Below are positions 1-64,000 of a stretch of 64,000 nt of DNA, in pieces. The first letter of the stretch is position 1, and each line of letters starts with the position of its first letter. Source of the DNA: Paenibacillus sp. MMS20-IR301 (lineage in GTDB: Bacteria; Bacillota; Bacilli; Paenibacillales; Paenibacillaceae); contig NZ_CP135275.1 in the NCBI RefSeq assembly GCF_032302195.1, positions 3,658,001 to 3,722,000 of the forward strand, given 5' to 3'. A model generated the notes under the pieces. It was not told the origin of the DNA. It made no database searches and worked only from the letters and a program-made list of their open reading frames with translations. A program made the translations under genes and the position numbers.

Positions 1-909
1 CTTCTCCAGCTGCGGGATAATGCCGTCCAGATTGAAGGCCATGGCCGCCTTGCCCTCACCCAGCATGGTCTGCATCTCATCGTACGTGCCGGCCAGCACA
101 TTATCCTGGTACAGCCCGAGGTCGATCAGCTCCTTCTGCTTCACGAACAGCTCCTTGAGCTGCGGAATCTCATTCATCTTCAGGGCATTATTCTGCAGCT
201 TCGCCACGCCTTCATCCCCGATGGCCGGATCCACATTCGATACCCAGCCGGTCAGATAAAAGATTTGCGCCGGCCAGCCATCCTTCACGCCTTCATAGAA
301 GGGGGTGACTCCTGCTGCCTTGATTGTCTGCGCGATCTCAATCAGACCGGCATAATTCTTAGGCGGCTCTACGCCGGCTTTGGCGAAAACATCCTTGTTG
401 TAGAACACGCCGTACATCCCGGTAGCCCCGTACGGCACGCCGTAGATTTTACCGTCCAGCGTCTGGGCTTCCTTCATGGAAGGGATAATCCGGGCCCATA
501 CATCACTGTCCCCGGACCACTCGCGCAGCATTTCATCCGCCCGCAGCTTCACATATTGCTTGGTCCCCGGCTGCATCAGGAACAGGTCCGGGAAGTCGCC
601 GGTAGAGAACCGGGTCTTCATCATGTTGTCGAATTCACCGCCCGGCAGCGCCTGAAGCTCGACCTTATTGCCTGTCTGCTGCTCATATTCACTGAACAGC
701 TGGCTGAACGGCGCGGTATCGACTGTATTCGGAATAACAAAGCTGATCGTAACCGGGTCCTTCGCTTTGGTCTCTGCGGCACCGCTATTACTGCCGGCTG
801 TATTGCCGCCTGCTGCTCCGCCGCCGTTGTTATTCCCCCCGCAGCCTGCCAGACCAAGCAAAGCCAAAGATACTGCGAGCACCATTGATACCGTTTTCAT
901 TTTTCTCAC
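1..909 (-). CDS. Sugar ABC transporter substrate-binding lipoprotein (partial, C-terminus outside window)
   Basis: Family 1 extracellular solute-binding protein, the membrane-tethered receptor of a carbohydrate ABC importer whose permeases are not in the window. The N-terminus has basic residues, a hydrophobic stretch and a lipobox LAGC, then a Gly/Asn-rich tether. The mature part begins with PVTISFVIPN and has the family's MKTRFSTGDFPDLFLM segment. I choose the GTG at 907-909 because GGGGAGG lies 9 bases upstream; the ATG three codons inside would be too far from it. The gene follows a YesM-type kinase gene by about 100 bases, and a cre-like site lies in that gap, so carbon catabolite control is likely. 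The frame stays open to base 1, so the protein is cut by the window edge. The sugar cannot be named from sequence. Confidence 0.9.
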   Translation of the reverse strand, partial: MRKMKTVSMVLAVSLALLGLAGCGGNNNGGGAAGGNTAGSNSGAAETKAKDPVTISFVIPNTVDTAPFSQLFSEYEQQTGNKVELQALPGGEFDNMMKTRFSTGDFPDLFLMQPGTKQYVKLRADEMLREWSGDSDVWARIIPSMKEAQTLDGKIYGVPYGATGMYGVFYNKDVFAKAGVEPPKNYAGLIEIAQTIKAAGVTPFYEGVKDGWPAQIFYLTGWVSNVDPAIGDEGVAKLQNNALKMNEIPQLKELFVKQKELIDLGLYQDNVLAGTYDEMQTMLGEGKAAMAFNLDGIIPQLEK

Positions 910-961
910 TTGCTGCAACCTCCCCATTATTCTAGCTATCTGTGCTACACCTTTATCTTAA

Positions 962-975
962 TGCAAGCGCTTTCC
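962..975. promoter_or_regulatory. cre-like CcpA site
   Basis: The sequence TGCAAGCGCTTTCC fits the catabolite responsive element pattern TGWNANCGNTNNCA apart from the last base. It lies about 55 bases upstream of the binding-protein start, where CcpA would be expected to act on a sugar importer. Confidence 0.6.
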
Positions 976-1009
976 ATGACACATTCACGATCTCGACCAT
1001 TAATGTTGA

Positions 1010-2833
1010 TTATTTCGACTTCCCGGTGCCGGCCTCGCGTAGAATCAGTGTAACTACCGTTCCCTGTCCTTGCGTGCTTGCAATTTCGAAGTCCATTCCC
1101 GCTCCGTAGCGGATCGCATACCGGGCGTACACGTTGCGGATACCGATGCCCGTGCCGCTGGCCAGGCTCAAGGCTTGCTCCTGGTATACCGGACGCACTA
1201 GCGCGGCGCGGATGGTCTCCAGCCGTTCCCCGCCGATGCCGACCCCGGTATCGCTGACGCTCAGCTGCACACCTCCCGGGCATCTGGTTGCGGTGATTGT
1301 AATGCTGGCTTGCTCGCGCATCGGCTCAATACCGTGGAAGACCGCATTTTCGACGAGCGGCTGCAGGGTCATTTTTAACAAAGGATAAGTATACAGCTCC
1401 TCTTCCACCTCAACCTTATATTGAAACTTCCCCTCAAACCGGAAGCTCTGAATGCGGATGTACGCCTCAATCTGCTCCAGCTCCTCGCGCAGGGTCACGA
1501 TCTCATCGCTGTTCTTAATGTTGTAACGGAACATATCCGCCAGAGACTGCGCCATCTCGCTGATCTCCCCCACGGAATAATAGTCGGCCATAGCCTTGAT
1601 GCTGTCGAGCGTATTGTAGAGAAAATGGGGGTTGATCTGGGAGTAGAGCATCGCCAGCTCCGCTTCCTGCAGTTTGATCTGGTATATGTATTTATTCTCA
1701 ATCAGCAGCTGCAGCTCATTGCGCATGGCATTGAAATTCATCGCAATCCGGCCGATCTCATCGTTCCGGTTCACATCGAGGCCGGCCGAGAAATCGCCGC
1801 GCTTGATCCGGTTGACGCTTTTGTGCAAATCCAGAATCGGTTTCGTTATCTTCCGCCCGAGCAGAATGGACAGCAGGAAGGTGATCAGAAAAGCGAACGC
1901 GCCGATATACATGACCGCAGTCTTAATCGGGTTCAGCGGGCTTATAATCTCCTTCTTCGGCGTCAGCAGTACGGTCTTCCAGCCGGAATAGTCCGAGCGT
2001 GTATAGGAGATGAAATACTTTCTGCCATCCTCGCTGAACCAAAAGGTCCCTTGCTCCCCCTGCATCCGGGGCAGAATTGCCTCCATCCGCCCTCCCTCCC
2101 GGGCAGTCTCTCCGCCAGAGACATACACCGGGCTATTGCTCTCATTCAGGACAAGGAATTTGCTGCCCGCGGTCAGCTCGGCATTCCGGGCAATGCTGCG
2201 GAACAGGCCGTCGCTGTAATCTGCACGAACCACAATGAACTGGTCACGGTTGGCGAAGTCGCGGATCAGAATCGCAGTCGAATAGGCAACGGGAGGCGCT
2301 GCTGCGTTTAATTCCTGTCCGGGAGTGCTGATGAAATTGACCCGCCCGTCTTTGCTGACCGTCTCGCGGAACCAGGGCTCCTTCTGCACATCGGCAGGCT
2401 TCCCGGGAAGACTGTTATCCGAGGAGCTGAGCAGCTCTCCTGTGCTGAAATAGATCCGGAATCGGACGAAATCGGTAATCGGCGTGGTGTTAAACGTTTT
2501 CAAATACAGATCCTCGAAGCTTTGGTTGATGACAAACCGGCTCTCGCTGCCCAGTGAGGCATAAGCGTTGATATCGTCGATATATTGCTGATTGTAATAA
2601 GGCGACAGCAGCAGGTTGCGTTTGTTGTGCATATCATTGTCCATATTGTTCTCGATTTGCCGTACGATCTGGAAGCTGGCCGTTTCGACCTTCTCCAGCA
2701 TGGAAGTATAGGAAATATAGTAGGATGCGACCCCGACCATAGCGATACAGCTAAAAATAATGACCAGATAACTAAGCAGCAGCGTCGTGCGGATCCCGGA
2801 TAGCCGGTAGCGGAATTGATTCCATAACTGCAT
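1010..2833 (-). CDS. YesM-type membrane sensor histidine kinase
   Basis: Two-component sensor kinase of the LytS/YesM class, probably sensing an extracellular sugar or a sugar-loaded binding protein. Order: a transmembrane helix near residues 10-30, a large extracellular sensor region to about 285, a second helix, a HAMP linker, the His_kinase region with QINPHFLYNTLDS (phospho-accepting His), and an ATPase domain with the N-box LQPLVENAVFHGI and glycine boxes DTGVGIG and GTGIGIRNV. I start at the ATG at 2833 because GGGGGG lies 7-8 bases upstream; an in-frame ATG at 2866 has no such site. The usual YesN/AraC response regulator is not adjacent on either side within the window, so its partner may lie beyond the left edge or elsewhere. 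Confidence 0.9.
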   Translation of the reverse strand: MQLWNQFRYRLSGIRTTLLLSYLVIIFSCIAMVGVASYYISYTSMLEKVETASFQIVRQIENNMDNDMHNKRNLLLSPYYNQQYIDDINAYASLGSESRFVINQSFEDLYLKTFNTTPITDFVRFRIYFSTGELLSSSDNSLPGKPADVQKEPWFRETVSKDGRVNFISTPGQELNAAAPPVAYSTAILIRDFANRDQFIVVRADYSDGLFRSIARNAELTAGSKFLVLNESNSPVYVSGGETAREGGRMEAILPRMQGEQGTFWFSEDGRKYFISYTRSDYSGWKTVLLTPKKEIISPLNPIKTAVMYIGAFAFLITFLLSILLGRKITKPILDLHKSVNRIKRGDFSAGLDVNRNDEIGRIAMNFNAMRNELQLLIENKYIYQIKLQEAELAMLYSQINPHFLYNTLDSIKAMADYYSVGEISEMAQSLADMFRYNIKNSDEIVTLREELEQIEAYIRIQSFRFEGKFQYKVEVEEELYTYPLLKMTLQPLVENAVFHGIEPMREQASITITATRCPGGVQLSVSDTGVGIGGERLETIRAALVRPVYQEQALSLASGTGIGIRNVYARYAIRYGAGMDFEIASTQGQGTVVTLILREAGTGKSK

Positions 2834-2952
2834 AAGCAGTTCCCCCCCTCTTCTGTTTGAGATCATTTTACTACATCGTGCTGTCTCCGGCTTTTTGGAT
2901 AATCATGCACTATGATTCAGGTATGCCGCTGGGAAACCGATTTAATGAAAAT

Positions 2953-2986
2953 AGGCAAGACAACCCTGTGACCGGCTGCCTTGCCT
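2953..2986. terminator. Intrinsic terminator after the GH2-GH78 pair
   Basis: An AGGCAAG/CTTGCCT stem encloses a GC-rich loop. Leftward it is followed by ATTTTCATT, rightward by TTTTTAATT, so it may work both ways. It separates the rhamnosidase gene from the kinase gene. Confidence 0.65.
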
Positions 2987-3010
2987 TTTTAATTCCTGTA
3001 TACTGTCAGT

Positions 3011-5677
3011 TTAGAGAATGGAGGTGAAGCTGTACGTGCCTGAGCCGATGTAAAAGACGGCTTCGCCTTGCCCCCCGGCCTCCGCAGGGCGGCGGACAGG
3101 TGCCGGCATTTGCCCCGCGGACTCCGCCTGCGCCCCGCTGCCCGGAAGATATACGGTTGCCGTGGTATTGGCCGGAATCTCCACGGTCAGCCGGAACACG
3201 CCGTCAGCGGACCGCTGCCAGCGCGTCTCTATTCTGCCGTAGAGGCTCTCGTACCCGGCCTTGACGCTCGTCAGCTTCCCGCCCGGCTGCGGGCGGATGA
3301 CCGTATGCTTGAAGCCCGGCTGCTGCGGATCAGCTTCAATCCCCGCCATGTAGCGGAACATCCACTCTCCCACAGAGCCGAGGGAATAGTGATTGAAGGA
3401 GTTCATCTCCGGTGTCTGGAAGCCGTTCTCCTCCGTCCAGCCGTCCCAGCGTTCCCAGATGGTTGTCGCTCCGGCTTTAACGGAGTACATCCAGGAAGGG
3501 AATTCCTCCTGCGTCAGCAGGGAATAGGCCAGGTCCAGCTGGCCGTGATCGGCCAGTACCGGCAGCAGATAACCTACGCCGAGGAAGCCGGTCGACAGCC
3601 GGTTGCCGCGGGCCTGAATATCCGCAGCCAGATGCCGCACCGCCATAGTCTGCTGCTCAGCGGTCAGCAGACCGAATTGCAGCGCGAGCACGTACACGGT
3701 TTGTGTACCGCCTTGAATCCGGCCATTCTCTGCCACAAAAGCATTGCGGAATGCTCCGGCAACCGCTGTGAACAGCTCGGTGAAGCGCTCCTGATCCCCC
3801 GGCTTGCCGAGCACCCCGGCAATATCCGCCAGCAGCTTCGTGCTGTAGGCGAAATAAGCGGTAGCCAGCACATCATTGGGCGTGTCCGCCCCGATGGACA
3901 GCCAGTCGCCGTAGTTGGCATAATCCGGCCGCACCAGCCCGTCCGTCATCGACTCCAGATATTCGACCCAGCGGACCATCGCCGCATAATGGGTCTCCAG
4001 AATCCGGGTATCCCCGTACATCAGGTACAATGTCCAGGGAATCACCACGCCGGCGTCGCCCCAGCCGGCGTTATCGGGAGCGAACCAGTCAAGGCGTGTG
4101 CTCCACATTTTGTAGCGGATCCAGCCGGCATCCGGCGCCACATCGGTGAACGCGCCGGACGGCTGCTGGGCATCAATCATATCCCACATGAATTTGTTGA
4201 AGAACCGGGACACATCCATATTGTAGGAAGCCGTGCGGGCAAAGATCTGCGCATCCCCTGTCCAGCCCAGCCGTTCATCACGCTGCGGACAGTCGGTAGG
4301 CACTGACAGGAAGTTGCCTCGCTGGCCCCAGGTAATGTTGGAGTACAGCTGATTGACCATAGGGTCTGAGGTCACCAGGCTGCCCGTAACAGGCGTATCC
4401 GAATGAATGACTTTACCGGTAATTGTACCGAGGTCAGGTTCGCCCGGGTAGCCGGCCAGCTCTACATAACGGAAGCCATGGAAGGTGAAATGCGGCTCGT
4501 ACCGCTCCTCAACGCCGCCTTTCAAGATATAGTGCTCCTGCTGCACCGCCACCCGCAAATTATCAAGGTACAGGCTGCCGTCCGGATTCAGCATTTCGGC
4601 ATGGCTGACGGTAACCTGCGTCCCGCGTTCTCCCGTCACCTTAAGCTCACTCCAGCCAACCATATTCTGGCCCATATCATATATATAAGTTCCCGCTTCC
4701 GTCCTGCGCAGGCTAAGCGGCGTCATGCTCTTCGTAATCCGCACCGGCGGTTCCATTGATGCAGTCAGCAGCCCGTTGTACCCCGGGCGGATATCCGGCT
4801 GCTCCCAGCCGGAATCATCGTAGCCCGTACGGTCCCAGCCCGTAAGCTCCCGGGTGGCATCATAACGCTCGCCCAAGATCATATCGGAGTAATCAATCGG
4901 CCCTCTCCTGGTCCGCCAGCTGCCGTCGGTAACGATCCGCTCCCTGCTGCCGTCTTCATATTCGACCGACAGCTGCAGAGAAAGGAACGGGCGCTCGCCG
5001 TAGATTTTATCCGAGATGAAGCCTACGGTTCCTGCATACCAGCCTTCACCCAGAATCACCGCCAAAGTATTAGCACCCGTTGCCACCCTGTCCGTAACAT
5101 CATAGGCCTGCACCTGAACCCTCGTATCATAATCCGTCCAGCCTGGACAGAACAGCTCACCGGTCTTAACACCGTTCACCCGCAAATGATAGAGCCCCAG
5201 TGCCGTAGCATAAATTACCGCCCGTTTCACCGGAGCTGCTAATTTAAACTCCTTTCGGAAAAACGGACTCGGCTGCAGCTTCAGCCCCTGTTCCGCCTTG
5301 CGGCCGATCCACTTCGCCTTCCAGTCCCTGCGGGCCAGAATGCCCATACTCCACAGGGCCGGTCCGCTCCAGGGAGATACCCGGTCCTGCCTGTCCCACA
5401 CCCGAACCTTCCAATAATAAACAGCTTCAGCCTGAAGCGGCGCCCCCTGGTAAACAATATGCGCGGATTCGCTGCTCTCTGTCCTGCCGCTGTCCCACAT
5501 CTCACCCCGATCCTGCTCCAGCTCTGCGGGGCTGGCGGATACCAGGATCTGGTACGCCGTCTGCACCGCAGCAGGCGCCTCCGTTTCCAGCTTCCAGAAC
5601 AAGCGCGGCTGTAACACGTCCAGCCCCAGCGGATTAACCAGATATTCCGTCCTGCAGTCAACAACTGACATGGTCAT
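3011..5677 (-). CDS. Alpha-L-rhamnosidase, GH78
   Basis: Inverting enzyme that removes terminal alpha-L-rhamnose from glycosides or pectic and flavonoid side chains. It has the full GH78 layout: a beta-rich N-terminal domain, a second beta domain with GLYHLRVNG and a carbohydrate-binding-like region, an (alpha/alpha)6 barrel, and a C-terminal beta domain. The signature DCPQRDERLGWTGDAQ sits near residue 460 and holds the Asp and Glu residues tied to catalysis in this family; TIWERWDGW near residue 742 holds the C-terminal catalytic Glu. No signal peptide is visible, so it is probably intracellular and works on imported oligosaccharides. I start at the ATG at 5677, which has GGGGG 8 bases upstream, 18 bases after the GH2 stop; an ATG at 5692 is less likely. 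It appears to be co-transcribed with the beta-galactosidase. Confidence 0.92.
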   Translation of the reverse strand: MTMSVVDCRTEYLVNPLGLDVLQPRLFWKLETEAPAAVQTAYQILVSASPAELEQDRGEMWDSGRTESSESAHIVYQGAPLQAEAVYYWKVRVWDRQDRVSPWSGPALWSMGILARRDWKAKWIGRKAEQGLKLQPSPFFRKEFKLAAPVKRAVIYATALGLYHLRVNGVKTGELFCPGWTDYDTRVQVQAYDVTDRVATGANTLAVILGEGWYAGTVGFISDKIYGERPFLSLQLSVEYEDGSRERIVTDGSWRTRRGPIDYSDMILGERYDATRELTGWDRTGYDDSGWEQPDIRPGYNGLLTASMEPPVRITKSMTPLSLRRTEAGTYIYDMGQNMVGWSELKVTGERGTQVTVSHAEMLNPDGSLYLDNLRVAVQQEHYILKGGVEERYEPHFTFHGFRYVELAGYPGEPDLGTITGKVIHSDTPVTGSLVTSDPMVNQLYSNITWGQRGNFLSVPTDCPQRDERLGWTGDAQIFARTASYNMDVSRFFNKFMWDMIDAQQPSGAFTDVAPDAGWIRYKMWSTRLDWFAPDNAGWGDAGVVIPWTLYLMYGDTRILETHYAAMVRWVEYLESMTDGLVRPDYANYGDWLSIGADTPNDVLATAYFAYSTKLLADIAGVLGKPGDQERFTELFTAVAGAFRNAFVAENGRIQGGTQTVYVLALQFGLLTAEQQTMAVRHLAADIQARGNRLSTGFLGVGYLLPVLADHGQLDLAYSLLTQEEFPSWMYSVKAGATTIWERWDGWTEENGFQTPEMNSFNHYSLGSVGEWMFRYMAGIEADPQQPGFKHTVIRPQPGGKLTSVKAGYESLYGRIETRWQRSADGVFRLTVEIPANTTATVYLPGSGAQAESAGQMPAPVRRPAEAGGQGEAVFYIGSGTYSFTSIL

Positions 5678-5695
5678 TGCATTTACCCCCATTAG

Positions 5696-9121
<3,426 letters not shown>

Positions 9122-9805
9122 TTAACTCCTTCTGATCCACCTGCTGTAAGCTCCCAGGATATCGTCCCGGTTGAGATACTGTGTTGACGGTACCAGATAG
9201 TCCGCCTGCATCAGCGTATGCGTTGAACCGATGCCTACAGCGAACATGCCCGCCCTTTGGATAGCCTCAATGCCTGCTGCCGAATCCTCTATCCCGATGC
9301 ACTCCCTGCCGGAGACCTTCAAATAATCCGCAGCATCCAAGAATGTCTCCGGGTCCGGCTTGCCGCGCTTGATCCTGCCGGCATCCACTACATAATCGAA
9401 GGCTCCGGCCAGCTCCAGACGCTCCAGGACAAACGGGGCATTCCGGCTCGCCGAGCCGATCGCCAGCTTTAGCCCTGCAGCACGTAAGTCGTCAAGGAGT
9501 GAACAGATGCCCGGTAAAATATCCTTCGGGGTAATGGAGGAAATCAAAGAGGTATAGCGGGCATTTTTCCGGGCAGCCAGCTGCTCCAGCACCGCCTCCG
9601 GCACAATCACCGGCTCCGGGGCTGCTGCAAGGATCAGCTCCAATGATTGCAGGCGGCTGACTCCCTTCAATTGCTCATTCAGCATGCGGTCGACTTCGAT
9701 CCCCAGCTCCGCGCCTAATTGCCGCCAGGCCAGAAAGTGGAATTCTGCCGTATCTGTAATCACCCCGTCCAGATCAAAGATTACCGCCTGAGGAATTGTA
9801 ATCAA
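9122..9805 (-). CDS. pgmB: Beta-phosphoglucomutase (HAD superfamily)
   Basis: Converts beta-D-glucose 1-phosphate to glucose 6-phosphate, the step that follows a phosphorylase releasing beta-Glc-1-P. It has the HAD motif I AVIFDLDGVITDTAEFH, with both catalytic Asp residues and the PgmB-typical GVITD and downstream LAWRQL, the cap-domain LKGVSRLQSLELIL, motif II GSASRN, the Lys-bearing GRIKRGKPDPETF and motif III GIEDSAAGIEA. I favour the TTG start at 9803-9805: it overlaps the esterase stop as TTGA and has GGGAG about 10 bases upstream, giving translational coupling. An upstream ATG at 9853 would add 16 low-complexity residues. It is the last gene of the operon. The only glycosidase-type enzyme beside it is the GH3 protein, which is therefore the best candidate source of its substrate. 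Confidence 0.92.
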   Translation of the reverse strand: MITIPQAVIFDLDGVITDTAEFHFLAWRQLGAELGIEVDRMLNEQLKGVSRLQSLELILAAAPEPVIVPEAVLEQLAARKNARYTSLISSITPKDILPGICSLLDDLRAAGLKLAIGSASRNAPFVLERLELAGAFDYVVDAGRIKRGKPDPETFLDAADYLKVSGRECIGIEDSAAGIEAIQRAGMFAVGIGSTHTLMQADYLVPSTQYLNRDDILGAYSRWIRRS

Positions 9806-10683
9806 TCCGCTCTCACTCCCTGCCGCAGCCAGTTCAGGCTCAGGTTGAACCATTCGGACAGATGCAGATGCTGCACCTGCTCCGGAGCTTTTACAGTATC
9901 ATCGGCCAAGGACATGCCATGCTGCCCTTTCTCGAACATATGCAGCTCACAAGGCACCTCGTGGCGGAACAGCGCTCCGGCCAGACCGAACAAATCAGTC
10001 GGCAGAATAACCGTATCCTCATAAGTACCCCAGATGAAGGTTCGCGGAAGACCGGAATGAATCCGGGGCAGCAGGTTCAATGAAGCCTTCTCCTCAGCCG
10101 ATAAATTCTCTTTGCCCAGCAGAATTTCCCTTATGCTTGGACCCCTCATATCAGGCATCAGGCCTTTTTCCATCAGCTCAATAACGAAATCCGGGGTCTT
10201 CTCAGAGCGCGGCTCCAGGGTAACCGCCGGATAGCCGAGCAGCAGCTGGTTCGGCTTGATCTCGGCAGAAGTCAAGCCGGTACTGCCGGCAAGCAGCGGC
10301 TGATTATAGTAAATCCCCAGGCTCAGCGCCAGATTACCGCCGGCTGAGAAGCCGATTACAGAAATATTGTCTTCGTCGACACGCCATTCTTCCGCATGCC
10401 GGCGGATATAAGCCATCGCGTGGGCCAGCTCAAGCAGGGCAACAGGAAAAGGATGATCAATTTTGACCGAATAGGCCAAAACAAATGCCTGATAACCCAT
10501 TCGGGCGTAAGCCAGCGCAACAGGCTCGCCTTCATTGCGGGAGATTACGGTATACCCTCCGCCGGGGCAGATTACAATAGCCGGACGCACAATGTCCTTC
10601 TGGTCGAATTCCCCGTTGTCGAGAATATAAGTAGTAAGTGTTGCCGCTGAGTCATCCAGCAGCCGGATCGTTTGATGTATCAC
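9802..10683 (-). CDS. Alpha/beta-hydrolase esterase, probably carbohydrate deacetylase
   Basis: Carboxylesterase-like alpha/beta hydrolase of the COG0657/BD-FAE type, which commonly removes acetyl or acyl groups from sugars. The oxyanion motif appears as CPGGGYTVIS, the nucleophile elbow as GFSAGG, the acid region as WGTYEDTVI, and the catalytic His in KGQHGMS. No signal peptide is seen, so it should act on imported material. The GTG at 10681-10683 is taken as start because GGGGG lies 7 bases upstream; it follows the GH3 stop by 14 bases. Sitting between GH3 and pgmB, it probably trims acyl groups from an imported glycoside before or after cleavage. A lipase or peptidase function cannot be excluded by sequence. 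Confidence 0.85.
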   Translation of the reverse strand: MIHQTIRLLDDSAATLTTYILDNGEFDQKDIVRPAIVICPGGGYTVISRNEGEPVALAYARMGYQAFVLAYSVKIDHPFPVALLELAHAMAYIRRHAEEWRVDEDNISVIGFSAGGNLALSLGIYYNQPLLAGSTGLTSAEIKPNQLLLGYPAVTLEPRSEKTPDFVIELMEKGLMPDMRGPSIREILLGKENLSAEEKASLNLLPRIHSGLPRTFIWGTYEDTVILPTDLFGLAGALFRHEVPCELHMFEKGQHGMSLADDTVKAPEQVQHLHLSEWFNLSLNWLRQGVRAD

Positions 10684-10697
10684 GGGTAATCCCCCTT

Positions 10698-12401
10698 CTA
10701 TAATCGGGTGTCCCATTTTCCGCAAAACGGATCAACAGGACTGCTGCCTTTGAACTGTGAAGTTCCCATCAGCTTTTCTATTAACAACGGCAGCGTATAA
10801 TCGTTAATTCCATAAGTATTAATATAGGTTTTGACCCGTGGAACATCGAGCAGATGATACGGATTCTCCGTTGAAATAAACAGTGTCGGAATGGAATGAA
10901 TATAATTCGGAACATTAACCCCCATCGGATTAAGCCATTCAATCCTTACCGCCGTCTGGTTGGACTTGGTCGCCAGATTGCATAAATAGATAATAAGATC
11001 ATAGCTGTCCTTCATTTCCGTGAAGGAGCTCTGCAGCCCTTCGTAGACCCCGGCCGGTTCAAAGCGAGCCACCTTAAAGCCGGCCTGCTCCAGCAGCGGT
11101 ATAAAGGCTGCCGCCAGGCCGCTGGTCTTGTTGTACCCCAGCGCGTTAGCCTCACTTTCAATATCGTAGAGCAGTACACGCGGATAACGGGCAGGGGTTA
11201 CCGGAAGCACTCCCGCCTCTTCTTTGACAAGGGTTATGGATTGATCCGCCACGGCCCTGGCCGTATCCAGATGGCTCTCCTGCCTCAGCAGGCCTGCGGC
11301 CCCGGCAAGAACCGGAACATTGTCCTGTTCATGCAGCTTAAGCGAAGCTTTCAGTCCCAGGATACGGAGAACCGCCTCATCCAGCCGGCTGTCAGTGAGC
11401 AGGCCGTTCTCCAGTCCTTCCCGCATAAACCTTACATCTTCCTCCAGATTTTTGGTGAACAGAAACATATCACAGCCGTGCTCAATAGCCCGGGGTACAA
11501 GCTCATTTCTTGGCATAGCAATATTCATCCCGGCCATTGTAGTGGCATCCGTTATAATCAGCCCGTTGAAGCCGAGCCGTTCCCGCAGTAACCCGTTAAG
11601 CAGTTCGCTGGCCAGGGACGCCGGCAGAATATCCTCATCGCGCAGTGCCGGATTCAACAGCTTGGAGTACTCGGGAAGAGCAATGTGTCCGACCATGACG
11701 GTCTTTGCTCCTTCTTCTATTAAATGGCGGTATACCATGCCATAGGAATGATCCCACGCATCCGGAGACAGCGGGTTGACTGAGGTTACAAGATGCTGAT
11801 CCCGCTCATCCATGCCGTCACCCGGGAAATGCTTGATGGAAACAGCCATGCCCTGCTCTTGACAGCCCCGCACATAAGCAGAGCCCATCTCCAGCACACG
11901 CTGCGGATCATTCCCAAAGGTCCGGGTGTTGGTAATCGGATTGCGGAAATTATAATCGATGTCAATGACCGGAGCAAACGCATAATTGGCGCCTACACTC
12001 CTGCCTTCAACCGCACAAATTCTCCCCAGCTGGTACGCCAGCTCTGTATTCCCGGTTGCCGCAACTGCCATATTAGAACCAACCTTGGTCCCATCCTTAG
12101 TAATCCCCTGACCGCCAGCCTCAAGGTTGGCCGCAATCAGCAGCGGAATCCGTGCTGACTGCTGCAGTGTAGTGACCGCTGCAGTCACCTCCCCCGCAGC
12201 CATGGCACGGCACATTAAGCCGCCAATGCCAACATCCTGGGCAATTTTTTTCAGGAACTGCTCATCCTGCTTATAACCGACCATGAAGAATAATTGTCCG
12301 ATTTTCTCCTGCACCGTCATTTTCCCGAATGTTGACCGCACCCAGTCCATGTCCTGGTCATTCAGGTTAAACGGCTTCTCTCTCAAGCCATTAATCTCCA
12401 C
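10698..12401 (-). CDS. GH3 enzyme of the His-Asp dyad subfamily (NagZ/Nag3-like; possible beta-glycoside phosphorylase)
   Basis: Cytoplasmic GH3 TIM-barrel protein of about 567 residues with a second alpha/beta domain. The signature KHFPGDGMDERDQH (about residues 190-203) carries the Asp-x-His dyad that serves as acid/base in the NagZ/Nag3 branch; IITDATTM holds the nucleophile Asp. In NagZ the signature reads PGHG; here it is PGDG, and DSH becomes DQH, so sugar specificity may differ. Members of this branch are known to act as retaining phosphorylases giving beta-glycosyl phosphates. With pgmB two genes downstream, a beta-glucoside phosphorylase is plausible (inference). No signal peptide. 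The GTG at 12399-12401 is chosen as start (AGGAG 8 bases upstream); an earlier GTG at 12410 abuts the ribosome site. Alternative: plain beta-N-acetylglucosaminidase or beta-glucosidase. Confidence 0.88.
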   Translation of the reverse strand: MEINGLREKPFNLNDQDMDWVRSTFGKMTVQEKIGQLFFMVGYKQDEQFLKKIAQDVGIGGLMCRAMAAGEVTAAVTTLQQSARIPLLIAANLEAGGQGITKDGTKVGSNMAVAATGNTELAYQLGRICAVEGRSVGANYAFAPVIDIDYNFRNPITNTRTFGNDPQRVLEMGSAYVRGCQEQGMAVSIKHFPGDGMDERDQHLVTSVNPLSPDAWDHSYGMVYRHLIEEGAKTVMVGHIALPEYSKLLNPALRDEDILPASLASELLNGLLRERLGFNGLIITDATTMAGMNIAMPRNELVPRAIEHGCDMFLFTKNLEEDVRFMREGLENGLLTDSRLDEAVLRILGLKASLKLHEQDNVPVLAGAAGLLRQESHLDTARAVADQSITLVKEEAGVLPVTPARYPRVLLYDIESEANALGYNKTSGLAAAFIPLLEQAGFKVARFEPAGVYEGLQSSFTEMKDSYDLIIYLCNLATKSNQTAVRIEWLNPMGVNVPNYIHSIPTLFISTENPYHLLDVPRVKTYINTYGINDYTLPLLIEKLMGTSQFKGSSPVDPFCGKWDTRL

Positions 12402-12435
12402 TTCTCCCACTCCTCTTCTTACTGCAGCTCAATCC

Positions 12436-13422
12436 TTACGCCCCGGTACGGGTTCTGAAATTTCTGAAGAATCTGCTAATCCTCTCCGAGTTGGAGGTAT
12501 ACCCCATGAAGGCAACAATGAATACTCCGAGATTCACAGTCTGAATAGAGCTGTCAATCCCCAGAATCACCATTCCGTAGGACAAAGCATTCATTCCTAA
12601 TGCTCCGGCAAAAATTCCGAGCGGTATATTCGAGAACCGGGCCAGATAGAGCCCTACCAGTACCGGTCCCATGGAGGAAAACATGAGCGAGGTAGAGCTC
12701 AAATTGTTAGCCGGTGATACCAGAACTGTAGAAGCATTGATTACAGCCGCCACCCCAAGCAATGCGCCGACAGTCAAATACGTAAGCATAATATTACGTT
12801 TCTCTCTTACGCCCATATTCACTGCCAGGCGGGGATTAGCTGCAAGGGAACGCGTGTCATACCCGAAGCGGGTCCGTTCCAGCAGGAAATAGAACAGCAC
12901 CATGACGACTGCCAGCACCACGTACACCCAAGGAGTCCGGGCAAATACCGTCAAGCCGGAATGCATATACAGCTGCGTTCCGCCTCCGCCGTACACCACC
13001 CCGGAAAGCGCCTCATATACCATCACAACACCAAGTGAGACAATAATCGTAGGTACCCGGACTGTAAGATACAGCACACCTTCCAGCAGGCTGAGAACCA
13101 CTGCAACGGCTACTGTCAGCACCAGCAGCAGCAGCGGTCCTGCCCCCAGCTGGATAGTCAGATTGCTGCCGATAATTCCCGACAGAATAATGATGATCCC
13201 CGGCGCGAAATCCCAGCGCGCTCCCGATAAGGGCAAGGCGATAGCATAGGCAATCATTGTAGACAATACGCTGCTTCGGATGATCCGGTCAAAGGCTCCG
13301 GAGGCCGCATAACCTGAACGGTCCATCAGCAGGGTAATCAGCAAAATAATGGCGTATACCGCTACAGGAAACAAGAACGTTTTCAGCAACCCCGGAACCC
13401 TTTTGATGATAAGCTTCTTCAT
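12436..13422 (-). CDS. Ribose-type (CUT2) ABC transporter permease, second copy
   Basis: Integral membrane permease of the RbsC/BPD_transp_2 family, about 328 residues with eight to ten hydrophobic segments. It differs in sequence from the other permease of the operon (14625-15638), so the importer probably uses a heterodimeric channel. The segment SLAANPRLAVNMGVREKRN matches the cytoplasmic coupling loop of the family (compare GDNPQAAAQSGVQVRKVR in its partner), and GPVLVGLYLARFSNIPLG matches the later conserved loop. The ATG at 13422 has CGGAG 7 bases upstream. It is placed directly before the GH3 gene, with the binding-protein gene just upstream. Confidence 0.9.
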   Translation of the reverse strand: MKKLIIKRVPGLLKTFLFPVAVYAIILLITLLMDRSGYAASGAFDRIIRSSVLSTMIAYAIALPLSGARWDFAPGIIIILSGIIGSNLTIQLGAGPLLLLVLTVAVAVVLSLLEGVLYLTVRVPTIIVSLGVVMVYEALSGVVYGGGGTQLYMHSGLTVFARTPWVYVVLAVVMVLFYFLLERTRFGYDTRSLAANPRLAVNMGVREKRNIMLTYLTVGALLGVAAVINASTVLVSPANNLSSTSLMFSSMGPVLVGLYLARFSNIPLGIFAGALGMNALSYGMVILGIDSSIQTVNLGVFIVAFMGYTSNSERISRFFRNFRTRTGA

Positions 13423-13461
13423 TCACTCACTCCGTTACATAAGGGCAGGATCTGCCCGGTT

Positions 13462-14592
13462 CTATTCTTGTCTGGCCGCTTCAATTTCAGTTAATGTACG
13501 GCTGGTCAGCTGCTGGAGCGATTCCCAGGTAGCCTGCTCGTTGAAGGAAATCATTACTTGTCTCAGCTCATCCGCAGTGACAGAACCGTTCCCCTTATCA
13601 CTGGGAATAACATAGGTATTGAAACGTTCCGCCTCTTCCGCAGAACCCAGTGTTACATAGTTAACTCTTCCGTTGAGCTGCCAGTCGGGGTACTTATGCC
13701 CGTTGATCCGGTCATACAGCTGTGCAAAAGCATTAGCCATAATTTGTGTATAGTTGTTCGTTCCCGCCATCAGAATATTTCCGTTGGTAAGGCCTGCCGC
13801 TGTAGAATTGTTGTATCCCAGCGCCAGCAGACGGGTGCCCGGACTGGAGCTGTTTAGAATAGCCGGGTAAACGAAGTCCATTCCCGAGCCCAGGCCGAAG
13901 ATTGTATCCACCTCCGGATGCTCAGAGATAATCTTAGTCACCGCATCACTTGCATTATCCGGAGCAAAGGAATGATATTCTGTCGGATAAATCTCGGCTT
14001 CCTGCTTGGTGTCCAGTTCTTGCATTTTTGCGGTAAATCCGGAAATAATGGCAGGTGCGTCTGTGAAGGCAAACTCAGGGAATGAGGTAACCCCTACTTT
14101 TCTGGCCCCGGCAGTATAAGCCTGTTCAGCATACAATGCGCCGAGATCCGCCGGATTGTCGCCAAATTGCTTCACTCCGCCGACCAGATAATCGCTGGTC
14201 ACGCTTCCATCCACAGTTCCGAGAACAACCGCGTAATACACTCCGGCTTCCTCAGCCAGGCTTACACTTTGTTCCAGTGCAGTATCATAGCCGCTGATTA
14301 CGCCATCCACACCGGAAGCCAGCAGATTCTCCAGCCCTTTAATGTGATCCTCCTCGCTTGACCCGACAGTCGCATAATTGAACTTTACATTGAAATTGCT
14401 TTCCAGATAAGAACCATACGATTTAATCTCCTGGCCTTGAATATCCGTATAGTTATAGAGCATAACTCCAAGGTTGATGAGATCCTTGTCTTTAGCAGCC
14501 TCATTCGCAGACTTGTTACCGCAGCCTGTAAGAATCATCCCGGCCAGCAGCATCAGTACACTCAGAACAACCGTAATTCTCTGTTTTCTCAT
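13462..14592 (-). CDS. Sugar-binding lipoprotein of a CUT2 importer
   Basis: Periplasmic-binding-protein-like domain (Peripla_BP_4) lipoprotein of about 376 residues. It has a signal segment ending in the lipobox LTGC, then a short charged tether and the family's opening strand INLGVMLYNYTDIQGQEIK. The second hinge region includes DTIFGLGSGMDF and LALGYNNSTAAGLTNG, typical of ribose/galactose-type receptors. It would deliver the operon's sugar to the two CUT2 permeases on either side of it. The ATG at 14592 has GAGGG about 8 bases upstream. The ligand is not readable from sequence; the neighbouring GH3, esterase and PgmB suggest a beta-linked, possibly acylated glycoside. Confidence 0.9.
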   Translation of the reverse strand: MRKQRITVVLSVLMLLAGMILTGCGNKSANEAAKDKDLINLGVMLYNYTDIQGQEIKSYGSYLESNFNVKFNYATVGSSEEDHIKGLENLLASGVDGVISGYDTALEQSVSLAEEAGVYYAVVLGTVDGSVTSDYLVGGVKQFGDNPADLGALYAEQAYTAGARKVGVTSFPEFAFTDAPAIISGFTAKMQELDTKQEAEIYPTEYHSFAPDNASDAVTKIISEHPEVDTIFGLGSGMDFVYPAILNSSSPGTRLLALGYNNSTAAGLTNGNILMAGTNNYTQIMANAFAQLYDRINGHKYPDWQLNGRVNYVTLGSAEEAERFNTYVIPSDKGNGSVTADELRQVMISFNEQATWESLQQLTSRTLTEIEAARQE

Positions 14593-14624
14593 GATTCATC
14601 CCTCTTCTATATAAGTTGTGTGCA

Positions 14625-15638
14625 TTATCGCGGCATTACCTCAGAGTGTGGCCTTCTCAACAGCAGAAATACCACCAGGAGGAACACGGTTCCCTTAACC
14701 AGGGACACAACCTCTGTAGGCACGCCTACCATGACCAGCCCGTTATTCAGCAAAATATAAGTAATACTGCCGACAATGGCCGAACTCATCTTCGCCTTGC
14801 TGCCGCCATTCAGCGACAACCCGCCCAGGATCAGGGCCACAATGACGTCCATCTCCAGACCTGATCCCGTATTCTCACTGATGACCGTAGAGCGGGCCAA
14901 GGACAACACGGAGGCGAAGCCAACGAGCAGGCCGGCGATGGCGTAGCCGGTAATTCTGACTTTTCTGACCTGTACTCCGCTCTGCGCTGCAGCCTGAGGG
15001 TTATCTCCGACCGCGCGGCTGTACTTGCCAATCTTCGTGTAATGAAACAGTATAATTCCCGTCACGCCCACAACGGTTAGTAAAACCAGCATAAACGGAA
15101 TATTCCTGCCCAGCAGCTTAAGCTGCTCCGTATCCGTAACTCCAAGCTTCTCAGTAGCCGTTGATACCTTGTAGGTTACCAGCCCCCTGGCAATGAACAT
15201 GACGGACAGTGAGGAAATGACCGGCATCAGGCCAAACTGTATCGCCATGACAATATTCAGCAGATAACACAGGACGGATACGGCAACCGCTGCCAGGATT
15301 CCGGCGGCCAGAGGCGCACCTGCATTCAGTGTATATATAGCTGTCATTGAACTTAGTGCCATAACTGCCCCGACAGAGATGTCCATGCCCCCGTGAGAGA
15401 AAATAAAGACCATCCCTACCGAAATGGTGAACAATACCGCAAGCTGCTTAATGACAGTGCGGAGATTGAAGCTAGAGAGCAGATCTCCTCCGGTTAGCAC
15501 CGCAAAGATTATAATGACAAGCGCCAAGCCTGCATACTGGATAAATGTATGTTTATTTCTCTTCAAAAAGCCAAGTACAGCAGCGGTAGTTCCCTTGCGG
15601 CCGCGGCCGGTTGCTGCAGCTGAATTGCCCTGTTCCAT
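14625..15638 (-). CDS. Ribose-type (CUT2) ABC transporter permease, first copy
   Basis: RbsC-like permease of about 337 residues with multiple membrane segments. It has the SHGGMDISVGAVMALSSM motif (family: I-D-L-S-V-G), the coupling-loop block GDNPQAAAQSGVQVRKVR and the LILGGLSLNGG block, all classic for this family. It follows the ATPase gene by 18 bases and precedes the binding-protein gene. The ATG at 15638 has GGGAG upstream. It is better conserved in the family motifs than the second permease, so it may be the main ATPase-coupling half. Confidence 0.92.
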   Translation of the reverse strand: MEQGNSAAATGRGRKGTTAAVLGFLKRNKHTFIQYAGLALVIIIFAVLTGGDLLSSFNLRTVIKQLAVLFTISVGMVFIFSHGGMDISVGAVMALSSMTAIYTLNAGAPLAAGILAAVAVSVLCYLLNIVMAIQFGLMPVISSLSVMFIARGLVTYKVSTATEKLGVTDTEQLKLLGRNIPFMLVLLTVVGVTGIILFHYTKIGKYSRAVGDNPQAAAQSGVQVRKVRITGYAIAGLLVGFASVLSLARSTVISENTGSGLEMDVIVALILGGLSLNGGSKAKMSSAIVGSITYILLNNGLVMVGVPTEVVSLVKGTVFLLVVFLLLRRPHSEVMPR

Positions 15639-15656
15639 TGTGCTCCCGCCTTTGCT

Positions 15657-17180
15657 CTAAATCATGTGCCCAATCAGCATCGCTTCAGTAGGATTATCCA
15701 TCCGGGAGAATTCCTTACGGATTCTTCCATCCCTCATCATCAGAATCCGGTCACTCATGCCGATCAGCTCCGGCAGCTCCTCGGATATCATCAGTATGGA
15801 GTACCCCTCAAGCTTCAGCGCATAGAGCAGCTGATACATCGTAGTCTTCACACCTACGTCCACCCCCCGGGTAGGGCTGTCCAATATCAGAATTCTCGAA
15901 TGATTCCCGATCCATTTACCAAAGGACACCTTCTGTTTATTGCCTCCCGACAACTCCCCCACGCTCTGGTTCATGCTGCTGGCCTTGATCTGCAGCTCCG
16001 CCATCTGTTTCCCGGCAAAACGCTTTTCTGCGCCGGGCATAATCAAGCCAAAGCGGGCAAGCTGGTCTAGCGCCGACAGCACAAGATTATCTTTAATCGA
16101 GGCCTCCATAATCAATGTCTCTTTATCCCTGTCCTTGGATACATATCCAATCCCGCTGTCCATTGCTGTCTTAATGCTGTTCAGTATCCGCGGAACCGGC
16201 AGGGAGCCGTCCTCCGGCCGGTTGTAGACCATGACTTGCCCGGACTCGGGTTTCAGCCCTCCGTACATTAATTGGCCCAGCTCATGCATACCGCTGCCCG
16301 ACAGTCCGCCAATGCCCAGAATTTCCCCCTCGTGCAGTTCCAGCTCTATTTCCTTCAGAATAGAAGTACTGGCATTCCGGACGGAAATGACTGCCTGAGC
16401 GCCATGTGAACCGTCATGATCCGTCCGGTAATAATTCCCCTCAATGATCCGACCAACCATAGACTGCTTGATATGCTCTTCATCAAACTCAGGCTTGTCA
16501 ATCGCAGTAATCAGACTGCCATCCCGCATTACCGTCAGTACATCGCATACCTCCATCAGCTCAGGCAGATCATGGGAGATGAATAATACTGCTTTGTTCG
16601 AGTCTCTAAGCCTGCGCATAATCTGATGAATCAGCATCCGGCCTTCATGGGATAGCGCTGTCGTTGTCTCATCTACAATGAATAATGAGGGGTCATAATA
16701 TAATGCTCTGGCAATTTCGGTCAGCTTCCTCTGTTCAAACCCTAACGTGTGCATCGGCCGGGTTACATCTATTTCCTGCAGCCCAATCGCGGCCAGTGCC
16801 TGTTCCGCTTCCTGATTCATCCGTCTATGATCAATCATGCCCCGCTTTGCAAACCGCTTTTCTTCGCCAAGAAACATATTCTCTGCAACCGAGAGCTCGG
16901 GAATCGTACCGGTCTCCTGCACAATCATTGAAATGTTATGCTCTCTGGCATCCAGCATACTCTTCGGCCGGTAAGCGACACCGTCAATAAGCATCTCGCC
17001 TCCGGAAGGCATCAGCATACCGCTGATCATCGCCGAAATTGTTGATTTGCCCGAACCATTCTCACCGATAAGTCCGCGGATTTCACCCAGCCTGATATTC
17101 AGGCTGACCTGATGAACAGCAGTAATATCATTAAACCGTTTACTTAACTGCCTGGTCTCCAGAAACACTTGCTTATCCAT
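15657..17180 (-). CDS. Sugar ABC transporter ATPase with two nucleotide-binding domains
   Basis: RbsA/MglA-type double ATPase that powers the CUT2 importer. The first domain has Walker A GENGSGKST, signature-region TLGFEQRKLTEIARAL and Walker B LFIVDETTTALS. The second has a degenerate Walker A (GGLSGSGMHELGQLMYG), ELSGGNKQKVSFGKWI and ILILDSPTRGVDVGVK, the known asymmetry of this family. I favour the ATG at 17180 (AAAGGA 9 bases upstream); earlier in-frame starts exist up to 17222, one with GGGAGG farther away, so the N-terminus is uncertain by up to 14 residues. It is the first gene of the long leftward operon and is divergent from the AraC-GH39 regulator, its likely controller. Confidence 0.93.
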   Translation of the reverse strand: MDKQVFLETRQLSKRFNDITAVHQVSLNIRLGEIRGLIGENGSGKSTISAMISGMLMPSGGEMLIDGVAYRPKSMLDAREHNISMIVQETGTIPELSVAENMFLGEEKRFAKRGMIDHRRMNQEAEQALAAIGLQEIDVTRPMHTLGFEQRKLTEIARALYYDPSLFIVDETTTALSHEGRMLIHQIMRRLRDSNKAVLFISHDLPELMEVCDVLTVMRDGSLITAIDKPEFDEEHIKQSMVGRIIEGNYYRTDHDGSHGAQAVISVRNASTSILKEIELELHEGEILGIGGLSGSGMHELGQLMYGGLKPESGQVMVYNRPEDGSLPVPRILNSIKTAMDSGIGYVSKDRDKETLIMEASIKDNLVLSALDQLARFGLIMPGAEKRFAGKQMAELQIKASSMNQSVGELSGGNKQKVSFGKWIGNHSRILILDSPTRGVDVGVKTTMYQLLYALKLEGYSILMISEELPELIGMSDRILMMRDGRIRKEFSRMDNPTEAMLIGHMI

Positions 17181-17305
17181 GTCCAACATTCCTTTTACCA
17201 TATGACATCGCTTACCTCCCACGGATATATCGTAACATGTACCACAACCAATATTAACTATCCCTTTTAATTAGATTTGAGCGTATTTTTAACCTATAAT
17301 AAGAA

Positions 17306-17319
17306 TAATACCGTTTTCA
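17306..17319. promoter_or_regulatory. cre-like site in the divergent AraC-GH39 / ABC promoter region
   Basis: Read leftward, TGAAAACGGTATTA matches the cre pattern with one mismatch near its end. It lies in a 228-base AT-rich gap between the two divergent units; A/T tracts and TATAAT-like boxes occur there but I could not fix a single promoter. Confidence 0.45.
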
Positions 17320-17408
17320 ATTTTATTATCTTAGGATTTTGATTAAATATTTGTATATAATAATTATGTCATAGAATAAAAAATAACCTACTGCAAGGAG
17401 AGCTTCAA

Positions 17409-19901
17409 ATGGAATACCGTCATGAAGTAATCACCTTTCCCAAGCATTTGCCGATTAAATTCTTTCTGCACCGCATCGGACATGTCAACCGCCACTGGCA
17501 CCAGTCCCTTGAGCTCATCATTAACATCAAAGGCAATGTGCAGATTACCGTCAATAATCAGACTTATGAGCTTGGCGCCGGTGACATTATTCTGATTAAT
17601 TCAAATGCGGTGCATGAGCTGCATGCGGATAATGCGACCATGATTGCCCTGCAAATCAAACTGGAGCTGTTAAAAGAAGTCACCATGGATATCCAAAAAA
17701 TATACTACGACTGCAATTCGGCCTCCTCGGGCCAGCCGGACCGCTTCAAAAACATTAAACGGATCGTGGCTCAGATTCTGAAATATAATATTCATTCCAA
17801 TGAGTATATCGATCTGAAAAATGTTTCGCTCGTCTATGAGCTGATTTTTGAGCTATGCTCCAATTTCAGCAGCGATGAGAAGGATGTGCACAGCCATTCC
17901 CAGGAGAATCTGGACCGGATCAGCCGGATTCTCGATTATGTCAACAGCAAATACGGCGACCCGATCTCGCTGCAGAGCATTGCCAAAGCCGAGTATTTAT
18001 CCGTCCCTTACTTCTCCAAATACTTCAAACACAGTATGGGTATGTCCTTCAGTGACTATCTGAAGGACATCCGGCTGCATCACGCAGTCAACGACCTTTT
18101 GAATGAAGCACTGACCATAGACAAGGTGGCCGCCCAGAACGGCTTTCCCAATGTCCGGTCCTTTGTGGTGGCCTTCACAGAAAAGTACGGGGAGCTGCCC
18201 AGTGCCTGGAGAAAGAAGAATGCCGGTGCCATTCTGGGGAGCATTGAAGCTACCAAGGAGAAATCCGTAAATTATTATCAGGATGAGCCCTTGTCTTATT
18301 ATGAAGACATTACTGCTTTTATAGAGAGTAATCTGGATGCTGCGCCGGTTCATCTGCCGGAGCATCTGGGCAGCAGCAGAACTGCCTTAATTGAAGTTCC
18401 GGCAGAGGCGCCCGGTGCAGCCTTACGCCACACCTTCAAGAATTTCATCGGGGTAAGCCGGGCCAAGGAGGTTCTGCTTGCCGGAGTGCAGCAGGCCCTG
18501 CGCACGGCACAGGAGGAGATCGGATTTAAATATATCAAGATGCACAGCCTGCTGGATGATGACATGATGGTATACAGCGAGGATGCCGGGGGAAGGGCAA
18601 GCTATAATTTCCAGTTCATTGACATGGTATTCGACTTCCTTCTCTCCATCCGTTTGAAGCCGCTGGTGCAGTTCTCCTTCATGCCGAAGCAGCTGGCAAG
18701 CAATCTGGAGAAAACCGTATTCTATAATCAGATTAATACCAGCCCCCCGAAAAGCATGGATAAATGGAAGCAGCTGATCCGCGCGCTTACTCTTCATCTA
18801 ATTCAGCGGTATAGTCTGGAGGAGGTCCGGAGCTGGCTGTTCTGTGTATGGAATGAGCCCAGTTCCTCCAATCTGTTGTTTGGTTTCAGCAATGACCAGA
18901 TCTTCAACAAGTTATACCAGGAAACCTATGAGACTGTGAAGCAGATTGATCCCTCCCTGCCATTCGGGGGGCCGGCCGCCTTCTCCACCTACAACAAAAA
19001 TGAGGACTGGCTGTTTCAGTTTCTCACCTTCAGCAAGGAGCAGCACTGCACGCCGGATTTCATAACAATTCATTATTATGATATCGACCTGTGGAACTAT
19101 AATGGTCAGGATAATCAGCTGAATCTCAGTCCGGTCAGCCACTCCTTCACTGAATTCGTTGACCGGCTGAAACAGCGGCTGCTGGCGTCCGGGCTCGATT
19201 CGCTGCCGGTATACCTGACGGAGTGGAATTCCACAGTCTCCCATAAAGATCTGATGAGCGATACCTGCTTCAAATCAGCCTATATCATCAAGAATCTCAC
19301 AGAGAACTATGACCGGCTGGACGCCTTCGGTTACTGGCTGCTGACCGATCTGCATGAAGAGAACCTGCTGCCGCAGCAGTTGTTCCACGGGGGCCTCGGG
19401 CTGTTCACCTACAACAATATCAAGAAGCCGTCCTACCATGCCTTCTCTTTCCTTAACAGGCTGGGCAATGAGCTGATTGCCAGCGGTGACGGATATTTCA
19501 TTACCAGATCCCATACCGGCTTTCAGCTTCTGCTGCATAATTATCATCATTATGATGAGGTGTACGCGCAAGGGGTCTCCATAAGCATTTCCTATCAGGA
19601 GCGTTATTCCCATTTCCCGGCAAAAGCGCGCAAGGAGTTCAATTTCGAATTGTCGCCGGCCCAAGGGACGTATGAGCTGGTGGAGCATCTGGTAAACCAG
19701 CAATTCGGGAGCGCCTTTGACAATGAGATCAGCTTCAGCGGCGCAATGGGAAATTCCGCGGAAGAAATGAATTATCTCCGCAGCATTTCCATACCTAAGC
19801 TGGGCAGACAGCAGGTACATGCTTCCGGGAAGCTCCCGGTACAGGCCATCCTTGAGCCGTTCGAGATCCGGCTGATAGAGCTTGTGAAACCGCTTGGATG
19901 A
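17409..19901 (+). CDS. AraC-family regulator fused to a GH39-like glycosidase module
   Basis: Cytoplasmic protein of 830 residues joining three parts: an N-terminal cupin-like sensor (about 15-95, with GHVNRHWHQSLELI), an AraC helix-turn-helix pair (about 170-270, with PYFSKYFKHSMGMSFSDYL and GFPNVRSFVVAFTEKYG), and a GH39 TIM-barrel-like region (about 310-830). In the GH39 part both expected catalytic Glu residues are present: WNEP (about E483) and TEWN (about E605). It could bind a xyloside or related sugar as ligand, cleave it, or both. The ATG at 17409 has AAGGAG upstream. Its position, divergent from the CUT2-GH3-esterase-pgmB operon, makes it the probable regulator of that operon. AraC-GH39 fusions are known in Bacillota, so the architecture is uncommon but not unique. 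Confidence 0.9.
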   Translation: MEYRHEVITFPKHLPIKFFLHRIGHVNRHWHQSLELIINIKGNVQITVNNQTYELGAGDIILINSNAVHELHADNATMIALQIKLELLKEVTMDIQKIYYDCNSASSGQPDRFKNIKRIVAQILKYNIHSNEYIDLKNVSLVYELIFELCSNFSSDEKDVHSHSQENLDRISRILDYVNSKYGDPISLQSIAKAEYLSVPYFSKYFKHSMGMSFSDYLKDIRLHHAVNDLLNEALTIDKVAAQNGFPNVRSFVVAFTEKYGELPSAWRKKNAGAILGSIEATKEKSVNYYQDEPLSYYEDITAFIESNLDAAPVHLPEHLGSSRTALIEVPAEAPGAALRHTFKNFIGVSRAKEVLLAGVQQALRTAQEEIGFKYIKMHSLLDDDMMVYSEDAGGRASYNFQFIDMVFDFLLSIRLKPLVQFSFMPKQLASNLEKTVFYNQINTSPPKSMDKWKQLIRALTLHLIQRYSLEEVRSWLFCVWNEPSSSNLLFGFSNDQIFNKLYQETYETVKQIDPSLPFGGPAAFSTYNKNEDWLFQFLTFSKEQHCTPDFITIHYYDIDLWNYNGQDNQLNLSPVSHSFTEFVDRLKQRLLASGLDSLPVYLTEWNSTVSHKDLMSDTCFKSAYIIKNLTENYDRLDAFGYWLLTDLHEENLLPQQLFHGGLGLFTYNNIKKPSYHAFSFLNRLGNELIASGDGYFITRSHTGFQLLLHNYHHYDEVYAQGVSISISYQERYSHFPAKARKEFNFELSPAQGTYELVEHLVNQQFGSAFDNEISFSGAMGNSAEEMNYLRSISIPKLGRQQVHASGKLPVQAILEPFEIRLIELVKPLG

Positions 19902-20028
19902 GTAGCCTTGAAAATGCTGAATCAGCGGGGGAGGCACAGGTACTGCGGTAAAACGGTTATTCCTAAGTAAAACACCGGGTTCAACCGAAATAGATGTTGT
20001 AGCTATTCATTGAAGAGGAGGGTTAAAA

Positions 20029-20208
20029 TTGAATAATGAAATCGTCAAAAGCCTGATCAGCGAGGTCACGAAAGAAGTTTTTGCGGAGAATAAAGCAGCG
20101 CTCGGGCAATCTGAATTTCAACCGGAAACTGTACAATTAGCTGTCCACCTGTCTGCCCTAACCACCATTAAGATTCTTGAAAAGCTGGAACTGATCGACA
20201 AGGATTAA
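20029..20208 (+). CDS. Small hypothetical protein, 59 residues
   Basis: A short reading frame starts at TTG (20029-20031) with GGAGGG 6 bases upstream and ends at TAA 20206-20208. The product is mostly helical and amphipathic: it opens with NNEIVKSLISEVTKEVFAE and ends TTIKILEKLELIDKD. No membrane segment, Cys or catalytic motif is visible. It follows the AraC-GH39 gene by about 130 bases and is closed by a hairpin at 20254-20291. I do not recognise a family. The strong ribosome site and the helical periodicity support it as real. Confidence 0.6.
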   Translation: MNNEIVKSLISEVTKEVFAENKAALGQSEFQPETVQLAVHLSALTTIKILEKLELIDKD

Positions 20209-20253
20209 GCCTACTTTTTTCTGCACTACATACCTGTGGTACCGTCCACGCAA

Positions 20254-20291
20254 ATAACCCGCAGCATGGAATATTTCCAGCGGCGGGTTAT
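20254..20291. terminator. Hairpin between convergent genes, probable bidirectional terminator
   Basis: An ATAACCCGC/GCGGGTTAT stem encloses a second short dyad (TGGAA/TTCCA). It lies between the small rightward gene ending at 20208 and the leftward phosphoesterase gene ending at 20310. T tracts are weak on both sides. Confidence 0.5.
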
Positions 20292-20309
20292 CATCATGCC
20301 ATTTTGTCC

Positions 20310-20996
20310 TTAATCCAGCGCATCAGCACGGAAATCTTCATACCGCTGCCTGCTAGGCTCGGCTATGCAAGAATAGGCTATCGCATTATGAACATCGAGG
20401 AGCGTCAGCCGGAAGCCGTGCTTCGCTCCGGTATCAATACCAATCCTGCCGCTCTGGCGCCAGACCCGGCCTGCCGTCCCGCCCAGCTTGAAGGTTGGAG
20501 TGTGCCCGAACACAATGCCATTGTCTATAAAAGTCGGCAGCGCCCCGGCCCAGAAATCCTGACGGATCTCAGTCATATCCAGCAGCGTCTGCCGGTTGAG
20601 CGGCACTCCGGGCCGGAACCCGGCGTGAACGAATAAATATCCGTCCGCCTCAGCATATGGGGGCAGCTGTTCAAGCCATTCCTCCAGCAGCGCTGCCTCA
20701 AGCCTTAGCTCCTCCGGCAGTACAGCCTCCATCGTCTCAGCTTCTTTAAGCTCTTTCAGCAGCCGTGTCTCCATGTTCCCCGGAAGAGCTACCGCCCCCT
20801 CCAGCGTTAAGTCCCTGATCAGCTTAAGTGTCATACGGCTTTGCGGGTCCTCATCTATGTAATCCCCCAGCAGCATTAGGCGGTCTGTAAGGGGATCATA
20901 TCCGGCGGCATCAAGCAGCTGCTCTAATCCTGCGGCATGTCCATGAATATCAGAAACAGCCAGCAGCCTGTTAGTTTTCTGTGGTGTGTGCGGCAC
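20310..20996 (-). CDS. Calcineurin-like metallophosphoesterase (PrpA/ApaH type)
   Basis: Metal-dependent serine/threonine-phosphatase-like enzyme of about 228 residues. The metal-binding motifs are in order: DIHGH (residues about 16-20), GDYID, GNMET (family: GNHE, with His replaced by Met), HAGFRPG and GHTPT. The GNHE to GNME change alters a residue that normally helps phosphate binding and is worth noting. It starts at GTG 20994-20996 and follows the ABC ATPase gene by 53 bases on the same strand, so it may be the last gene of that importer operon and might process a phosphorylated ligand. A role as general protein phosphatase or diadenosine-polyphosphate hydrolase is equally possible. Confidence 0.85.
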   Translation of the reverse strand: MPHTPQKTNRLLAVSDIHGHAAGLEQLLDAAGYDPLTDRLMLLGDYIDEDPQSRMTLKLIRDLTLEGAVALPGNMETRLLKELKEAETMEAVLPEELRLEAALLEEWLEQLPPYAEADGYLFVHAGFRPGVPLNRQTLLDMTEIRQDFWAGALPTFIDNGIVFGHTPTFKLGGTAGRVWRQSGRIGIDTGAKHGFRLTLLDVHNAIAYSCIAEPSRQRYEDFRADALD

Positions 20997-21049
20997 AATA
21001 TCAACGGCCTTTCCGGTAAAATCCTGTCCCGTTCGTTACACGGTGTACG

Positions 21050-22183
21050 TTACAGTCCATAAAGATATGCGGCATGGTCCGGGAGCTGCATACGGATGAC
21101 TCTCCCGGCCTCCAAGCCGTCTTCGCTGAACAGATAAATCCGCTCATGTGCGGGGGTCTCCGCCAGTATGCGCCATTTGGTTCCTTCAAAGGTGCAGTGG
21201 ATTACACTCGCCTCCAGAACGTTTAGCTTCTTATCTGCCGATTCTTCAGAAGCAGCAGGAGTCTCCGCCGGCAAAAGTGTCACTGCCTCGGGCCGGAACC
21301 GCAGCTCGGCGCGTCCGCCGGCACTCCATTGGCTGCCAGGCCCGCATAACGTTCCGGACAGCAGCCCTGCAGAGCAGCGGATCACCGGATCTGCGGCGGT
21401 TCCGGCAGGCTCTCCCTGCAGGACATTAATGGCTCCCAGCAGGGAAGCCGCTTGCCGGCTTGCCGGCTTATGGTAGCAGGCATACGGCGTATCGAACTGG
21501 TCAATCGCCCCGCTGCGCATCAGCAGCAGCTTATCGGCCATCGCGAACGCCTCTTCGGGATCATGGGTGACGTGAAATACACTCATCTTCAGCCGGCGGA
21601 AAAGCACGGACATCTCCGTGCGCATCTCGACCCGCAGGCGCATGTCCAGATTGGAGAGCGGCTCATCCAGCAGCATCAGCCGCGGCTCGGTCACGAGCGC
21701 GCGGGCAATCGCCACACGCTGCTGCTGTCCTCCAGACAGCTGCGGCGGCAGGCGCCGTTCGAAGCCTTCCAGCTGCAGCAGCGCCAGCGCCCCGGCTACC
21801 TTGTCTTTAATCTGCTGCGCAGGCAGCCGCTTCTCCTTCAGGCCGTACGCCACATTGTCAAACACATTCATATGCGGCCATAACGCATAATCCTGGAATA
21901 CCATATTAATGCCGCGTTTCTCCGGCGGCAGCATTTTCGAAGCCGTAGCAATACTCTTCCCGTGCAGCCGGATCTCGCCCCCGTCCGGACGGCTTAATCC
22001 GGCCACAAGCTGCAGCAAGGTTGATTTGCCGCAGCCGGACGGACCCAGCACGCTAATAATTTCGCCTTCCTGCATGGCAAGATTAAGGCTGCTTAAAGCC
22101 TGATAATCGCCATAGCTTTTCTGCAGATTACTGATCTCAAGCAGCGGAGTAACTCCCCCGGCCACAGCCTGTGACTCCCTCAT
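21050..22183 (-). CDS. ABC transporter ATPase, Fe(III)/phosphonate/polyamine type
   Basis: ATPase of the FbpC/PotA class, about 377 residues. Walker A is GPSGCGKST, signature LSGGQQQR, Walker B LMLLDEPLSNLD, and the switch His is in HVTHDPEEA. A C-terminal region of about 130 residues has the look of a TOBE-like regulatory domain. The ATG overlaps the upstream permease stop by four bases (ATGA), indicating translational coupling. It powers the importer formed with the following two genes (22180-24990). The substrate cannot be assigned: this class includes Fe(III), 2-aminoethylphosphonate, spermidine and thiamine systems. Confidence 0.9.
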   Translation of the reverse strand: MRESQAVAGGVTPLLEISNLQKSYGDYQALSSLNLAMQEGEIISVLGPSGCGKSTLLQLVAGLSRPDGGEIRLHGKSIATASKMLPPEKRGINMVFQDYALWPHMNVFDNVAYGLKEKRLPAQQIKDKVAGALALLQLEGFERRLPPQLSGGQQQRVAIARALVTEPRLMLLDEPLSNLDMRLRVEMRTEMSVLFRRLKMSVFHVTHDPEEAFAMADKLLLMRSGAIDQFDTPYACYHKPASRQAASLLGAINVLQGEPAGTAADPVIRCSAGLLSGTLCGPGSQWSAGGRAELRFRPEAVTLLPAETPAASEESADKKLNVLEASVIHCTFEGTKWRILAETPAHERIYLFSEDGLEAGRVIRMQLPDHAAYLYGL

Positions 22184-23865
22184 GACTTGGCCCCCTTCCT
22201 CTTAAACAACGATTCGATCAGGATTAGAATTAAGACGATGATCCCCCCGCCGGTAACGGTTGCCGCGGACGCGTAGCCAAACCTCATATCCTCAAATGCA
22301 TCATCAATGACAATCGGCAGCGTCACGAAATTCGGCGGAAACAGAATGGAATTAACCGCCAGATCAAACACACAGGAGCCGAACGCCGCCAGTGCGCCCG
22401 ACACCAGCGCCCCGCGGATCAGCGGAAGCAGAATCCGTCTCATCCGGCTGATCAGGGAGGCCCCCTGCATCTGGGCGGCATCCAGCAGCTGCTCCGGAAC
22501 CTTGGCCATCGAGCCGGTAATGACCCGGGTGATGACCGGAATCGCTCCGGCTATCGCTGCCAGCACAAGGATTGACGGCTTGCCGTAAAGTCTTAGTCCC
22601 AGCACTTCAAGCCATTTCTGATTCCAGACAAAAATATAGCCGATCCCCAGCACAACGCCGGGTACTGCAAACGAGATCAGCGTTGCGGCTTCAATCGCTT
22701 TTTTGAACCGGAAGCGGGAGTAGGACAGGATGAATGCGGCGCCCAGCCCGATGATCAGCCCGATTAATGAAGCAGCGGCGGCAATCGCCAGCGATCTGCC
22801 GATGCCCGGGAACAAATCTGCCCCGTGCCGGAACAGCTCGGCATAATGCTGCAGTGTCAGATTACCTCTGACCAGCCCGTCCGACTGCACCTGCAGGAGG
22901 GACATCACGATGCTTGAGCCGATCGGAATCCCGATTACAATAATGAGCAGCAGTGCAACTGCGCCGCTGAGCAACCAGTGATAGGAGCCTGCCGCAGCCG
23001 GAACCATCCGCTCAGCCCGCCCGGTCAAAATATCATAGCGGGATCTGCGCAGAATGTAGAACTGGGCCGCAATCGCCAGCAGGATAAGGAGAACCAGATA
23101 CAGTGACAGCACCCCGGCCATGTCAAAGCGGATCGGTGAAGTATAAATTGCCGAATAAATCGAATACGGCAGTGTCGGAAAACGGTAGACGACCGCGATT
23201 GCTGAAGGCAAACCGAAGTCCCCGATGGTATCCATGAAGACCAGCAGTGCCCCTGAGCAGATGGATGGCAGCAGCAGCGGGGCTTCAATGCTCAGCCATA
23301 CCCGTAAGGGGCGTGCCCCGCATAACCGCGCTGCCTGCGACAGCATCTCCATCTTCCATTCCATAGCTGCTCTTACCGTCAGATAAGCGAGGGGAAACTT
23401 GCTGAACGTCATGACAGCAATCAGCCCTGCCGGGGAGAAGACGGCGCCGCTGACCCATTTCCAGCCCAGCAGGGAAGCAACCAGGCCATTCCCGGCCGAG
23501 AACATGATCCAGCCCTGGGCCAGGATGAAGGAAGGCATAATGAACAAGATCCAGGCAGCCGCATCAAGTGCAGTAGCCCCTGCAAACTTCCAGCGTGAGC
23601 GGGCCACTGCCAGCACCGTCCCCAGGACGGTGCCCAGCAGTGTGGTTCCAAGGCCCAGCAGCAGTGAATTTTCTAATGATTTGCGCCAGAGCGGGCGGTT
23701 AAATACATCCAGCAGCAGCGACAAATCCCCGAAGTTCAGATTCCCGAAGAAAACTCCCGGCAGCAGCACCTGAATGATGACCGCCGCGAGCGGGCACAAG
23801 ACGAGAACGGCAAGCAGGATGCTGACCATCCAGCCCAGCCGGTTAACATTCAGCGCTCTAAGCAT
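22180..23865 (-). CDS. ABC transporter double permease (FbpB-like)
   Basis: Integral membrane protein of about 561 residues containing two fused BPD_transp_1 permease halves, as in FbpB or ThiP. The first coupling loop is around AARLCGARPLRVWLSIEAPLL (about residues 200-220), the second around AAQMQGASLISRMRRILLPLI (about 465-485); both show the EAA pattern. About twelve hydrophobic segments are visible. It is placed 6 bases after the binding-protein stop and overlaps the ATPase start. The ribosome site is weak, so translation may depend on coupling to the upstream gene. Confidence 0.9.
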   Translation of the reverse strand: MLRALNVNRLGWMVSILLAVLVLCPLAAVIIQVLLPGVFFGNLNFGDLSLLLDVFNRPLWRKSLENSLLLGLGTTLLGTVLGTVLAVARSRWKFAGATALDAAAWILFIMPSFILAQGWIMFSAGNGLVASLLGWKWVSGAVFSPAGLIAVMTFSKFPLAYLTVRAAMEWKMEMLSQAARLCGARPLRVWLSIEAPLLLPSICSGALLVFMDTIGDFGLPSAIAVVYRFPTLPYSIYSAIYTSPIRFDMAGVLSLYLVLLILLAIAAQFYILRRSRYDILTGRAERMVPAAAGSYHWLLSGAVALLLIIVIGIPIGSSIVMSLLQVQSDGLVRGNLTLQHYAELFRHGADLFPGIGRSLAIAAAASLIGLIIGLGAAFILSYSRFRFKKAIEAATLISFAVPGVVLGIGYIFVWNQKWLEVLGLRLYGKPSILVLAAIAGAIPVITRVITGSMAKVPEQLLDAAQMQGASLISRMRRILLPLIRGALVSGALAAFGSCVFDLAVNSILFPPNFVTLPIVIDDAFEDMRFGYASAATVTGGGIIVLILILIESLFKRKGAKS

Positions 23866-23871
23866 GGCCGG

Positions 23872-24990
23872 TTATTGCACAGCCTGATCAGCGAACCACT
23901 GCTTGATCTCAGCCTCATGCCCGCTGGCCCAGGCGGCATCCGTAAAGTTCAGCTTGGCATCAGCAGCCCGGTCAGCCTTGGGATTGGCCCCTTCTGCCGA
24001 AGGCTCGAAGTAGCTCTCATCACCGCTGTCGATCAGCTCCTGCTGGACTTCAGGCTCCAGCAGGAAGCTCACGAACTGCTTGGCTGCATCCGCATGCTCC
24101 GTATCCTTTTGAATCGCTGCCACCCGGACAGATGCCGGTGCGCCATCTTCCGGCCAGACCAGCTCAACCGGCTCCCCGGCGTCCAGCATGGAATAAGCAT
24201 TGGATTCCTGCAGTGCGGCAATCTCAATCTCACCGGAGGTCAGAGCCTGTACAACCTGGGGATTCTTCGGATAGACCCGCAGTCCCTGCTCCATCAGGCT
24301 GTTGAAATATTCCTTCCCGCCGTCAATCCCCTTGTCCTCGAAAAAGCTCGCCACAAACGGGTAGGCCGGTGCGGCAATGGCCGGGTCAGCCATACCCAGT
24401 CTGCCTTTGTAGGCAGCGTTCTTCAGATCTTCCCAGGAAGCCGGGATGTCTGTTCCGCTGATTTTGTCTTTATTGTAGACGATGATCCCTGCGGCATGCG
24501 CTCCTGTCGGATAATACGCCCCGTCTGCAGGAATCAGTGATTCATAGTTGTCTTTCAGCCCCGCCACATTGTCCGGGGTCCAGCCGGTCAGCAGCTGCTC
24601 CTTGGCATCCAGCCCGTAAATCGAAGGCATGGCATCAATCCACACAACATCCCACTGCGGATTGCCCTGCTCGGCTTCAATGCGCGACATAATCTCTGCA
24701 CCGTTCCCGGAGACAATGTTCAGCTTAATTCCCGTCTTCTTCTCAAACATGTCACCGATGACAGCGTCGAAGTCATTCAGATACACCGTAAGGGTCTCAG
24801 TGCCAGCGCCAGTACCTGTGCCGGAGTTCGTACCTGCGTCTGCCGCTGCACTTGCAGTTGCCGCCGCCTGATTGCTCCCGTTCGCAGCAGCGTCCGCAGC
24901 GTTCTGATTTTGCCCCCCGCAGGCTGTCACTGCCAGTAAAGATAGTACACCTGCTGCAGCACCCGCTGTTTTGCGCCAATTCCGTTTCAC
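23872..24990 (-). CDS. ABC transporter binding lipoprotein, AfuA/FbpA-like
   Basis: Type-2 periplasmic binding protein of about 372 residues, the extracellular receptor of the importer. It has a lipoprotein signal ending in VTACGG, then an unusually long Ala/Asn/Gly/Thr-rich tether (about residues 25-65), and the binding domain starting TLTVYLNDFDAVIGD. WDVVWIDAMPSIYGLD and YPTGAHAAGIIVYNKD are typical of the Fe(III)/AEP/putrescine receptor cluster. No Tyr-Tyr iron motif is evident, which weakens an iron assignment. It starts at GTG 24988-24990 with GGGGG 10 bases upstream. Divergent from a LysR regulator gene that probably controls it. Confidence 0.88.
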   Translation of the reverse strand: MKRNWRKTAGAAAGVLSLLAVTACGGQNQNAADAAANGSNQAAATASAAADAGTNSGTGTGAGTETLTVYLNDFDAVIGDMFEKKTGIKLNIVSGNGAEIMSRIEAEQGNPQWDVVWIDAMPSIYGLDAKEQLLTGWTPDNVAGLKDNYESLIPADGAYYPTGAHAAGIIVYNKDKISGTDIPASWEDLKNAAYKGRLGMADPAIAAPAYPFVASFFEDKGIDGGKEYFNSLMEQGLRVYPKNPQVVQALTSGEIEIAALQESNAYSMLDAGEPVELVWPEDGAPASVRVAAIQKDTEHADAAKQFVSFLLEPEVQQELIDSGDESYFEPSAEGANPKADRAADAKLNFTDAAWASGHEAEIKQWFADQAVQ

Positions 24991-25042
24991 GTTGATGAAT
25001 CCCCCTTGAAATGTTTTTTTCGCCTTCGCGTTACTTCAAACT

Positions 25043-25126
25043 TTAACAATGTAATGTAAGAGCAACGTCAAACCGGGTGGTTACTTTTATTAAATATATC
25101 TATGTATATTGAATATTTAATAGATA
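25043..25126. promoter_or_regulatory. Divergent promoter/operator region for the LysR gene and the ABC operon
   Basis: Leftward, TTGACG (25071-25066) and TGTTAA (25048-25043) are spaced 17 bases apart and could drive the ABC operon. Next to it an inverted repeat TATCTAT (25097-25103) / ATAGATA (25120-25126) in an AT-rich stretch is a fair candidate LysR operator. Confidence 0.45.
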
Positions 25127-25161
25127 ACATCTATATTTTAGGCATAAGGGGAGTGAGTGTA

Positions 25162-26076
25162 ATGAATCTGCAGCAGCTCAAAGTGTTCTTGGAGGTCATG
25201 CGCAGGGATACCCTGCAGGAGGCCGCTGACCAGTTGGAGCTTACCCAGCCTACGGTCAGCTTTCATCTGCGGAAGCTGGAGGAGAGTCTCGGCGTGCAAT
25301 TGTTCCGCAAGCAGTCACGGAAGCTGATCCGCACAGAGGCAGCCGAGGAGCTGCTGCCCTATGCGCGCCGGGTTGCCTCCATGATGGAGGAGGCCGCTGA
25401 GCGGATGCGGGCCAGAAGCGGCGACGCCCACAGCCGGTTGAAGCTGGGAGCCAGCTACACCCCGGCCACCTATTTCCTGCCGCCGTTCCTGGCGGACTAT
25501 AAGCGGGGGCATCCGGATACCGATTTATTACTGACTGTGAAAAAAGCCGACACCATCCTCTCCCTCCTGCGCCACCATGAAATTGATGTAGCCATTGTCT
25601 CGCTGCCGAACGAGCCGGAGAAGGGACTGCAGATCGTACCGCTGATCGAAGACGAGCTGCAGCTGGTGATGAATCCGCAGCATCCGCTGGCATCCGCCGA
25701 GCCGCTCAGCGCCGGGCAGCTGGAGGGCGAGGTCTTCCTGCTCCATGAGCAAGGCTCCACCTCCCGGCAGCTGGCCGAGGAGTGGGCTGCCTACATCGGG
25801 CTGCAGTTCCAGTCGGTGATGGAGCTTGGCGCAATCGAGACAATCAAGGAGACGCTGAAGTTCAATCCCGGCATCGGGGTGCTGCCGCTGCGCAGCGTGC
25901 TCAAGGAGACTGCCGCCGGAGAGCTAATCCGGCGCCCTCTTCCGGGTGAAGGCTACGCCAACCGCAGGCATATTTGCCTGGCTTACCGGGACGAGCCTAT
26001 CTACGCTGCACACATCCGCAGCTTCATCGAGTTCATCCGCGGCTCGGGCGCGCCGCGCGCCGGGGAAGCGGAGTAG
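25162..26076 (+). CDS. LysR-family transcriptional regulator
   Basis: Typical LysR regulator of about 304 residues: N-terminal winged helix-turn-helix (MNLQQLKVFLEVMRRDTLQE, then LTQPTVSFHLRKLEESLG), a linker helix, and a two-lobed substrate-sensing domain beginning LKLGASYTPATYFLPP. The effector domain includes HEIDVAIVSLPNEPEKGL and ends with the PLRSVLKE segment. I start at the ATG at 25162 because GGGGAG lies 8 bases upstream; in-frame codons from 25102 lack a ribosome site. It is divergent from the importer operon 20310-24990 and probably activates or represses it in response to the imported ligand or a metabolite. Confidence 0.9.
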   Translation: MNLQQLKVFLEVMRRDTLQEAADQLELTQPTVSFHLRKLEESLGVQLFRKQSRKLIRTEAAEELLPYARRVASMMEEAAERMRARSGDAHSRLKLGASYTPATYFLPPFLADYKRGHPDTDLLLTVKKADTILSLLRHHEIDVAIVSLPNEPEKGLQIVPLIEDELQLVMNPQHPLASAEPLSAGQLEGEVFLLHEQGSTSRQLAEEWAAYIGLQFQSVMELGAIETIKETLKFNPGIGVLPLRSVLKETAAGELIRRPLPGEGYANRRHICLAYRDEPIYAAHIRSFIEFIRGSGAPRAGEAE

Positions 26077-26102
26077 CGGCGGGCGCGAGGCGGGCGCGAT
26101 TC

Positions 26103-26216
26103 AGGGGCACTTCTGCCCCTGTTTTCCTCTTATCGCCTGCTTTTGGCGATATTAGGGGCACTTCTGCCCCTGTTTTCCTCTTATCGCCTGCTTTTGGCGA
26201 TATCAGGGGCACTTGT
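26103..26216. repeat. 51-bp tandem repeat A (two full units and a partial third)
   Basis: Units begin at 26103, 26154 and 26205 (truncated), a period of exactly 51 bases. Each full unit has two hairpins: AGGGGCA-N4-TGCCCCT and TATCGCC-N7-GGCGATA. The two full copies differ only at their last base. The array begins about 25 bases after the LysR stop, within an 880-base gap between convergent genes. Confidence 0.9.
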
Positions 26217-26224
26217 GCACCATA

Positions 26225-26452
26225 TGAGGGAAAAGTCACTCTAATGTTACCCAATTGCGGCTTCCGAGCAGCATATAGGGGAAAAGTCACTCTAACGTTA
26301 CCCAATTGCGGCTTTCGAGCAGCATATAGAGGGAAAAGTCCCTCTAACGTTACCCAATTGCGGCTTTCGAGCAGCATATAGAGGGAAAAGTCCCTCTAAC
26401 GTTACCCAATTGCGGCTTTCGAGCAGCATATAGAGGGAAAAGTCAGTCTATT
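26225..26452. repeat. 51/52-bp tandem repeat B (four units and a partial fifth)
   Basis: The AAAAGTC core recurs at 26231, 26282, 26334, 26386 and 26438. Each unit carries AGAGGGA-N4-TCCCTCT or a version with one mismatch, followed by a conserved block with AACGTTACCCAATTGCGGC and GAGCAGCATATAG. Units 3 and 4 have the perfect hairpin; units 1, 2 and 5 read TCACTC or TCAGTC. The units are near-identical throughout, so this is not a CRISPR array. Confidence 0.9.
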
Positions 26453-26482
26453 TTCAGCCAAATGTAAGCTCAATCTGGTTAC

Positions 26483-26615
26483 TTACGGACATCACAGACC
26501 TTATTCGCCACTTTCAAGCTCCGAATGTCACTTTTTCGGCAAAATAACGGCGCTGGTGTCCGCAAGGATAAGTCTCAGGTGCTTTTCCGCTGGTTAAGGT
26601 CTCTCATGTCCGTAA
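26483..26615. repeat. Inverted set of three 21-bp sites (family F)
   Basis: One forward site (26483-26503, TTACGGACAT then ACAGACCTTA-like) and two reverse copies (26545-26565 and 26595-26615). Forward and last copies match at 19 of 21 positions as an inverted pair; the middle one is weaker (15 of 21). Start-to-start spacing is 62 and 50 bases, and the first site falls 51 bases after the last repeat B unit. The rest of the gap to 26816 shows no gene I can support. Confidence 0.7.
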
Positions 26616-26816
26616 CGTTAGCCTAGCTAGCTGGAATAACCGTTGCAGGACTGTCTACTCCCAATCCGCTACACCCTGCTGACCGCATACTCACCTGATT
26701 CAGCACATCGTCAGCACGCCAACACATAAGCAACAAACACTCAAACACGCAGGAACACACATACACCAGCACACTAGCAATCTGTAACTCGTCTTCGCAA
26801 ACCTTTGAACTGCAAT

Positions 26817-26858
26817 AAAAAAAGCACACCAGACAGCAGTCCGCTGCCCGGTGTACTT
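26817..26858 (-). terminator. Intrinsic terminator of the FIST-MCP pair
   Basis: Read leftward, AAGTACACC pairs with GGTGTGCTT around a GC-rich inner stem and is followed by TTTTTTT. It lies about 100 bases after the MCP-like gene. Confidence 0.85.
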
Positions 26859-26957
26859 GTTCATCTCCTATCCCCACTCTGCTTATACGCGCCGATTCCT
26901 GCTTCCGCTACGTGTCCGATCCCGCTTCCGCTTACACGCATCCGACAGCGCTTCTCC

Positions 26958-28085
26958 TTACACGCTGCTCTTCAGTGACGCTTCCAGCTGCTGCAGCTGC
27001 TCGATCTGATGCAGATGATTCAGCAGCTGCTGGTAGTGGTCGGCTTTCTTCTGGACGGTGAGGACCAGTTTCTGGAACTGTCCATCATCCTGTCCCGATT
27101 TCTCCAGAATACGCAGCAGGTCATCATTGATCTGCTCCACATCCTCCAGGCTGCTCTCCTGGGACTCCTGGATTTTCTCCAGATGCTGGAATACCTCTTC
27201 CTCTGCTTCGACAATCTCGTTCATATATACAGTCGACTGGCTGATCTTCGCATTGGTCTCCGTCATGGCCTGTGTCCCGTCACCGGATTTGCGGTGCAGC
27301 CGCTCCATCACTTCGGTCATTCCCGTAAGGGAGCCCATGATATCCTTCACATGGATGCGGGTGCTGTCGGCCAGCTTGCGGATTTCCGTAGCCACGACGC
27401 CGAAGCCAAGTCCATGCTCACCTGCACGCGCCGCCTCAATCGCCGCATTCAGCGACAAGAGATTGGTCTGCTGGGCAATATCTGTAATGATCTTCGTCAG
27501 CTGCTCAATACTCCGGAAATGCTGCCGCAGCTCATCATTTAGACTGACGAATTCCGTAAATACCGCAGAGGCCTTCTGCATTTCAGCAGAAATCTGGATA
27601 TTGGCTTCCTTGGCAAATTCGATTTTGTTGGAGGAGAAGGAGAGACTGCCGTACATTTCATTAATAAGCTCTTCAGTCTGCTCACTGTTAGCCTTCAGAT
27701 GCTCCAGCCGCAGCTGGGTTCCGCCTACCTGGCTGATCAGTTCGCCGCCGCCTGCACGCAAGGCTGCAAACTCCTCAACCATACGTCCCTCTTCCTTCAG
27801 AATCTCAGCAGTCTCACGGCGGATCTCAGCGGACAGAGTATATGCATGAGTGCCATAGGATACCTGGACTGATGCACCAGCAGGTGCAGAGGCTGCGCCG
27901 GAACCTGCCTGACCCTGGGAGGCTGCAGCACCGGAATCAGAACCGCCCGCTCCATCCGCCGCTGCTGCGGTTACCGGCCCGGGAGCACCGGAGCCTTCAG
28001 TATGAGTGTATGTATTGTGAGCCGCCGCATTGTCTGCGGCAGTTTTTTTTGCCCATGTAGTGCGCAATCTGGTTATCCATTGCAT
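26958..28085 (-). CDS. Soluble methyl-accepting chemotaxis-like signalling protein
   Basis: Cytoplasmic protein of about 375 residues with an MCP signalling domain (about 170-375). The hairpin-tip sequence is [35 protein letters not shown], here given only as landmarks [11 protein letters not shown] and [15 protein letters not shown]. The region before it is a long coiled coil, and residues 20-75 are an Ala/Gly/Ser-rich linker. No transmembrane helix is seen. It starts 17 bases after the FIST-protein stop, so the FIST protein is the probable sensor and this the output that would engage CheA/CheW. It is shorter than membrane MCPs and has no sensor domain of its own. A role in another coiled-coil signalling array is possible. 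Confidence 0.87.
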
Positions 28086-28102
28086 AATCCTTCTTCTCTC
28101 CC

Positions 28103-29134
28103 TTATTCAACCAGCAGCAGAATCATGGTCTGGTTGGCATGCTTTTTATAATATTGTTCTCCGAAGCTGATGAAGCCGGTAATATTACTGCAGAATCCAA
28201 GCATCTGATCATCAAATGCAGGCCAAAGATTATCCCGCTTAAACAGCTGGTCGCGCAGAGTGCAGTTAATATTAAGCACAAAGGAAGGCTTGTACGGACT
28301 GCTGCCAAGTGTCTCCTCCAGCACAGCCAGCGGATCTGCAGAGCTTAGCACCTCCACATAAGTACTAGACATAACCTGACTGTAAAATGTGACAGAGCCA
28401 TCCGCATTGATAACCATCGGAGAGGCGATAATCAGATCGTCCTCGTATCTTTTGCCGAGCGGGCTGCTCAGGAAATGGTCTGCCAGCTCCTCCACCGGGA
28501 CACCAATCACACGCGCATATTCTTCGGCGGCCGGACGTCCGTTAAAGGAATATACCCTTCTGCCAAAAAGATCCGCTTCTGTCACGAGCATTGTCTTCCC
28601 GGTAGGAACATAAATGTTCTCCTTCACCAGTACCGTACGTGCAGACATGTCGAAGAAAATCCCCAGGTTACGCACCCTCCGGCTTCCTATATAAATATAG
28701 GTTTCTCCTTGCCCGTCGTCCGCCGCACTCCCGCCGATAATCTTGAACTCCGGGGCAATGAAGAAAAGTGACGAGAGTATAGATTCCTCCATTGCCCCCT
28801 GCCCGTCGCACAACAGCAGCATGAAGGCATTGACGTTGTCTTTGACCTTGTTATACGCCGCGCTTAGCTCACTGCCGCTGAGAACGGGCGGATGCAGAAT
28901 TTCTACAACCCGGGTCCGGCCTGACTCATATTCGAATCCTGTGACCGCACCGCTCCGGTAGCCCTGCGGGGTATATTCGCCTTTAGTCGAGCAGAGAACG
29001 GCTTGTGGAGGTGCATACTGCGACAGTTCTCTGACAACTGCAGCGGAAGCAAATAATACCAGCCCCCGGCTGCTGTCCAGCGCCTCCAGATGGTGCCGCG
29101 CTGCGTCAAGTGTGGTGAAAGATAAAGCTTTCAT
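28103..29134 (-). CDS. FIST-domain sensory protein
   Basis: FIST N and FIST C domains cover the whole 343 residues. FIST proteins are thought to bind small ligands such as amino acids and to feed two-component or chemotaxis systems. Landmarks are [20 protein letters not shown], the [10 protein letters not shown] motif typical of [23 protein letters not shown] at the domain join, and [11 protein letters not shown] near the C-terminus. No membrane segment. The ATG at 29134 is taken as start, with GAAGG 12 bases upstream; a TTG at 29146 is an alternative. It is followed directly by the soluble MCP-like gene, so the two form a split ligand sensor and signalling module. Confidence 0.87.
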
Positions 29135-29328
29135 TAAATATAACAACCTTCCTTCACGGGATCTCCCCTAGTAAACTAACTGTTACTGAAAAATTAAGCT
29201 TTAATTTTCAATTCTTCTTATGGTAAATCCAGAACCAGGCTTATTGTCTGTGAACAATGTCGCAATCCCTCGGCTAAAGCCGGAATTCCTCGAATAAATA
29301 CCTTGTTGCGGAGCAGCGGAGGTTGAGT

Positions 29329-29371
29329 ATGTCCCGTAGAGGCTGTATCATAACAGCATGAACATACGGGA
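29329..29371 (+). promoter_or_regulatory. Possible leader peptide overlapping a hairpin, upstream of the 61-residue protein gene
   Basis: ATG at 29329, with GGAGG 6 bases upstream, opens a 10-codon frame MSRRGCIITA ending at TGA 29359-29361. The same bases form a stem, TCCCGTA (29332-29338) with TACGGGA (29365-29371) and GCTGT with ACAGC inside. Ribosome movement could open the hairpin, as in attenuators, but no terminator T tract follows it. Confidence 0.35.
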
Positions 29372-29418
29372 TTTCATCCATTGTCTACTTATAGCAGAAG
29401 AGTGAGGAGGTGCAGATA

Positions 29419-29604
29419 ATGACTTATTCACAACGCTCCAGCCACCCCGCTGCTGCATCAGACTATACCTATCTGGAATATCAAATCGGGATGGCTGCGG
29501 ATGAGCTGTCAGAGGCGGAACAGGAGAATGACGAAGCCCGGGCTGAGGCCATCCGCGTTAAGCTGGCTGGTCTGGAAGAAGAGCTGGCGAAGCTTGAGGA
29601 TTAA
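29419..29604 (+). CDS. Small acidic protein, 61 residues
   Basis: Starts at ATG 29419 with GAGGAGG 8 bases upstream; the in-frame GTG at 29410 overlaps that site. The first 15 residues are Ser/Ala-rich and the rest is a Glu-rich amphipathic helix (about 20-61) ending AGLEEELAKLED, which suggests a coiled coil or a protein-binding helix. No Cys, membrane segment or known motif. It is divergent from the FIST-MCP pair. I do not recognise a family. Confidence 0.75.
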   Translation: MTYSQRSSHPAAASDYTYLEYQIGMAADELSEAEQENDEARAEAIRVKLAGLEEELAKLED

Positions 29605-29630
29605 GGCACATACAGTAACAATAGTGTATA

Positions 29631-29645
29631 TGATAATGATTATCA
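29631..29645. promoter_or_regulatory. Perfect 7-1-7 Fur box
   Basis: TGATAATGATTATCA is an exact match to the Bacillus Fur consensus TGATAAT-N-ATTATCA. It lies 27 bases after the small-protein gene, between two transcription units, without an iron-uptake gene next to it on either side. A promoter reading leftward (TTGATA, 17 bases, TATTGT) and a TATGAT box reading rightward both overlap it. Confidence 0.85.
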
Positions 29646-29651
29646 ATGATA

Positions 29652-29845
29652 AAAAGCGCACTATTCGGCTAATTAGCTCAACCCGGCGATACTGCCCGGC
29701 GGGTCCTGATCGCAGGCTATGCCCGGCAGGCTCTCTCCAGCAGGCTCTGCACAGCTGGGCATAGCGAACGATCCCCGCAGCCGGGGCTCTGCACTTCAAC
29801 AAAAGAGGCGATCCCGGTCACTGCCTCCCGGGATCGCCTCTTTTT
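29652..29845 (+). ncRNA. Candidate Fur-controlled small RNA
   Basis: Rightward from the Fur box there is no supportable protein gene before the strong terminator at 29801-29845. The stretch has a stem GCTATGCCC/GGGCATAGC near 29717-29766 enclosing smaller dyads, and C-rich unpaired runs. The arrangement recalls Fur-repressed sRNAs such as FsrA of Bacillus subtilis (about 84 bases, C-rich). The RNA is inferred from promoter, structure and terminator alone; its ends are approximate. Confidence 0.4.
29801..29845. terminator. Strong bidirectional terminator after tyrS
   Basis: GAGGCGATCCCGG (29805-29817) pairs perfectly with CCGGGATCGCCTC (29828-29840). Leftward it ends in CTCTTTTGTTG and rightward in TTTTTG, so it can end tyrS and any rightward transcript from the Fur box. 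Confidence 0.88.
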
Positions 29846-29860
29846 GTCTTACCCTGAACG

Positions 29861-31123
29861 TCAGCCCAATTTCACCAGGCTGTAGTTCTTCTTGCCTTTG
29901 CGGACAATGATGAATCTTCCGCCGATGGCCTGCTCTGCAGTAATCTCTGTCTCCAGCTCGTTCACACGCTCGCCGTTAATGGAGATGGCCCCTTTGGTGA
30001 TATCCTCGCGCGCCTGGCGTTTGGATGGCTCAATGCCCAGATCCACCAGCCAGTCCACGATGTTCTTCGTTTCCTTATCCGCAGTGAAGGTCGGCATTTC
30101 CTTGAAGCCTTCCTCGATCTCGTCAGCAGTCAGCGAGCGGATATCGCCGCTGAACAGCGCTGCGGTGATGCGCTTAGCCTGCTCCAGCAGCTCTTCACCA
30201 TGCACGAACCGGGTCATTTCTTCGGCCAGTGTTTTTTGCGCCTCGCGTTTATGCGGCTCGGTCGCTACCTTCTCCGCCAGCGCCTCGATCTCCTCTTTGC
30301 TCAGGAAGGTGAAGTATTTCAGGTATTTCACCACATCGCGGTCATCGCTGTTCGCCCAGAACTGGTAGAACTCGTAAGGCGTAGTCTGCTTCGGATCGAG
30401 CCAGATTGCACCGCCGGCGGATTTGCCGAACTTGGTGCCGTCTGCCTTAAGCATCAGCGGGATGGTCAGGCCGAAGGCTTTGGCTTCGGCGCCTTCTTTT
30501 TTACGGATCAGGTCGAGGCCGCTGGTGATATTGCCCCACTGGTCGGAACCGCCGACCTGCAGCTGCACATCCTCATTCTGGAACAGATGCAGGTAATCGA
30601 TGGACTGCAGGATCTGGTAGGAGAACTCGGTGAACGAGATCCCGCTGTCCAGACGGCTTGCGACAACATCCTTGGCCAGCATCGTGTTGATGCTGAAGTT
30701 TTTGCCGAAATCACGCAGGAACTCAATAACATTGATGTTCTTGGTCCAGTCGTAATTGTTAACCATCCGCACCTGATTGTCGTTCTCGGTAACGAACAGC
30801 TTCTTCATCTGCGCCGTAAGCGCATCAACATTCTCCTGCACCTGCTCCAGCGTCTGCAGGGAACGTTCGCTCTGGCGTCCGCTCGGATCGCCGATCGTTC
30901 CGGTAGCCCCGCCGATCAGAATAACCGGACGGTGGCCCGCCAGCTGGAAGCGTCTAAGCACCATAAAAGGAATCAGATGGCCGATATGCATGCTGTTGCC
31001 TGTCGGGTCCACGCCGCAATACAGCGACACAGCCTTACCTTCTGTCAGTTCGCGCAGTCCGTCTGCGTCTGTCTGCTGGTTAATGGCGTCGCGCCACAAT
31101 AGCTCGTCGATAATGTTCAACAT
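29861..31123 (-). CDS. tyrS: Tyrosyl-tRNA synthetase
   Basis: Class I aminoacyl-tRNA synthetase of 420 residues that charges tRNA-Tyr in the cytoplasm. It has the HIGH-type motif in NSMHIGHLIPFMVLRRF (about residue 50), the GSDQWGNITSG tyrosine-binding segment, the KMSKS-type motif KFGKS (about 230) and a C-terminal S4 RNA-binding domain (about 350-420, with KGAISINGERV). Length and order match bacterial TyrS. The ATG at 31123 has AAAGGGG upstream. It is preceded by a T-box leader, so expression rises when tRNA-Tyr is uncharged, and it is followed by a strong terminator, so it stands as a single-gene unit. Confidence 0.97.
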   Translation of the reverse strand: MLNIIDELLWRDAINQQTDADGLRELTEGKAVSLYCGVDPTGNSMHIGHLIPFMVLRRFQLAGHRPVILIGGATGTIGDPSGRQSERSLQTLEQVQENVDALTAQMKKLFVTENDNQVRMVNNYDWTKNINVIEFLRDFGKNFSINTMLAKDVVASRLDSGISFTEFSYQILQSIDYLHLFQNEDVQLQVGGSDQWGNITSGLDLIRKKEGAEAKAFGLTIPLMLKADGTKFGKSAGGAIWLDPKQTTPYEFYQFWANSDDRDVVKYLKYFTFLSKEEIEALAEKVATEPHKREAQKTLAEEMTRFVHGEELLEQAKRITAALFSGDIRSLTADEIEEGFKEMPTFTADKETKNIVDWLVDLGIEPSKRQAREDITKGAISINGERVNELETEITAEQAIGGRFIIVRKGKKNYSLVKLG

Positions 31124-31257
31124 ATACAGCCCCTTTGTTTGTTTGGTTTGGTTATCCCGTGATATTCATTGAAAATCAAACAGCCAGCTCACCGGACCCG
31201 GCAGCTATTCTCCGCAGAGCAGTAACGGTCTCGCCGTCCTGAAAGGGACGGAACAAC

Positions 31258-31523
31258 AAAAAATCGCCCCTTGTCTGTTCAGACACAGGGACGATTGTAA
31301 TTAACCGTGTTACCACCCAAATTGCACGGACCGCCTACTAAAGCTATTATCCGTACCACTCTTAGCGAGTTATCGTTCGCTTAGCTCCGCTTGGCATTAC
31401 CCAAGATACTCCCGAGATGTAATTCGCAGTCCAATGTGTGTACCGGGTTCCATCAACCCCCGGCTTTCTGTGAACAGGGACAAGTCTGCTACTGGCTCGT
31501 TCAATGTATACCAACTATAAGAT
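31258..31523 (-). promoter_or_regulatory. T-box riboswitch leader of tyrS
   Basis: Read leftward, the leader has the near-invariant T-box TGGGTGGTAACACG (31319-31306) and then a terminator (31296-31258) with an AATCG...CGATT stem ended by TTTTTT. Stem I lies near 31510-31400, with the AGTA/GAAC-type elements and a TAC triplet at 31421-31419 in GAATTACATC, a good specifier for tyrosine. Uncharged tRNA-Tyr would stabilise the antiterminator. The family assignment is clear; the exact specifier position is my reading. Confidence 0.93.
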
Positions 31524-31530
31524 TACAGAA

Positions 31531-31559
31531 AGTATAGCCGCTTCTAAAATAGATGTCAA
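31531..31559 (-). promoter_or_regulatory. SigA promoter of tyrS
   Basis: Leftward, TTGACA (31559-31554) and TATACT (31536-31531) with a 17-base spacer, an almost ideal vegetative promoter. Transcription would start near 31523 and enter the T-box leader. Confidence 0.85.
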
Positions 31560-31588
31560 TGCAGGAATGACACTCCCCGGAATCCAGC

Positions 31589-33429
<1,841 letters not shown>

Positions 33430-35331
33430 TTACAGCTCCGCCGCAAGCACCGGCTCGCCAATGCTGACAGCGCCAAGCTTAAGCGGCAAAATCTGCTTGT
33501 AATCGGCGGTGTTGGTAACGACCATGGCGGTCGTAATATCGTAGCTCTTCGCAATCTGCGCCAGATCGAAGGTTAACAGCTTATCGCCAGCCTGGATTAC
33601 ATCGCCGGCCTGTACATGAGCCTCGAAGAACTGGCCGCGCAGCTTCACGGTATTGATGCCGACATGAATCAGCAGCTCCATGCCCTCAGTGTTGCGGATA
33701 ACCATCGCATGCTTGGTTTTGAAGACATTCATCACAGTGCCGCTGACTGGCGATACGAGTTCACCTGCAGTTGGCACAAATGCAATCCCTTTGCCCATCA
33801 GCTCATCGCCGAAGGTAGGGTCATTGACCTCTTTTAACGGAATCGCCTTACCTGTCATTGGGGCATAAGCGGTGCTGTCTGCTGTAGCGAGAGCAGGTTC
33901 TGCTTCAACCTCTATCGGAGCGGCCGGAGCTTGTTCAGCTGGCTTAGCCGCAATACTGCCGGAAATCTGCTCGGCGTCATCAGCCTCTTCTTCAATACCT
34001 AGCATTACAGTGACAACAGCCGCAACTGCAAAGGCAATGACCATCCCGCCAAAAGCATACCAGAACGTCTGTCCAACCAGTCCCGGCAGACCCGGGATAC
34101 CGCCGTTACCAGCCAGGGCGTAAGCCTTGGCACCGAATGCGAGAGCAAAACCGCCGCCCGCTGCACTCCCGATCATTGCCGCGATGAACGGCTTTTTGTA
34201 TTTCATATTTACGCCGTACATGGCTGGCTCTGTTACGCCCATAAGGGCGGTGAAGCTGGTGGATAAAGCGACGGATTTCAGCTTTTTGTTCTTGGCCCGG
34301 AAGAATACACCCAGTGTTGCCCCTGCCTGTCCCATGTTGGAGATGTAAGTCAGCGGCAGGAATTTGTCGAAGCCGAGTGTTGCCAGGTTGCTGATAATGA
34401 CCGGAACGAGCGCATAGTGCATACCAGTCATAATAATCAGCGCCATTGCTCCGCCAAGCACGATCCCGGCGAACAAGCCGCCTTCATTCAGCAGCCAGTT
34501 AATGCCGCCGGACAAGCCGTCACCGATGAACGTACCCAGCGGTCCAATGGCAATCAGTGTCACTGGAACCATGACAAGAAGCGAGATCAGCGGAACAAGC
34601 AGCAGCTTAAGGGACGCGGGAATGAAGCGGTCTACCGTCTTTTCCACATAGGAGAGCAGCCAGATTGCCAGCAGAGCCGGAATAACGGACGAACCGTAAG
34701 ATACCGCCGTTACGGGAATATGAAGGAAGGACACCGGGTTGCCGCTGGAGAGCAGCGCCCCCATATCCGGGTACATCAGCGCTGCGCCGACACCGACCGC
34801 GATAAACGGATTACTGCCGAACTTCCGCGCTGCGCTGAACGAGATCAGGATCGGCAGGAAGTAGAATACGCCATCGCCGATTGCCGACAGAATACGGTAC
34901 GTATCGGTTCCGGCCGTCAGCCATCCCAGAGTGACGAACAGGGCGAGCAGCCCCTTGAGGATACCGGCCGCTGTAATTGCCGGAAGCATTGGTGCGAAGA
35001 CGCCGGCAATCGTTTCAAAGATTTTCAGAATAACATTCTGCTTCTTCCCGTCTTCCTTCTTGCCGCCTTCTGAGGACTGCTTAAGGGCCGGATATGCCTT
35101 CACCATCTCATCGAACACCTTCGGCACATCATTGCCGATGATGACCTGGAACTGCTCGCCGGAGATGTTGGTGCCCATGACCATATCCAGCTTTTTAAGC
35201 GCGGCCTGATCGGCCTTGTTGTTATCCTTCAGCTCGAAGCGCAGCCGAGTTACGCAGTGGTATACCGACTTTACGTTCGATACTCCGCCTACCTTCTCGA
35301 CGATTTGCTGCGCGGTTTCCTGATGTTTCAT
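33430..35331 (-). CDS. bglP: Beta-glucoside PTS transporter, EIIBCA
   Basis: Single-chain PTS permease of 633 residues that imports and phosphorylates aryl-beta-glucosides such as salicin or arbutin. Domains run EIIB (1-85, phospho-Cys in YHCVTRLRF), membrane EIIC (about 105-455, with GMHYALVPV and GVTEPAMYGVN), a low-complexity Ala/Pro/Glu linker, and EIIA (about 495-633, with LLIHVGINTVKL; its His accepts phosphate from HPr). The ATG at 35331 has GGGGG 7 bases upstream. Expression is governed by the RAT/terminator just upstream and by LicT. The downstream bglA product hydrolyses the phosphorylated sugar. Confidence 0.95.
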   Translation of the reverse strand: MKHQETAQQIVEKVGGVSNVKSVYHCVTRLRFELKDNNKADQAALKKLDMVMGTNISGEQFQVIIGNDVPKVFDEMVKAYPALKQSSEGGKKEDGKKQNVILKIFETIAGVFAPMLPAITAAGILKGLLALFVTLGWLTAGTDTYRILSAIGDGVFYFLPILISFSAARKFGSNPFIAVGVGAALMYPDMGALLSSGNPVSFLHIPVTAVSYGSSVIPALLAIWLLSYVEKTVDRFIPASLKLLLVPLISLLVMVPVTLIAIGPLGTFIGDGLSGGINWLLNEGGLFAGIVLGGAMALIIMTGMHYALVPVIISNLATLGFDKFLPLTYISNMGQAGATLGVFFRAKNKKLKSVALSTSFTALMGVTEPAMYGVNMKYKKPFIAAMIGSAAGGGFALAFGAKAYALAGNGGIPGLPGLVGQTFWYAFGGMVIAFAVAAVVTVMLGIEEEADDAEQISGSIAAKPAEQAPAAPIEVEAEPALATADSTAYAPMTGKAIPLKEVNDPTFGDELMGKGIAFVPTAGELVSPVSGTVMNVFKTKHAMVIRNTEGMELLIHVGINTVKLRGQFFEAHVQAGDVIQAGDKLLTFDLAQIAKSYDITTAMVVTNTADYKQILPLKLGAVSIGEPVLAAEL

Positions 35332-35356
35332 GAATGTTCCCCCTAAATTATTCTAA

Positions 35357-35444
35357 TAAAAAAACCCGAATGAACGCCTGCAGCTGCGCCAAATACGCCT
35401 GCCGGTCTTCATCCGGGTTTTGCCTGATTGAACAGTAACAAGCC
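35357..35444 (-). promoter_or_regulatory. RAT antiterminator and overlapping terminator before bglP
   Basis: Leftward from 35444 the transcript reads GGCTTGTTACTG, then CAGGCAAAACC, the ribonucleic antiterminator pattern bound by LicT/SacY proteins. It overlaps a long terminator stem AACCCGGATGAA/TTCATTCGGGTT ended by TTTTTTT (35363-35357). Bound, activated LicT would keep the terminator open and let RNA polymerase reach bglP and bglA. The RAT starts only a few bases after the licT stop codon. Confidence 0.9.
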
Positions 35445-35449
35445 CCTTG

Positions 35450-36283
35450 TTATTTGGTTTTCATCAGCCGTTCCAGATGCAGGGTCAGATACAGCTGCTC
35501 GGAATGGGTCATGATGTACTCGTAGTTCTTCAGGATAAACGATTCAATCTTGCGGATGCATTTGAAGGTGTCGGGATAATTCTTCTTGACCACCTTGTAC
35601 AAATACTCCTCGGTATCATCATGGCTGGAATGGGTAATTGCACGCTGGCAAAAATATTTAAGATGCGTAATGAATCTGAAATAGTTGACACTGTCCTCGT
35701 CCAAATCCACGCCGAAATGATATTTGATAATGTTCATAATCTCCTGCAGCAGCTGCATCATATGCGTCACATCATTCATCGAATCATTGACTTCCGCATT
35801 GATGAAATGAAGCGCGATATTGCAGATCTCCTCCTTGGGAAAATCAATCCCCAGCCGCTCCCGCAGGATCGTCAGCGCTTCCCTCGCCACATCATACTCG
35901 GCTTTGTAGAAATGCTGCACCTCCCAGGATAACGGGTTACGGATAATCTGCTCCCGCTCCATACGCTGCACCGCAAAATGGATATGATCCGAAAGCGATA
36001 CATAAATCCCGTCGCTGATTCCCTTATTAAGCTGCATCCGCGCCAGGCTTACAATATCGTCAGTCACCTGCAGAATCTCAACCGGCATCTCCGTTACAAT
36101 CGCCTTGAAGCGTTCGTAAATGGATGAATCCTGCAGACGGAACACCTTCTCCACCCGTGATTCATCGATAGGATCACCAGCCCGGAACTGGAAACCGATA
36201 CCCCGGCCGAGGATAAGCAGCTCCTGATCCTTATCATCCACAGTGCTGACGATATTATTGTTAAAGATTTGTTTAATTATCAC
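35450..36283 (-). CDS. licT: LicT/BglG-family transcriptional antiterminator
   Basis: RNA-binding antiterminator of 277 residues, the usual LicT length. An N-terminal CAT RNA-binding domain (1-60, with IFNNNIVSTVDDKDQELLIL and GRGIGFQ) is followed by two PTS regulation domains, PRD1 (about 65-170, with LSDHIHFAVQR) and PRD2 (about 175-277, with ALHFINAE). The conserved His residues are targets of HPr (activation) and of BglP EII (inhibition without sugar). The GTG at 36281-36283 is chosen because AGGTGGG lies 6 bases upstream; the frame stays open farther upstream into the RAT leader, which is not coding. It controls two RAT sites, one in front of itself and one in front of bglP. Confidence 0.95.
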   Translation of the reverse strand: MIIKQIFNNNIVSTVDDKDQELLILGRGIGFQFRAGDPIDESRVEKVFRLQDSSIYERFKAIVTEMPVEILQVTDDIVSLARMQLNKGISDGIYVSLSDHIHFAVQRMEREQIIRNPLSWEVQHFYKAEYDVAREALTILRERLGIDFPKEEICNIALHFINAEVNDSMNDVTHMMQLLQEIMNIIKYHFGVDLDEDSVNYFRFITHLKYFCQRAITHSSHDDTEEYLYKVVKKNYPDTFKCIRKIESFILKNYEYIMTHSEQLYLTLHLERLMKTK

Positions 36284-36308
36284 TTTCAACCCACCTGTTT
36301 TTGAGGAA

Positions 36309-36384
36309 TAAAAAAGGGCAAAACAACAACGGAAACGAATCATCATTCCCATTGTGGTTTTGCCCGCATTACCGGTAACAAGCC
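36309..36384 (-). promoter_or_regulatory. RAT antiterminator and terminator before licT
   Basis: Leftward from 36384 the RNA reads GGCTTGTTACCGG then GCGGGCAAAACC, matching the RAT pattern. A GGGCAAAACCACAA/TTGTTGTTTTGCCC terminator ending in TTTTTTATT overlaps its end. LicT would therefore autoregulate its own readthrough. Confidence 0.9.
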
Positions 36385-36392
36385 TCGGAAAC

Positions 36393-36421
36393 AATTTATC
36401 ATATGCTGAAAACGGTGTCAA
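36393..36421 (-). promoter_or_regulatory. SigA promoter of licT-bglP-bglA with an overlapping cre
   Basis: Leftward TTGACA (36421-36416), 17 bases, TAAATT (36398-36393). On the other strand TGAAAACGGTGTCA (36407-36420) matches the cre pattern perfectly and covers the -35 box, so CcpA would block initiation when preferred sugars are present. Confidence 0.85.
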
Positions 36422-36638
36422 CCGTTTGTTTGAAAATCTGCTTTTGCTAATTATGCCCACGGCAGTACTCTTTTTATGAGCGGCTCGATGGTGGAAGCAT
36501 TGAGTGTAAGGATACATGGACTGCAGCGGCTTCGTGGACTCCGGTGACTTTTGCAACAGTGCTTCCTTTTTTCAGCGGCTATAGTTAGGTCATACGATTC
36601 AGTGGAAAATTATGTATTACGGAAAGGGAGTCAGTCCC

Positions 36639-37493
36639 ATGCAGGCAGACGCAAACGGAAATGAAGGACTATTCGCAGTTAGGCGGGTTCCTGCCGGATT
36701 CATACTTGGCCTGATTGGCCTGGAAATGTTTTTTGCGCTGGCAGTGAACCTTGTGTTCTTTGAGCGCGGTACGTTTAACGGTATCAAAACGCTGACAAAC
36801 GGGTGGATAAACCCCACTCTATGTGCGGGTCTGCTGGGCCTCGCGGTCATCGTTGTTATTTATTTGCTCGTAATTGCCAGGATTCCGCTGCGGGAGCTGG
36901 GGCTGAAACGGGAAAATCTGCTTACCGGAGTCTTAGGGACTGTCCTCTTCTGGATTGCCATTAACATTATGGCTGCCGTGATGTCGCTCCTTGCCGGAGA
37001 CGGTCTTGAATGGAACAGTAAACTGGCTGAATTCCCGAATCTGTATCTGGGTGCTTTACTTGCACAATTGTTCGGCAATGCCCTGCTGGAGGAGATTATC
37101 TTCCGGGGGTTCCTGTTCGTGCAGCTGTATGACTGGTTGTCCAGAGTGCGGAAGCCGTCAGCCCGCATACTCTGGGCGATGCTGCTTACACATGTTCTCT
37201 TTGCCCTCATGCATATTCCCAACCGGATCTATAGCGGCTACAGCGGACCCGAATTTGTGTTTGATTTTGTCCAGCTTGTGCTGCTGGGTATGTTATTTGC
37301 ACTTTTCTACGTTTTGACCGAGAATCTGTTTATTGTTGTGGGTATCCATTCCCTAATGAATGTGAATCTCTCCATCTGGAACAGCAGTTATGTTACTGCC
37401 GCTACACTTACCGCTGCGGGACTGGCCGCCGTTCTTCTGCTGCTCTTGCGGAGAAAGAAATTACAACAGGCAGATTCCGTGATACATTATTGA
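36639..37493 (+). CDS. CPBP-family intramembrane metalloprotease (CAAX/Abi type)
   Basis: Membrane protein of about 284 residues with eight hydrophobic segments. The CPBP signature is complete: EEIIFRGFLF (Glu-Glu and Arg), HVLFALMHIP (His) and HSLMNVNLS (His and Asn) within the later segments. In bacteria such proteins process peptides or give immunity to bacteriocins; the substrate is unknown here. I start at the ATG at 36639 because AAAGGGAG lies 8 bases upstream; an in-frame ATG at 36612 lacks one. It stands alone, divergent from licT and convergent with the M14 peptidase gene. Confidence 0.88.
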   Translation: MQADANGNEGLFAVRRVPAGFILGLIGLEMFFALAVNLVFFERGTFNGIKTLTNGWINPTLCAGLLGLAVIVVIYLLVIARIPLRELGLKRENLLTGVLGTVLFWIAINIMAAVMSLLAGDGLEWNSKLAEFPNLYLGALLAQLFGNALLEEIIFRGFLFVQLYDWLSRVRKPSARILWAMLLTHVLFALMHIPNRIYSGYSGPEFVFDFVQLVLLGMLFALFYVLTENLFIVVGIHSLMNVNLSIWNSSYVTAATLTAAGLAAVLLLLLRRKKLQQADSVIHY

Positions 37494-37510
37494 CTGTTTA
37501 ACTGTAAAAA

Positions 37511-37551
37511 AAGCAAGACCCTCTCGCGGACGGAGCCGCAGAGTCTTGCTT
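37511..37551. terminator. Bidirectional terminator between the CPBP and M14 genes
   Basis: AAGCAAGAC (37511) pairs with GTCTTGCTT (37551) around a GC-rich inner stem. Leftward it ends in TTTTTTTAC, a strong signal for the protease-nuclease operon; rightward the tail is TTAAT. Confidence 0.85.
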
Positions 37552-37559
37552 AATAGGTG

Positions 37560-38993
37560 CTAATTACCCGTGCGGACAGGCTCTAGTGCGTTTATCTGGG
37601 ATACCGCGTAAGTCAGCTCCGTCAACGCAGAACTCAAATCAGCAATGATAAGCCGCATCTCCTCATAAGGGGGCACAAACGCTTGGCCGAATTCAAAGGT
37701 ATAGCTGTAAATTTTCGGTTTGGAAGGGTCTGTTAAATGACGGCTATAGGCATAATCCTGTGTCGTCCCGCTGGTATAATACAACCGGGCTGACTCTTCA
37801 ACCTTGTAGGATTTACCCCGTACGGCTTGTAACGCTGCGTTCATCCGGTTTCCCAGTTCACGCTCCAGTTTCTCATCCTGCGGCGTAATGTATTCTTTGT
37901 AGCTGTCTTTTATAGTCTGAGGACTTTTGCCGGAAGCTCCACGTATTCCGTTGAACTGCTGATTCTTGAAATTCTGATTGGGGTCAGTGGTTTGGTTATT
38001 GTCATCCCCCCAGTTGTACATGATTTTCTCGCCAAAGCTATGAATATCTACATAGAAGCGGATTTGCGGATACGTATCCAGAAGATACTTGATATTTTGT
38101 GATTCCGGCTCGGAGAATGGGGCTGGTCCAAGGTAAATCAGACTGTTTTTATCTGCTGAGGTACCGATTGTACTTCCCCACAAGAAATCAAAATTCCGGT
38201 TCAAATCAACGCCCATCGGGTTCCCGTTCTCATCCGGCCGGCGGTTCTTCCGCCACCAGAAGCCATTGCCCGCCTCTTCATCACGAAATGAGTGGTGCTT
38301 CTGATGATTCTCCTGGCTATAAATCTTGCCATCCGGATTAACCTCCGGAAAGATAATCAGGTCCACAGAATCCAGCGCCTGCTTGATTTGTTCATAAGCA
38401 AAGCTTTTATTCCCATACTGAATAGGCTGCCTGCTTGTATAGGCCTGGACGAGCTTGGTTAACAAGTTAATGCAAATGTCAGAACCACCCCACTCGCGAG
38501 CATGGACATTGCCTGTAATCAGAATGGCCGGTTTAATTCTGGCTTGCTGCGGAGCGGCACTGAGCTTAACCGCACGGCATGTCCGTCCCTCCCACGTCCG
38601 GTTGGGAAGCGTGATCAGCGAGACCAGTCCCGGATTGTTCCGGCTAAGCTGCAGCAATGTATTATCGATCTCGTCCACGGTCATATAACCGCCCCGAATC
38701 GAATCAGCAGTAAAATCTGCAGAAGCAGTACCCTGGTCTGACTCCATACGGTTTCCGTGATATATCTCCTGTAGCCGCTCAGCAGGAATATCCGTAGCGT
38801 CCAGTTCAATCTCCAGAGTGTAGCCTTCTTTCTTCAACAGCTCCAGCTGCTCTTCGGATAGAATTCCCGAGACGGAATAATCTGCCTCTGTAATTTGCTT
38901 GGCACTGCTTCTTACCAGATCCAGACTGTAATTCTCCAGCTCATGCAGCTTCTGCAGCGATGAAGCATGAATAAGCGCTTGTAATATTTTCAC
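37560..38993 (-). CDS. M14 zinc carboxypeptidase
   Basis: Metallocarboxypeptidase of about 477 residues. The zinc ligands are visible as GNVHAREWGGSD (His and Glu) and YVDIHSFGEKIMY (His); the substrate Arg/Asn region is VDLNRNFDF, and the general base Glu is in YTFEFGQAF near the C-terminus. The first 105 residues resemble an inhibitory propeptide-like domain. No signal peptide is seen, so it looks intracellular, unusual for the secreted digestive type. The GTG at 38991-38993 is chosen (AAAGGA 8 bases upstream); an ATG at 39002 abuts the ribosome site. It is the last gene of the operon, 68 bases after the YukJ-like gene, with a hairpin between. It could finish peptide breakdown started by the subtilases, or trim a partner's C-terminus. 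Confidence 0.92.
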   Translation of the reverse strand: MKILQALIHASSLQKLHELENYSLDLVRSSAKQITEADYSVSGILSEEQLELLKKEGYTLEIELDATDIPAERLQEIYHGNRMESDQGTASADFTADSIRGGYMTVDEIDNTLLQLSRNNPGLVSLITLPNRTWEGRTCRAVKLSAAPQQARIKPAILITGNVHAREWGGSDICINLLTKLVQAYTSRQPIQYGNKSFAYEQIKQALDSVDLIIFPEVNPDGKIYSQENHQKHHSFRDEEAGNGFWWRKNRRPDENGNPMGVDLNRNFDFLWGSTIGTSADKNSLIYLGPAPFSEPESQNIKYLLDTYPQIRFYVDIHSFGEKIMYNWGDDNNQTTDPNQNFKNQQFNGIRGASGKSPQTIKDSYKEYITPQDEKLERELGNRMNAALQAVRGKSYKVEESARLYYTSGTTQDYAYSRHLTDPSKPKIYSYTFEFGQAFVPPYEEMRLIIADLSSALTELTYAVSQINALEPVRTGN

Positions 38994-39035
38994 TTGTATC
39001 ATCCTTTCTTCTGTTTTTAAATTGGCAAATTAAAT

Positions 39036-39063
39036 GAAGGACCAGCTTGATAACTGGTCCTTC
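39036..39063. terminator. Hairpin between the YukJ-like and M14 genes
   Basis: A perfect GAAGGACCAG/CTGGTCCTTC stem with an 8-base loop. Leftward it is followed by ATTTAATTT, which is a weak tail, so it may be an attenuator or an mRNA stability element lowering the last gene. Confidence 0.5.
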
Positions 39064-39069
39064 CTACGG

Positions 39070-39738
39070 CTATCTCGACAGCTGTGCAGACTTGTGAGTC
39101 TTGTGGCTACACTCGCTGACCGGACGTTCCATATGGCCCTGATCGTCTGTGCACCACGACTGCGACTGGAAGGCGAGGAACAGCCCCAGCCATTTGTCCT
39201 CCTGCTCGAAATGAATCACAATTCCGCCATCCTGCCAGATGCCGTCGTCTCCAACAAAAGGCTCAACGTTCCCTTGATTCATATGGATATTGTGAATCCC
39301 CCCCGGAAACGGCTCGCCGTATACATATATTTTGGCGGTATCATCCTCAATAGCACGTTGCAGATAGGCGTCGACTTTCTCATTCAGGTCATTGTCCGGA
39401 CCATCAGCATTGTATGGGAGGGCAATCATCTTGGACGGGTCAAACAATCCGCCGCGGATGTAGTCTAAGGCAATTTCATCACGGTTTGATTTATCAATTT
39501 TAGTAAAACCATCTTTTAGTTCCTGCAGATGGGTAATTTGCTCAGAATTGAATTGATCACCGACCAGGTAGAGCAGCTCTGAGGGGGTAATTTTCGATTG
39601 AACGTTGATGGCCAATTTATATTTTTTATTAGCAGCCTTAACTACAGCATGATAATGCGGGGTGCTGTCCCTTGTAGTTGGTGCAGGTGTTCCTTGAATG
39701 ATCTTTCCTTTTAACACTCCGTATGGATTCAGTGGCAT
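39070..39738 (-). CDS. YukJ/DUF2278-family protein
   Basis: Protein of 222 residues matching the uncharacterised YukJ (DUF2278) family: N-terminal NPYGVLKGKIIQ, central NVQSKITPSELLYLVGDQF, LALDYIRGGLFD-like segment (here IALDYIRGGLFDPSKM), and C-terminal GEPFPGGIHNIHMNQGN and WQDGGIVIHFEQEDKW. His residues in GGIHNIHMNQG and the Asp/Glu-rich end might bind metal, but no function is established. It follows the CYTH-like gene by 14 bases. The ATG at 39738 has AAAGGAG upstream. Family members elsewhere occur beside or fused to domains of secreted or conflict-related proteins, so its presence here is suggestive only. Confidence 0.82.
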   Translation of the reverse strand: MPLNPYGVLKGKIIQGTPAPTTRDSTPHYHAVVKAANKKYKLAINVQSKITPSELLYLVGDQFNSEQITHLQELKDGFTKIDKSNRDEIALDYIRGGLFDPSKMIALPYNADGPDNDLNEKVDAYLQRAIEDDTAKIYVYGEPFPGGIHNIHMNQGNVEPFVGDDGIWQDGGIVIHFEQEDKWLGLFLAFQSQSWCTDDQGHMERPVSECSHKTHKSAQLSR

Positions 39739-39752
39739 AATAATCGTCTCCT

Positions 39753-40484
39753 TTAATGTGTTGTTTGTCGTGTATATGCTTGCTTCAATCGCTCAAGTGC
39801 CCATTTCGTTTTGGACATATCCTGCTCGAGCAGCAGATTAGCCTCTTTAAACAGAGTAATGAATTGTTGGTGCTTGTCCGCCGCTTCGGCTTCGGTGGCA
39901 TTCTTAATTTTCATTGTTGCTTCAGCCATACGCTCTGAGCCGATGGTCCAGATTTCCAGATGCACTCTCTCCTGCTCCCATTCGGTTCGATATTTCCCGG
40001 ACTTGATCGGACCCATTACCCGGGTATCTGCCGCAGACTTGAAGACACTGCTGTCTTTAAAAGGCTGCGGGGCCTTCTCGAGGATCACCTCCTTCCACTG
40101 TCCCTCAGGCTTGTCTTCCAGAGCAACATCAAAGTCTTTGGCCAGAGATAACGCCTGCTTCTTGTACCCCCACTCGACTTCAGTCTCATATTTACCGGGT
40201 GTGAATCCTTCAGCAACCGCCTGCTTCATAGCACTATTCAAATCCTTATAATCTCTGATGCGTCTCTTGTAGGTCAGCTCCCATTTCTCCTCTTTGAAGC
40301 GGCTGCGGACAATCCAGCCTGTCTCATAAAGCCTCAATTCAGGTGTATCGAGCAGGTGAATTTGCATTTTGTCCTTGAGCTTAAAGCTTAGTCCGGCTAT
40401 CTTCGAAAGCAGTTGTCCATCTCCCGCCAGCACCTGCTTAGGGTCAAGGAAAAGCTTGAACTCAAAAGACATTCCTTCGGGCAT
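39753..40484 (-). CDS. CYTH-like domain protein (uncertain)
   Basis: Protein of 243 residues with no clear family match. The N-terminal half resembles the triphosphate-tunnel CYTH fold: SFEFKLFLDP, then IHLLDTPELRLYETGWIVRSRF and WELTYKRRIRD, a pattern of basic and acidic residues on beta strands as in adenylate cyclase CyaB/thiamine triphosphatase proteins. Further charged strands follow (YETEVEWGYKK, VHLEIWTIGSERMAEATMKI). The C-terminal 40 residues are helical and Lys/Gln-rich. If CYTH, it could bind or make a nucleotide or polyphosphate signal. It is embedded in the protease-nuclease operon, 27 bases after the subtilase gene, with AAGGAGG 7 bases before the ATG. Confidence 0.6.
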   Translation of the reverse strand: MPEGMSFEFKLFLDPKQVLAGDGQLLSKIAGLSFKLKDKMQIHLLDTPELRLYETGWIVRSRFKEEKWELTYKRRIRDYKDLNSAMKQAVAEGFTPGKYETEVEWGYKKQALSLAKDFDVALEDKPEGQWKEVILEKAPQPFKDSSVFKSAADTRVMGPIKSGKYRTEWEQERVHLEIWTIGSERMAEATMKIKNATEAEAADKHQQFITLFKEANLLLEQDMSKTKWALERLKQAYTRQTTH

Positions 40485-40511
40485 GATTGAACCTCCTTGT
40501 CAGGTTATTGA

Positions 40512-41510
40512 TTATGAATAAGGGGTCAGATCCGGTTTATTGTGTCTCCAATACTCGGCCAGCAGCTCCGGCGCGGTTAGAAAGAGCAACCCGTTGCCTT
40601 CTTCTGCCTTGAGGCTGCCCAGCGGCAAAGTGCATCTGACAATCTGCGCATATAACTCAGCTTCCGTTAACTTGCGGTTAAATTGCGATTCACTCTGGTA
40701 ATAGTTGATCACAAGGGCTAATGCCCCGGCTACATGCGGAGAAGACATCGAGGTACCTGAAATCACTTTATAGGGTTCGTTGGGGTCAGGTACCAGATCA
40801 AGGGGGTAACAGGACAGCACATCGACACCGGGGGCAGTCAGGTCAACCTCATTATTCTTCGTCAGGAGCTCGGCATGCTCTCCGCTAAAATCAACCGCGC
40901 CTACAGAGGTGCATTCGTTGTATGCTGCCGGGTAACGTTTCTCATTCCGGTCGCTGTTCCCAGCTGCGCAGACTACGATGATGCCTGCATCTACTGCCCG
41001 CTTGATAGCTTCATGCATTTCATCATGACCAGCTCCGGCAGAGAAGGACATATTGATGATCTGTACCTGCATTTTAATAGCGTAATCAATCGCTTCTGCA
41101 ATCCATTCTGGACGGCCGCTCCCTTTGCGGTTCAGCACCTTCAGAATCAGCAGCTCTGCTTCCGGTGCCACTCCGACAACTCCCTTGCCGTTCTTGGTTG
41201 CTGCAATGGTTCCGGCCACATGGGTGCCGTGCCCATTGTAATCCTTGTAGCTCTCCTTGGCGCCTCCGTCATCATCGGTGAAATTCTGCCCACCGGTAAT
41301 CCGGTCCTTCAGATCCGGGTGGTCTTGGTCGCACCCCGTATCCAGAACAGCAATGGTTACACCTTTGCCGTATTTCCCTTTCTCCCAAAAGGCCGGAGCC
41401 TGGATCATCTGCACCCCCTTGGGGATTTCCTGAATATGGCGCGTGACATCATCGGCTTGATAAGGCTGAAGCTCTACGGCATCACTTGTGAGTGTACTTA
41501 TTGCTGACAT
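40512..41510 (-). CDS. Intracellular subtilisin-like serine protease (S8)
   Basis: Peptidase of about 332 residues with the S8 triad: Asp57 in AVLDTGCDQDH, His94 in NGHGTHVAG, Ser254 in SGTSMSSPHVAG; the oxyanion Asn is in CAAGNSD. The N-terminal extension (1-45) is short and there is no signal peptide, as in Bacillus intracellular proteases such as IspA. IspA-type enzymes carry a short inhibitory N-terminal peptide; here HIQEIPKGVQMIQAPAFW resembles that segment (EIPxGVxxIQAP), which supports an autoinhibited zymogen. The ATG at 41510 is chosen because GGAGG lies 7 bases upstream; a longer frame to 41651 overlaps the endonuclease gene. Fifth-from-start to the end of the operon it may activate or destroy partner proteins. 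Confidence 0.92.
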   Translation of the reverse strand: MSAISTLTSDAVELQPYQADDVTRHIQEIPKGVQMIQAPAFWEKGKYGKGVTIAVLDTGCDQDHPDLKDRITGGQNFTDDDGGAKESYKDYNGHGTHVAGTIAATKNGKGVVGVAPEAELLILKVLNRKGSGRPEWIAEAIDYAIKMQVQIINMSFSAGAGHDEMHEAIKRAVDAGIIVVCAAGNSDRNEKRYPAAYNECTSVGAVDFSGEHAELLTKNNEVDLTAPGVDVLSCYPLDLVPDPNEPYKVISGTSMSSPHVAGALALVINYYQSESQFNRKLTEAELYAQIVRCTLPLGSLKAEEGNGLLFLTAPELLAEYWRHNKPDLTPYS

Positions 41511-41529
41511 TGCATAGCCTCCACTCCGT

Positions 41530-42420
41530 TTATTGATTGTGAGACGGCTTGTACACACTGAAATCAATCCGGTCAGCCAATTCAGGGAGATCAATAAACG
41601 GATTCCGGTTGCCCTGGATGGCAAAGATCTCCTGATTTCTGTGCTTCTCATATTTCAGGTTGGGCGGGAAGTCCTTATGCCACTTCAGGAGTACGTTTAT
41701 GTCCTGTTGCTCAGCATATTCTTTGATAATTTTATCCGGATAGCGGAGGATGAAATAGAGCATTGCTCTGGCTACCACACCTTTGGCATATTCGGGTTCA
41801 AACTCGCCGTCAGCCGCACCGCCACCGCCTACGCCCTTGCCACATTCCCCCCGCACTGTATCTGTTCTGAACTCCTCGGGTTTGTAGTCAGCAAAATCGA
41901 CATATCGTTTATTTCCTCTGAATGAGTTGCATTTTTCTTCACAATAAAACAAATGATGCATATCACCACGCATCGGTTCGGCCTTTTTAAACCAGGATTG
42001 AGGTACGACATGTTCAACATTCACGGCATGTCCTGAATCGCTTGTCTCACTTTCTGCAGCAGCCATAGCAGCATCTTCCTCAATAACCTTATGCGGTTCG
42101 GCTTCTTTGCCGGAATAAATACTTCGCAGCATTTTGTCGTCGTGCAGATCAACGGAGCCTTTCAGATAGTCGTCACTTTTTTTGTAACGGACTTCCTCTG
42201 TGTGTGTGTCCTTTAACAACTTGTTTAATGCTTTGAACAATACCTTGCCATCCTGCTCATTCCGGTTAAGCCCGGCATAATACTGCTCCACATCGGCCTT
42301 GTCCCTTGCAGCGTCATAATACGCATTGGCATCGGCGCTGAATCTCTCCAGATTGGCATCCAGCGTTTGCAGCCTGCTTGCTGTGCTTGTATTTTCATTG
42401 GAAGTAATTGATGTACCCAT
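41530..42420 (-). CDS. Endonuclease I family nuclease, stand-alone
   Basis: Protein of about 296 residues of the Endonuclease_1/EndA (beta-beta-alpha metal) family. The active-site motif is VNVEHVVPQSWF with the following MRGDMHHLFYCEEKCNSFRG (given as landmarks EHVVPQSW, GDMHHL, CNSFRGN). The family ending is RNQEIFAIQGNRNPFIDLPE. Secreted or periplasmic family members start with a signal peptide; this one does not. It is a close paralogue of the C-terminal part of the 905-residue protein encoded two genes upstream. The ATG at 42420 is chosen (AAGGAG 9 bases upstream) over an ATG at 42429 that abuts the site. If active in the cytoplasm it would be toxic unless restrained. Confidence 0.88.
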   Translation of the reverse strand: MGTSITSNENTSTASRLQTLDANLERFSADANAYYDAARDKADVEQYYAGLNRNEQDGKVLFKALNKLLKDTHTEEVRYKKSDDYLKGSVDLHDDKMLRSIYSGKEAEPHKVIEEDAAMAAAESETSDSGHAVNVEHVVPQSWFKKAEPMRGDMHHLFYCEEKCNSFRGNKRYVDFADYKPEEFRTDTVRGECGKGVGGGGAADGEFEPEYAKGVVARAMLYFILRYPDKIIKEYAEQQDINVLLKWHKDFPPNLKYEKHRNQEIFAIQGNRNPFIDLPELADRIDFSVYKPSHNQ

Positions 42421-42440
42421 CTTTGACATCTCCTTATCAA

Positions 42441-42953
42441 TTAGAAATTAAATGCATCGACGATCTCATAGCCCTGTCCTTTGCCCCTCGGTTTCAGCAG
42501 AATTAACCCCAGATACGGTCTGGCTTCAATCTGATTATTAAAAGAAAAGCTGTGAGCCACCAGAACTGTGTTACTGCCCTCTGAAGGAAGGGACTCCAGC
42601 AGGCTCACCAGCCGTGCCTTCATCTTCAGTTCGGCATCGTCCGGATTCTCTGTAAACAATGTATCCATATAAGCCAGTGCCTCTTCAACACGGATACTCT
42701 GAAAAGCTGCCTTCCCCGTCTCCTGTGTCCGTTGTGTTGGACTGGTTAACACAGGCAGATTAATCTTAATCTTCTGCTCCCTCAGCCAGTTGCCGAGTAA
42801 TACCGCTTTCTCTTGCCCCTCCGCACTCAAGCCAGGATCACCAAAGTTCTCAGCCGGCTGGGCATGGCGGAAATACAGCACATATCCGCCTTGCTGAAGC
42901 CGGTTTACCATTTCTGCAGGCGGTTGCTTAATTCCGGTAACCGTCATATTCAT
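42441..42953 (-). CDS. Histidine phosphatase family protein
   Basis: Small protein of 170 residues of the phosphoglycerate-mutase-like superfamily. The catalytic block is VLYFRHAQPAEN (family: RHGE; Gly replaced by Ala), the second Arg is in SPTQRTQETG and the second His in TVLVAHSFSF. No signal peptide. It lies between the two nuclease genes, 27 bases after the triple-domain protein and 20 bases before the stand-alone endonuclease, with AAGGAGG 9 bases before the ATG. It may dephosphorylate a small molecule or a protein of the cluster; a SixA-like protein phosphatase role is possible. The substrate is unknown. Confidence 0.87.
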   Translation of the reverse strand: MNMTVTGIKQPPAEMVNRLQQGGYVLYFRHAQPAENFGDPGLSAEGQEKAVLLGNWLREQKIKINLPVLTSPTQRTQETGKAAFQSIRVEEALAYMDTLFTENPDDAELKMKARLVSLLESLPSEGSNTVLVAHSFSFNNQIEARPYLGLILLKPRGKGQGYEIVDAFNF

Positions 42954-42980
42954 TCTCTAACGCCTCCTTATTCCGCTTCG

Positions 42981-45698
42981 TTAGAACTCGATTTGCTCTG
43001 CAATCTCAGGCAGATCAATGAACGGATTGCGGTTACCCTGCAGCTCATAGATCAGCTGATTTCGGTGCTTCTCATGCAGGCTCACCGGATGCTCTTTATG
43101 CCAGCCCAGCAGCAGCTTAACGTCAACGCGCTTGTTCTGATGCTCTATTTTGCCGGGATACCGCATCAGGAAGTACAGTACCGCTCTCGCCGCCTCGCCT
43201 TTGCCGCTCTCCGGCTCGAAGCGGTCCATCCCGCTGCGTTTGCCGCAGGCATCGCGGATGGTTTCCTGATCTGCTTCCGGACGATAGTCCGCAAAATCAT
43301 AATAGGGGATACTGCTTCTGTAGCTGTTGCATTCCTGCTCACAGATGAACAAATGGTGCAGGTCTCCCCGCATGGGAGAGGTGCCGCCAAACCAGGATTG
43401 GGGCACAACATGCTCGACATTGAACCCGAATTTCTCATCGATCAGCTCCTGAAACCCGGCTTCCTCGGCCTGGCCGTGAAGGGCAAGGCTCTCCTTGAAA
43501 TCCTTCCGCAGCTGCTCCGTACGGTAATCCTCCCGGATGAGTTCTTCCGCAGCCAGCTGCTTTCCGGAATACAGGCTGTGCAGACTGCCATCCTCGCGGA
43601 TATCAACTCCGGAATACAGCTGCGTCCGGCTTGCCGGGTAGGAGAATATACGGTTATGCGTTTGCAGCAGCAGCTGATGCAGCTGGCGGAACACCTGACT
43701 TCCCCCGGACTGGAGATCCACACCGCGATAGTAGTTCACGATATCGAATTTATCCTTTTCGGCATCGTAATATCCCCGCTCCTCTTCGAGCCTGAAGCGG
43801 TTCAGCTGAAGCTTGAGCAGTGCATGCTCCATCGTGTTTTCCTGCGCCCACACTACCGTTGGAATAGATGGACTCAGACGGTTATCCACTTCAGGACTGC
43901 TGTCTTTGTAGATAATCCGCAGCACAAGTGGAACATGGTCTGAGATTCTAGAAGCATAATCAGGCATGCTTTTGTCAAATCTAACGATTCCCGCATCATC
44001 CTGCTTCCCGTCAAAGGTGATAACGCCTGCCTTCGTATCCTTGGTAATAATGATGTGGTCGATTAGCGACTTAGGATCCACAATGTAGGAAATATGACCG
44101 GCCAGTGCATCGTCAAGGGTTAGCGTAACGACTGAGGGCATGTTCATCACCGGGCTCAGTGACACACTGCCCGCATCATCATTCAGGTCTCCACCCAGCA
44201 GAATAGGCAGTTCCTTGAACTCTTCCGTACGCTTCAGATCCTCAATGATCACTGACAATGCCTGAGCAGCAAGCTTGCGCCGCTCGGTGCTTACCGTATC
44301 CCGCATGGCTTTCAGATGCACCACGATCATCAGGAACTGAACATCCCGCCCTTCTTCCCTGACCGTACACTTGGCGAATAAAGGCTCCCTCGGAAAAGCA
44401 GTTTTCCCGTTGATTTCAGAACGCAGCAACCGGTCATACTTCCGGTTAATATCTTCTCTGAGTTCAACACTAGTTGTTGTCGTATCATACAAGATGGCTA
44501 GATCCTGTGCGTCATTCGCATCAAGGTATACGTAGTCCATAGCTGCACCGCGATTCTTCAGCTCTTGTCTCAGCCGGTCCAGCGCGCCGCTCTCCACTTC
44601 AACCAGACCAATGGCATCCATGGACATGTCTGCCACCAGATGGGCAACATCCTTAATCCGCTGCTCACTGACGCCGTTGTTGAAGTGCTCAATATTCCAG
44701 AATCCGATATCCGCAAACCTTTTATCTCCCTTAAACGAAGGAATTTCAATCTCGGTAAGATCTTTGCCGCTATCCACCAGACCCTCAACATCGAAGAACC
44801 CCAGATAGGGTGAAGTGCCTTCAAGCTTCTGCGTTAGCTGCAGGGCAGCGGAATCACCGGTTTGAGCAAGCGCTACAAGTTTGGCAACGATTGCTGAGAT
44901 CCTTATGCCTTCATTCACTGCCTGCTGCTGATCATCATCTGTATACCAGCCCGCATGGTGCAGAGCGACGAGCTGCCACTGGTTGTTAAACACCGCAGCA
45001 CCGGAGGAGCCAGGCTCCGTATCGGTCGTATAGTGAATCACTTTTTCATAGACATAGCTGACGGTGTTGTCCTGCAGCGCAATTTCTTTCTGCCTGCCTT
45101 TAGGGTGCTGGATAATATTCGCATATTCCCCGCGCGTAATCGTGGTCGGACTCCGTAACAGCTTCACCGGAAGCACATCCTCAATCCCGGCAGTCTCACA
45201 GCCCACAATAGTAAAGTCCAAATCCTCAAAGGGGGAAGTGATGAACAATTCGTCAGGCTTTAAATTAAGCCTTATGATCTCCCCATTCTCTTCGTATCCG
45301 AATTCCGCCTGGCTGTTGCCCGCTTCCTCCGCACTTGCCAGCACATGATGGTTGGTCATCACCAGTCCGCGCCCGATCAAAAACCCGGTCCCAAGGCCAC
45401 CGGGTGTTACAATCCTGCAGACAGCCTTGGCGCGTTCTACTCCCTTGCTCAAGAAATCAATCGGCAGCAGATTGCTGTCACGATGGATTTTCTCCATGAT
45501 CAGCTGTTCGGTCTGTCTTCGGAGCTCTTCGTTTCCCTGCCACTCCTGCTCATCAGGTGTAATGTGCAGAATAGAAATCGCGCGGCGCTTCACCAGATCG
45601 CGATAGTCATCCGGCGACAATGGAGTCTTGCCTGTGGCTGCATACCGTTTCCCGACCAGGGCATACGTCTTGCTTCCTGATTCGTTGGATATGAACAT
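42981..45698 (-). CDS. Trypsin-like protease / EEP nuclease / endonuclease I fusion protein
   Basis: A 905-residue protein joining three enzymes. (1) Trypsin-like protease, about 90-280: His118 in VMTNHHVL, Asp161 in DLDFTIV, Ser232 in EPGSSGAAVF. (2) Endonuclease/exonuclease/phosphatase domain, about 325-600: Asn335 in FWNIEHFN, Glu367 in GLVEVES, His461 in VVHLKAMRD, Asp504/Asn506 in LGGDLNDD, and SDHVPL. (3) Endonuclease I, about 630-905: VEHVVPQSWF, GDLHHLFICEQECNSYR and QGNRNPFIDLPE. All catalytic residues I can place are present. The first 85 residues are a charged helical region that may be an interaction domain. No signal peptide or membrane segment. First gene of a seven- to eight-gene leftward operon; ATG at 45698 with GAGGTG upstream. 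The protease may release or gate the nucleases (inference). Confidence 0.88.
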   Translation of the reverse strand: MFISNESGSKTYALVGKRYAATGKTPLSPDDYRDLVKRRAISILHITPDEQEWQGNEELRRQTEQLIMEKIHRDSNLLPIDFLSKGVERAKAVCRIVTPGGLGTGFLIGRGLVMTNHHVLASAEEAGNSQAEFGYEENGEIIRLNLKPDELFITSPFEDLDFTIVGCETAGIEDVLPVKLLRSPTTITRGEYANIIQHPKGRQKEIALQDNTVSYVYEKVIHYTTDTEPGSSGAAVFNNQWQLVALHHAGWYTDDDQQQAVNEGIRISAIVAKLVALAQTGDSAALQLTQKLEGTSPYLGFFDVEGLVDSGKDLTEIEIPSFKGDKRFADIGFWNIEHFNNGVSEQRIKDVAHLVADMSMDAIGLVEVESGALDRLRQELKNRGAAMDYVYLDANDAQDLAILYDTTTTSVELREDINRKYDRLLRSEINGKTAFPREPLFAKCTVREEGRDVQFLMIVVHLKAMRDTVSTERRKLAAQALSVIIEDLKRTEEFKELPILLGGDLNDDAGSVSLSPVMNMPSVVTLTLDDALAGHISYIVDPKSLIDHIIITKDTKAGVITFDGKQDDAGIVRFDKSMPDYASRISDHVPLVLRIIYKDSSPEVDNRLSPSIPTVVWAQENTMEHALLKLQLNRFRLEEERGYYDAEKDKFDIVNYYRGVDLQSGGSQVFRQLHQLLLQTHNRIFSYPASRTQLYSGVDIREDGSLHSLYSGKQLAAEELIREDYRTEQLRKDFKESLALHGQAEEAGFQELIDEKFGFNVEHVVPQSWFGGTSPMRGDLHHLFICEQECNSYRSSIPYYDFADYRPEADQETIRDACGKRSGMDRFEPESGKGEAARAVLYFLMRYPGKIEHQNKRVDVKLLLGWHKEHPVSLHEKHRNQLIYELQGNRNPFIDLPEIAEQIEF

Positions 45699-45763
45699 AT
45701 GTTGTTCACCTCTACCGTTTATATTTTCTTTAGTACCCTTACAGCAAAGAACGGAGCTATTAT

Positions 45764-45777
45764 GTGAAACGGTTCAC
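45764..45777. promoter_or_regulatory. Candidate operator upstream of the fusion-protein gene
   Basis: GTGAAACGGTTCAC is a near palindrome with a central CG, the form of LacI-family operators, 66 bases before the fusion gene. The whole 302-base divergent gap (45699-46000) is AT-rich and has no other gene. No regulator gene of that family lies in the cluster, so the assignment is weak. Confidence 0.3.
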
Positions 45778-46000
45778 TTGATGATACTTACTTTATTTTA
45801 TATATTTGTTTATATGAATCATGTACATATGTATTTAATAAGAATGATCATGCATAAAAAACCATAACTTTCCAGATAAAATCTTCACATCCCTTGTAAT
45901 ATAACTATTTGAATAAAATGGATTTTATAAAAATTCAGATTAGTGAAAGTATATGGACGTTGTATTTTCCAGCACTCTATCCAGCTAAAGGAGATAAGTC

Positions 46001-47869
46001 ATGAAACTCAAAGAAACAACGAATGAGATTTCCCCTAACCTCGATCCGCGGCTGCAACGGGTTATTGCCTTCAATCAAAGTGAACACAAAGAGGCTCACC
46101 CTCATTTGTTCAGCGCAGAATCAGCGGAGACAGCGGATACCCGTGAAATCGCGGTTATCGCCAAGGTAAAGGATATTGAGGCGTGGAAAAATCTGTCTGG
46201 AGTCCGGCAAATAGCCGACCTGGGCAGCGTGCCTGAGGAGCAGGAGAATGTACGGCTTGTCACCGCCCGGATCGCCGCCGACCAGATTGAGCAGATCCGC
46301 AAATCACCTGCGGTAATGAGCTTGAAGGCATCACAATTGTTAAAGCCCCAGCTTTTTAAGACCATTGAAGAAACCAAGGCCCGTGCGAATTTGCTGAATC
46401 AAAATACCAAAAGCAACGGCGGGAAAGGCGTCGTCATCGGGATTGTAGATGATGGATGTGACTTTACCCATAAGAACTTCATCAATGCGGACGGGACAAG
46501 CCGTATTCTCAGCTACTGGGATCAGACGGCTATTGCCTCCAGCGACACTGAGTTTGGATATGGCAAGGTGTACTCGCAAGAGCATTTGAACGGTGCTCTA
46601 ACAACACAAAACCCGTTCGCGGCTTTAAATCTCCGTGATCCCAGGAATGAAGATGAACCCTGGCACGGAACCCATGTTATGGATACTGCGGCTGGCAACG
46701 GTAACGGAAGCAAAATCCCCGGTACTGCTCCGCAAGCAGATATTGTATTCGTGCAATTGAATGCCAATGATGTTCCCTGGGCGGGACCCGAAACCGTGGA
46801 AGGGAACTTCGGAGGTTCTGCCCATCTGCTGGAGGCTCTGCAATACATCTATAAGCTCGCCGGAGACCGGCCCTGTGTCACAAATATTAGCTTGGGAACA
46901 AACGGCGGGCCCCATGACGGTACTTCTCTAGTTGAGGTTGGGTTCGATACGCTCGTCAGTGCCGCTAATAACCGCGCTATTGTGTTGGCAGCAAGTAACT
47001 CTTATGTGGACGGCATACATGCCAGCGGTACGGTTAGACAGAATGAAGTGAAGGATCTTCGCTGGAGCATTGAACGGTCAGATATTACCTCTAACGAATT
47101 AGAGCTTTGGTACGATAAGGCAGATGAGTTCACCTGTCAATTAATTGCACCGGATAAGACAAACTTCGGGGAGATTAGGCTGGGCACGAACCACCAGGTA
47201 TTCGGGGATCAGAATCAGATCGTGATCTTCATCTCCCACCGCAAACAGGATCCGAACAACGGAGACAACGTCATCAATATCTTCATGGAGAGCGGTTTGC
47301 CGGCAGGTACATGGACACTTAAACTGCGCGGAGTGAAGATCCGGTCAGGGAAATATCACGCCTGGATTGAACGGGATGATTCGGGCCAATCCCATTTCGA
47401 GGAACCGCTGGATAATACCCATACCCTCGGCTCCATCTGCTGCGGCAAAAAAACGGTCGTTGTCGGTTCCTACAGCGCCAAAGAAGCAGGCACACCTATT
47501 TCATACTTCTCCAGTGCCGGCCCTACACGGGACGGAAGACAGAAGCCGGAGATTAGTGCTCCTGGAGGAAATAAAACCGATGATGAACCAGTTAAGTTTA
47601 GGGTAATGGCCGCTAAATCGGGATCATTAGATGGTGTTACACCTATGATGGGCACCAGCATGGCGGCCCCGGCAGTAACCGGCATTATTGCCCTGATGCT
47701 CGCTGAAGCGTTGGCCCATGGCATTTCCTTATCCAGTGAGGAAATTCACGAGATTCTCCGCAAATCTGCAAGACCTATGCCGGGTGGCTGGCATGACCGG
47801 TATGGCTTCGGACGTATCGATGCTGCCAGGGCAGTACAATTCGTCGCCGAATTAACACCCGTCCATTAA
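46001..47869 (+). CDS. Large subtilisin-like serine protease (S8)
   Basis: Peptidase of 622 residues with the S8 triad: Asp150 in GIVDDGCDF, His222 in PWHGTHVMD, Ser553 in MGTSMAAPAV. An N-terminal domain (1-130) resembles the inhibitory prodomain but lacks a signal peptide. An insertion of about 150 residues (about 335-490) between the His and Ser motifs looks like a beta-rich P-domain or jelly-roll, with LELWYDKADEFTCQL and AGTWTLKLRGVK. It is divergent from the fusion-protein operon; AAAGGAG lies 8 bases before the ATG. Together with the second subtilase, the trypsin domain and the M14 enzyme it makes four peptidases in one 10-kb locus. It may be the activating protease of the system. Confidence 0.9.
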   Translation: MKLKETTNEISPNLDPRLQRVIAFNQSEHKEAHPHLFSAESAETADTREIAVIAKVKDIEAWKNLSGVRQIADLGSVPEEQENVRLVTARIAADQIEQIRKSPAVMSLKASQLLKPQLFKTIEETKARANLLNQNTKSNGGKGVVIGIVDDGCDFTHKNFINADGTSRILSYWDQTAIASSDTEFGYGKVYSQEHLNGALTTQNPFAALNLRDPRNEDEPWHGTHVMDTAAGNGNGSKIPGTAPQADIVFVQLNANDVPWAGPETVEGNFGGSAHLLEALQYIYKLAGDRPCVTNISLGTNGGPHDGTSLVEVGFDTLVSAANNRAIVLAASNSYVDGIHASGTVRQNEVKDLRWSIERSDITSNELELWYDKADEFTCQLIAPDKTNFGEIRLGTNHQVFGDQNQIVIFISHRKQDPNNGDNVINIFMESGLPAGTWTLKLRGVKIRSGKYHAWIERDDSGQSHFEEPLDNTHTLGSICCGKKTVVVGSYSAKEAGTPISYFSSAGPTRDGRQKPEISAPGGNKTDDEPVKFRVMAAKSGSLDGVTPMMGTSMAAPAVTGIIALMLAEALAHGISLSSEEIHEILRKSARPMPGGWHDRYGFGRIDAARAVQFVAELTPVH

Positions 47870-47881
47870 GATCATCTGCAA

Positions 47882-47904
47882 GGGGCCAACAACTCTGTTG
47901 GCTC
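47882..47904 (+). terminator. Weak hairpin after the large subtilase
   Basis: GGGGCCAAC pairs with GTTGGCTCC around six bases and is followed by TGTTGTAC, so it is an imperfect terminator for 46001-47869. Confidence 0.5.
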
Positions 47905-48070
47905 CTGTTGTACATAGGACTTTTATGTAAAATGAATCTAATCCAGAGTGTGAACATTAAGCATTTCCTTCTACCGCACGTCATCGTGTGGTATCTTTGA
48001 TGTAGATACAAGCACAACATCATACATGAAACTATCTTTAGATACTTAGGCAAAGGAGATTCAGCATAAT

Positions 48071-48655
48071 ATGAAGAGTATCGCGGTATTTTGCGGATCG
48101 AATGAGGGAGCTTCACCACTGTACAAGGAATGTGCCGTTGCCTTAGGCAAGGAGCTTGCCGCACGTAACCTCACATTGATCTATGGCGGAGCCACTGTCG
48201 GCCTCATGGGCGCGGTTGCCGACAGCGTTATGCAGGCGGGAGGACGAGTGATCGGGGTTCTGCCCCATTTTCTCAAAAAAAGGGAAATCGAGCACACCCG
48301 GCTGACAGAGCTGATTATGGTCGACTCTATGCACGAGCGCAAACTGAAGATGTCTGAGCTGGCCGATGGCTTCATCGCTATGCCGGGCGGACCGGGTACA
48401 ATGGAGGAGTACTTCGAGATCTTCACCTGGGCTCAGCTGGGGCTGCATCAGAAGCCTTGCGGGCTGCTGAATGTGAACGGTTATTATGATCCGCTGATTG
48501 CCCTGTTTAACAATATGGTCCAGGAAAAGTTCATGCAGGAGCAGCAGCGCTCCATCATGCTGAACGATACAACGCCTGCAGGCATTCTGCAGCAGATTGC
48601 GGCCTATTCCCCGCCTCCGGTGAAGCAGTATTTGACGGACGAGCGGCGTACCTGA
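48071..48655 (+). CDS. LOG-family (lysine-decarboxylase-like) nucleotide phosphoribohydrolase
   Basis: Rossmann-fold protein of 194 residues. The family signature PGGPGTMEEYFE (about residues 107-118) and the N-terminal VFCGSNEGASPLYK and YGGATVGLMGAVAD strands are clear. Members cleave the N-glycosidic bond of purine nucleoside 5'-monophosphates, including cytokinin ribotides (LOG), releasing ribose 5-phosphate; in Bacillus subtilis the similar YvdD is an example. AAAGGAG lies 10 bases before the ATG. A small inverted repeat (GACGCAG/CTGCGTC) just after the stop may end the transcript. It stands alone and does not obviously belong to the protease-nuclease cluster. Confidence 0.9.
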   Translation: MKSIAVFCGSNEGASPLYKECAVALGKELAARNLTLIYGGATVGLMGAVADSVMQAGGRVIGVLPHFLKKREIEHTRLTELIMVDSMHERKLKMSELADGFIAMPGGPGTMEEYFEIFTWAQLGLHQKPCGLLNVNGYYDPLIALFNNMVQEKFMQEQQRSIMLNDTTPAGILQQIAAYSPPPVKQYLTDERRT

Positions 48656-48838
48656 CGCAGGCTGCGTCCCCGGCGGCAGGTGCTGGAGAGAAGCTATCGC
48701 AGCCTCACGGTATACATTTGCTTAATTACAGTTGAATATGCATAAGAATTACTATAGTTGCTGTATCCATTGATTACATCCGCAGACGGCAGCTATAGCG
48801 ATATAGCCTGCATTTCCTGCCAGAAAGAGGTTACTCAC

Positions 48839-50365
48839 ATGACGTTGTCTTCTTATTCCACTTATGATGCCTTGGGGCTGGCCGCCCTCGTCCGGGCACG
48901 GGAAGTCTCTCCGCGTGAGCTTGTGGAAACAGCTTTCGCCCGGCTCGATGAAATGAATCCGCTGCTGAATGCAGTGGTGCATACCCGCCGGGAGGCGGCG
49001 CTGAAGGAAGCCGATGAGATATTGGGCGGTAATGGCGGCAGCGGCATTGATTCCGGTGACTCTGCACGGCCCTTCGCCGGTGTCCCCTTCCTGCTGAAGG
49101 ATATCTCACAGGCGCTCGGCGGCGAGCCGCTGACCTCCGGCGCACTGCTGATGAAGAGCAACATCGCTAAGCGGGACTCCAATTATGTCGCCCGCATCCG
49201 CCGCGGCGGCTTCATTCCGCTCGGGCATACGAATACGCCGGAATTCGGCCTCAAAAATATTACCGAGCCGCTGCTCCACGGCCCGGCCCGCAACCCCTGG
49301 AACCCGGCCCATTCCCCGGGCGGGTCCAGCGGCGGCGCGGCGGCGGCAGTAGCCGCCGGGATCGTTCCGGCCGCCGGAGCCAGTGACGGCGGCGGCTCCA
49401 TCCGCATACCGGCCTCGTTCACCGGCCTGTTCGGACTGAAGCCGACGCGCGGGCGCACGCCGGTCGGCCCCGGGGCCGGCCGGCAGTGGCAGGGCGCGTC
49501 GATTGATTTTGCCCTGACGCGTACCGTGCGCGACAGTGCGGCGATGCTTGACCTGCTGCAGGTCGTGCAGCCGGAAGCTGCTTTTCAGACCCCGCTCTAT
49601 CCGGGGGTCTATCTGGATGATCTGCTGCTGCCAAGGCAGCGGAAGCTGCGGATTGCCTACACTACGGCTTCGCCGGTCGGGACACCGGTATCCGAAGAAG
49701 CTGTACAAGCTGTGCTTAAGACGGTAAAGTGGCTGGAATCTGAAGGCTACGCAGTCGAGGAGAAGCTGAGCCCGGTGAACGGAGTGCGGCTGATGGAGAA
49801 CTATTACACGATGAATGCCGGCGAGGTATCGGCGATGTTCCTGTCGCTGGAGAGCGGAATGGGCCGCAAGATTGCGGCCAGTGAAGTGGATATTGTCACC
49901 TGGGTGCTGGCTGAAGCGGGCAAGCAGGTGTCCGCAGCTGAATTCGTGCACAGCCTGCACGAATGGGATGTCGCCGCCGCCCAGATGGCGGCGCTGATGG
50001 AGCGGTTCGATCTGTATATCACACCGGCGAATGCGGATTCCGCGCCGAAGGTCGGGGAGCTGACTCAGACACCGGATGAGATTAAGCAGCTGCTGGAGGT
50101 CAGCAGCCTGTCCAAGGAAGGGCAGCGGCGGATGATCTACGAGATGTTCGAGCCGAGCCTGACCTACACACCGTTCACCCAGCTGGCCAATCTGACCGGT
50201 CAACCCGCCATGAGCGTTCCGGTCCATCTGACAGCGGAAGGCTTGCCAATCGGCGTTCAGGTCATGGCCTCCAAAGGCCGCGAGGATCTGCTGCTCCAGC
50301 TCGCTGCCTGCCTGGAACAATCACCGCTGTGGGTAGGCATGCAGGGTAATCCGCTGTTTGCTTAA
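48839..50365 (+). CDS. Amidase-signature family hydrolase
   Basis: Amidase of 508 residues with the Ser-cisSer-Lys triad: Lys87 in GVPFLLKDIS, the Ser pair 163-164 in SPGGSSGGAA, and the nucleophile Ser187 in SDGGGSIRIPA. The C-terminal NLTGQPAMSVPV and GLPIGVQVMASKGRED are also family hallmarks. It splits a carboxamide; the substrate (short amides, cyclic imides, or amino-acid amides) cannot be read. No partner subunits of a GatCAB complex are adjacent, so a stand-alone enzyme is more likely. I start at the ATG at 48839 because AAAGAGG lies 8 bases upstream; an upstream frame from 48758 looks non-coding. Followed by a repeat element in a convergent gap. Confidence 0.92.
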   Translation: MTLSSYSTYDALGLAALVRAREVSPRELVETAFARLDEMNPLLNAVVHTRREAALKEADEILGGNGGSGIDSGDSARPFAGVPFLLKDISQALGGEPLTSGALLMKSNIAKRDSNYVARIRRGGFIPLGHTNTPEFGLKNITEPLLHGPARNPWNPAHSPGGSSGGAAAAVAAGIVPAAGASDGGGSIRIPASFTGLFGLKPTRGRTPVGPGAGRQWQGASIDFALTRTVRDSAAMLDLLQVVQPEAAFQTPLYPGVYLDDLLLPRQRKLRIAYTTASPVGTPVSEEAVQAVLKTVKWLESEGYAVEEKLSPVNGVRLMENYYTMNAGEVSAMFLSLESGMGRKIAASEVDIVTWVLAEAGKQVSAAEFVHSLHEWDVAAAQMAALMERFDLYITPANADSAPKVGELTQTPDEIKQLLEVSSLSKEGQRRMIYEMFEPSLTYTPFTQLANLTGQPAMSVPVHLTAEGLPIGVQVMASKGREDLLLQLAACLEQSPLWVGMQGNPLFA

Positions 50366-50474
50366 CAGACTTCACATTGGCTGAAATGTGTATTAATTCA
50401 GTACTGTACGATCCGCTGTCTGCCGGGTGCGAGGCTCGTTTTGTAAAATGCGCACGGCAGCCGGCTGCTGACTA

Positions 50475-50661
50475 ATAAGTGGAAAAATGACACTTAATCG
50501 CTGCAAATGTCAGAGAATGAAGATATTAGTTGGATAAATTACACTTAATTCCATACATATCGGATAAAACAGGCAACTTGGGCGAAATTAAGTGTCATAA
50601 ATCCATTTATTTCCGGATCAGCTGCTGGAGCAGATAAATTAGGTGTCATTAATCCACTTAA
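50475..50661. repeat. Four-site inverted repeat element (family D)
   Basis: Four 24-base sites begin at 50475, 50526, 50587 and 50638 (start-to-start 51, 61, 51). The first two read forward and the last two reverse. Each has AAGTG-like and CACTT-like arms around a 9-base centre (e.g. TAAGTG and CACTTA with ATGA in the core). The element occupies a 655-base convergent gap (50366-51021) between the amidase gene and a secreted-protein gene. The rest of the gap holds only a short dyad (ATGAACG/CGTTCAT near 50816-50850) and no supportable gene. Confidence 0.85.
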
Positions 50662-51021
50662 CCCAGGCTCCGCAGCAGGTACGGATCAGCTGTGTGTGCG
50701 ATCTAGCTGCAGATGCACCTTTTTTCAGCGTATACACTGATTAGCTTAACCGCTGCTTTAGTACACATGATTACTATGAATTATATATGCTGAACTTAAG
50801 AATGATGGCCAGCCGATGAACGCCCCCTTACAGGGCAAGGAATTCGTTCATGCAGCAGGTTATTATCAATAATGGAGCTGTCCCGGCAGAATTACTGTAC
50901 CCGCTACACTACCAGCATCAGACAATAATCTACTGTAAGCGCCAATGCACACAGCAAGCCTCATCAACAGTCTCTCTGCCGGTACACCTGCTCCTATAAA
51001 GTAAATACCGCCGCCGCACCA

Positions 51022-52008
51022 TCATCTGGCGTCGATTTTCCCCAGCACATATCTGCTTTTCCCGTTCTCCGTAATCTTGTTAACCGTAGCTATAACCCAT
51101 CCATACCCTGCTTCATCACTGCTATCCGGATTATACATGCTCCCTTGCACTTTATACTGATTGGCTGCGGTCTGATAGACACTATGCACTTTGACATATA
51201 CCGGGGCTTCGCCGTCTGCTCCAGTGAATACATAACCTTTACCGTTATACTGATATTCACCAACCGTTGCATGCTTCGTGAACGGAAGATTGAAATATTT
51301 CCGGATCGAGGCTGACACCGTTTCCCGGGAAATAAACAGCTTGCCTCCCTTGGTGTCAGAGACAGCAGACTTATAATTATTAATATAATTATGCCAAATG
51401 CCGAACCGGATCAGGTCTGCGGGCTTCAGCGCAGCGCTGTCGAGTTTGTACAATCCGAGCTCAGTAAAATTACTGAGGAACAAACCGAGCTTTGCCCGCT
51501 CTGCTTCGCTTAGATTTACTTTTTTGTATAATGTGTAGCTTCCCGGCAGGAATGAATATTCACCGATTTCTTCACCTGTCCAGCTTAGGCTAATCCTTCC
51601 CTTGTTCAGCACAATCTTCAGAACACCATTGTTATACTCATCCTTGTACTTCAGCGTGGCTACACCCGATGCATTAAACGTAACTGTGCCCTCAACCAGA
51701 CTGCTGCGAAGTCTGCCGATTGTGGCATCAAAGTTCTCTTTCGTGGACATCAGAGCATGGAAATAGGTGCTAGAAGCTTCAACATAGGCTGTCTGCCCTT
51801 TAACCTGACTGATGCTTAAGTCAATATTGCGGGTTGCATAATCACTGGTATACCCGGAGTCCTCCCAGACTCCAGCGTAAGTAGCACTCAGCGGACTCGC
51901 GGCCTGCGCGGGTGTTAATAAGAATAAGCATACAACAACTGCAAGTAACGCTGCGCACAATCCTGCTGACCGCGGACCCTGCAATGTATTTTTCATAAAC
52001 TGGTTCAT
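51022..52008 (-). CDS. Secreted hypothetical protein
   Basis: Protein of 328 residues with a signal peptide (about 1-36, ALLAVVVCLFLLTPAQA then ASP). The mature part is beta-rich with two visible regions: a Tyr/Thr-rich first half (YAGVWEDSGYTSDYATRN, ATLKYKDEYNNGVLKIVLN) that resembles small lipocalin-like or META-like barrels, and a second half that begins after SEAERAKLGLFLSNFTELGL. The second region has a helical stretch and ends in short strands. No catalytic motif or anchor is seen. It is followed upstream by a membrane-protein gene. I do not recognise a family; GGAGAG lies 10 bases before the ATG. Confidence 0.75.
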   Translation of the reverse strand: MNQFMKNTLQGPRSAGLCAALLAVVVCLFLLTPAQAASPLSATYAGVWEDSGYTSDYATRNIDLSISQVKGQTAYVEASSTYFHALMSTKENFDATIGRLRSSLVEGTVTFNASGVATLKYKDEYNNGVLKIVLNKGRISLSWTGEEIGEYSFLPGSYTLYKKVNLSEAERAKLGLFLSNFTELGLYKLDSAALKPADLIRFGIWHNYINNYKSAVSDTKGGKLFISRETVSASIRKYFNLPFTKHATVGEYQYNGKGYVFTGADGEAPVYVKVHSVYQTAANQYKVQGSMYNPDSSDEAGYGWVIATVNKITENGKSRYVLGKIDAR

Positions 52009-52045
52009 ATCCCGCTTCCTCTCCTCAATATTTAGCTACAGGTCA

Positions 52046-52408
52046 TCAAAAAAATGGCGGCGCAGGCGGATCCTTAAACGGATTCTCAATGATTACATTT
52101 AGAATGATCTGCACTAATATTCCGCTGGCCAGATAGACAAGAAAATGTCTGATAACACGCTTCCCGTCCTGTCCGCCATTCTTCGCCAGCCAGTACTTCT
52201 CCGCGAAAAAGAAACCCATTAACAAATTAATGATCATGATTACCAGGCAGATAAAGAATTGCGGCAGACCAGTCAAGAATCCGTTTGAATAAAAGTCAGC
52301 AAAAATAATATAAAACAATTGCGAAACTCCGGCAGGCAAAGCCGCAGCTCCGAGAATCACCGGAAGACTAATCAGGTATTTCTCCAGTCCTATCCCGCTG
52401 GTCCCCAT
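52046..52408 (-). CDS. Small membrane protein
   Basis: Protein of 120 residues with three or four hydrophobic helices (about 15-40, 45-70, 90-110) and a Pro-rich end (DPPAPPFF). I place the start at ATG 52408, which shares one base with the GNAT stop codon (TGATG), so translation is coupled. Longer starts would lie inside the GNAT gene. No family recognised. It is 37 bases before the secreted-protein gene on the same strand. Confidence 0.7.
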   Translation of the reverse strand: MGTSGIGLEKYLISLPVILGAAALPAGVSQLFYIIFADFYSNGFLTGLPQFFICLVIMIINLLMGFFFAEKYWLAKNGGQDGKRVIRHFLVYLASGILVQIILNVIIENPFKDPPAPPFF

Positions 52409-52872
52409 CACTTCACCACCAGCCGCAGGCATCTCATATTGGAATAACCATAGCCCGCAGCCTCATAAAAGTGCAGCGCCCGCGCATTATCCGCATCCGC
52501 CAGCAGAGTGATCCGCAGAAATCCCTGCTCCTTGGCGTAAGCTACAATACTGTCCATGAAAAAGCGCCCGCTGCCCTGTCCCCGTTCCTCTGCAGCGATA
52601 ATGAAATCCTCCAGCATGATTACCGGCCCGCCTTCGAAGGTGCTGAACGTAAATATCAGGTTCACCATACCAACTACCTTCACGCCGCGTTTAAGCAGCA
52701 GAAGCTGCCCGCGCTCCGGATGCTTCAGAATCAGCCGCAGTCCCGCCTCTTGCTTAGCCGTAGTATCCGCATTATCTGTCCCGGCAAAATCCCGCTCCAG
52801 CCCGAACAGCTCCTGCAGCAGCAGGCACATCGCTTCCAGCTCTTCTTCCCCCGCCTTGGTTATGGTCAGCAT
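52408..52872 (-). CDS. GNAT-family N-acetyltransferase
   Basis: Acetyltransferase of 154 residues. The acetyl-CoA pyrophosphate-binding motif is EERGQGSGRFFMDSI (R/Q-x-x-G-x-G), preceded by the strand VIMLEDFIIA and followed by ADADNARALHFYEAAGYG, the classic motif B. The substrate may be a small amine or a protein N-terminus and cannot be named. CGGAG lies 8 bases before the ATG. It is the first gene of a short leftward unit with the membrane protein and the secreted protein. The 229 bases upstream (52873-53101) contain no gene. Confidence 0.88.
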   Translation of the reverse strand: MLTITKAGEEELEAMCLLLQELFGLERDFAGTDNADTTAKQEAGLRLILKHPERGQLLLLKRGVKVVGMVNLIFTFSTFEGGPVIMLEDFIIAAEERGQGSGRFFMDSIVAYAKEQGFLRITLLADADNARALHFYEAAGYGYSNMRCLRLVVK

Positions 52873-53101
52873 AGTCTCATCTCCGTTCTTATGTGGATGG
52901 GCTAAAGACCTTTGTTGATGCAGCCCGCGCCTTGCTGATTGCCCTCTTGCCTCATCATAAATGATTCTTGACGGTTTCTACTGTGACTTTTCCCTGTGCA
53001 CTGGCAGGCACTGGCAGCTTGCTTCTCTATACCATAAGCCCCCGTCCAGAGCGGGCGGAGGCCGTTAATACTCTATAAATGCTAATGAATTCCGCAGCGC
53101 G

Positions 53102-53833
53102 TTACTTCATCCCGCCCGAACCCTGCGCAGCCTCAATAGCGGCAGCCAGCTCCTCATACGAGGCGCTTGGCAGCAGCTTACCGTTCACCATAAACTTCGG
53201 AGTTCCGTTCACCCCGTAATTTCCCGCCGTCTTGAAATCCTCTTTGACTGGAAGCATATACGTATGCTCCTGCAAATCCTGCGCGAAGCGTTCGTAATCA
53301 ATGCCGCTGATGTTGTCCTTCACGAATTCAAGCATAAACTGCGGGGTAGCCCAAATCTTCGTCTCATCCCCCTGATGGTCATACAGCTTACTCATGAATT
53401 CCCAGAATTTATCGTTATCCTGGGCGAATACCGCTTCACCTGCACTGGCCGCCATAATCGAATCCCGGTCAATGAAGGCGAAGTTGATGAAGAACAGCTC
53501 CGCTTTACCCGTATCAATGAAGTCCTGTTTGAATTGCTCGAAGTAGGTTTCCTTCCATTTCTTGCAGGCCGGACACTTGAAATCTGCGAATTCAATCACC
53601 TTGGCTTTGGCTGTGCTGCTGCCCAGATGGGGCTGCTTCTCATACTTCAAGCCGTTAGCATCGAAGTCCCCGCGGATTTCCGTATAATTGGGCAGTCCGT
53701 CCAGTCCCCCTGCCGCCTGGGTCCGGGTCAGAAATGCGACGGATACGGCAAGTATTAGCATAATGAATATAATGACCGGGACTGCAAAACTGTAGCTTTT
53801 CTTAGCCTGATTAACCTTCATTTTAACCATCAC
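53102..53833 (-). CDS. Membrane-anchored DsbA/BdbD-like thiol oxidoreductase
   Basis: Protein of about 243 residues with one N-terminal transmembrane helix (about 14-37), a short linker, and a DsbA-type thioredoxin domain facing outward. The active-site motif is CPAC in FADFKCPACKKW; the cis-Pro is in VNGTPKFMVNG. It probably forms or shuffles disulfides in secreted proteins, as BdbD does in Bacillus. GTG at 53831-53833 is taken as start, with GGGGG 7 bases upstream; ATG one codon further is equally possible. No BdbC/DsbB-like partner is next to it. A cre-like site lies 36 bases upstream. Confidence 0.88.
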   Translation of the reverse strand: MMVKMKVNQAKKSYSFAVPVIIFIMLILAVSVAFLTRTQAAGGLDGLPNYTEIRGDFDANGLKYEKQPHLGSSTAKAKVIEFADFKCPACKKWKETYFEQFKQDFIDTGKAELFFINFAFIDRDSIMAASAGEAVFAQDNDKFWEFMSKLYDHQGDETKIWATPQFMLEFVKDNISGIDYERFAQDLQEHTYMLPVKEDFKTAGNYGVNGTPKFMVNGKLLPSASYEELAAAIEAAQGSGGMK

Positions 53834-53868
53834 TCTATTTCCCCCTAGATAAGATAGATACCGCTTGT

Positions 53869-53882
53869 TGATAGCGCTTTCC
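53869..53882. promoter_or_regulatory. cre-like CcpA site before the DsbA-like gene
   Basis: Leftward, GGAAAGCGCTATCA matches the cre pattern at all but the first base. It could control the DsbA-like gene, or be the last site of the sugar-transport region to its right. Confidence 0.5.
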
Positions 53883-53989
53883 ACTTTCCAGTCTGAATAT
53901 AAGCTGCTCTGTGCCTCACCGTAAAGGTACACTTACGGCCGCTGCGTACCTTTCCCCTGTTCTGGCCGGCTGCAGGTGCACAGCAAAGA

Positions 53990-54020
53990 GGCTTCCTCTC
54001 ATGAATGAGAGAGGAAGCCC
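53990..54020 (-). terminator. Terminator of the LplABC-type operon
   Basis: Leftward, GGGCTTCCTCTCTC pairs with GAGAGGAAGCC(TC) around ATTCAT and is followed by TCTTTGCTG. It lies 12 bases after the binding-protein gene. Confidence 0.8.
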
Positions 54021-54032
54021 CGAAAGTTACGA

Positions 54033-55670
54033 TTAATTAGAAGCCCAAAGCTCCATACGTTCCTTGTACTTCTGGTTGATGATTGTCTCCACTTCCTCAT
54101 CCCCGGCCTTCTTCATGTCGGCCAGCATCTTGTCGAAGGTGGTGTTCGCGGCTTCTTCAGAGCCCGCAATAATGACTCTGGTGATGCTCTGGTCCATGAT
54201 ATCCTTAACCTTCTGGGCAGTCAGCGCTTCCGGTGTCCCGCCGTCCGGATTGAGGTTATCGAACTCCGCTGTATCCCAGACGGAATCCCCGAGGCTCTTG
54301 ATCGCCAGCTCATCGCCTTCGCTGCGCTGGTATTTCACCGCCATATCATATGGCTGGCCGTTAGGGTCCAGGCCGTTCTTGATGAACCAGAGCCATTTGC
54401 GGACGCCGCTCTTTTTCACTGTATCATCCCAGTTATCCTTGAAGCTCTGCAGGAACGCCGGATCCGGCTGTCTCTTGCCTTCTGCCATAGTATATTGCTG
54501 GCCTTCCAGACCCCACAGCAGCAGGTGCTGTCCTTCGTCGCTGGCGAGGAAATTGAACAGCTTCATCGTTTCTTCCGGATGCTTGTTGTTCTTGGTAATC
54601 CCGATCGCATCCCAGCCAAGGGAGCTGCGCGGTCCGAATGTGGTCTGTGCCGGATCAACTCCAGGGGCAACTACCTTGTAGGCGAACAGCTGGTTTTTCA
54701 CGCCGCCGTCTTTCTTAAGTGCCGCATTGCCGTTGCCCGGGTCCCAATATGCAGCCGGTGTAGCGAATACAGCTCCTGTAGCCAGCTTCTGAATCCAGGT
54801 CTGGGTTTTGCTGATGGCGAATTCCTTCTCGATCAGACCTTCGCGGTACAGGCGGTTCACATACAGAATCATTTCGCGGTACTTCGGATCCTTCACATCA
54901 TATTGCAGGGTTCCGTTATTGTCGTAGTAGGTTTTGAGGCCCCACATTCCTTTGAACGTTCCCAGAATAGCGCCCATGTTCTCACCGTTCATAGCCATAG
55001 GAACTGATTCCTTGCCGTCAATGGTCGGGTATTTCGCTTTGAAGCTCTTAAGCAGCTCTTCGAACTCATCCGTAGTGAACGGAGCAGAACCGTCCGCCTT
55101 ATCCGGAGCCAGCTCCTCCAGCAGGTTCTGCCTGATATTCATTCCGAACACCGGGTCGCTGTCCAGTCCGTACCAGTTCGCGAAGTAGTAGTTTTTGCCG
55201 TCTTTATAACGGGTTTTCTGCAAAGTGTCGCCGTACATGGCTTTCAGGTCCGGGCCGTACTGTTCAATTAGATCATCGAGCGGAATGAATGCGCCGCTGG
55301 TAATATATTTATCGAGGGAGGCATCGCCGCGGCTCATCAGCACCACATCCGGGTAATCGCCGCTGGCCAGCATCAGGCTGAGCTTCTCGGTCGGATTCCC
55401 GGTCGGCTGCTGAATCGACACCTGGATACCGGTACGTTTCGTAACTTCCTGGGCCACCGCATCCGTGAACGGTTCCCCCTTCGTATTTCCGTCAAACCAG
55501 GTTAAGGTGATCGGTTCCTGCTTCGTCTCTTCTCCGGCTGCTGCATTTGTATTTGTATTTGGTTCAGCATTTTCTTTCCCGCCGTTAGAAGCGCAGCCAA
55601 CCAGCAGTCCGGCAGTGAGTGCGGCAGAGATCCCCATGTTCATCCATTTGTTTGTGTTTATCATTGACAC
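54033..55670 (-). CDS. Oligosaccharide ABC transporter binding lipoprotein (LplA-type)
   Basis: Large family 1 binding protein of about 545 residues, as common in Paenibacillus. It has a lipobox LLVGCASN (near residue 25), a Asn/Thr-rich tether, then ITLTWFDGNTKGEPF. The body includes SLMLASGDYPDVVLMSRGDA and GNPTEKL. Its C-terminal lobe has KVKDIMDQSITRVIIAGSEE. It would bind a complex oligosaccharide and hand it to the two permeases upstream in the same operon. GTG at 55668-55670 is preferred (AGGAGG 7 bases upstream); ATG two codons in is an alternative. No ATPase gene is present, so a shared MsmX-type ATPase is likely (inference from this transporter class). Confidence 0.9.
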   Translation of the reverse strand: MSMINTNKWMNMGISAALTAGLLVGCASNGGKENAEPNTNTNAAAGEETKQEPITLTWFDGNTKGEPFTDAVAQEVTKRTGIQVSIQQPTGNPTEKLSLMLASGDYPDVVLMSRGDASLDKYITSGAFIPLDDLIEQYGPDLKAMYGDTLQKTRYKDGKNYYFANWYGLDSDPVFGMNIRQNLLEELAPDKADGSAPFTTDEFEELLKSFKAKYPTIDGKESVPMAMNGENMGAILGTFKGMWGLKTYYDNNGTLQYDVKDPKYREMILYVNRLYREGLIEKEFAISKTQTWIQKLATGAVFATPAAYWDPGNGNAALKKDGGVKNQLFAYKVVAPGVDPAQTTFGPRSSLGWDAIGITKNNKHPEETMKLFNFLASDEGQHLLLWGLEGQQYTMAEGKRQPDPAFLQSFKDNWDDTVKKSGVRKWLWFIKNGLDPNGQPYDMAVKYQRSEGDELAIKSLGDSVWDTAEFDNLNPDGGTPEALTAQKVKDIMDQSITRVIIAGSEEAANTTFDKMLADMKKAGDEEVETIINQKYKERMELWASN

Positions 55671-55762
55671 CCTGATTCCTCCTATGAAATAAGACTTCAT
55701 CCGTCCGTCAAGCAGCCCGTCCCAAGCCTCCGCTCACCTCCCTTCAGAACCTTTTAATCATA

Positions 55763-56653
55763 TTAACTTTTCACAGCCCCCAGTGTCATACCTTTGACAA
55801 AATACTTCTGCAGGAAGGGATATACGAGAATGATCGGCAGGGTCGCCACCATGGTCGCCGCCATCCGGATCGTATCGCTGGAGACGGCATTGCGCTTGGC
55901 CGAGTTGGCCAGCATCTGCGTCTGGGACACCATGCCGCCGGTCTGGAACTGGCTTAAGATTTTGACAAGTACGGCCTGAAGGGTCTTCAGATCCGAGCTG
56001 TAGGTAAACGCATAGGAATCAAACCACGAATTCCAGTGTCCAATGGCCTGAAACAACCCTACGGTTGCCAGTACAGGCGTAGTCAGCGGCAGCACGATCC
56101 GGAAAAAAATCGTCAGGTCATTCGCCCCGTCCACCCGCGCCGACTCTTCAATCTCACCGGGCAGCTGCTCCATAAACGTGCGGACAATGATCATATAGAA
56201 CACATTCATCAGGCCCGGCAGAATAAATACGGAGAAGGTATCTATCATGTTCAGCGCCTTGAGCACCATGTAATAGGGGATCAGGCCGCCGCCGAAATAC
56301 ATGGTGAAGACAAAATAGAGATTCCAGCCCTTACGGCCCACCAGATTCCGCCGGCTCAGCGGATATGCCAGCATGGTGATGACGAGCACCGACAGCGGTG
56401 CGCCAATGACTGTCCGTTTGACCGTGACCCAAATTCCGCTCATAATCTCGCTGTCCTTCAGGATCTGATTATAGCTGTCCAGCGTGAGCACTCTGGGCCA
56501 GAAGTAGACACCGCCCCGCACCGTATCCTCCGCACTGTTCAAGGACAGCACGAGAATATTCCAAAAGGGCAGAAAGGTTACCAGCAGTACAAGAATAAGG
56601 ATGAGATACACGAAGAATCTGAAAATATGATCACCAAACCGGTCTAAAATCAT
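55763..56653 (-). CDS. Carbohydrate ABC permease, LplC/MalG type
   Basis: Permease of 296 residues with six hydrophobic helices. The EAA coupling loop is EESARVDGANDLTIFFRIVL (about residues 180-200). The N-terminal SLNSAEDTVRGGVYFWPRVL matches the extracellular loop of the LplC class. It ends the permease pair before the binding-protein gene, with 92 bases between. AGAGGAG lies 11 bases before the ATG. Confidence 0.92.
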   Translation of the reverse strand: MILDRFGDHIFRFFVYLILILVLLVTFLPFWNILVLSLNSAEDTVRGGVYFWPRVLTLDSYNQILKDSEIMSGIWVTVKRTVIGAPLSVLVITMLAYPLSRRNLVGRKGWNLYFVFTMYFGGGLIPYYMVLKALNMIDTFSVFILPGLMNVFYMIIVRTFMEQLPGEIEESARVDGANDLTIFFRIVLPLTTPVLATVGLFQAIGHWNSWFDSYAFTYSSDLKTLQAVLVKILSQFQTGGMVSQTQMLANSAKRNAVSSDTIRMAATMVATLPIILVYPFLQKYFVKGMTLGAVKS

Positions 56654-56680
56654 AACAAGCGCTCCTCTCTATTATTTAAG

Positions 56681-57637
56681 CTAGAACAACGCCTGGTCGT
56701 TCACTTTCCGGGAGATCCGGTTCACAATTACCACTAGAATGAAAGCTACAACTGATTTGAACATGCCCACGGCAGCCCCGTAAGAGAACATGCTGTTCTG
56801 CAGCCCGTATTTGTAGGCATAAATATCGATAACCTCTGAATATTCGAGTACGGTGTTATTTTGCAGCAGGTATTGCTGTTCAAAGCCCGCATTCAGAATG
56901 CCTCCGACCGCCAGGATGCCCAGAATTACAATCGTCGGCCGCAGCGCAGGCAGCGTAATATGCCACATCTGCCGGAACCGGCTGGCCCCGTCGACTCTGG
57001 CCGCTTCATACAATTCCGGATTGACCGCAGAGATTGCCGCAAGGTACATAATCGCGCTGAAGCCCATTTCCTTCCACATGTTGGAGAGGGCGATAATCCA
57101 CCAGAATAACGGCCCATTTTGCAAAAAAGCAACCGGCTCCTTAACGATCCCCAGCAGCACCAGAATATTGTTGAACATCCCGTCCGAAGCAAGCATGGTA
57201 ATAACAATGTTGGCCGCGATAACCCAGGAGATGAAATGCGGCAGGTAGGAGACCGTCTGCACAAATCGTTTGAAGAAGCCCTGCCTGGCCTCGTTCAGCA
57301 TCAGCGCCAGAATGATCGGAGCCGGGAAGCCGAACAGCAGGGTCAGCAGGCTCGTCGCCAGCGTATTGCGCATAATCCGGTAGAAATCACCGGTGGTGAA
57401 GAAGTATTCAAACCATTTGAAGCCCACGAATTCGGCCCCGAAAAACTGGTGCAGAAATGTACCCCCGCCCGGCTGGTAATTCGTAAATGCCATGTACATT
57501 CCGAACATCGGACCGTACGAGAACAGCAATGTCGCAATAAAGGCCGGCAGCATAAGCAGGAATAACCACTTTTGCTCCCTGAGTCTGATCCATAGGCTGC
57601 TGCCCCTGACCGGTTTGATAGCGCTTGCTTTATACAT
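56681..57637 (-). CDS. Carbohydrate ABC permease, LplB type
   Basis: Permease of about 318 residues with six helices. It has the EAA loop YEAARVDGASRFRQMWHITL (about residues 215-235) and the class-specific GPMFGMYMAFTNYQPG near the start. It lies first in the leftward operon, 27 bases before the LplC-type gene. ATG 57637 is chosen with GGGAGG 7 bases upstream; an upstream frame to 57661 lacks it. A cre-like sequence sits within codons 4-8, so the gene start itself may bind CcpA. Its divergent neighbour is a YesM-type kinase likely to sense the same sugar. Confidence 0.92.
   Translation of the reverse strand: MYKASAIKPVRGSSLWIRLREQKWLFLLMLPAFIATLLFSYGPMFGMYMAFTNYQPGGGTFLHQFFGAEFVGFKWFEYFFTTGDFYRIMRNTLATSLLTLLFGFPAPIILALMLNEARQGFFKRFVQTVSYLPHFISWVIAANIVITMLASDGMFNNILVLLGIVKEPVAFLQNGPLFWWIIALSNMWKEMGFSAIMYLAAISAVNPELYEAARVDGASRFRQMWHITLPALRPTIVILGILAVGGILNAGFEQQYLLQNNTVLEYSEVIDIYAYKYGLQNSMFSYGAAVGMFKSVVAFILVVIVNRISRKVNDQALF
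57616..57629. promoter_or_regulatory. cre-like site inside the start of the LplB-type gene
   Basis: AGCAAGCGCTATCA, read leftward, matches the cre pattern except for the first base. It lies within the first ten codons, a position where CcpA can act as roadblock. Confidence 0.5.
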
Positions 57638-57750
57638 CAAATTCCCTCCCTTTTCCTCCACAGCAGCTTATACGGCTGCCTCTCTGCTCATCTTCTATGT
57701 ACTTATCTTAAATCCGCCGCCGGGTGCTTTCTATACTCCAATCCTCCGAA

Positions 57751-57764
57751 TGATAGCGCTTTTT
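57751..57764. promoter_or_regulatory. Second, weaker cre-like site in the divergent gap
   Basis: TGATAGCGCTTTTT keeps the central AGCGCT of cre but loses the terminal CA. It lies in the 218-base gap between the permease operon and the kinase gene and shares ATAGCGCT with the site at 57616. Confidence 0.35.
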
Positions 57765-57855
57765 AAAGATGTTTCGGCGTATCCGGTTATTGGATTCCGG
57801 TATCCGGTCTGCTATGATGAACTAGTCATTAACCGCTGAAAAAGGGGCTCTGCTT

Positions 57856-59613
57856 ATGCGTCAGCTGTACAGAAAGTATATTTATCTGCCGTTTGTCGAC
57901 CTGAGCTTCCGCTCCAAATTGTTTCTGGTATTCGTCCTGGTAACCATTATTCCAATGATGCTTCTCGTCTATTTCTCGTATGAACTTACAAAATCTAAAC
58001 TTACCGAGCAGATCTACATCAATATGATGAGCTCAACCGCGCAGATTAATAAGAACCTGGAGAATAAGCTGGACAGCTATGAGCATATCTCTGCTTCTAT
58101 CTATCTCGATGACCGGCTGGCCAGCTATCTGACCGCTGAATACATCGATGATCCGTCTTATCTCGACGTCTATAAGTACATTGGCAACCGTATTGATACG
58201 GTGATGGCGGCTTACCCTGATTTTGACAGCGCATTCATCTATACCGACAATCCTACACTGCCTAAGGATAATTACTATATCAAGCCCGTCACCCCTGAGG
58301 TTCAGGATACCGAGCTGTACAAGCAGCTCCAGCAGTCGCACGGCAATATCATCTATCTGACCTCTCCCCAGAGCGCAGACAGCCCCGCCATGTTCACACT
58401 CGCCAGACAGCTGAACAATAACCGGAACCAGTACCCTTACGGGACGCTGGTCTTCCGTATCTCTGAATCCGTAATCTATTCCCTTATGGAGAAGGAAGCC
58501 GGCGGCAAGGATATCTTCATCATTAATGACCAGGGCATTATTCTGTCGTCCGCCGATAAGCAGCTGCTGGATACCAGCCTGCCGGAGCTGCTTCAGCACC
58601 AGTTTGCCGGGGAAGCCTCCGGCCGGTTCGACACCAGCTACAACGGGGTTAAGGCTTTTGCGGTCTACAACACGCTCGCCAACGGCTGGAAGACGGTGTC
58701 GATTGTCCCGTACGAGAGCATCATCCAGGATGCCAAGTCCCTGTCCCAGCTTATTATCAAAATCTCGCTCGCCTTCATCGGCGTAGCCCTGCTGCTGATC
58801 TATATTACCGCTTCGCTGTTCAGCAACCGCATCCGGACCTTAATGCGGATGGTCCGGCGCATCGAGCGCGGCGATTTCAACCCGGCGAAGGAGGAGCAGC
58901 TCGGCAACGATGAGATCGGCCAGCTGCACTTCGCCTTCAACCAGATGACCGGCCGCCTGAGCGGCCTGATCAGCGAGGTGTCGCGCAAGGAGCTGCTCGG
59001 CAAGGAGGCGGAGCTTGACCTGCTGCAGGCCCAGATCAATCCGCATTTCCTGTATAACACGCTTGGCTCCATCTCCTCCCTGGCTGTTAAGCATCAGGAC
59101 AGCCAGATCCAGGATATGGTGCAGAACCTGGCCAAGTTCTACCGGATCTCGCTCAACAAAGGCAAGAGCATTCTGACGATCAATGAGGAGATCCGGCTGA
59201 CCCGGAGCTATAATGCGATCCAGCTGATCCGCTTCAAGGGGCAGCTGAACATTACCTATACAATAGATGAAACGATTCTGCCTTACTCTACCGTCAAGCT
59301 GACGCTGCAGCCCTTTATCGAGAACTCGGTGATTCATGCAGCCTGGAGCCAGGATAATCCGCTCAATATCCATATCAGGGGCGTTATTCAGGACAATGAT
59401 ATTATCCTGTCCGTGATTGATGACGGGATGGGCATGAGCCGGGAGACGCTGCAGCAGCTGCTTGGGGAGAAGCCCGGGCGCGGGTATGGCATTATGAACG
59501 TGGACCGGCGGATCAAGCTGAAGTTCGGCGAGTATTACGGGGTAAAAGTGTACAGCCGGCTGGGCATCGGCACCGTCGTGCAGATCCGGCTTCCGCAGAA
59601 GGCTGTCTGGTGA
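57856..59613 (+). CDS. YesM-type membrane sensor histidine kinase
   Basis: Kinase of 585 residues: transmembrane helix about 21-43, extracellular sensor region to about 295, second helix about 297-320, HAMP (IRTLMRMVRRIERGDFNPAK), His_kinase block with AQINPHFLYNTLGSISS (phospho-His) and ATPase domain with LQPFIENSVIHAAW, DDGMGMS and GRGYGIMNVDRR. AAAAGGGG lies 8 bases before the ATG. It is divergent from the LplABC-type operon and should sense its sugar. No response regulator gene follows: a 434-base gap and a leftward gene come next. The partner regulator must be elsewhere. Confidence 0.92.
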   Translation: MRQLYRKYIYLPFVDLSFRSKLFLVFVLVTIIPMMLLVYFSYELTKSKLTEQIYINMMSSTAQINKNLENKLDSYEHISASIYLDDRLASYLTAEYIDDPSYLDVYKYIGNRIDTVMAAYPDFDSAFIYTDNPTLPKDNYYIKPVTPEVQDTELYKQLQQSHGNIIYLTSPQSADSPAMFTLARQLNNNRNQYPYGTLVFRISESVIYSLMEKEAGGKDIFIINDQGIILSSADKQLLDTSLPELLQHQFAGEASGRFDTSYNGVKAFAVYNTLANGWKTVSIVPYESIIQDAKSLSQLIIKISLAFIGVALLLIYITASLFSNRIRTLMRMVRRIERGDFNPAKEEQLGNDEIGQLHFAFNQMTGRLSGLISEVSRKELLGKEAELDLLQAQINPHFLYNTLGSISSLAVKHQDSQIQDMVQNLAKFYRISLNKGKSILTINEEIRLTRSYNAIQLIRFKGQLNITYTIDETILPYSTVKLTLQPFIENSVIHAAWSQDNPLNIHIRGVIQDNDIILSVIDDGMGMSRETLQQLLGEKPGRGYGIMNVDRRIKLKFGEYYGVKVYSRLGIGTVVQIRLPQKAVW

Positions 59614-59655
59614 ATTAGCTAAAGAGGGGAACAGCTACACGCGAAAACTGAGTGA

Positions 59656-59840
59656 TAGTTGTATTTCGTACAACTAAAAATGATCAAATGGGGCATGCCC
59701 AACTTTTAACTGCACTCTGTACAACTAAATCTGCACAAATAGGCTAAACCGCCCTATATCCGGCAGTTTAATTGCACGAAATACAATTAAAGCGATAATC
59801 GCGGGAAAATGAGGTGTTTTAGTTGTACGAAGTGCAGTTA
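59656..59840. repeat. Four-site inverted repeat element (family E)
   Basis: Four 21-base near-palindromes begin at 59656, 59707, 59769 and 59820 (start-to-start 51, 62, 51). The first is TAGTTGTA-N5-TACAACTA. By the asymmetric centre (TTTCGT or CTCTGT) the first two read forward and the last two reverse. Site 1 resembles site 3, and site 2 resembles site 4. The element fills part of the 434-base convergent gap 59614-60047; no gene is supported in the rest. Confidence 0.87.
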
Positions 59841-59991
59841 AGCCCGATTAGGGTGGGCGGCTGTGCGGAGCGGCTTGTATGATAGCGGGCTGTACGGTGG
59901 AGAATTTACCGGAGTCGGAGGTCACGTTAGCTTAATGCCCTTGCCTAGTCTGGAACATTATGCTCATAAAGGTTTGAGCCGAAATTCCAAC

Positions 59992-60023
59992 AAAAAGCCG
60001 CCGGATTCCAATCCGGCAGCTTT
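59992..60023 (-). terminator. Terminator of the deaminase gene
   Basis: Leftward, GCTGCCGGATT pairs with AATCCGGCGGC and is followed by TTTTTG. It lies 25 bases after the stop. Confidence 0.85.
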
Positions 60024-60047
60024 GAGGATCAGTGTCCTATATCCCAT

Positions 60048-60515
60048 TTACCCTTTTAGATTGTGCGGAAAATAATCGGATAATATCTTTAGGCTTTCTT
60101 CCCGCAATATGCCGCCTGTAACTTTAGGTTTATGATAAGATTTTTCAAATACAATTTGAGAAGCATGACTGCCCTGCTCGTCTAAAAGCTTACACAGATC
60201 GATATCACTGGCAGCATAAACGAGTCGCCCAAGCTTAGTCCAAACCATCGCCCCGGAGCACATAAAACAGGGTTCACAGCTTGAATATAACGTGTATTCC
60301 TGTAAATCGGTAATGTGTGTTTCTGCACAGAATCTCCGCAGCAAGCCTGCTTCAGCATGGAACGTTGGATCAGTCGCAGAATAGATCTGGTTCTCGTTAC
60401 TATAAACAATTTCACCATTTTTAACCAATACTGCGCCAAAAGGTTCGTTACCATGCTCAACAGCAAGCTGAGAAAGCCTAATTGCTTCTTTCATGAACAA
60501 TTCGTCTTGATTCAT
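60048..60515 (-). CDS. Nucleoside/nucleobase deaminase (guanine-deaminase-like)
   Basis: Zinc enzyme of 155 residues of the cytidine-deaminase fold. Zinc ligands and acid/base are in TFHAEAGLL (His, Glu) and SSCEPCFMCSGAMVW (two Cys). The N-terminal FGAVLVKNGEIV and short length fit GuaD/TadA-related deaminases; the ending NLKG and the lack of a TadA-type RNA-binding tail favour a free nucleobase or nucleoside (guanine, cytosine or similar). AAGGGA lies 8-9 bases before the ATG. It is a single-gene unit with its own terminator. Confidence 0.88.
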   Translation of the reverse strand: MNQDELFMKEAIRLSQLAVEHGNEPFGAVLVKNGEIVYSNENQIYSATDPTFHAEAGLLRRFCAETHITDLQEYTLYSSCEPCFMCSGAMVWTKLGRLVYAASDIDLCKLLDEQGSHASQIVFEKSYHKPKVTGGILREESLKILSDYFPHNLKG

Positions 60516-60594
60516 TATTCTTTTCCCTTCCTTCTACCCTCTATGATAGTTTTATTGAAATAGATGGTTATTTTCCCCAGCTGTCTTAAGTCAA

Positions 60595-61398
60595 TTATGC
60601 TCTTCCAATCATCAAAGCATGGTAGTTCACAACGCGCAGACCTCTTGACGTGGCATGCTGATTAAATATTTCCTCTACATCTTCTAAGCATTCCTGCCAC
60701 ACGGTTTTCTTCAGCGATTCCTTCTGGCCAAAACATTTCTTAATCAGCACATCCTCGGGAGTCGACAGATATTCAACCTCATCAAATATCTGCAGTTCAA
60801 TCCGCTCCAGATTACTGTCGGACATTTGACGTTCATACTTCGCTGTAAGATCCCCCAGGTAACTGTCTGGAAGTGGTGAATACAACCCCGGAAATAAACT
60901 TCTAAGGCCTCCATCCGTCCCGCAGTGGTATAGCCCCAGCGCAATGCCGCCAGGCTTTAAGATCCGATGCCCCTCCGTCATTCCCTTGTGAAACAGCCAG
61001 GGGCCTTTCTTGGTGTAGATTACATCAAAAGAATCATTGGAAAACGGCAATGGTTTATTGGCATCCACTACAAGAAATTTCACGGATGCACTGGCGCCTT
61101 CATTCGCTAATGCTATGTATCCTTCATCGGCGTCGATTCCCATGACTTCTTTTGCTGTATGGGCAAACGTCTTCGTGAACTCACCGTGGCCGCAGCCAAC
61201 GTCCAAAACCTTCGCGTTCTCATGAAGAACAGACGAAATTTTCTCCGTAAAAATCACTTCCGCACACGGCTCGTCAAACACAGATTTCCAAGGGTATTTG
61301 TAGCCTCCGCTTTCTAAGGCCAAATTCGCATGCCACTCAGGCGTTTGCGGGGTGACCCAATCGGGATGCTTCATTGGATCAAACAGTAATATAGTCAC
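60595..61398 (-). CDS. Class I SAM-dependent methyltransferase
   Basis: Methyltransferase of 267 residues. SAM-binding motif I is VLDVGCGHGEFTKTF (about residues 63-77), the acidic end of strand 2 is VMGIDADEG, and motif IV-like VIYTKKGPWLF follows SNDSFD. The C-terminal part (EVEYLSTPEDVLIKKCFGQ) is a mixed alpha/beta cap. A small-molecule substrate is likely but not identifiable. The start is GTG 61396-61398 with AGAGGAG 8 bases upstream. It follows the deaminase region with no shared operon evidence. Confidence 0.9.
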   Translation of the reverse strand: MTILLFDPMKHPDWVTPQTPEWHANLALESGGYKYPWKSVFDEPCAEVIFTEKISSVLHENAKVLDVGCGHGEFTKTFAHTAKEVMGIDADEGYIALANEGASASVKFLVVDANKPLPFSNDSFDVIYTKKGPWLFHKGMTEGHRILKPGGIALGLYHCGTDGGLRSLFPGLYSPLPDSYLGDLTAKYERQMSDSNLERIELQIFDEVEYLSTPEDVLIKKCFGQKESLKKTVWQECLEDVEEIFNQHATSRGLRVVNYHALMIGRA

Positions 61399-61571
61399 AC
61401 TAACAGCTCCTCTCTGAAAATACCCACTACTTTGAAAGCACGAAGCAACATAGAGATTGGGCTTATTATATCAAGCTGAAATAGAAATCGTTGTATGAAA
61501 TGCTATAATCTCCTCTAAAAAAAGTGATTAGCTCGAAAATTCGTGTATTTGGGCTGTTTGGCTGGACATAC

Positions 61572-61621
61572 AAACAGGAGTATCCCGCAAGCCATTGATG
61601 GCCGGCAGGACACTCCTGTTT
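61572..61621 (-). terminator. Hairpin after the SLH glycosidase gene
   Basis: AAACAGGAGT (61612-61621 read leftward) pairs with ACTCCTGTTT around a GC-rich loop. The tail TGTATG is weak. Confidence 0.5.
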
Positions 61622-61634
61622 CACTGTTGTACGC

Positions 61635-64000
61635 TTAAGGGGCAGCGTTCAGCAAATTATAGATCAGCTGGGCTGCTTCAGCCCGGGTAGCGTTCCCTTT
61701 GGGAGCGAACTGGCCCGGGGCTTGACCCTGAACCAGCCTCAGCCCAGCCGCCTTCAATACAGCGGATTCCGCCCACGGTGACACGAGGTTCAGGTCGTCA
61801 AAAGCAGAAGCAAGAGAACTCTCCGGCTTCACGCCGTTGTTCAACTCGTAAGCCTGCATCAGCATCACTGCAGCCTCCTCGCGGGTAACCCGCGCATCCG
61901 GCTCGAACCGCTCCGCAGCTCTGCCGCTGATGATCCCCGCCTTGTAGGCTATTGAGACAGCATCCGCATACCACGCATCCGGCGCTACATCCTTGAAGTC
62001 TGCTTCACCAGCCGCAGAAAGTCCCAGGGAATGAACGAGCATAGCCGTGAATTCAGCCCGCGTCACCGTCCGTCCCGGCTCGAACTTGTCTGCGCCGGTG
62101 CCTTGAATAAGCAGCTTCGCCGCCAGCTCCTGTATAACCGCGCTCGCCCAATGAGCCTCCGGCACATCGGCGAAGCTCCGGTTCAGTTCCAGAACGGCAT
62201 AGGTGCTGAAGTGGCTGACCTTGGCCGTTAATACTCCATTACGGTACTCCGCCTTAATATATTCCAGCTTCCCGTTATCGGCAATATAATAGAGGCCGCC
62301 CCGCTTAACATCGAAGCCACCTGCAGCTGCCAGGCTCAGCGTGACCGGCGGATTGAATGCGGAGAGCGTCTCCGCCGCCCCGGATGTAGCGGCAGCCGAC
62401 AAGCTGAAGGTATAGATATCCCCTTTCAAGGCAATCTCCGCATGAAGGCTTCCCGCAGCAGCGGCAATGCTGTCAGCCCCCTTGCTGCCCGGCGGTACGA
62501 GATTCAGTGAGATTACACTGTCTTCACGTTGGTTCTCCGGCAGCTTGTTCAGCAGCTGGCGGAGCAGCTCCGCCGGAATCTGCAGCGCCAGCTTGCCGGA
62601 TTTCACTTCCAGTGTATGGTCCGCCAGCTTGCGGATTACAGCAGAAGACAGCTGAATTTCCTGCACCTCCGCCTTGAGCTCCACAACAACGCGTCCTGCC
62701 GCCTGATCAAGCGCCAGCATATCCGGCGTGAGAGTCAGCGTTCCGTCAGCAGGGGTTTGGGTTACAGTACTGCCGGAGGCGCTACTGCTGCTGACGATAT
62801 CAATGCTGTTGCTATTGTTACCGCCGTTATTGCTCCCGTTATTTCCATTATTTCCGTTATTCCCGTTTCCGTCCGGATTACCGGGATTCTCAGGCTCGGG
62901 ATTCCCCGGGTGCTCAGGATTTCCGGGTTCCTCAGCAACTTTCGTCAGCTTCACCAGCTTCGATTCGGCAGGCTGCAGGGTCAGCGCCCACGAGCCTGTA
63001 ATGGACGTTGTTTGACCTGTCCACAGGTCCTTCATCGTGTAGAATTCCGCGGCATCCAGTCCGGCGCGTGCGAGATTCACATTCTTCTCCGCCGGAGCTG
63101 TGGCGCTGTAGTTGAATACAGCCAGATAATAATCGCTGCCGTCCTGCAGCACGAAGGTATCTGCGGCATTCGCATTCGTGTTGCCTTCCAGCGGCTTGAA
63201 GGCCTGCCCCTTCAGGGCTACCCCAAGAATATCCGTATTGTTATACAAGGCCGTCATATATTCCTGCGCTTTGGCATCGTTCACATCATCCGAATCCAGC
63301 AGCACCGTTCCGGCAATAACACCGGAGTTCATCCGGCTGCGCGCTTCCGTCAGGCTGGCAGCACGGCTGAGCGCCAGATGATCGGGATCGGTGTAGGAAT
63401 AGATCGTTCCATTTTGCCAGAAGCCGTAAGTTAATGAATTCAGCATATATTCCGTCTCATTAATCCGGCCGAAGCTGTCGCAGGAGATGCGTCTGCTGTG
63501 CGCGTACTGGCTCGGGAAGATCGGTGCGATGGATTCACTGATGAACATGCTTCCGTCCAGCCGGTCCCGCACATAACCCATACCTTCATTATATGCCTGG
63601 ATTCCTGTCGTCACTTCCGGGTTGTAATGCTGCCCCTCCAGTGAGCCGTGAGTCAGGAAATCAAGCTTGATATAGGTGAAGCCAAGGCTCTTGAATTTGT
63701 CCAGGAAGTAATTCATCCGCAGTTGCGCTCCCGGATGTGTTACATCCAGCGGATAAGCTCCGTCCAGCGTCGGCAGGGGCTGGCCCGCAGCATCCTTCAG
63801 GACAATGTCGCCATACGTATACTGATTATTGGTACCTTCTACCGGCTGGTTCATATTGTTGCCCCAGTATACAAACGGTCCCCAGTAAATTCCCGCATGC
63901 TGGCCGTTGCCCTTGATCACTGCTACGGCATCGGCAAGCTGCCGGTCATTCAGATTATCCCAGTAAGAGTCCATATTAATGAATACATTGCCGTTGTTGC
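61635..64000 (-). CDS. GH27/36-like alpha-galactosidase with SLH anchor (partial, N-terminus outside window)
   Basis: Open to base 64000, so the N-terminus is missing; about 788 residues are visible. The GH27/36-type barrel shows KLDFLTHG (nucleophile Asp) and RRISCDSFGR (likely acid/base Asp), with FINMDSYWD near the visible start. A beta-sandwich follows (VKLTKVAEEPGN end). Then come a Pro/Gly/Asn linker with repeated GNNG units, a region of about 200 residues that resembles a cell-surface fibronectin-like or X-domain, and three SLH motifs near the C-terminus (FADVPEAHWASAVIQELA, FKDVAPDAWYADAVSIAY, FDDLNLVSPWAESAVLKA). The SLH repeats tether the enzyme to the cell wall, where it would release galactose or a related sugar from polysaccharides. 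Signal peptide not visible. Confidence 0.9.
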   Translation of the reverse strand, partial: NNGNVFINMDSYWDNLNDRQLADAVAVIKGNGQHAGIYWGPFVYWGNNMNQPVEGTNNQYTYGDIVLKDAAGQPLPTLDGAYPLDVTHPGAQLRMNYFLDKFKSLGFTYIKLDFLTHGSLEGQHYNPEVTTGIQAYNEGMGYVRDRLDGSMFISESIAPIFPSQYAHSRRISCDSFGRINETEYMLNSLTYGFWQNGTIYSYTDPDHLALSRAASLTEARSRMNSGVIAGTVLLDSDDVNDAKAQEYMTALYNNTDILGVALKGQAFKPLEGNTNANAADTFVLQDGSDYYLAVFNYSATAPAEKNVNLARAGLDAAEFYTMKDLWTGQTTSITGSWALTLQPAESKLVKLTKVAEEPGNPEHPGNPEPENPGNPDGNGNNGNNGNNGSNNGGNNSNSIDIVSSSSASGSTVTQTPADGTLTLTPDMLALDQAAGRVVVELKAEVQEIQLSSAVIRKLADHTLEVKSGKLALQIPAELLRQLLNKLPENQREDSVISLNLVPPGSKGADSIAAAAGSLHAEIALKGDIYTFSLSAAATSGAAETLSAFNPPVTLSLAAAGGFDVKRGGLYYIADNGKLEYIKAEYRNGVLTAKVSHFSTYAVLELNRSFADVPEAHWASAVIQELAAKLLIQGTGADKFEPGRTVTRAEFTAMLVHSLGLSAAGEADFKDVAPDAWYADAVSIAYKAGIISGRAAERFEPDARVTREEAAVMLMQAYELNNGVKPESSLASAFDDLNLVSPWAESAVLKAAGLRLVQGQAPGQFAPKGNATRAEAAQLIYNLLNAAP

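What the first reader, a model, noticed from the sequence alone, without database searches (positions are those of the whole stretch)
50475..59840. Two intergenic elements with unrelated site sequences but the same 51-61/62-51 geometry
Seen: family D (50475, 50526, 50587, 50638) and family E (59656, 59707, 59769, 59820) each have four dyad-like sites, two forward then two reverse, at 51, 61 or 62, and 51 bases. The site sequences are unrelated (AAGTG/CACTT arms in D; AGTTGTA/TACAACT arms in E). 51 and 61-62 bases are close to five and six DNA turns at about 10.2-10.3 bp per turn, so all sites would face one side. Both elements lie in gaps between convergent genes. Inference: a family of architectural DNA elements where spacing is conserved while site sequence is free to change, perhaps with cognate DNA-binding proteins, or an RNA fold.
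Basis: partly seen in the sequence, partly recalled or inferred. Interest (0 to 1): 0.9.

Follow-up and report, generated by a model that had tools for sequence, protein, structure and literature searches.

The report
Fixed-geometry four-site DNA elements
Paenibacillus chromosomes carry many intergenic DNA elements with four short palindrome-like sites at almost unvarying distances (about 51, 62 and 51 bases) while the site sequence differs between classes; they likely serve as docks for four pairs of a still unidentified DNA-binding protein, which would be a new kind of bacterial chromosome element.

Summary
Centred on their dyads, D and E both have 51/62/51 spacing. They belong to a dispersed superfamily: strict patterns give 109 E-type, 73+79 D-type and 82+86 I-type matches in this 7.7-Mb genome (controls 0, 1+1, 0). 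A scan that ignores site sequence, over 2.0 Mb from seven genomes, found 73 intergenic four-site hits; 65 have a first spacing of 50-52 although 36-71 was allowed, and 42 of the 53 non-tandem ones have a central spacing of 61-62. At least eight site classes share the geometry; two other families of the order show it in small samples. In related copies at the hemD-hemB gap, core site positions differ at 1.1%, spacers at 18.6%, flanks at 39%, with almost no gaps inside. Arm positions do not covary as base pairs, so a hairpin or RNA fold is disfavoured; protein binding is inferred. The same gaps carry different classes in different species. E elements favour convergent and avoid divergent gaps, but most lie between co-directional genes. 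One genus member has none in 200 kb. The binding protein and cellular role are unknown; I favour an architectural, insulator-like nucleoprotein complex. Mobile-repeat origin remains open.

The parts
50476..50496 (+). element D, site 1 (21-bp dyad, class D)
   Evidence: sequence; strict D pattern match at G000:C1:3708476
50527..50547 (+). element D, site 2, 51 bp from site 1
50589..50609 (-). element D, site 3, 62 bp from site 2, reversed
50640..50660 (-). element D, site 4, 51 bp from site 3, reversed
59656..59676 (+). element E, site 1 (21-bp dyad, class E)
   Evidence: sequence; strict E pattern match
59707..59727 (+). element E, site 2, 51 bp from site 1
59769..59789 (-). element E, site 3, 62 bp from site 2, reversed
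59820..59840 (-). element E, site 4, 51 bp from site 3, reversed
26483..26503 (+). class I site (second place of a third element in the window)
   Evidence: strict class I match, sequence
26545..26565 (-). class I-like site, 62 bp on, reversed (read by eye)
   Evidence: sequence
26595..26615 (-). class I site, 50 bp further, reversed
   Evidence: strict class I match, sequence
26431..26450 (+). first place of that element, held by a dyad of the abutting 52-bp tandem array (read by eye)
   Evidence: sequence, tandem array 26217-26450 of period 52

Best explanation
D and E belong to a dispersed superfamily of intergenic DNA elements, each with four 21-bp dyad sites in + + - - order at 51, 62 and 51 bp, that likely work as docks for four dimers of a sequence-specific DNA-binding protein lined up on one face of the helix. 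Shown: the geometry, the orientation rule, the many site classes, the dispersal, the constraint on site cores and spacing, and different classes at the same gap in different species. Inferred: 51 and 62 bp are close to five and six helical turns, so the dimers would stack or bridge along one face into a compact complex; each class would be read by its own member of a protein family that changed DNA specificity while keeping its assembly geometry. Inferred and weakest: the placement downstream of genes and away from divergent promoters suggests an architectural or insulating role (fixing a DNA loop or separating neighbouring transcription units) and not promoter control.
For: Geometry independent of sequence: 65 of 73 intergenic hits in 2.0 Mb have a first spacing of 50-52 although 36-71 was allowed; 42 of 53 non-tandem ones have a centre of 61-62; Markov-shuffle maxima 71-74 against hits of 80 or more. 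Orientation: listed D and I sites are + +, + - or - -, never - +. Constraint: at a gap fetched by gene, cores 4 of 360 differ, spacers 148 of 795, flanks 519 of 1326; gap columns 155 in flanks, 3 in spacers, 1 in cores. Protein rather than hairpin: at +-8, +-7, +-4 Watson-Crick pairs are 220, 225, 269 against 290, 224, 311 expected from independence in 604 sites. Class change at one gap: hemD-hemB, amidase, kinase. Placement bias.
Against: No binding protein was identified and no binding was tested. One own-genome subfamily of nine copies shares spacers and part of the flanks, so copying has occurred. 14 of 30 genomes have no verified element at the hemD-hemB gap, 12 of 20 have none within 600 bp of the amidase match, and one same-genus genome has none in 200 kb, so no single element is indispensable. 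Class J has a centre of 52-53. Placement near gene ends is also what a tolerated selfish repeat would show.
Confidence: 0.55

Rival explanations
1. Non-autonomous mobile repeats (MITE- or REPIN-like): the four sites would be recombinase or transposase binding sites kept because they allow spread, each class with its own enzyme.
For: Dispersed copies; nine own-genome copies share spacers and about 60 bp of flank; several classes per genome; intergenic and near gene ends.
Against: No Y1 transposase (PF01797) in the own genome, with the family found in 5 of 14 control genomes. Ends of the nine copies are ragged and I saw no target duplication (by eye). Of 144 E pairs in the named loci 129 sit in a complete tetrad, 7 lie at locus edges and 8 are other arrangements, none with a gene between the inner sites that I could see. 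Cores and spacing are kept at orthologous gaps. No E match in phage or plasmid records, one viral contig.
Confidence: 0.27
2. Operator clusters of a family of ordinary transcription regulators, with looping between four operators.
For: Dimer-like half-sites with class-wide changes; several classes per genome.
Against: Divergent gaps are avoided, 9 of 122 against 46 of 165 element-free gaps; in co-directional gaps 55 of 75 lie nearer the upstream gene's end; only 1 of the 50 listed strict E sites lacks a partner, and it is the last entry of a cut list.
Confidence: 0.1
3. RNA or single-strand hairpin element acting in transcripts (terminator, processing site or structured RNA).
For: Inverted symmetry; single-strand folding energy z about -5 for both, as any inverted repeat gives.
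Against: No Watson-Crick covariation at the degenerate arm positions; no Rfam family at cut-off and only chance-level matches below it; terminator-like signals inside the element at 3 of 151 facing gene ends.
Confidence: 0.05

Closest known systems
REP/BIME elements and REPINs of enterobacteria and pseudomonads (recalled)
   Same: Short, intergenic, inverted symmetry, several families per genome, favour gene ends
   Different: Not hairpins by covariation; no Y1/RAYT-type transposase; fixed four-site geometry shared by classes with different sites
MITEs (recalled)
   Same: About 200 bp, dispersed, inverted symmetry, no coding
   Different: Ragged ends, no target duplication seen; most E copies share sites and distances but not spacers
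Serine-resolvase res sites (spacing recalled; PMC9943657 passages seen)
   Same: Several dimer-binding dyads whose spacing and orientation set the complex
   Different: Two or three dimer sites beside a recombinase gene; here four sites, + + - -, dispersed, with no recombinase seen beside E elements in the largest neighbour clusters
Tandem 51-52-bp palindromic arrays of the same genomes
   Same: Dyads at about 51-52 bp pitch; one array abuts a class I element in step
   Different: One orientation and near-identical units, no 62-bp centre

Membership tests
REP/REPIN | RAYT/Y1 transposase (PF01797) in the genome | tested here: not met
   0 matches in the own genome; control found in 5 of 14 genomes
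REP/REPIN | Units are hairpins kept by base pairing | tested here: not met
   No Watson-Crick covariation at the three degenerate arm pairs in 604 E sites
REP/BIME | Placement outside genes, near gene ends | tested here: met
   23 of 23 sampled intergenic; convergent enriched and divergent depleted for E
MITE | Fixed terminal ends with target duplication | tested here: not met
   Nine-copy subfamily has ragged ends, none seen by eye; only this subfamily was examined
MITE | Precise empty sites in close relatives | tested here: inconclusive
   One genome lacks the hem element together with several hundred bp; other pairs were too diverged
Resolvase res site | Cognate recombinase that binds the dyads | not testable with these tools
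   No binding assay; neighbour clusters within two genes showed no recombinase by inspection
Boundary/insulator element | A bound protein with spacing-dependent assembly | not testable with these tools
   Needs pull-down, footprint or ChIP
Rfam RNA family | Score above the curated cut-off | tested here: not met
   0 in the window; in six 20-kb loci with other classes only a cobalamin riboswitch

The most novel reading that the evidence does not exclude
An order-wide bacterial chromosome-architecture code: one fixed 5-6-5-turn scaffold read by a family of diverging DNA-binding proteins, with several mutually independent site languages per genome, each marking chosen gene borders, and gaps that keep their element while the language is exchanged between species. 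This would be a bacterial counterpart of insulator or boundary elements.
Probability: 0.33. Interest if true: 0.95.

Novelty: categorically new. Interest (0 to 1): 0.86.

Why it matters
Bacterial repeats are normally recognised by shared sequence. Here the shared thing is distance and orientation, which sequence searches miss: gaps holding a four-site hit number about 20-55 per Mb in five of six Paenibacillus genomes sampled (0 in the sixth), so a common chromosome feature may have gone unnoticed. If a protein family reads them, the system would offer a natural set of independent protein-DNA codes on one scaffold and make it testable whether bacteria have boundary elements. Nine full-text searches of an open-access library gave no paper describing such elements (search listings only), which is weak evidence of absence because most subscription papers are not held.

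Tried and rejected
Convergent-gap rule: in 23 own-genome elements no enrichment (5 convergent, 3 divergent, 15 co-directional); in the larger E set convergent is enriched and divergent depleted, so it is a bias, not a rule. RAYT/REPIN: no PF01797. Hairpin/RNA: no covariation, no Rfam hit at cut-off for the elements, chance-level matches below it. Elements as terminators: terminator-like signals lie before the element at 32 of 151 facing gene ends, inside at 3, after at 20; control ends have one within 100 bp at 30 of 141. Autonomous element with a gene between inner sites: not seen. A resemblance of class I half-sites to the resolvase half-site (recalled) was dropped because the half-sites face the other way. 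Similarity between sites of one element is confounded by descent and not used.

Limits: automatic dyad centring fails for some class I and D hits; these rows count as misses. Pattern-fetched E loci were found by a 51-bp pair, so the first spacing there is not free. The 151 E elements were collected with spacing limited to 50-52/61-63/50-52, so their geometry counts are no free test. Flank differences include poorly alignable sequence and are an upper bound; its nine pairs reuse sequences. Genes were called by a simple finder of mine, which missed the deaminase gene in the window. Searches scored only 40 of 55 and 40 of 70 first-look candidates. No shuffle was run for the samples.
Full report
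WHAT IS THERE. D (50476-50660) and E (59656-59840) each have four 21-bp dyad sites. Centre to centre both are exactly 51/62/51, in + + - - order. A scan that asks only for four mutually similar 22-mers in that arrangement, with the first spacing free from 40 to 65 and the centre from 40 to 79, ranks them first and second in the window (108, 105); maxima of three Markov shuffles were 69, 71 and 67. The third hit (98, at 26.14 kb) lies in a 51-bp tandem array. Both elements lie between convergent genes: amidase and an ORF without Pfam match; sensor histidine kinase and deaminase.

NOT UNIQUE. Used as plain DNA queries, E finds 17 further places in its own genome with alignments over 120 bp, E-values below 1e-5 and 69-77% identity, and D finds several weaker ones (only the first 40 candidates were scored). 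Strict site patterns give 109 E matches (control 0), 73 and 79 D matches on the two strands (control 1 and 1), 82 and 86 class I matches (control 0) and 21 class H matches (control 0) in 7.69 Mb (palindromic matches count on both strands). The E, D and I lists of places are cut at about 100 rows. In the listed places every neighbour pair under 300 bp is 50-52, 61-62 or a sum of these (111-114, 164) apart, and D and I sites stand + +, + - or - -, never - +. Without a strict partner within 400 bp: 1 of 50 E, 10 of 95 D, 36 of 100 I; partners may be there and fail the strict pattern.

SPACING IS THE SHARED FEATURE. In 40 evenly spread 20-kb stretches of the own genome the agnostic scan (first spacing 36-71, centre 36-83) gave 37 hits of 80 or more against a Markov maximum of 73; 23 have the roughly 51-bp spacing and all 23 are intergenic. 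With 200 kb each from G001, G006, G014, G022, G025 and G053 there are 73 intergenic hits in 2.0 Mb; 65 have a first spacing of 50-52. Of the 53 that are not tandem arrays, 42 have a dyad-centred centre of 61-62; of the other 11, three are class J (52-53), others come from arrays or overlaps or look badly centred. Classes seen: E TARYTGYA, D TARNTGGA, H CTRYTGYA, J TTGTTGTA, I TWACGGAC, M TARNTGCR, and in single genomes half-sites such as TAACGAAAC, TTGCGAAAG, TTAGGGAA. A loose skeleton TA..[GT]G.[AC] is shared at one offset by two or more sites in 28 of 53 elements and in 0 of 53 shuffles, so classes are partly related. Outside the genus: G025 (another family of the order) has 2 clear hits in 200 kb; G027 has four with the roughly 51-bp spacing in 100 kb, scores 80-90, two flagged as genic by my finder and no shuffle run; G037 has 52-bp tandem arrays; G029 has none in 144 kb. 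G006, same genus, has none in 200 kb. In these loci neighbouring E sites lie 50-52 (218) or 61-63 (103) bp apart, with 10 other distances under 400, seven of them 112-113.

SELECTION. At the hemD-hemB gap, where loci were fetched by the HemB protein and not by the element, 11 E elements were placed and nine pairs of close copies aligned: core positions 4 of 360 differ, degenerate positions 22 of 216, site centres 30 of 180, site edges 24 of 144, spacers 148 of 795, flanks 519 of 1326; gap columns 155 in flanks, 3 in spacers, 1 in cores. Loci fetched by the pattern show kept sites and spacing at other gaps, up to seven species at one gap, several with unalignable spacers; these are biased by how they were found.

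CLASS TURNOVER AT FIXED GAPS. 60 of 61 genus genomes have HemB, and loci were held for 30. In 15 of these 30 a four-site element lies between HemD and HemB (scores 79-116; Markov maxima per locus 60-71): 12 of class E, two with an E-like site whose right half carries one shared change (in four of four sites of one, three of four of the other), one D-like. A sixteenth (L282, class M) lies within 1.5 kb upstream of HemB, but HemD is not in view there; L268 scores 75, just under the cut-off. All 15 gaps of 330 bp or more with HemD in view hold an element and none of the 13 gaps under 180 bp does. Two of the 30 look identical at the gap. Downstream of the amidase, 8 of 20 orthologues have an element within 600 bp of the match end, one of class D and seven of class H; others lie farther off. 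Downstream of the kinase the window has E, while the two close orthologues (82-83%) have class I elements, four in a row in one; five distant homologues show none. Background: 48 of 298 gaps of 250 bp or more in six Paenibacillus genomes (summed). The three gaps were chosen because one genome has an element, so shared descent explains part of the excess; it does not explain the class differences.

NOT A HAIRPIN. In 151 E elements (604 sites) the cores are nearly invariant (partly by selection of the sites) and variation sits at +-8, +-7 and +-4. Watson-Crick pairs there are 220 against 290 expected from independence, 225 against 224, 269 against 311. The number of G/C letters at the six positions varies less than expected (variance 0.98 against 1.41). 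Related sequences make both numbers rough.

PLACEMENT. E elements in loci with both neighbours called: 75 co-directional, 38 convergent, 9 divergent of 122 (143 placed, 1 overlapping a called gene, the rest lacking a called neighbour), against 97, 22, 46 of 165 element-free gaps of 200 bp or more in the same loci (convergent versus divergent odds ratio 8.8, p 2.5e-7). In co-directional gaps 55 of 75 lie nearer the upstream gene's end. In the hem case the element lies inside a gene cluster.

HOW IT LIKELY WORKS. Shown: rigid geometry, orientation, constraint, classes. Inferred: dimers on each dyad, all on one helix face (51 and 62 bp are about five and six turns; class J at 52 would be five, five, five), joined by protein contacts. 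The cellular role is the weakest step. The mobile-repeat reading stays open because one own-genome subfamily shares spacers and some flank.

NOVELTY. It resembles REP/BIME repeats in placement and resolvase accessory sites in geometry, but the tested defining features of REP/REPIN and MITE were not met. A kind defined by spacing with exchangeable site sequence is not known to me, and the nine paper searches gave none.

Noticed in passing
window 26096-26615: A 51-bp tandem array (dyad AGGGGCA..TGCCCCT) runs into a 52-bp array (dyad TAGAGGGA..TC.CTCTA), whose last dyad takes the first place of a class I four-site element at nearly the same pitch.
   Followed up: partly
L062, L310, L344, L207, L363: Tandem arrays of palindromic units with 51-52-bp period recur in several genomes; they may be expansions of the same system.
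   Followed up: no
G006, 10 x 20 kb (L289-L298): A same-genus genome with no four-site hit in 200 kb, while G014 has 11 with the roughly 51-bp spacing; the contrast could reveal the missing protein.
   Followed up: no
E sites, 604 sites: Perfectly symmetric arms are rarer than independence predicts at +-8 and +-4, and the G/C count per site is unusually even; cause unknown, relatedness not controlled.
   Followed up: partly
E elements, sites 1-4: Outer and inner site pairs (1 with 4, 2 with 3) resemble each other more in the reverse reading, other pairs in the same reading; may reflect descent.
   Followed up: no
L049 14677-14881: A cobalamin riboswitch lies about 250 bp from a class I element (15130) in one own-genome stretch.
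   Followed up: no
L079 3455-4540: In G001 the kinase gap holds four class I elements in a row.
   Followed up: partly
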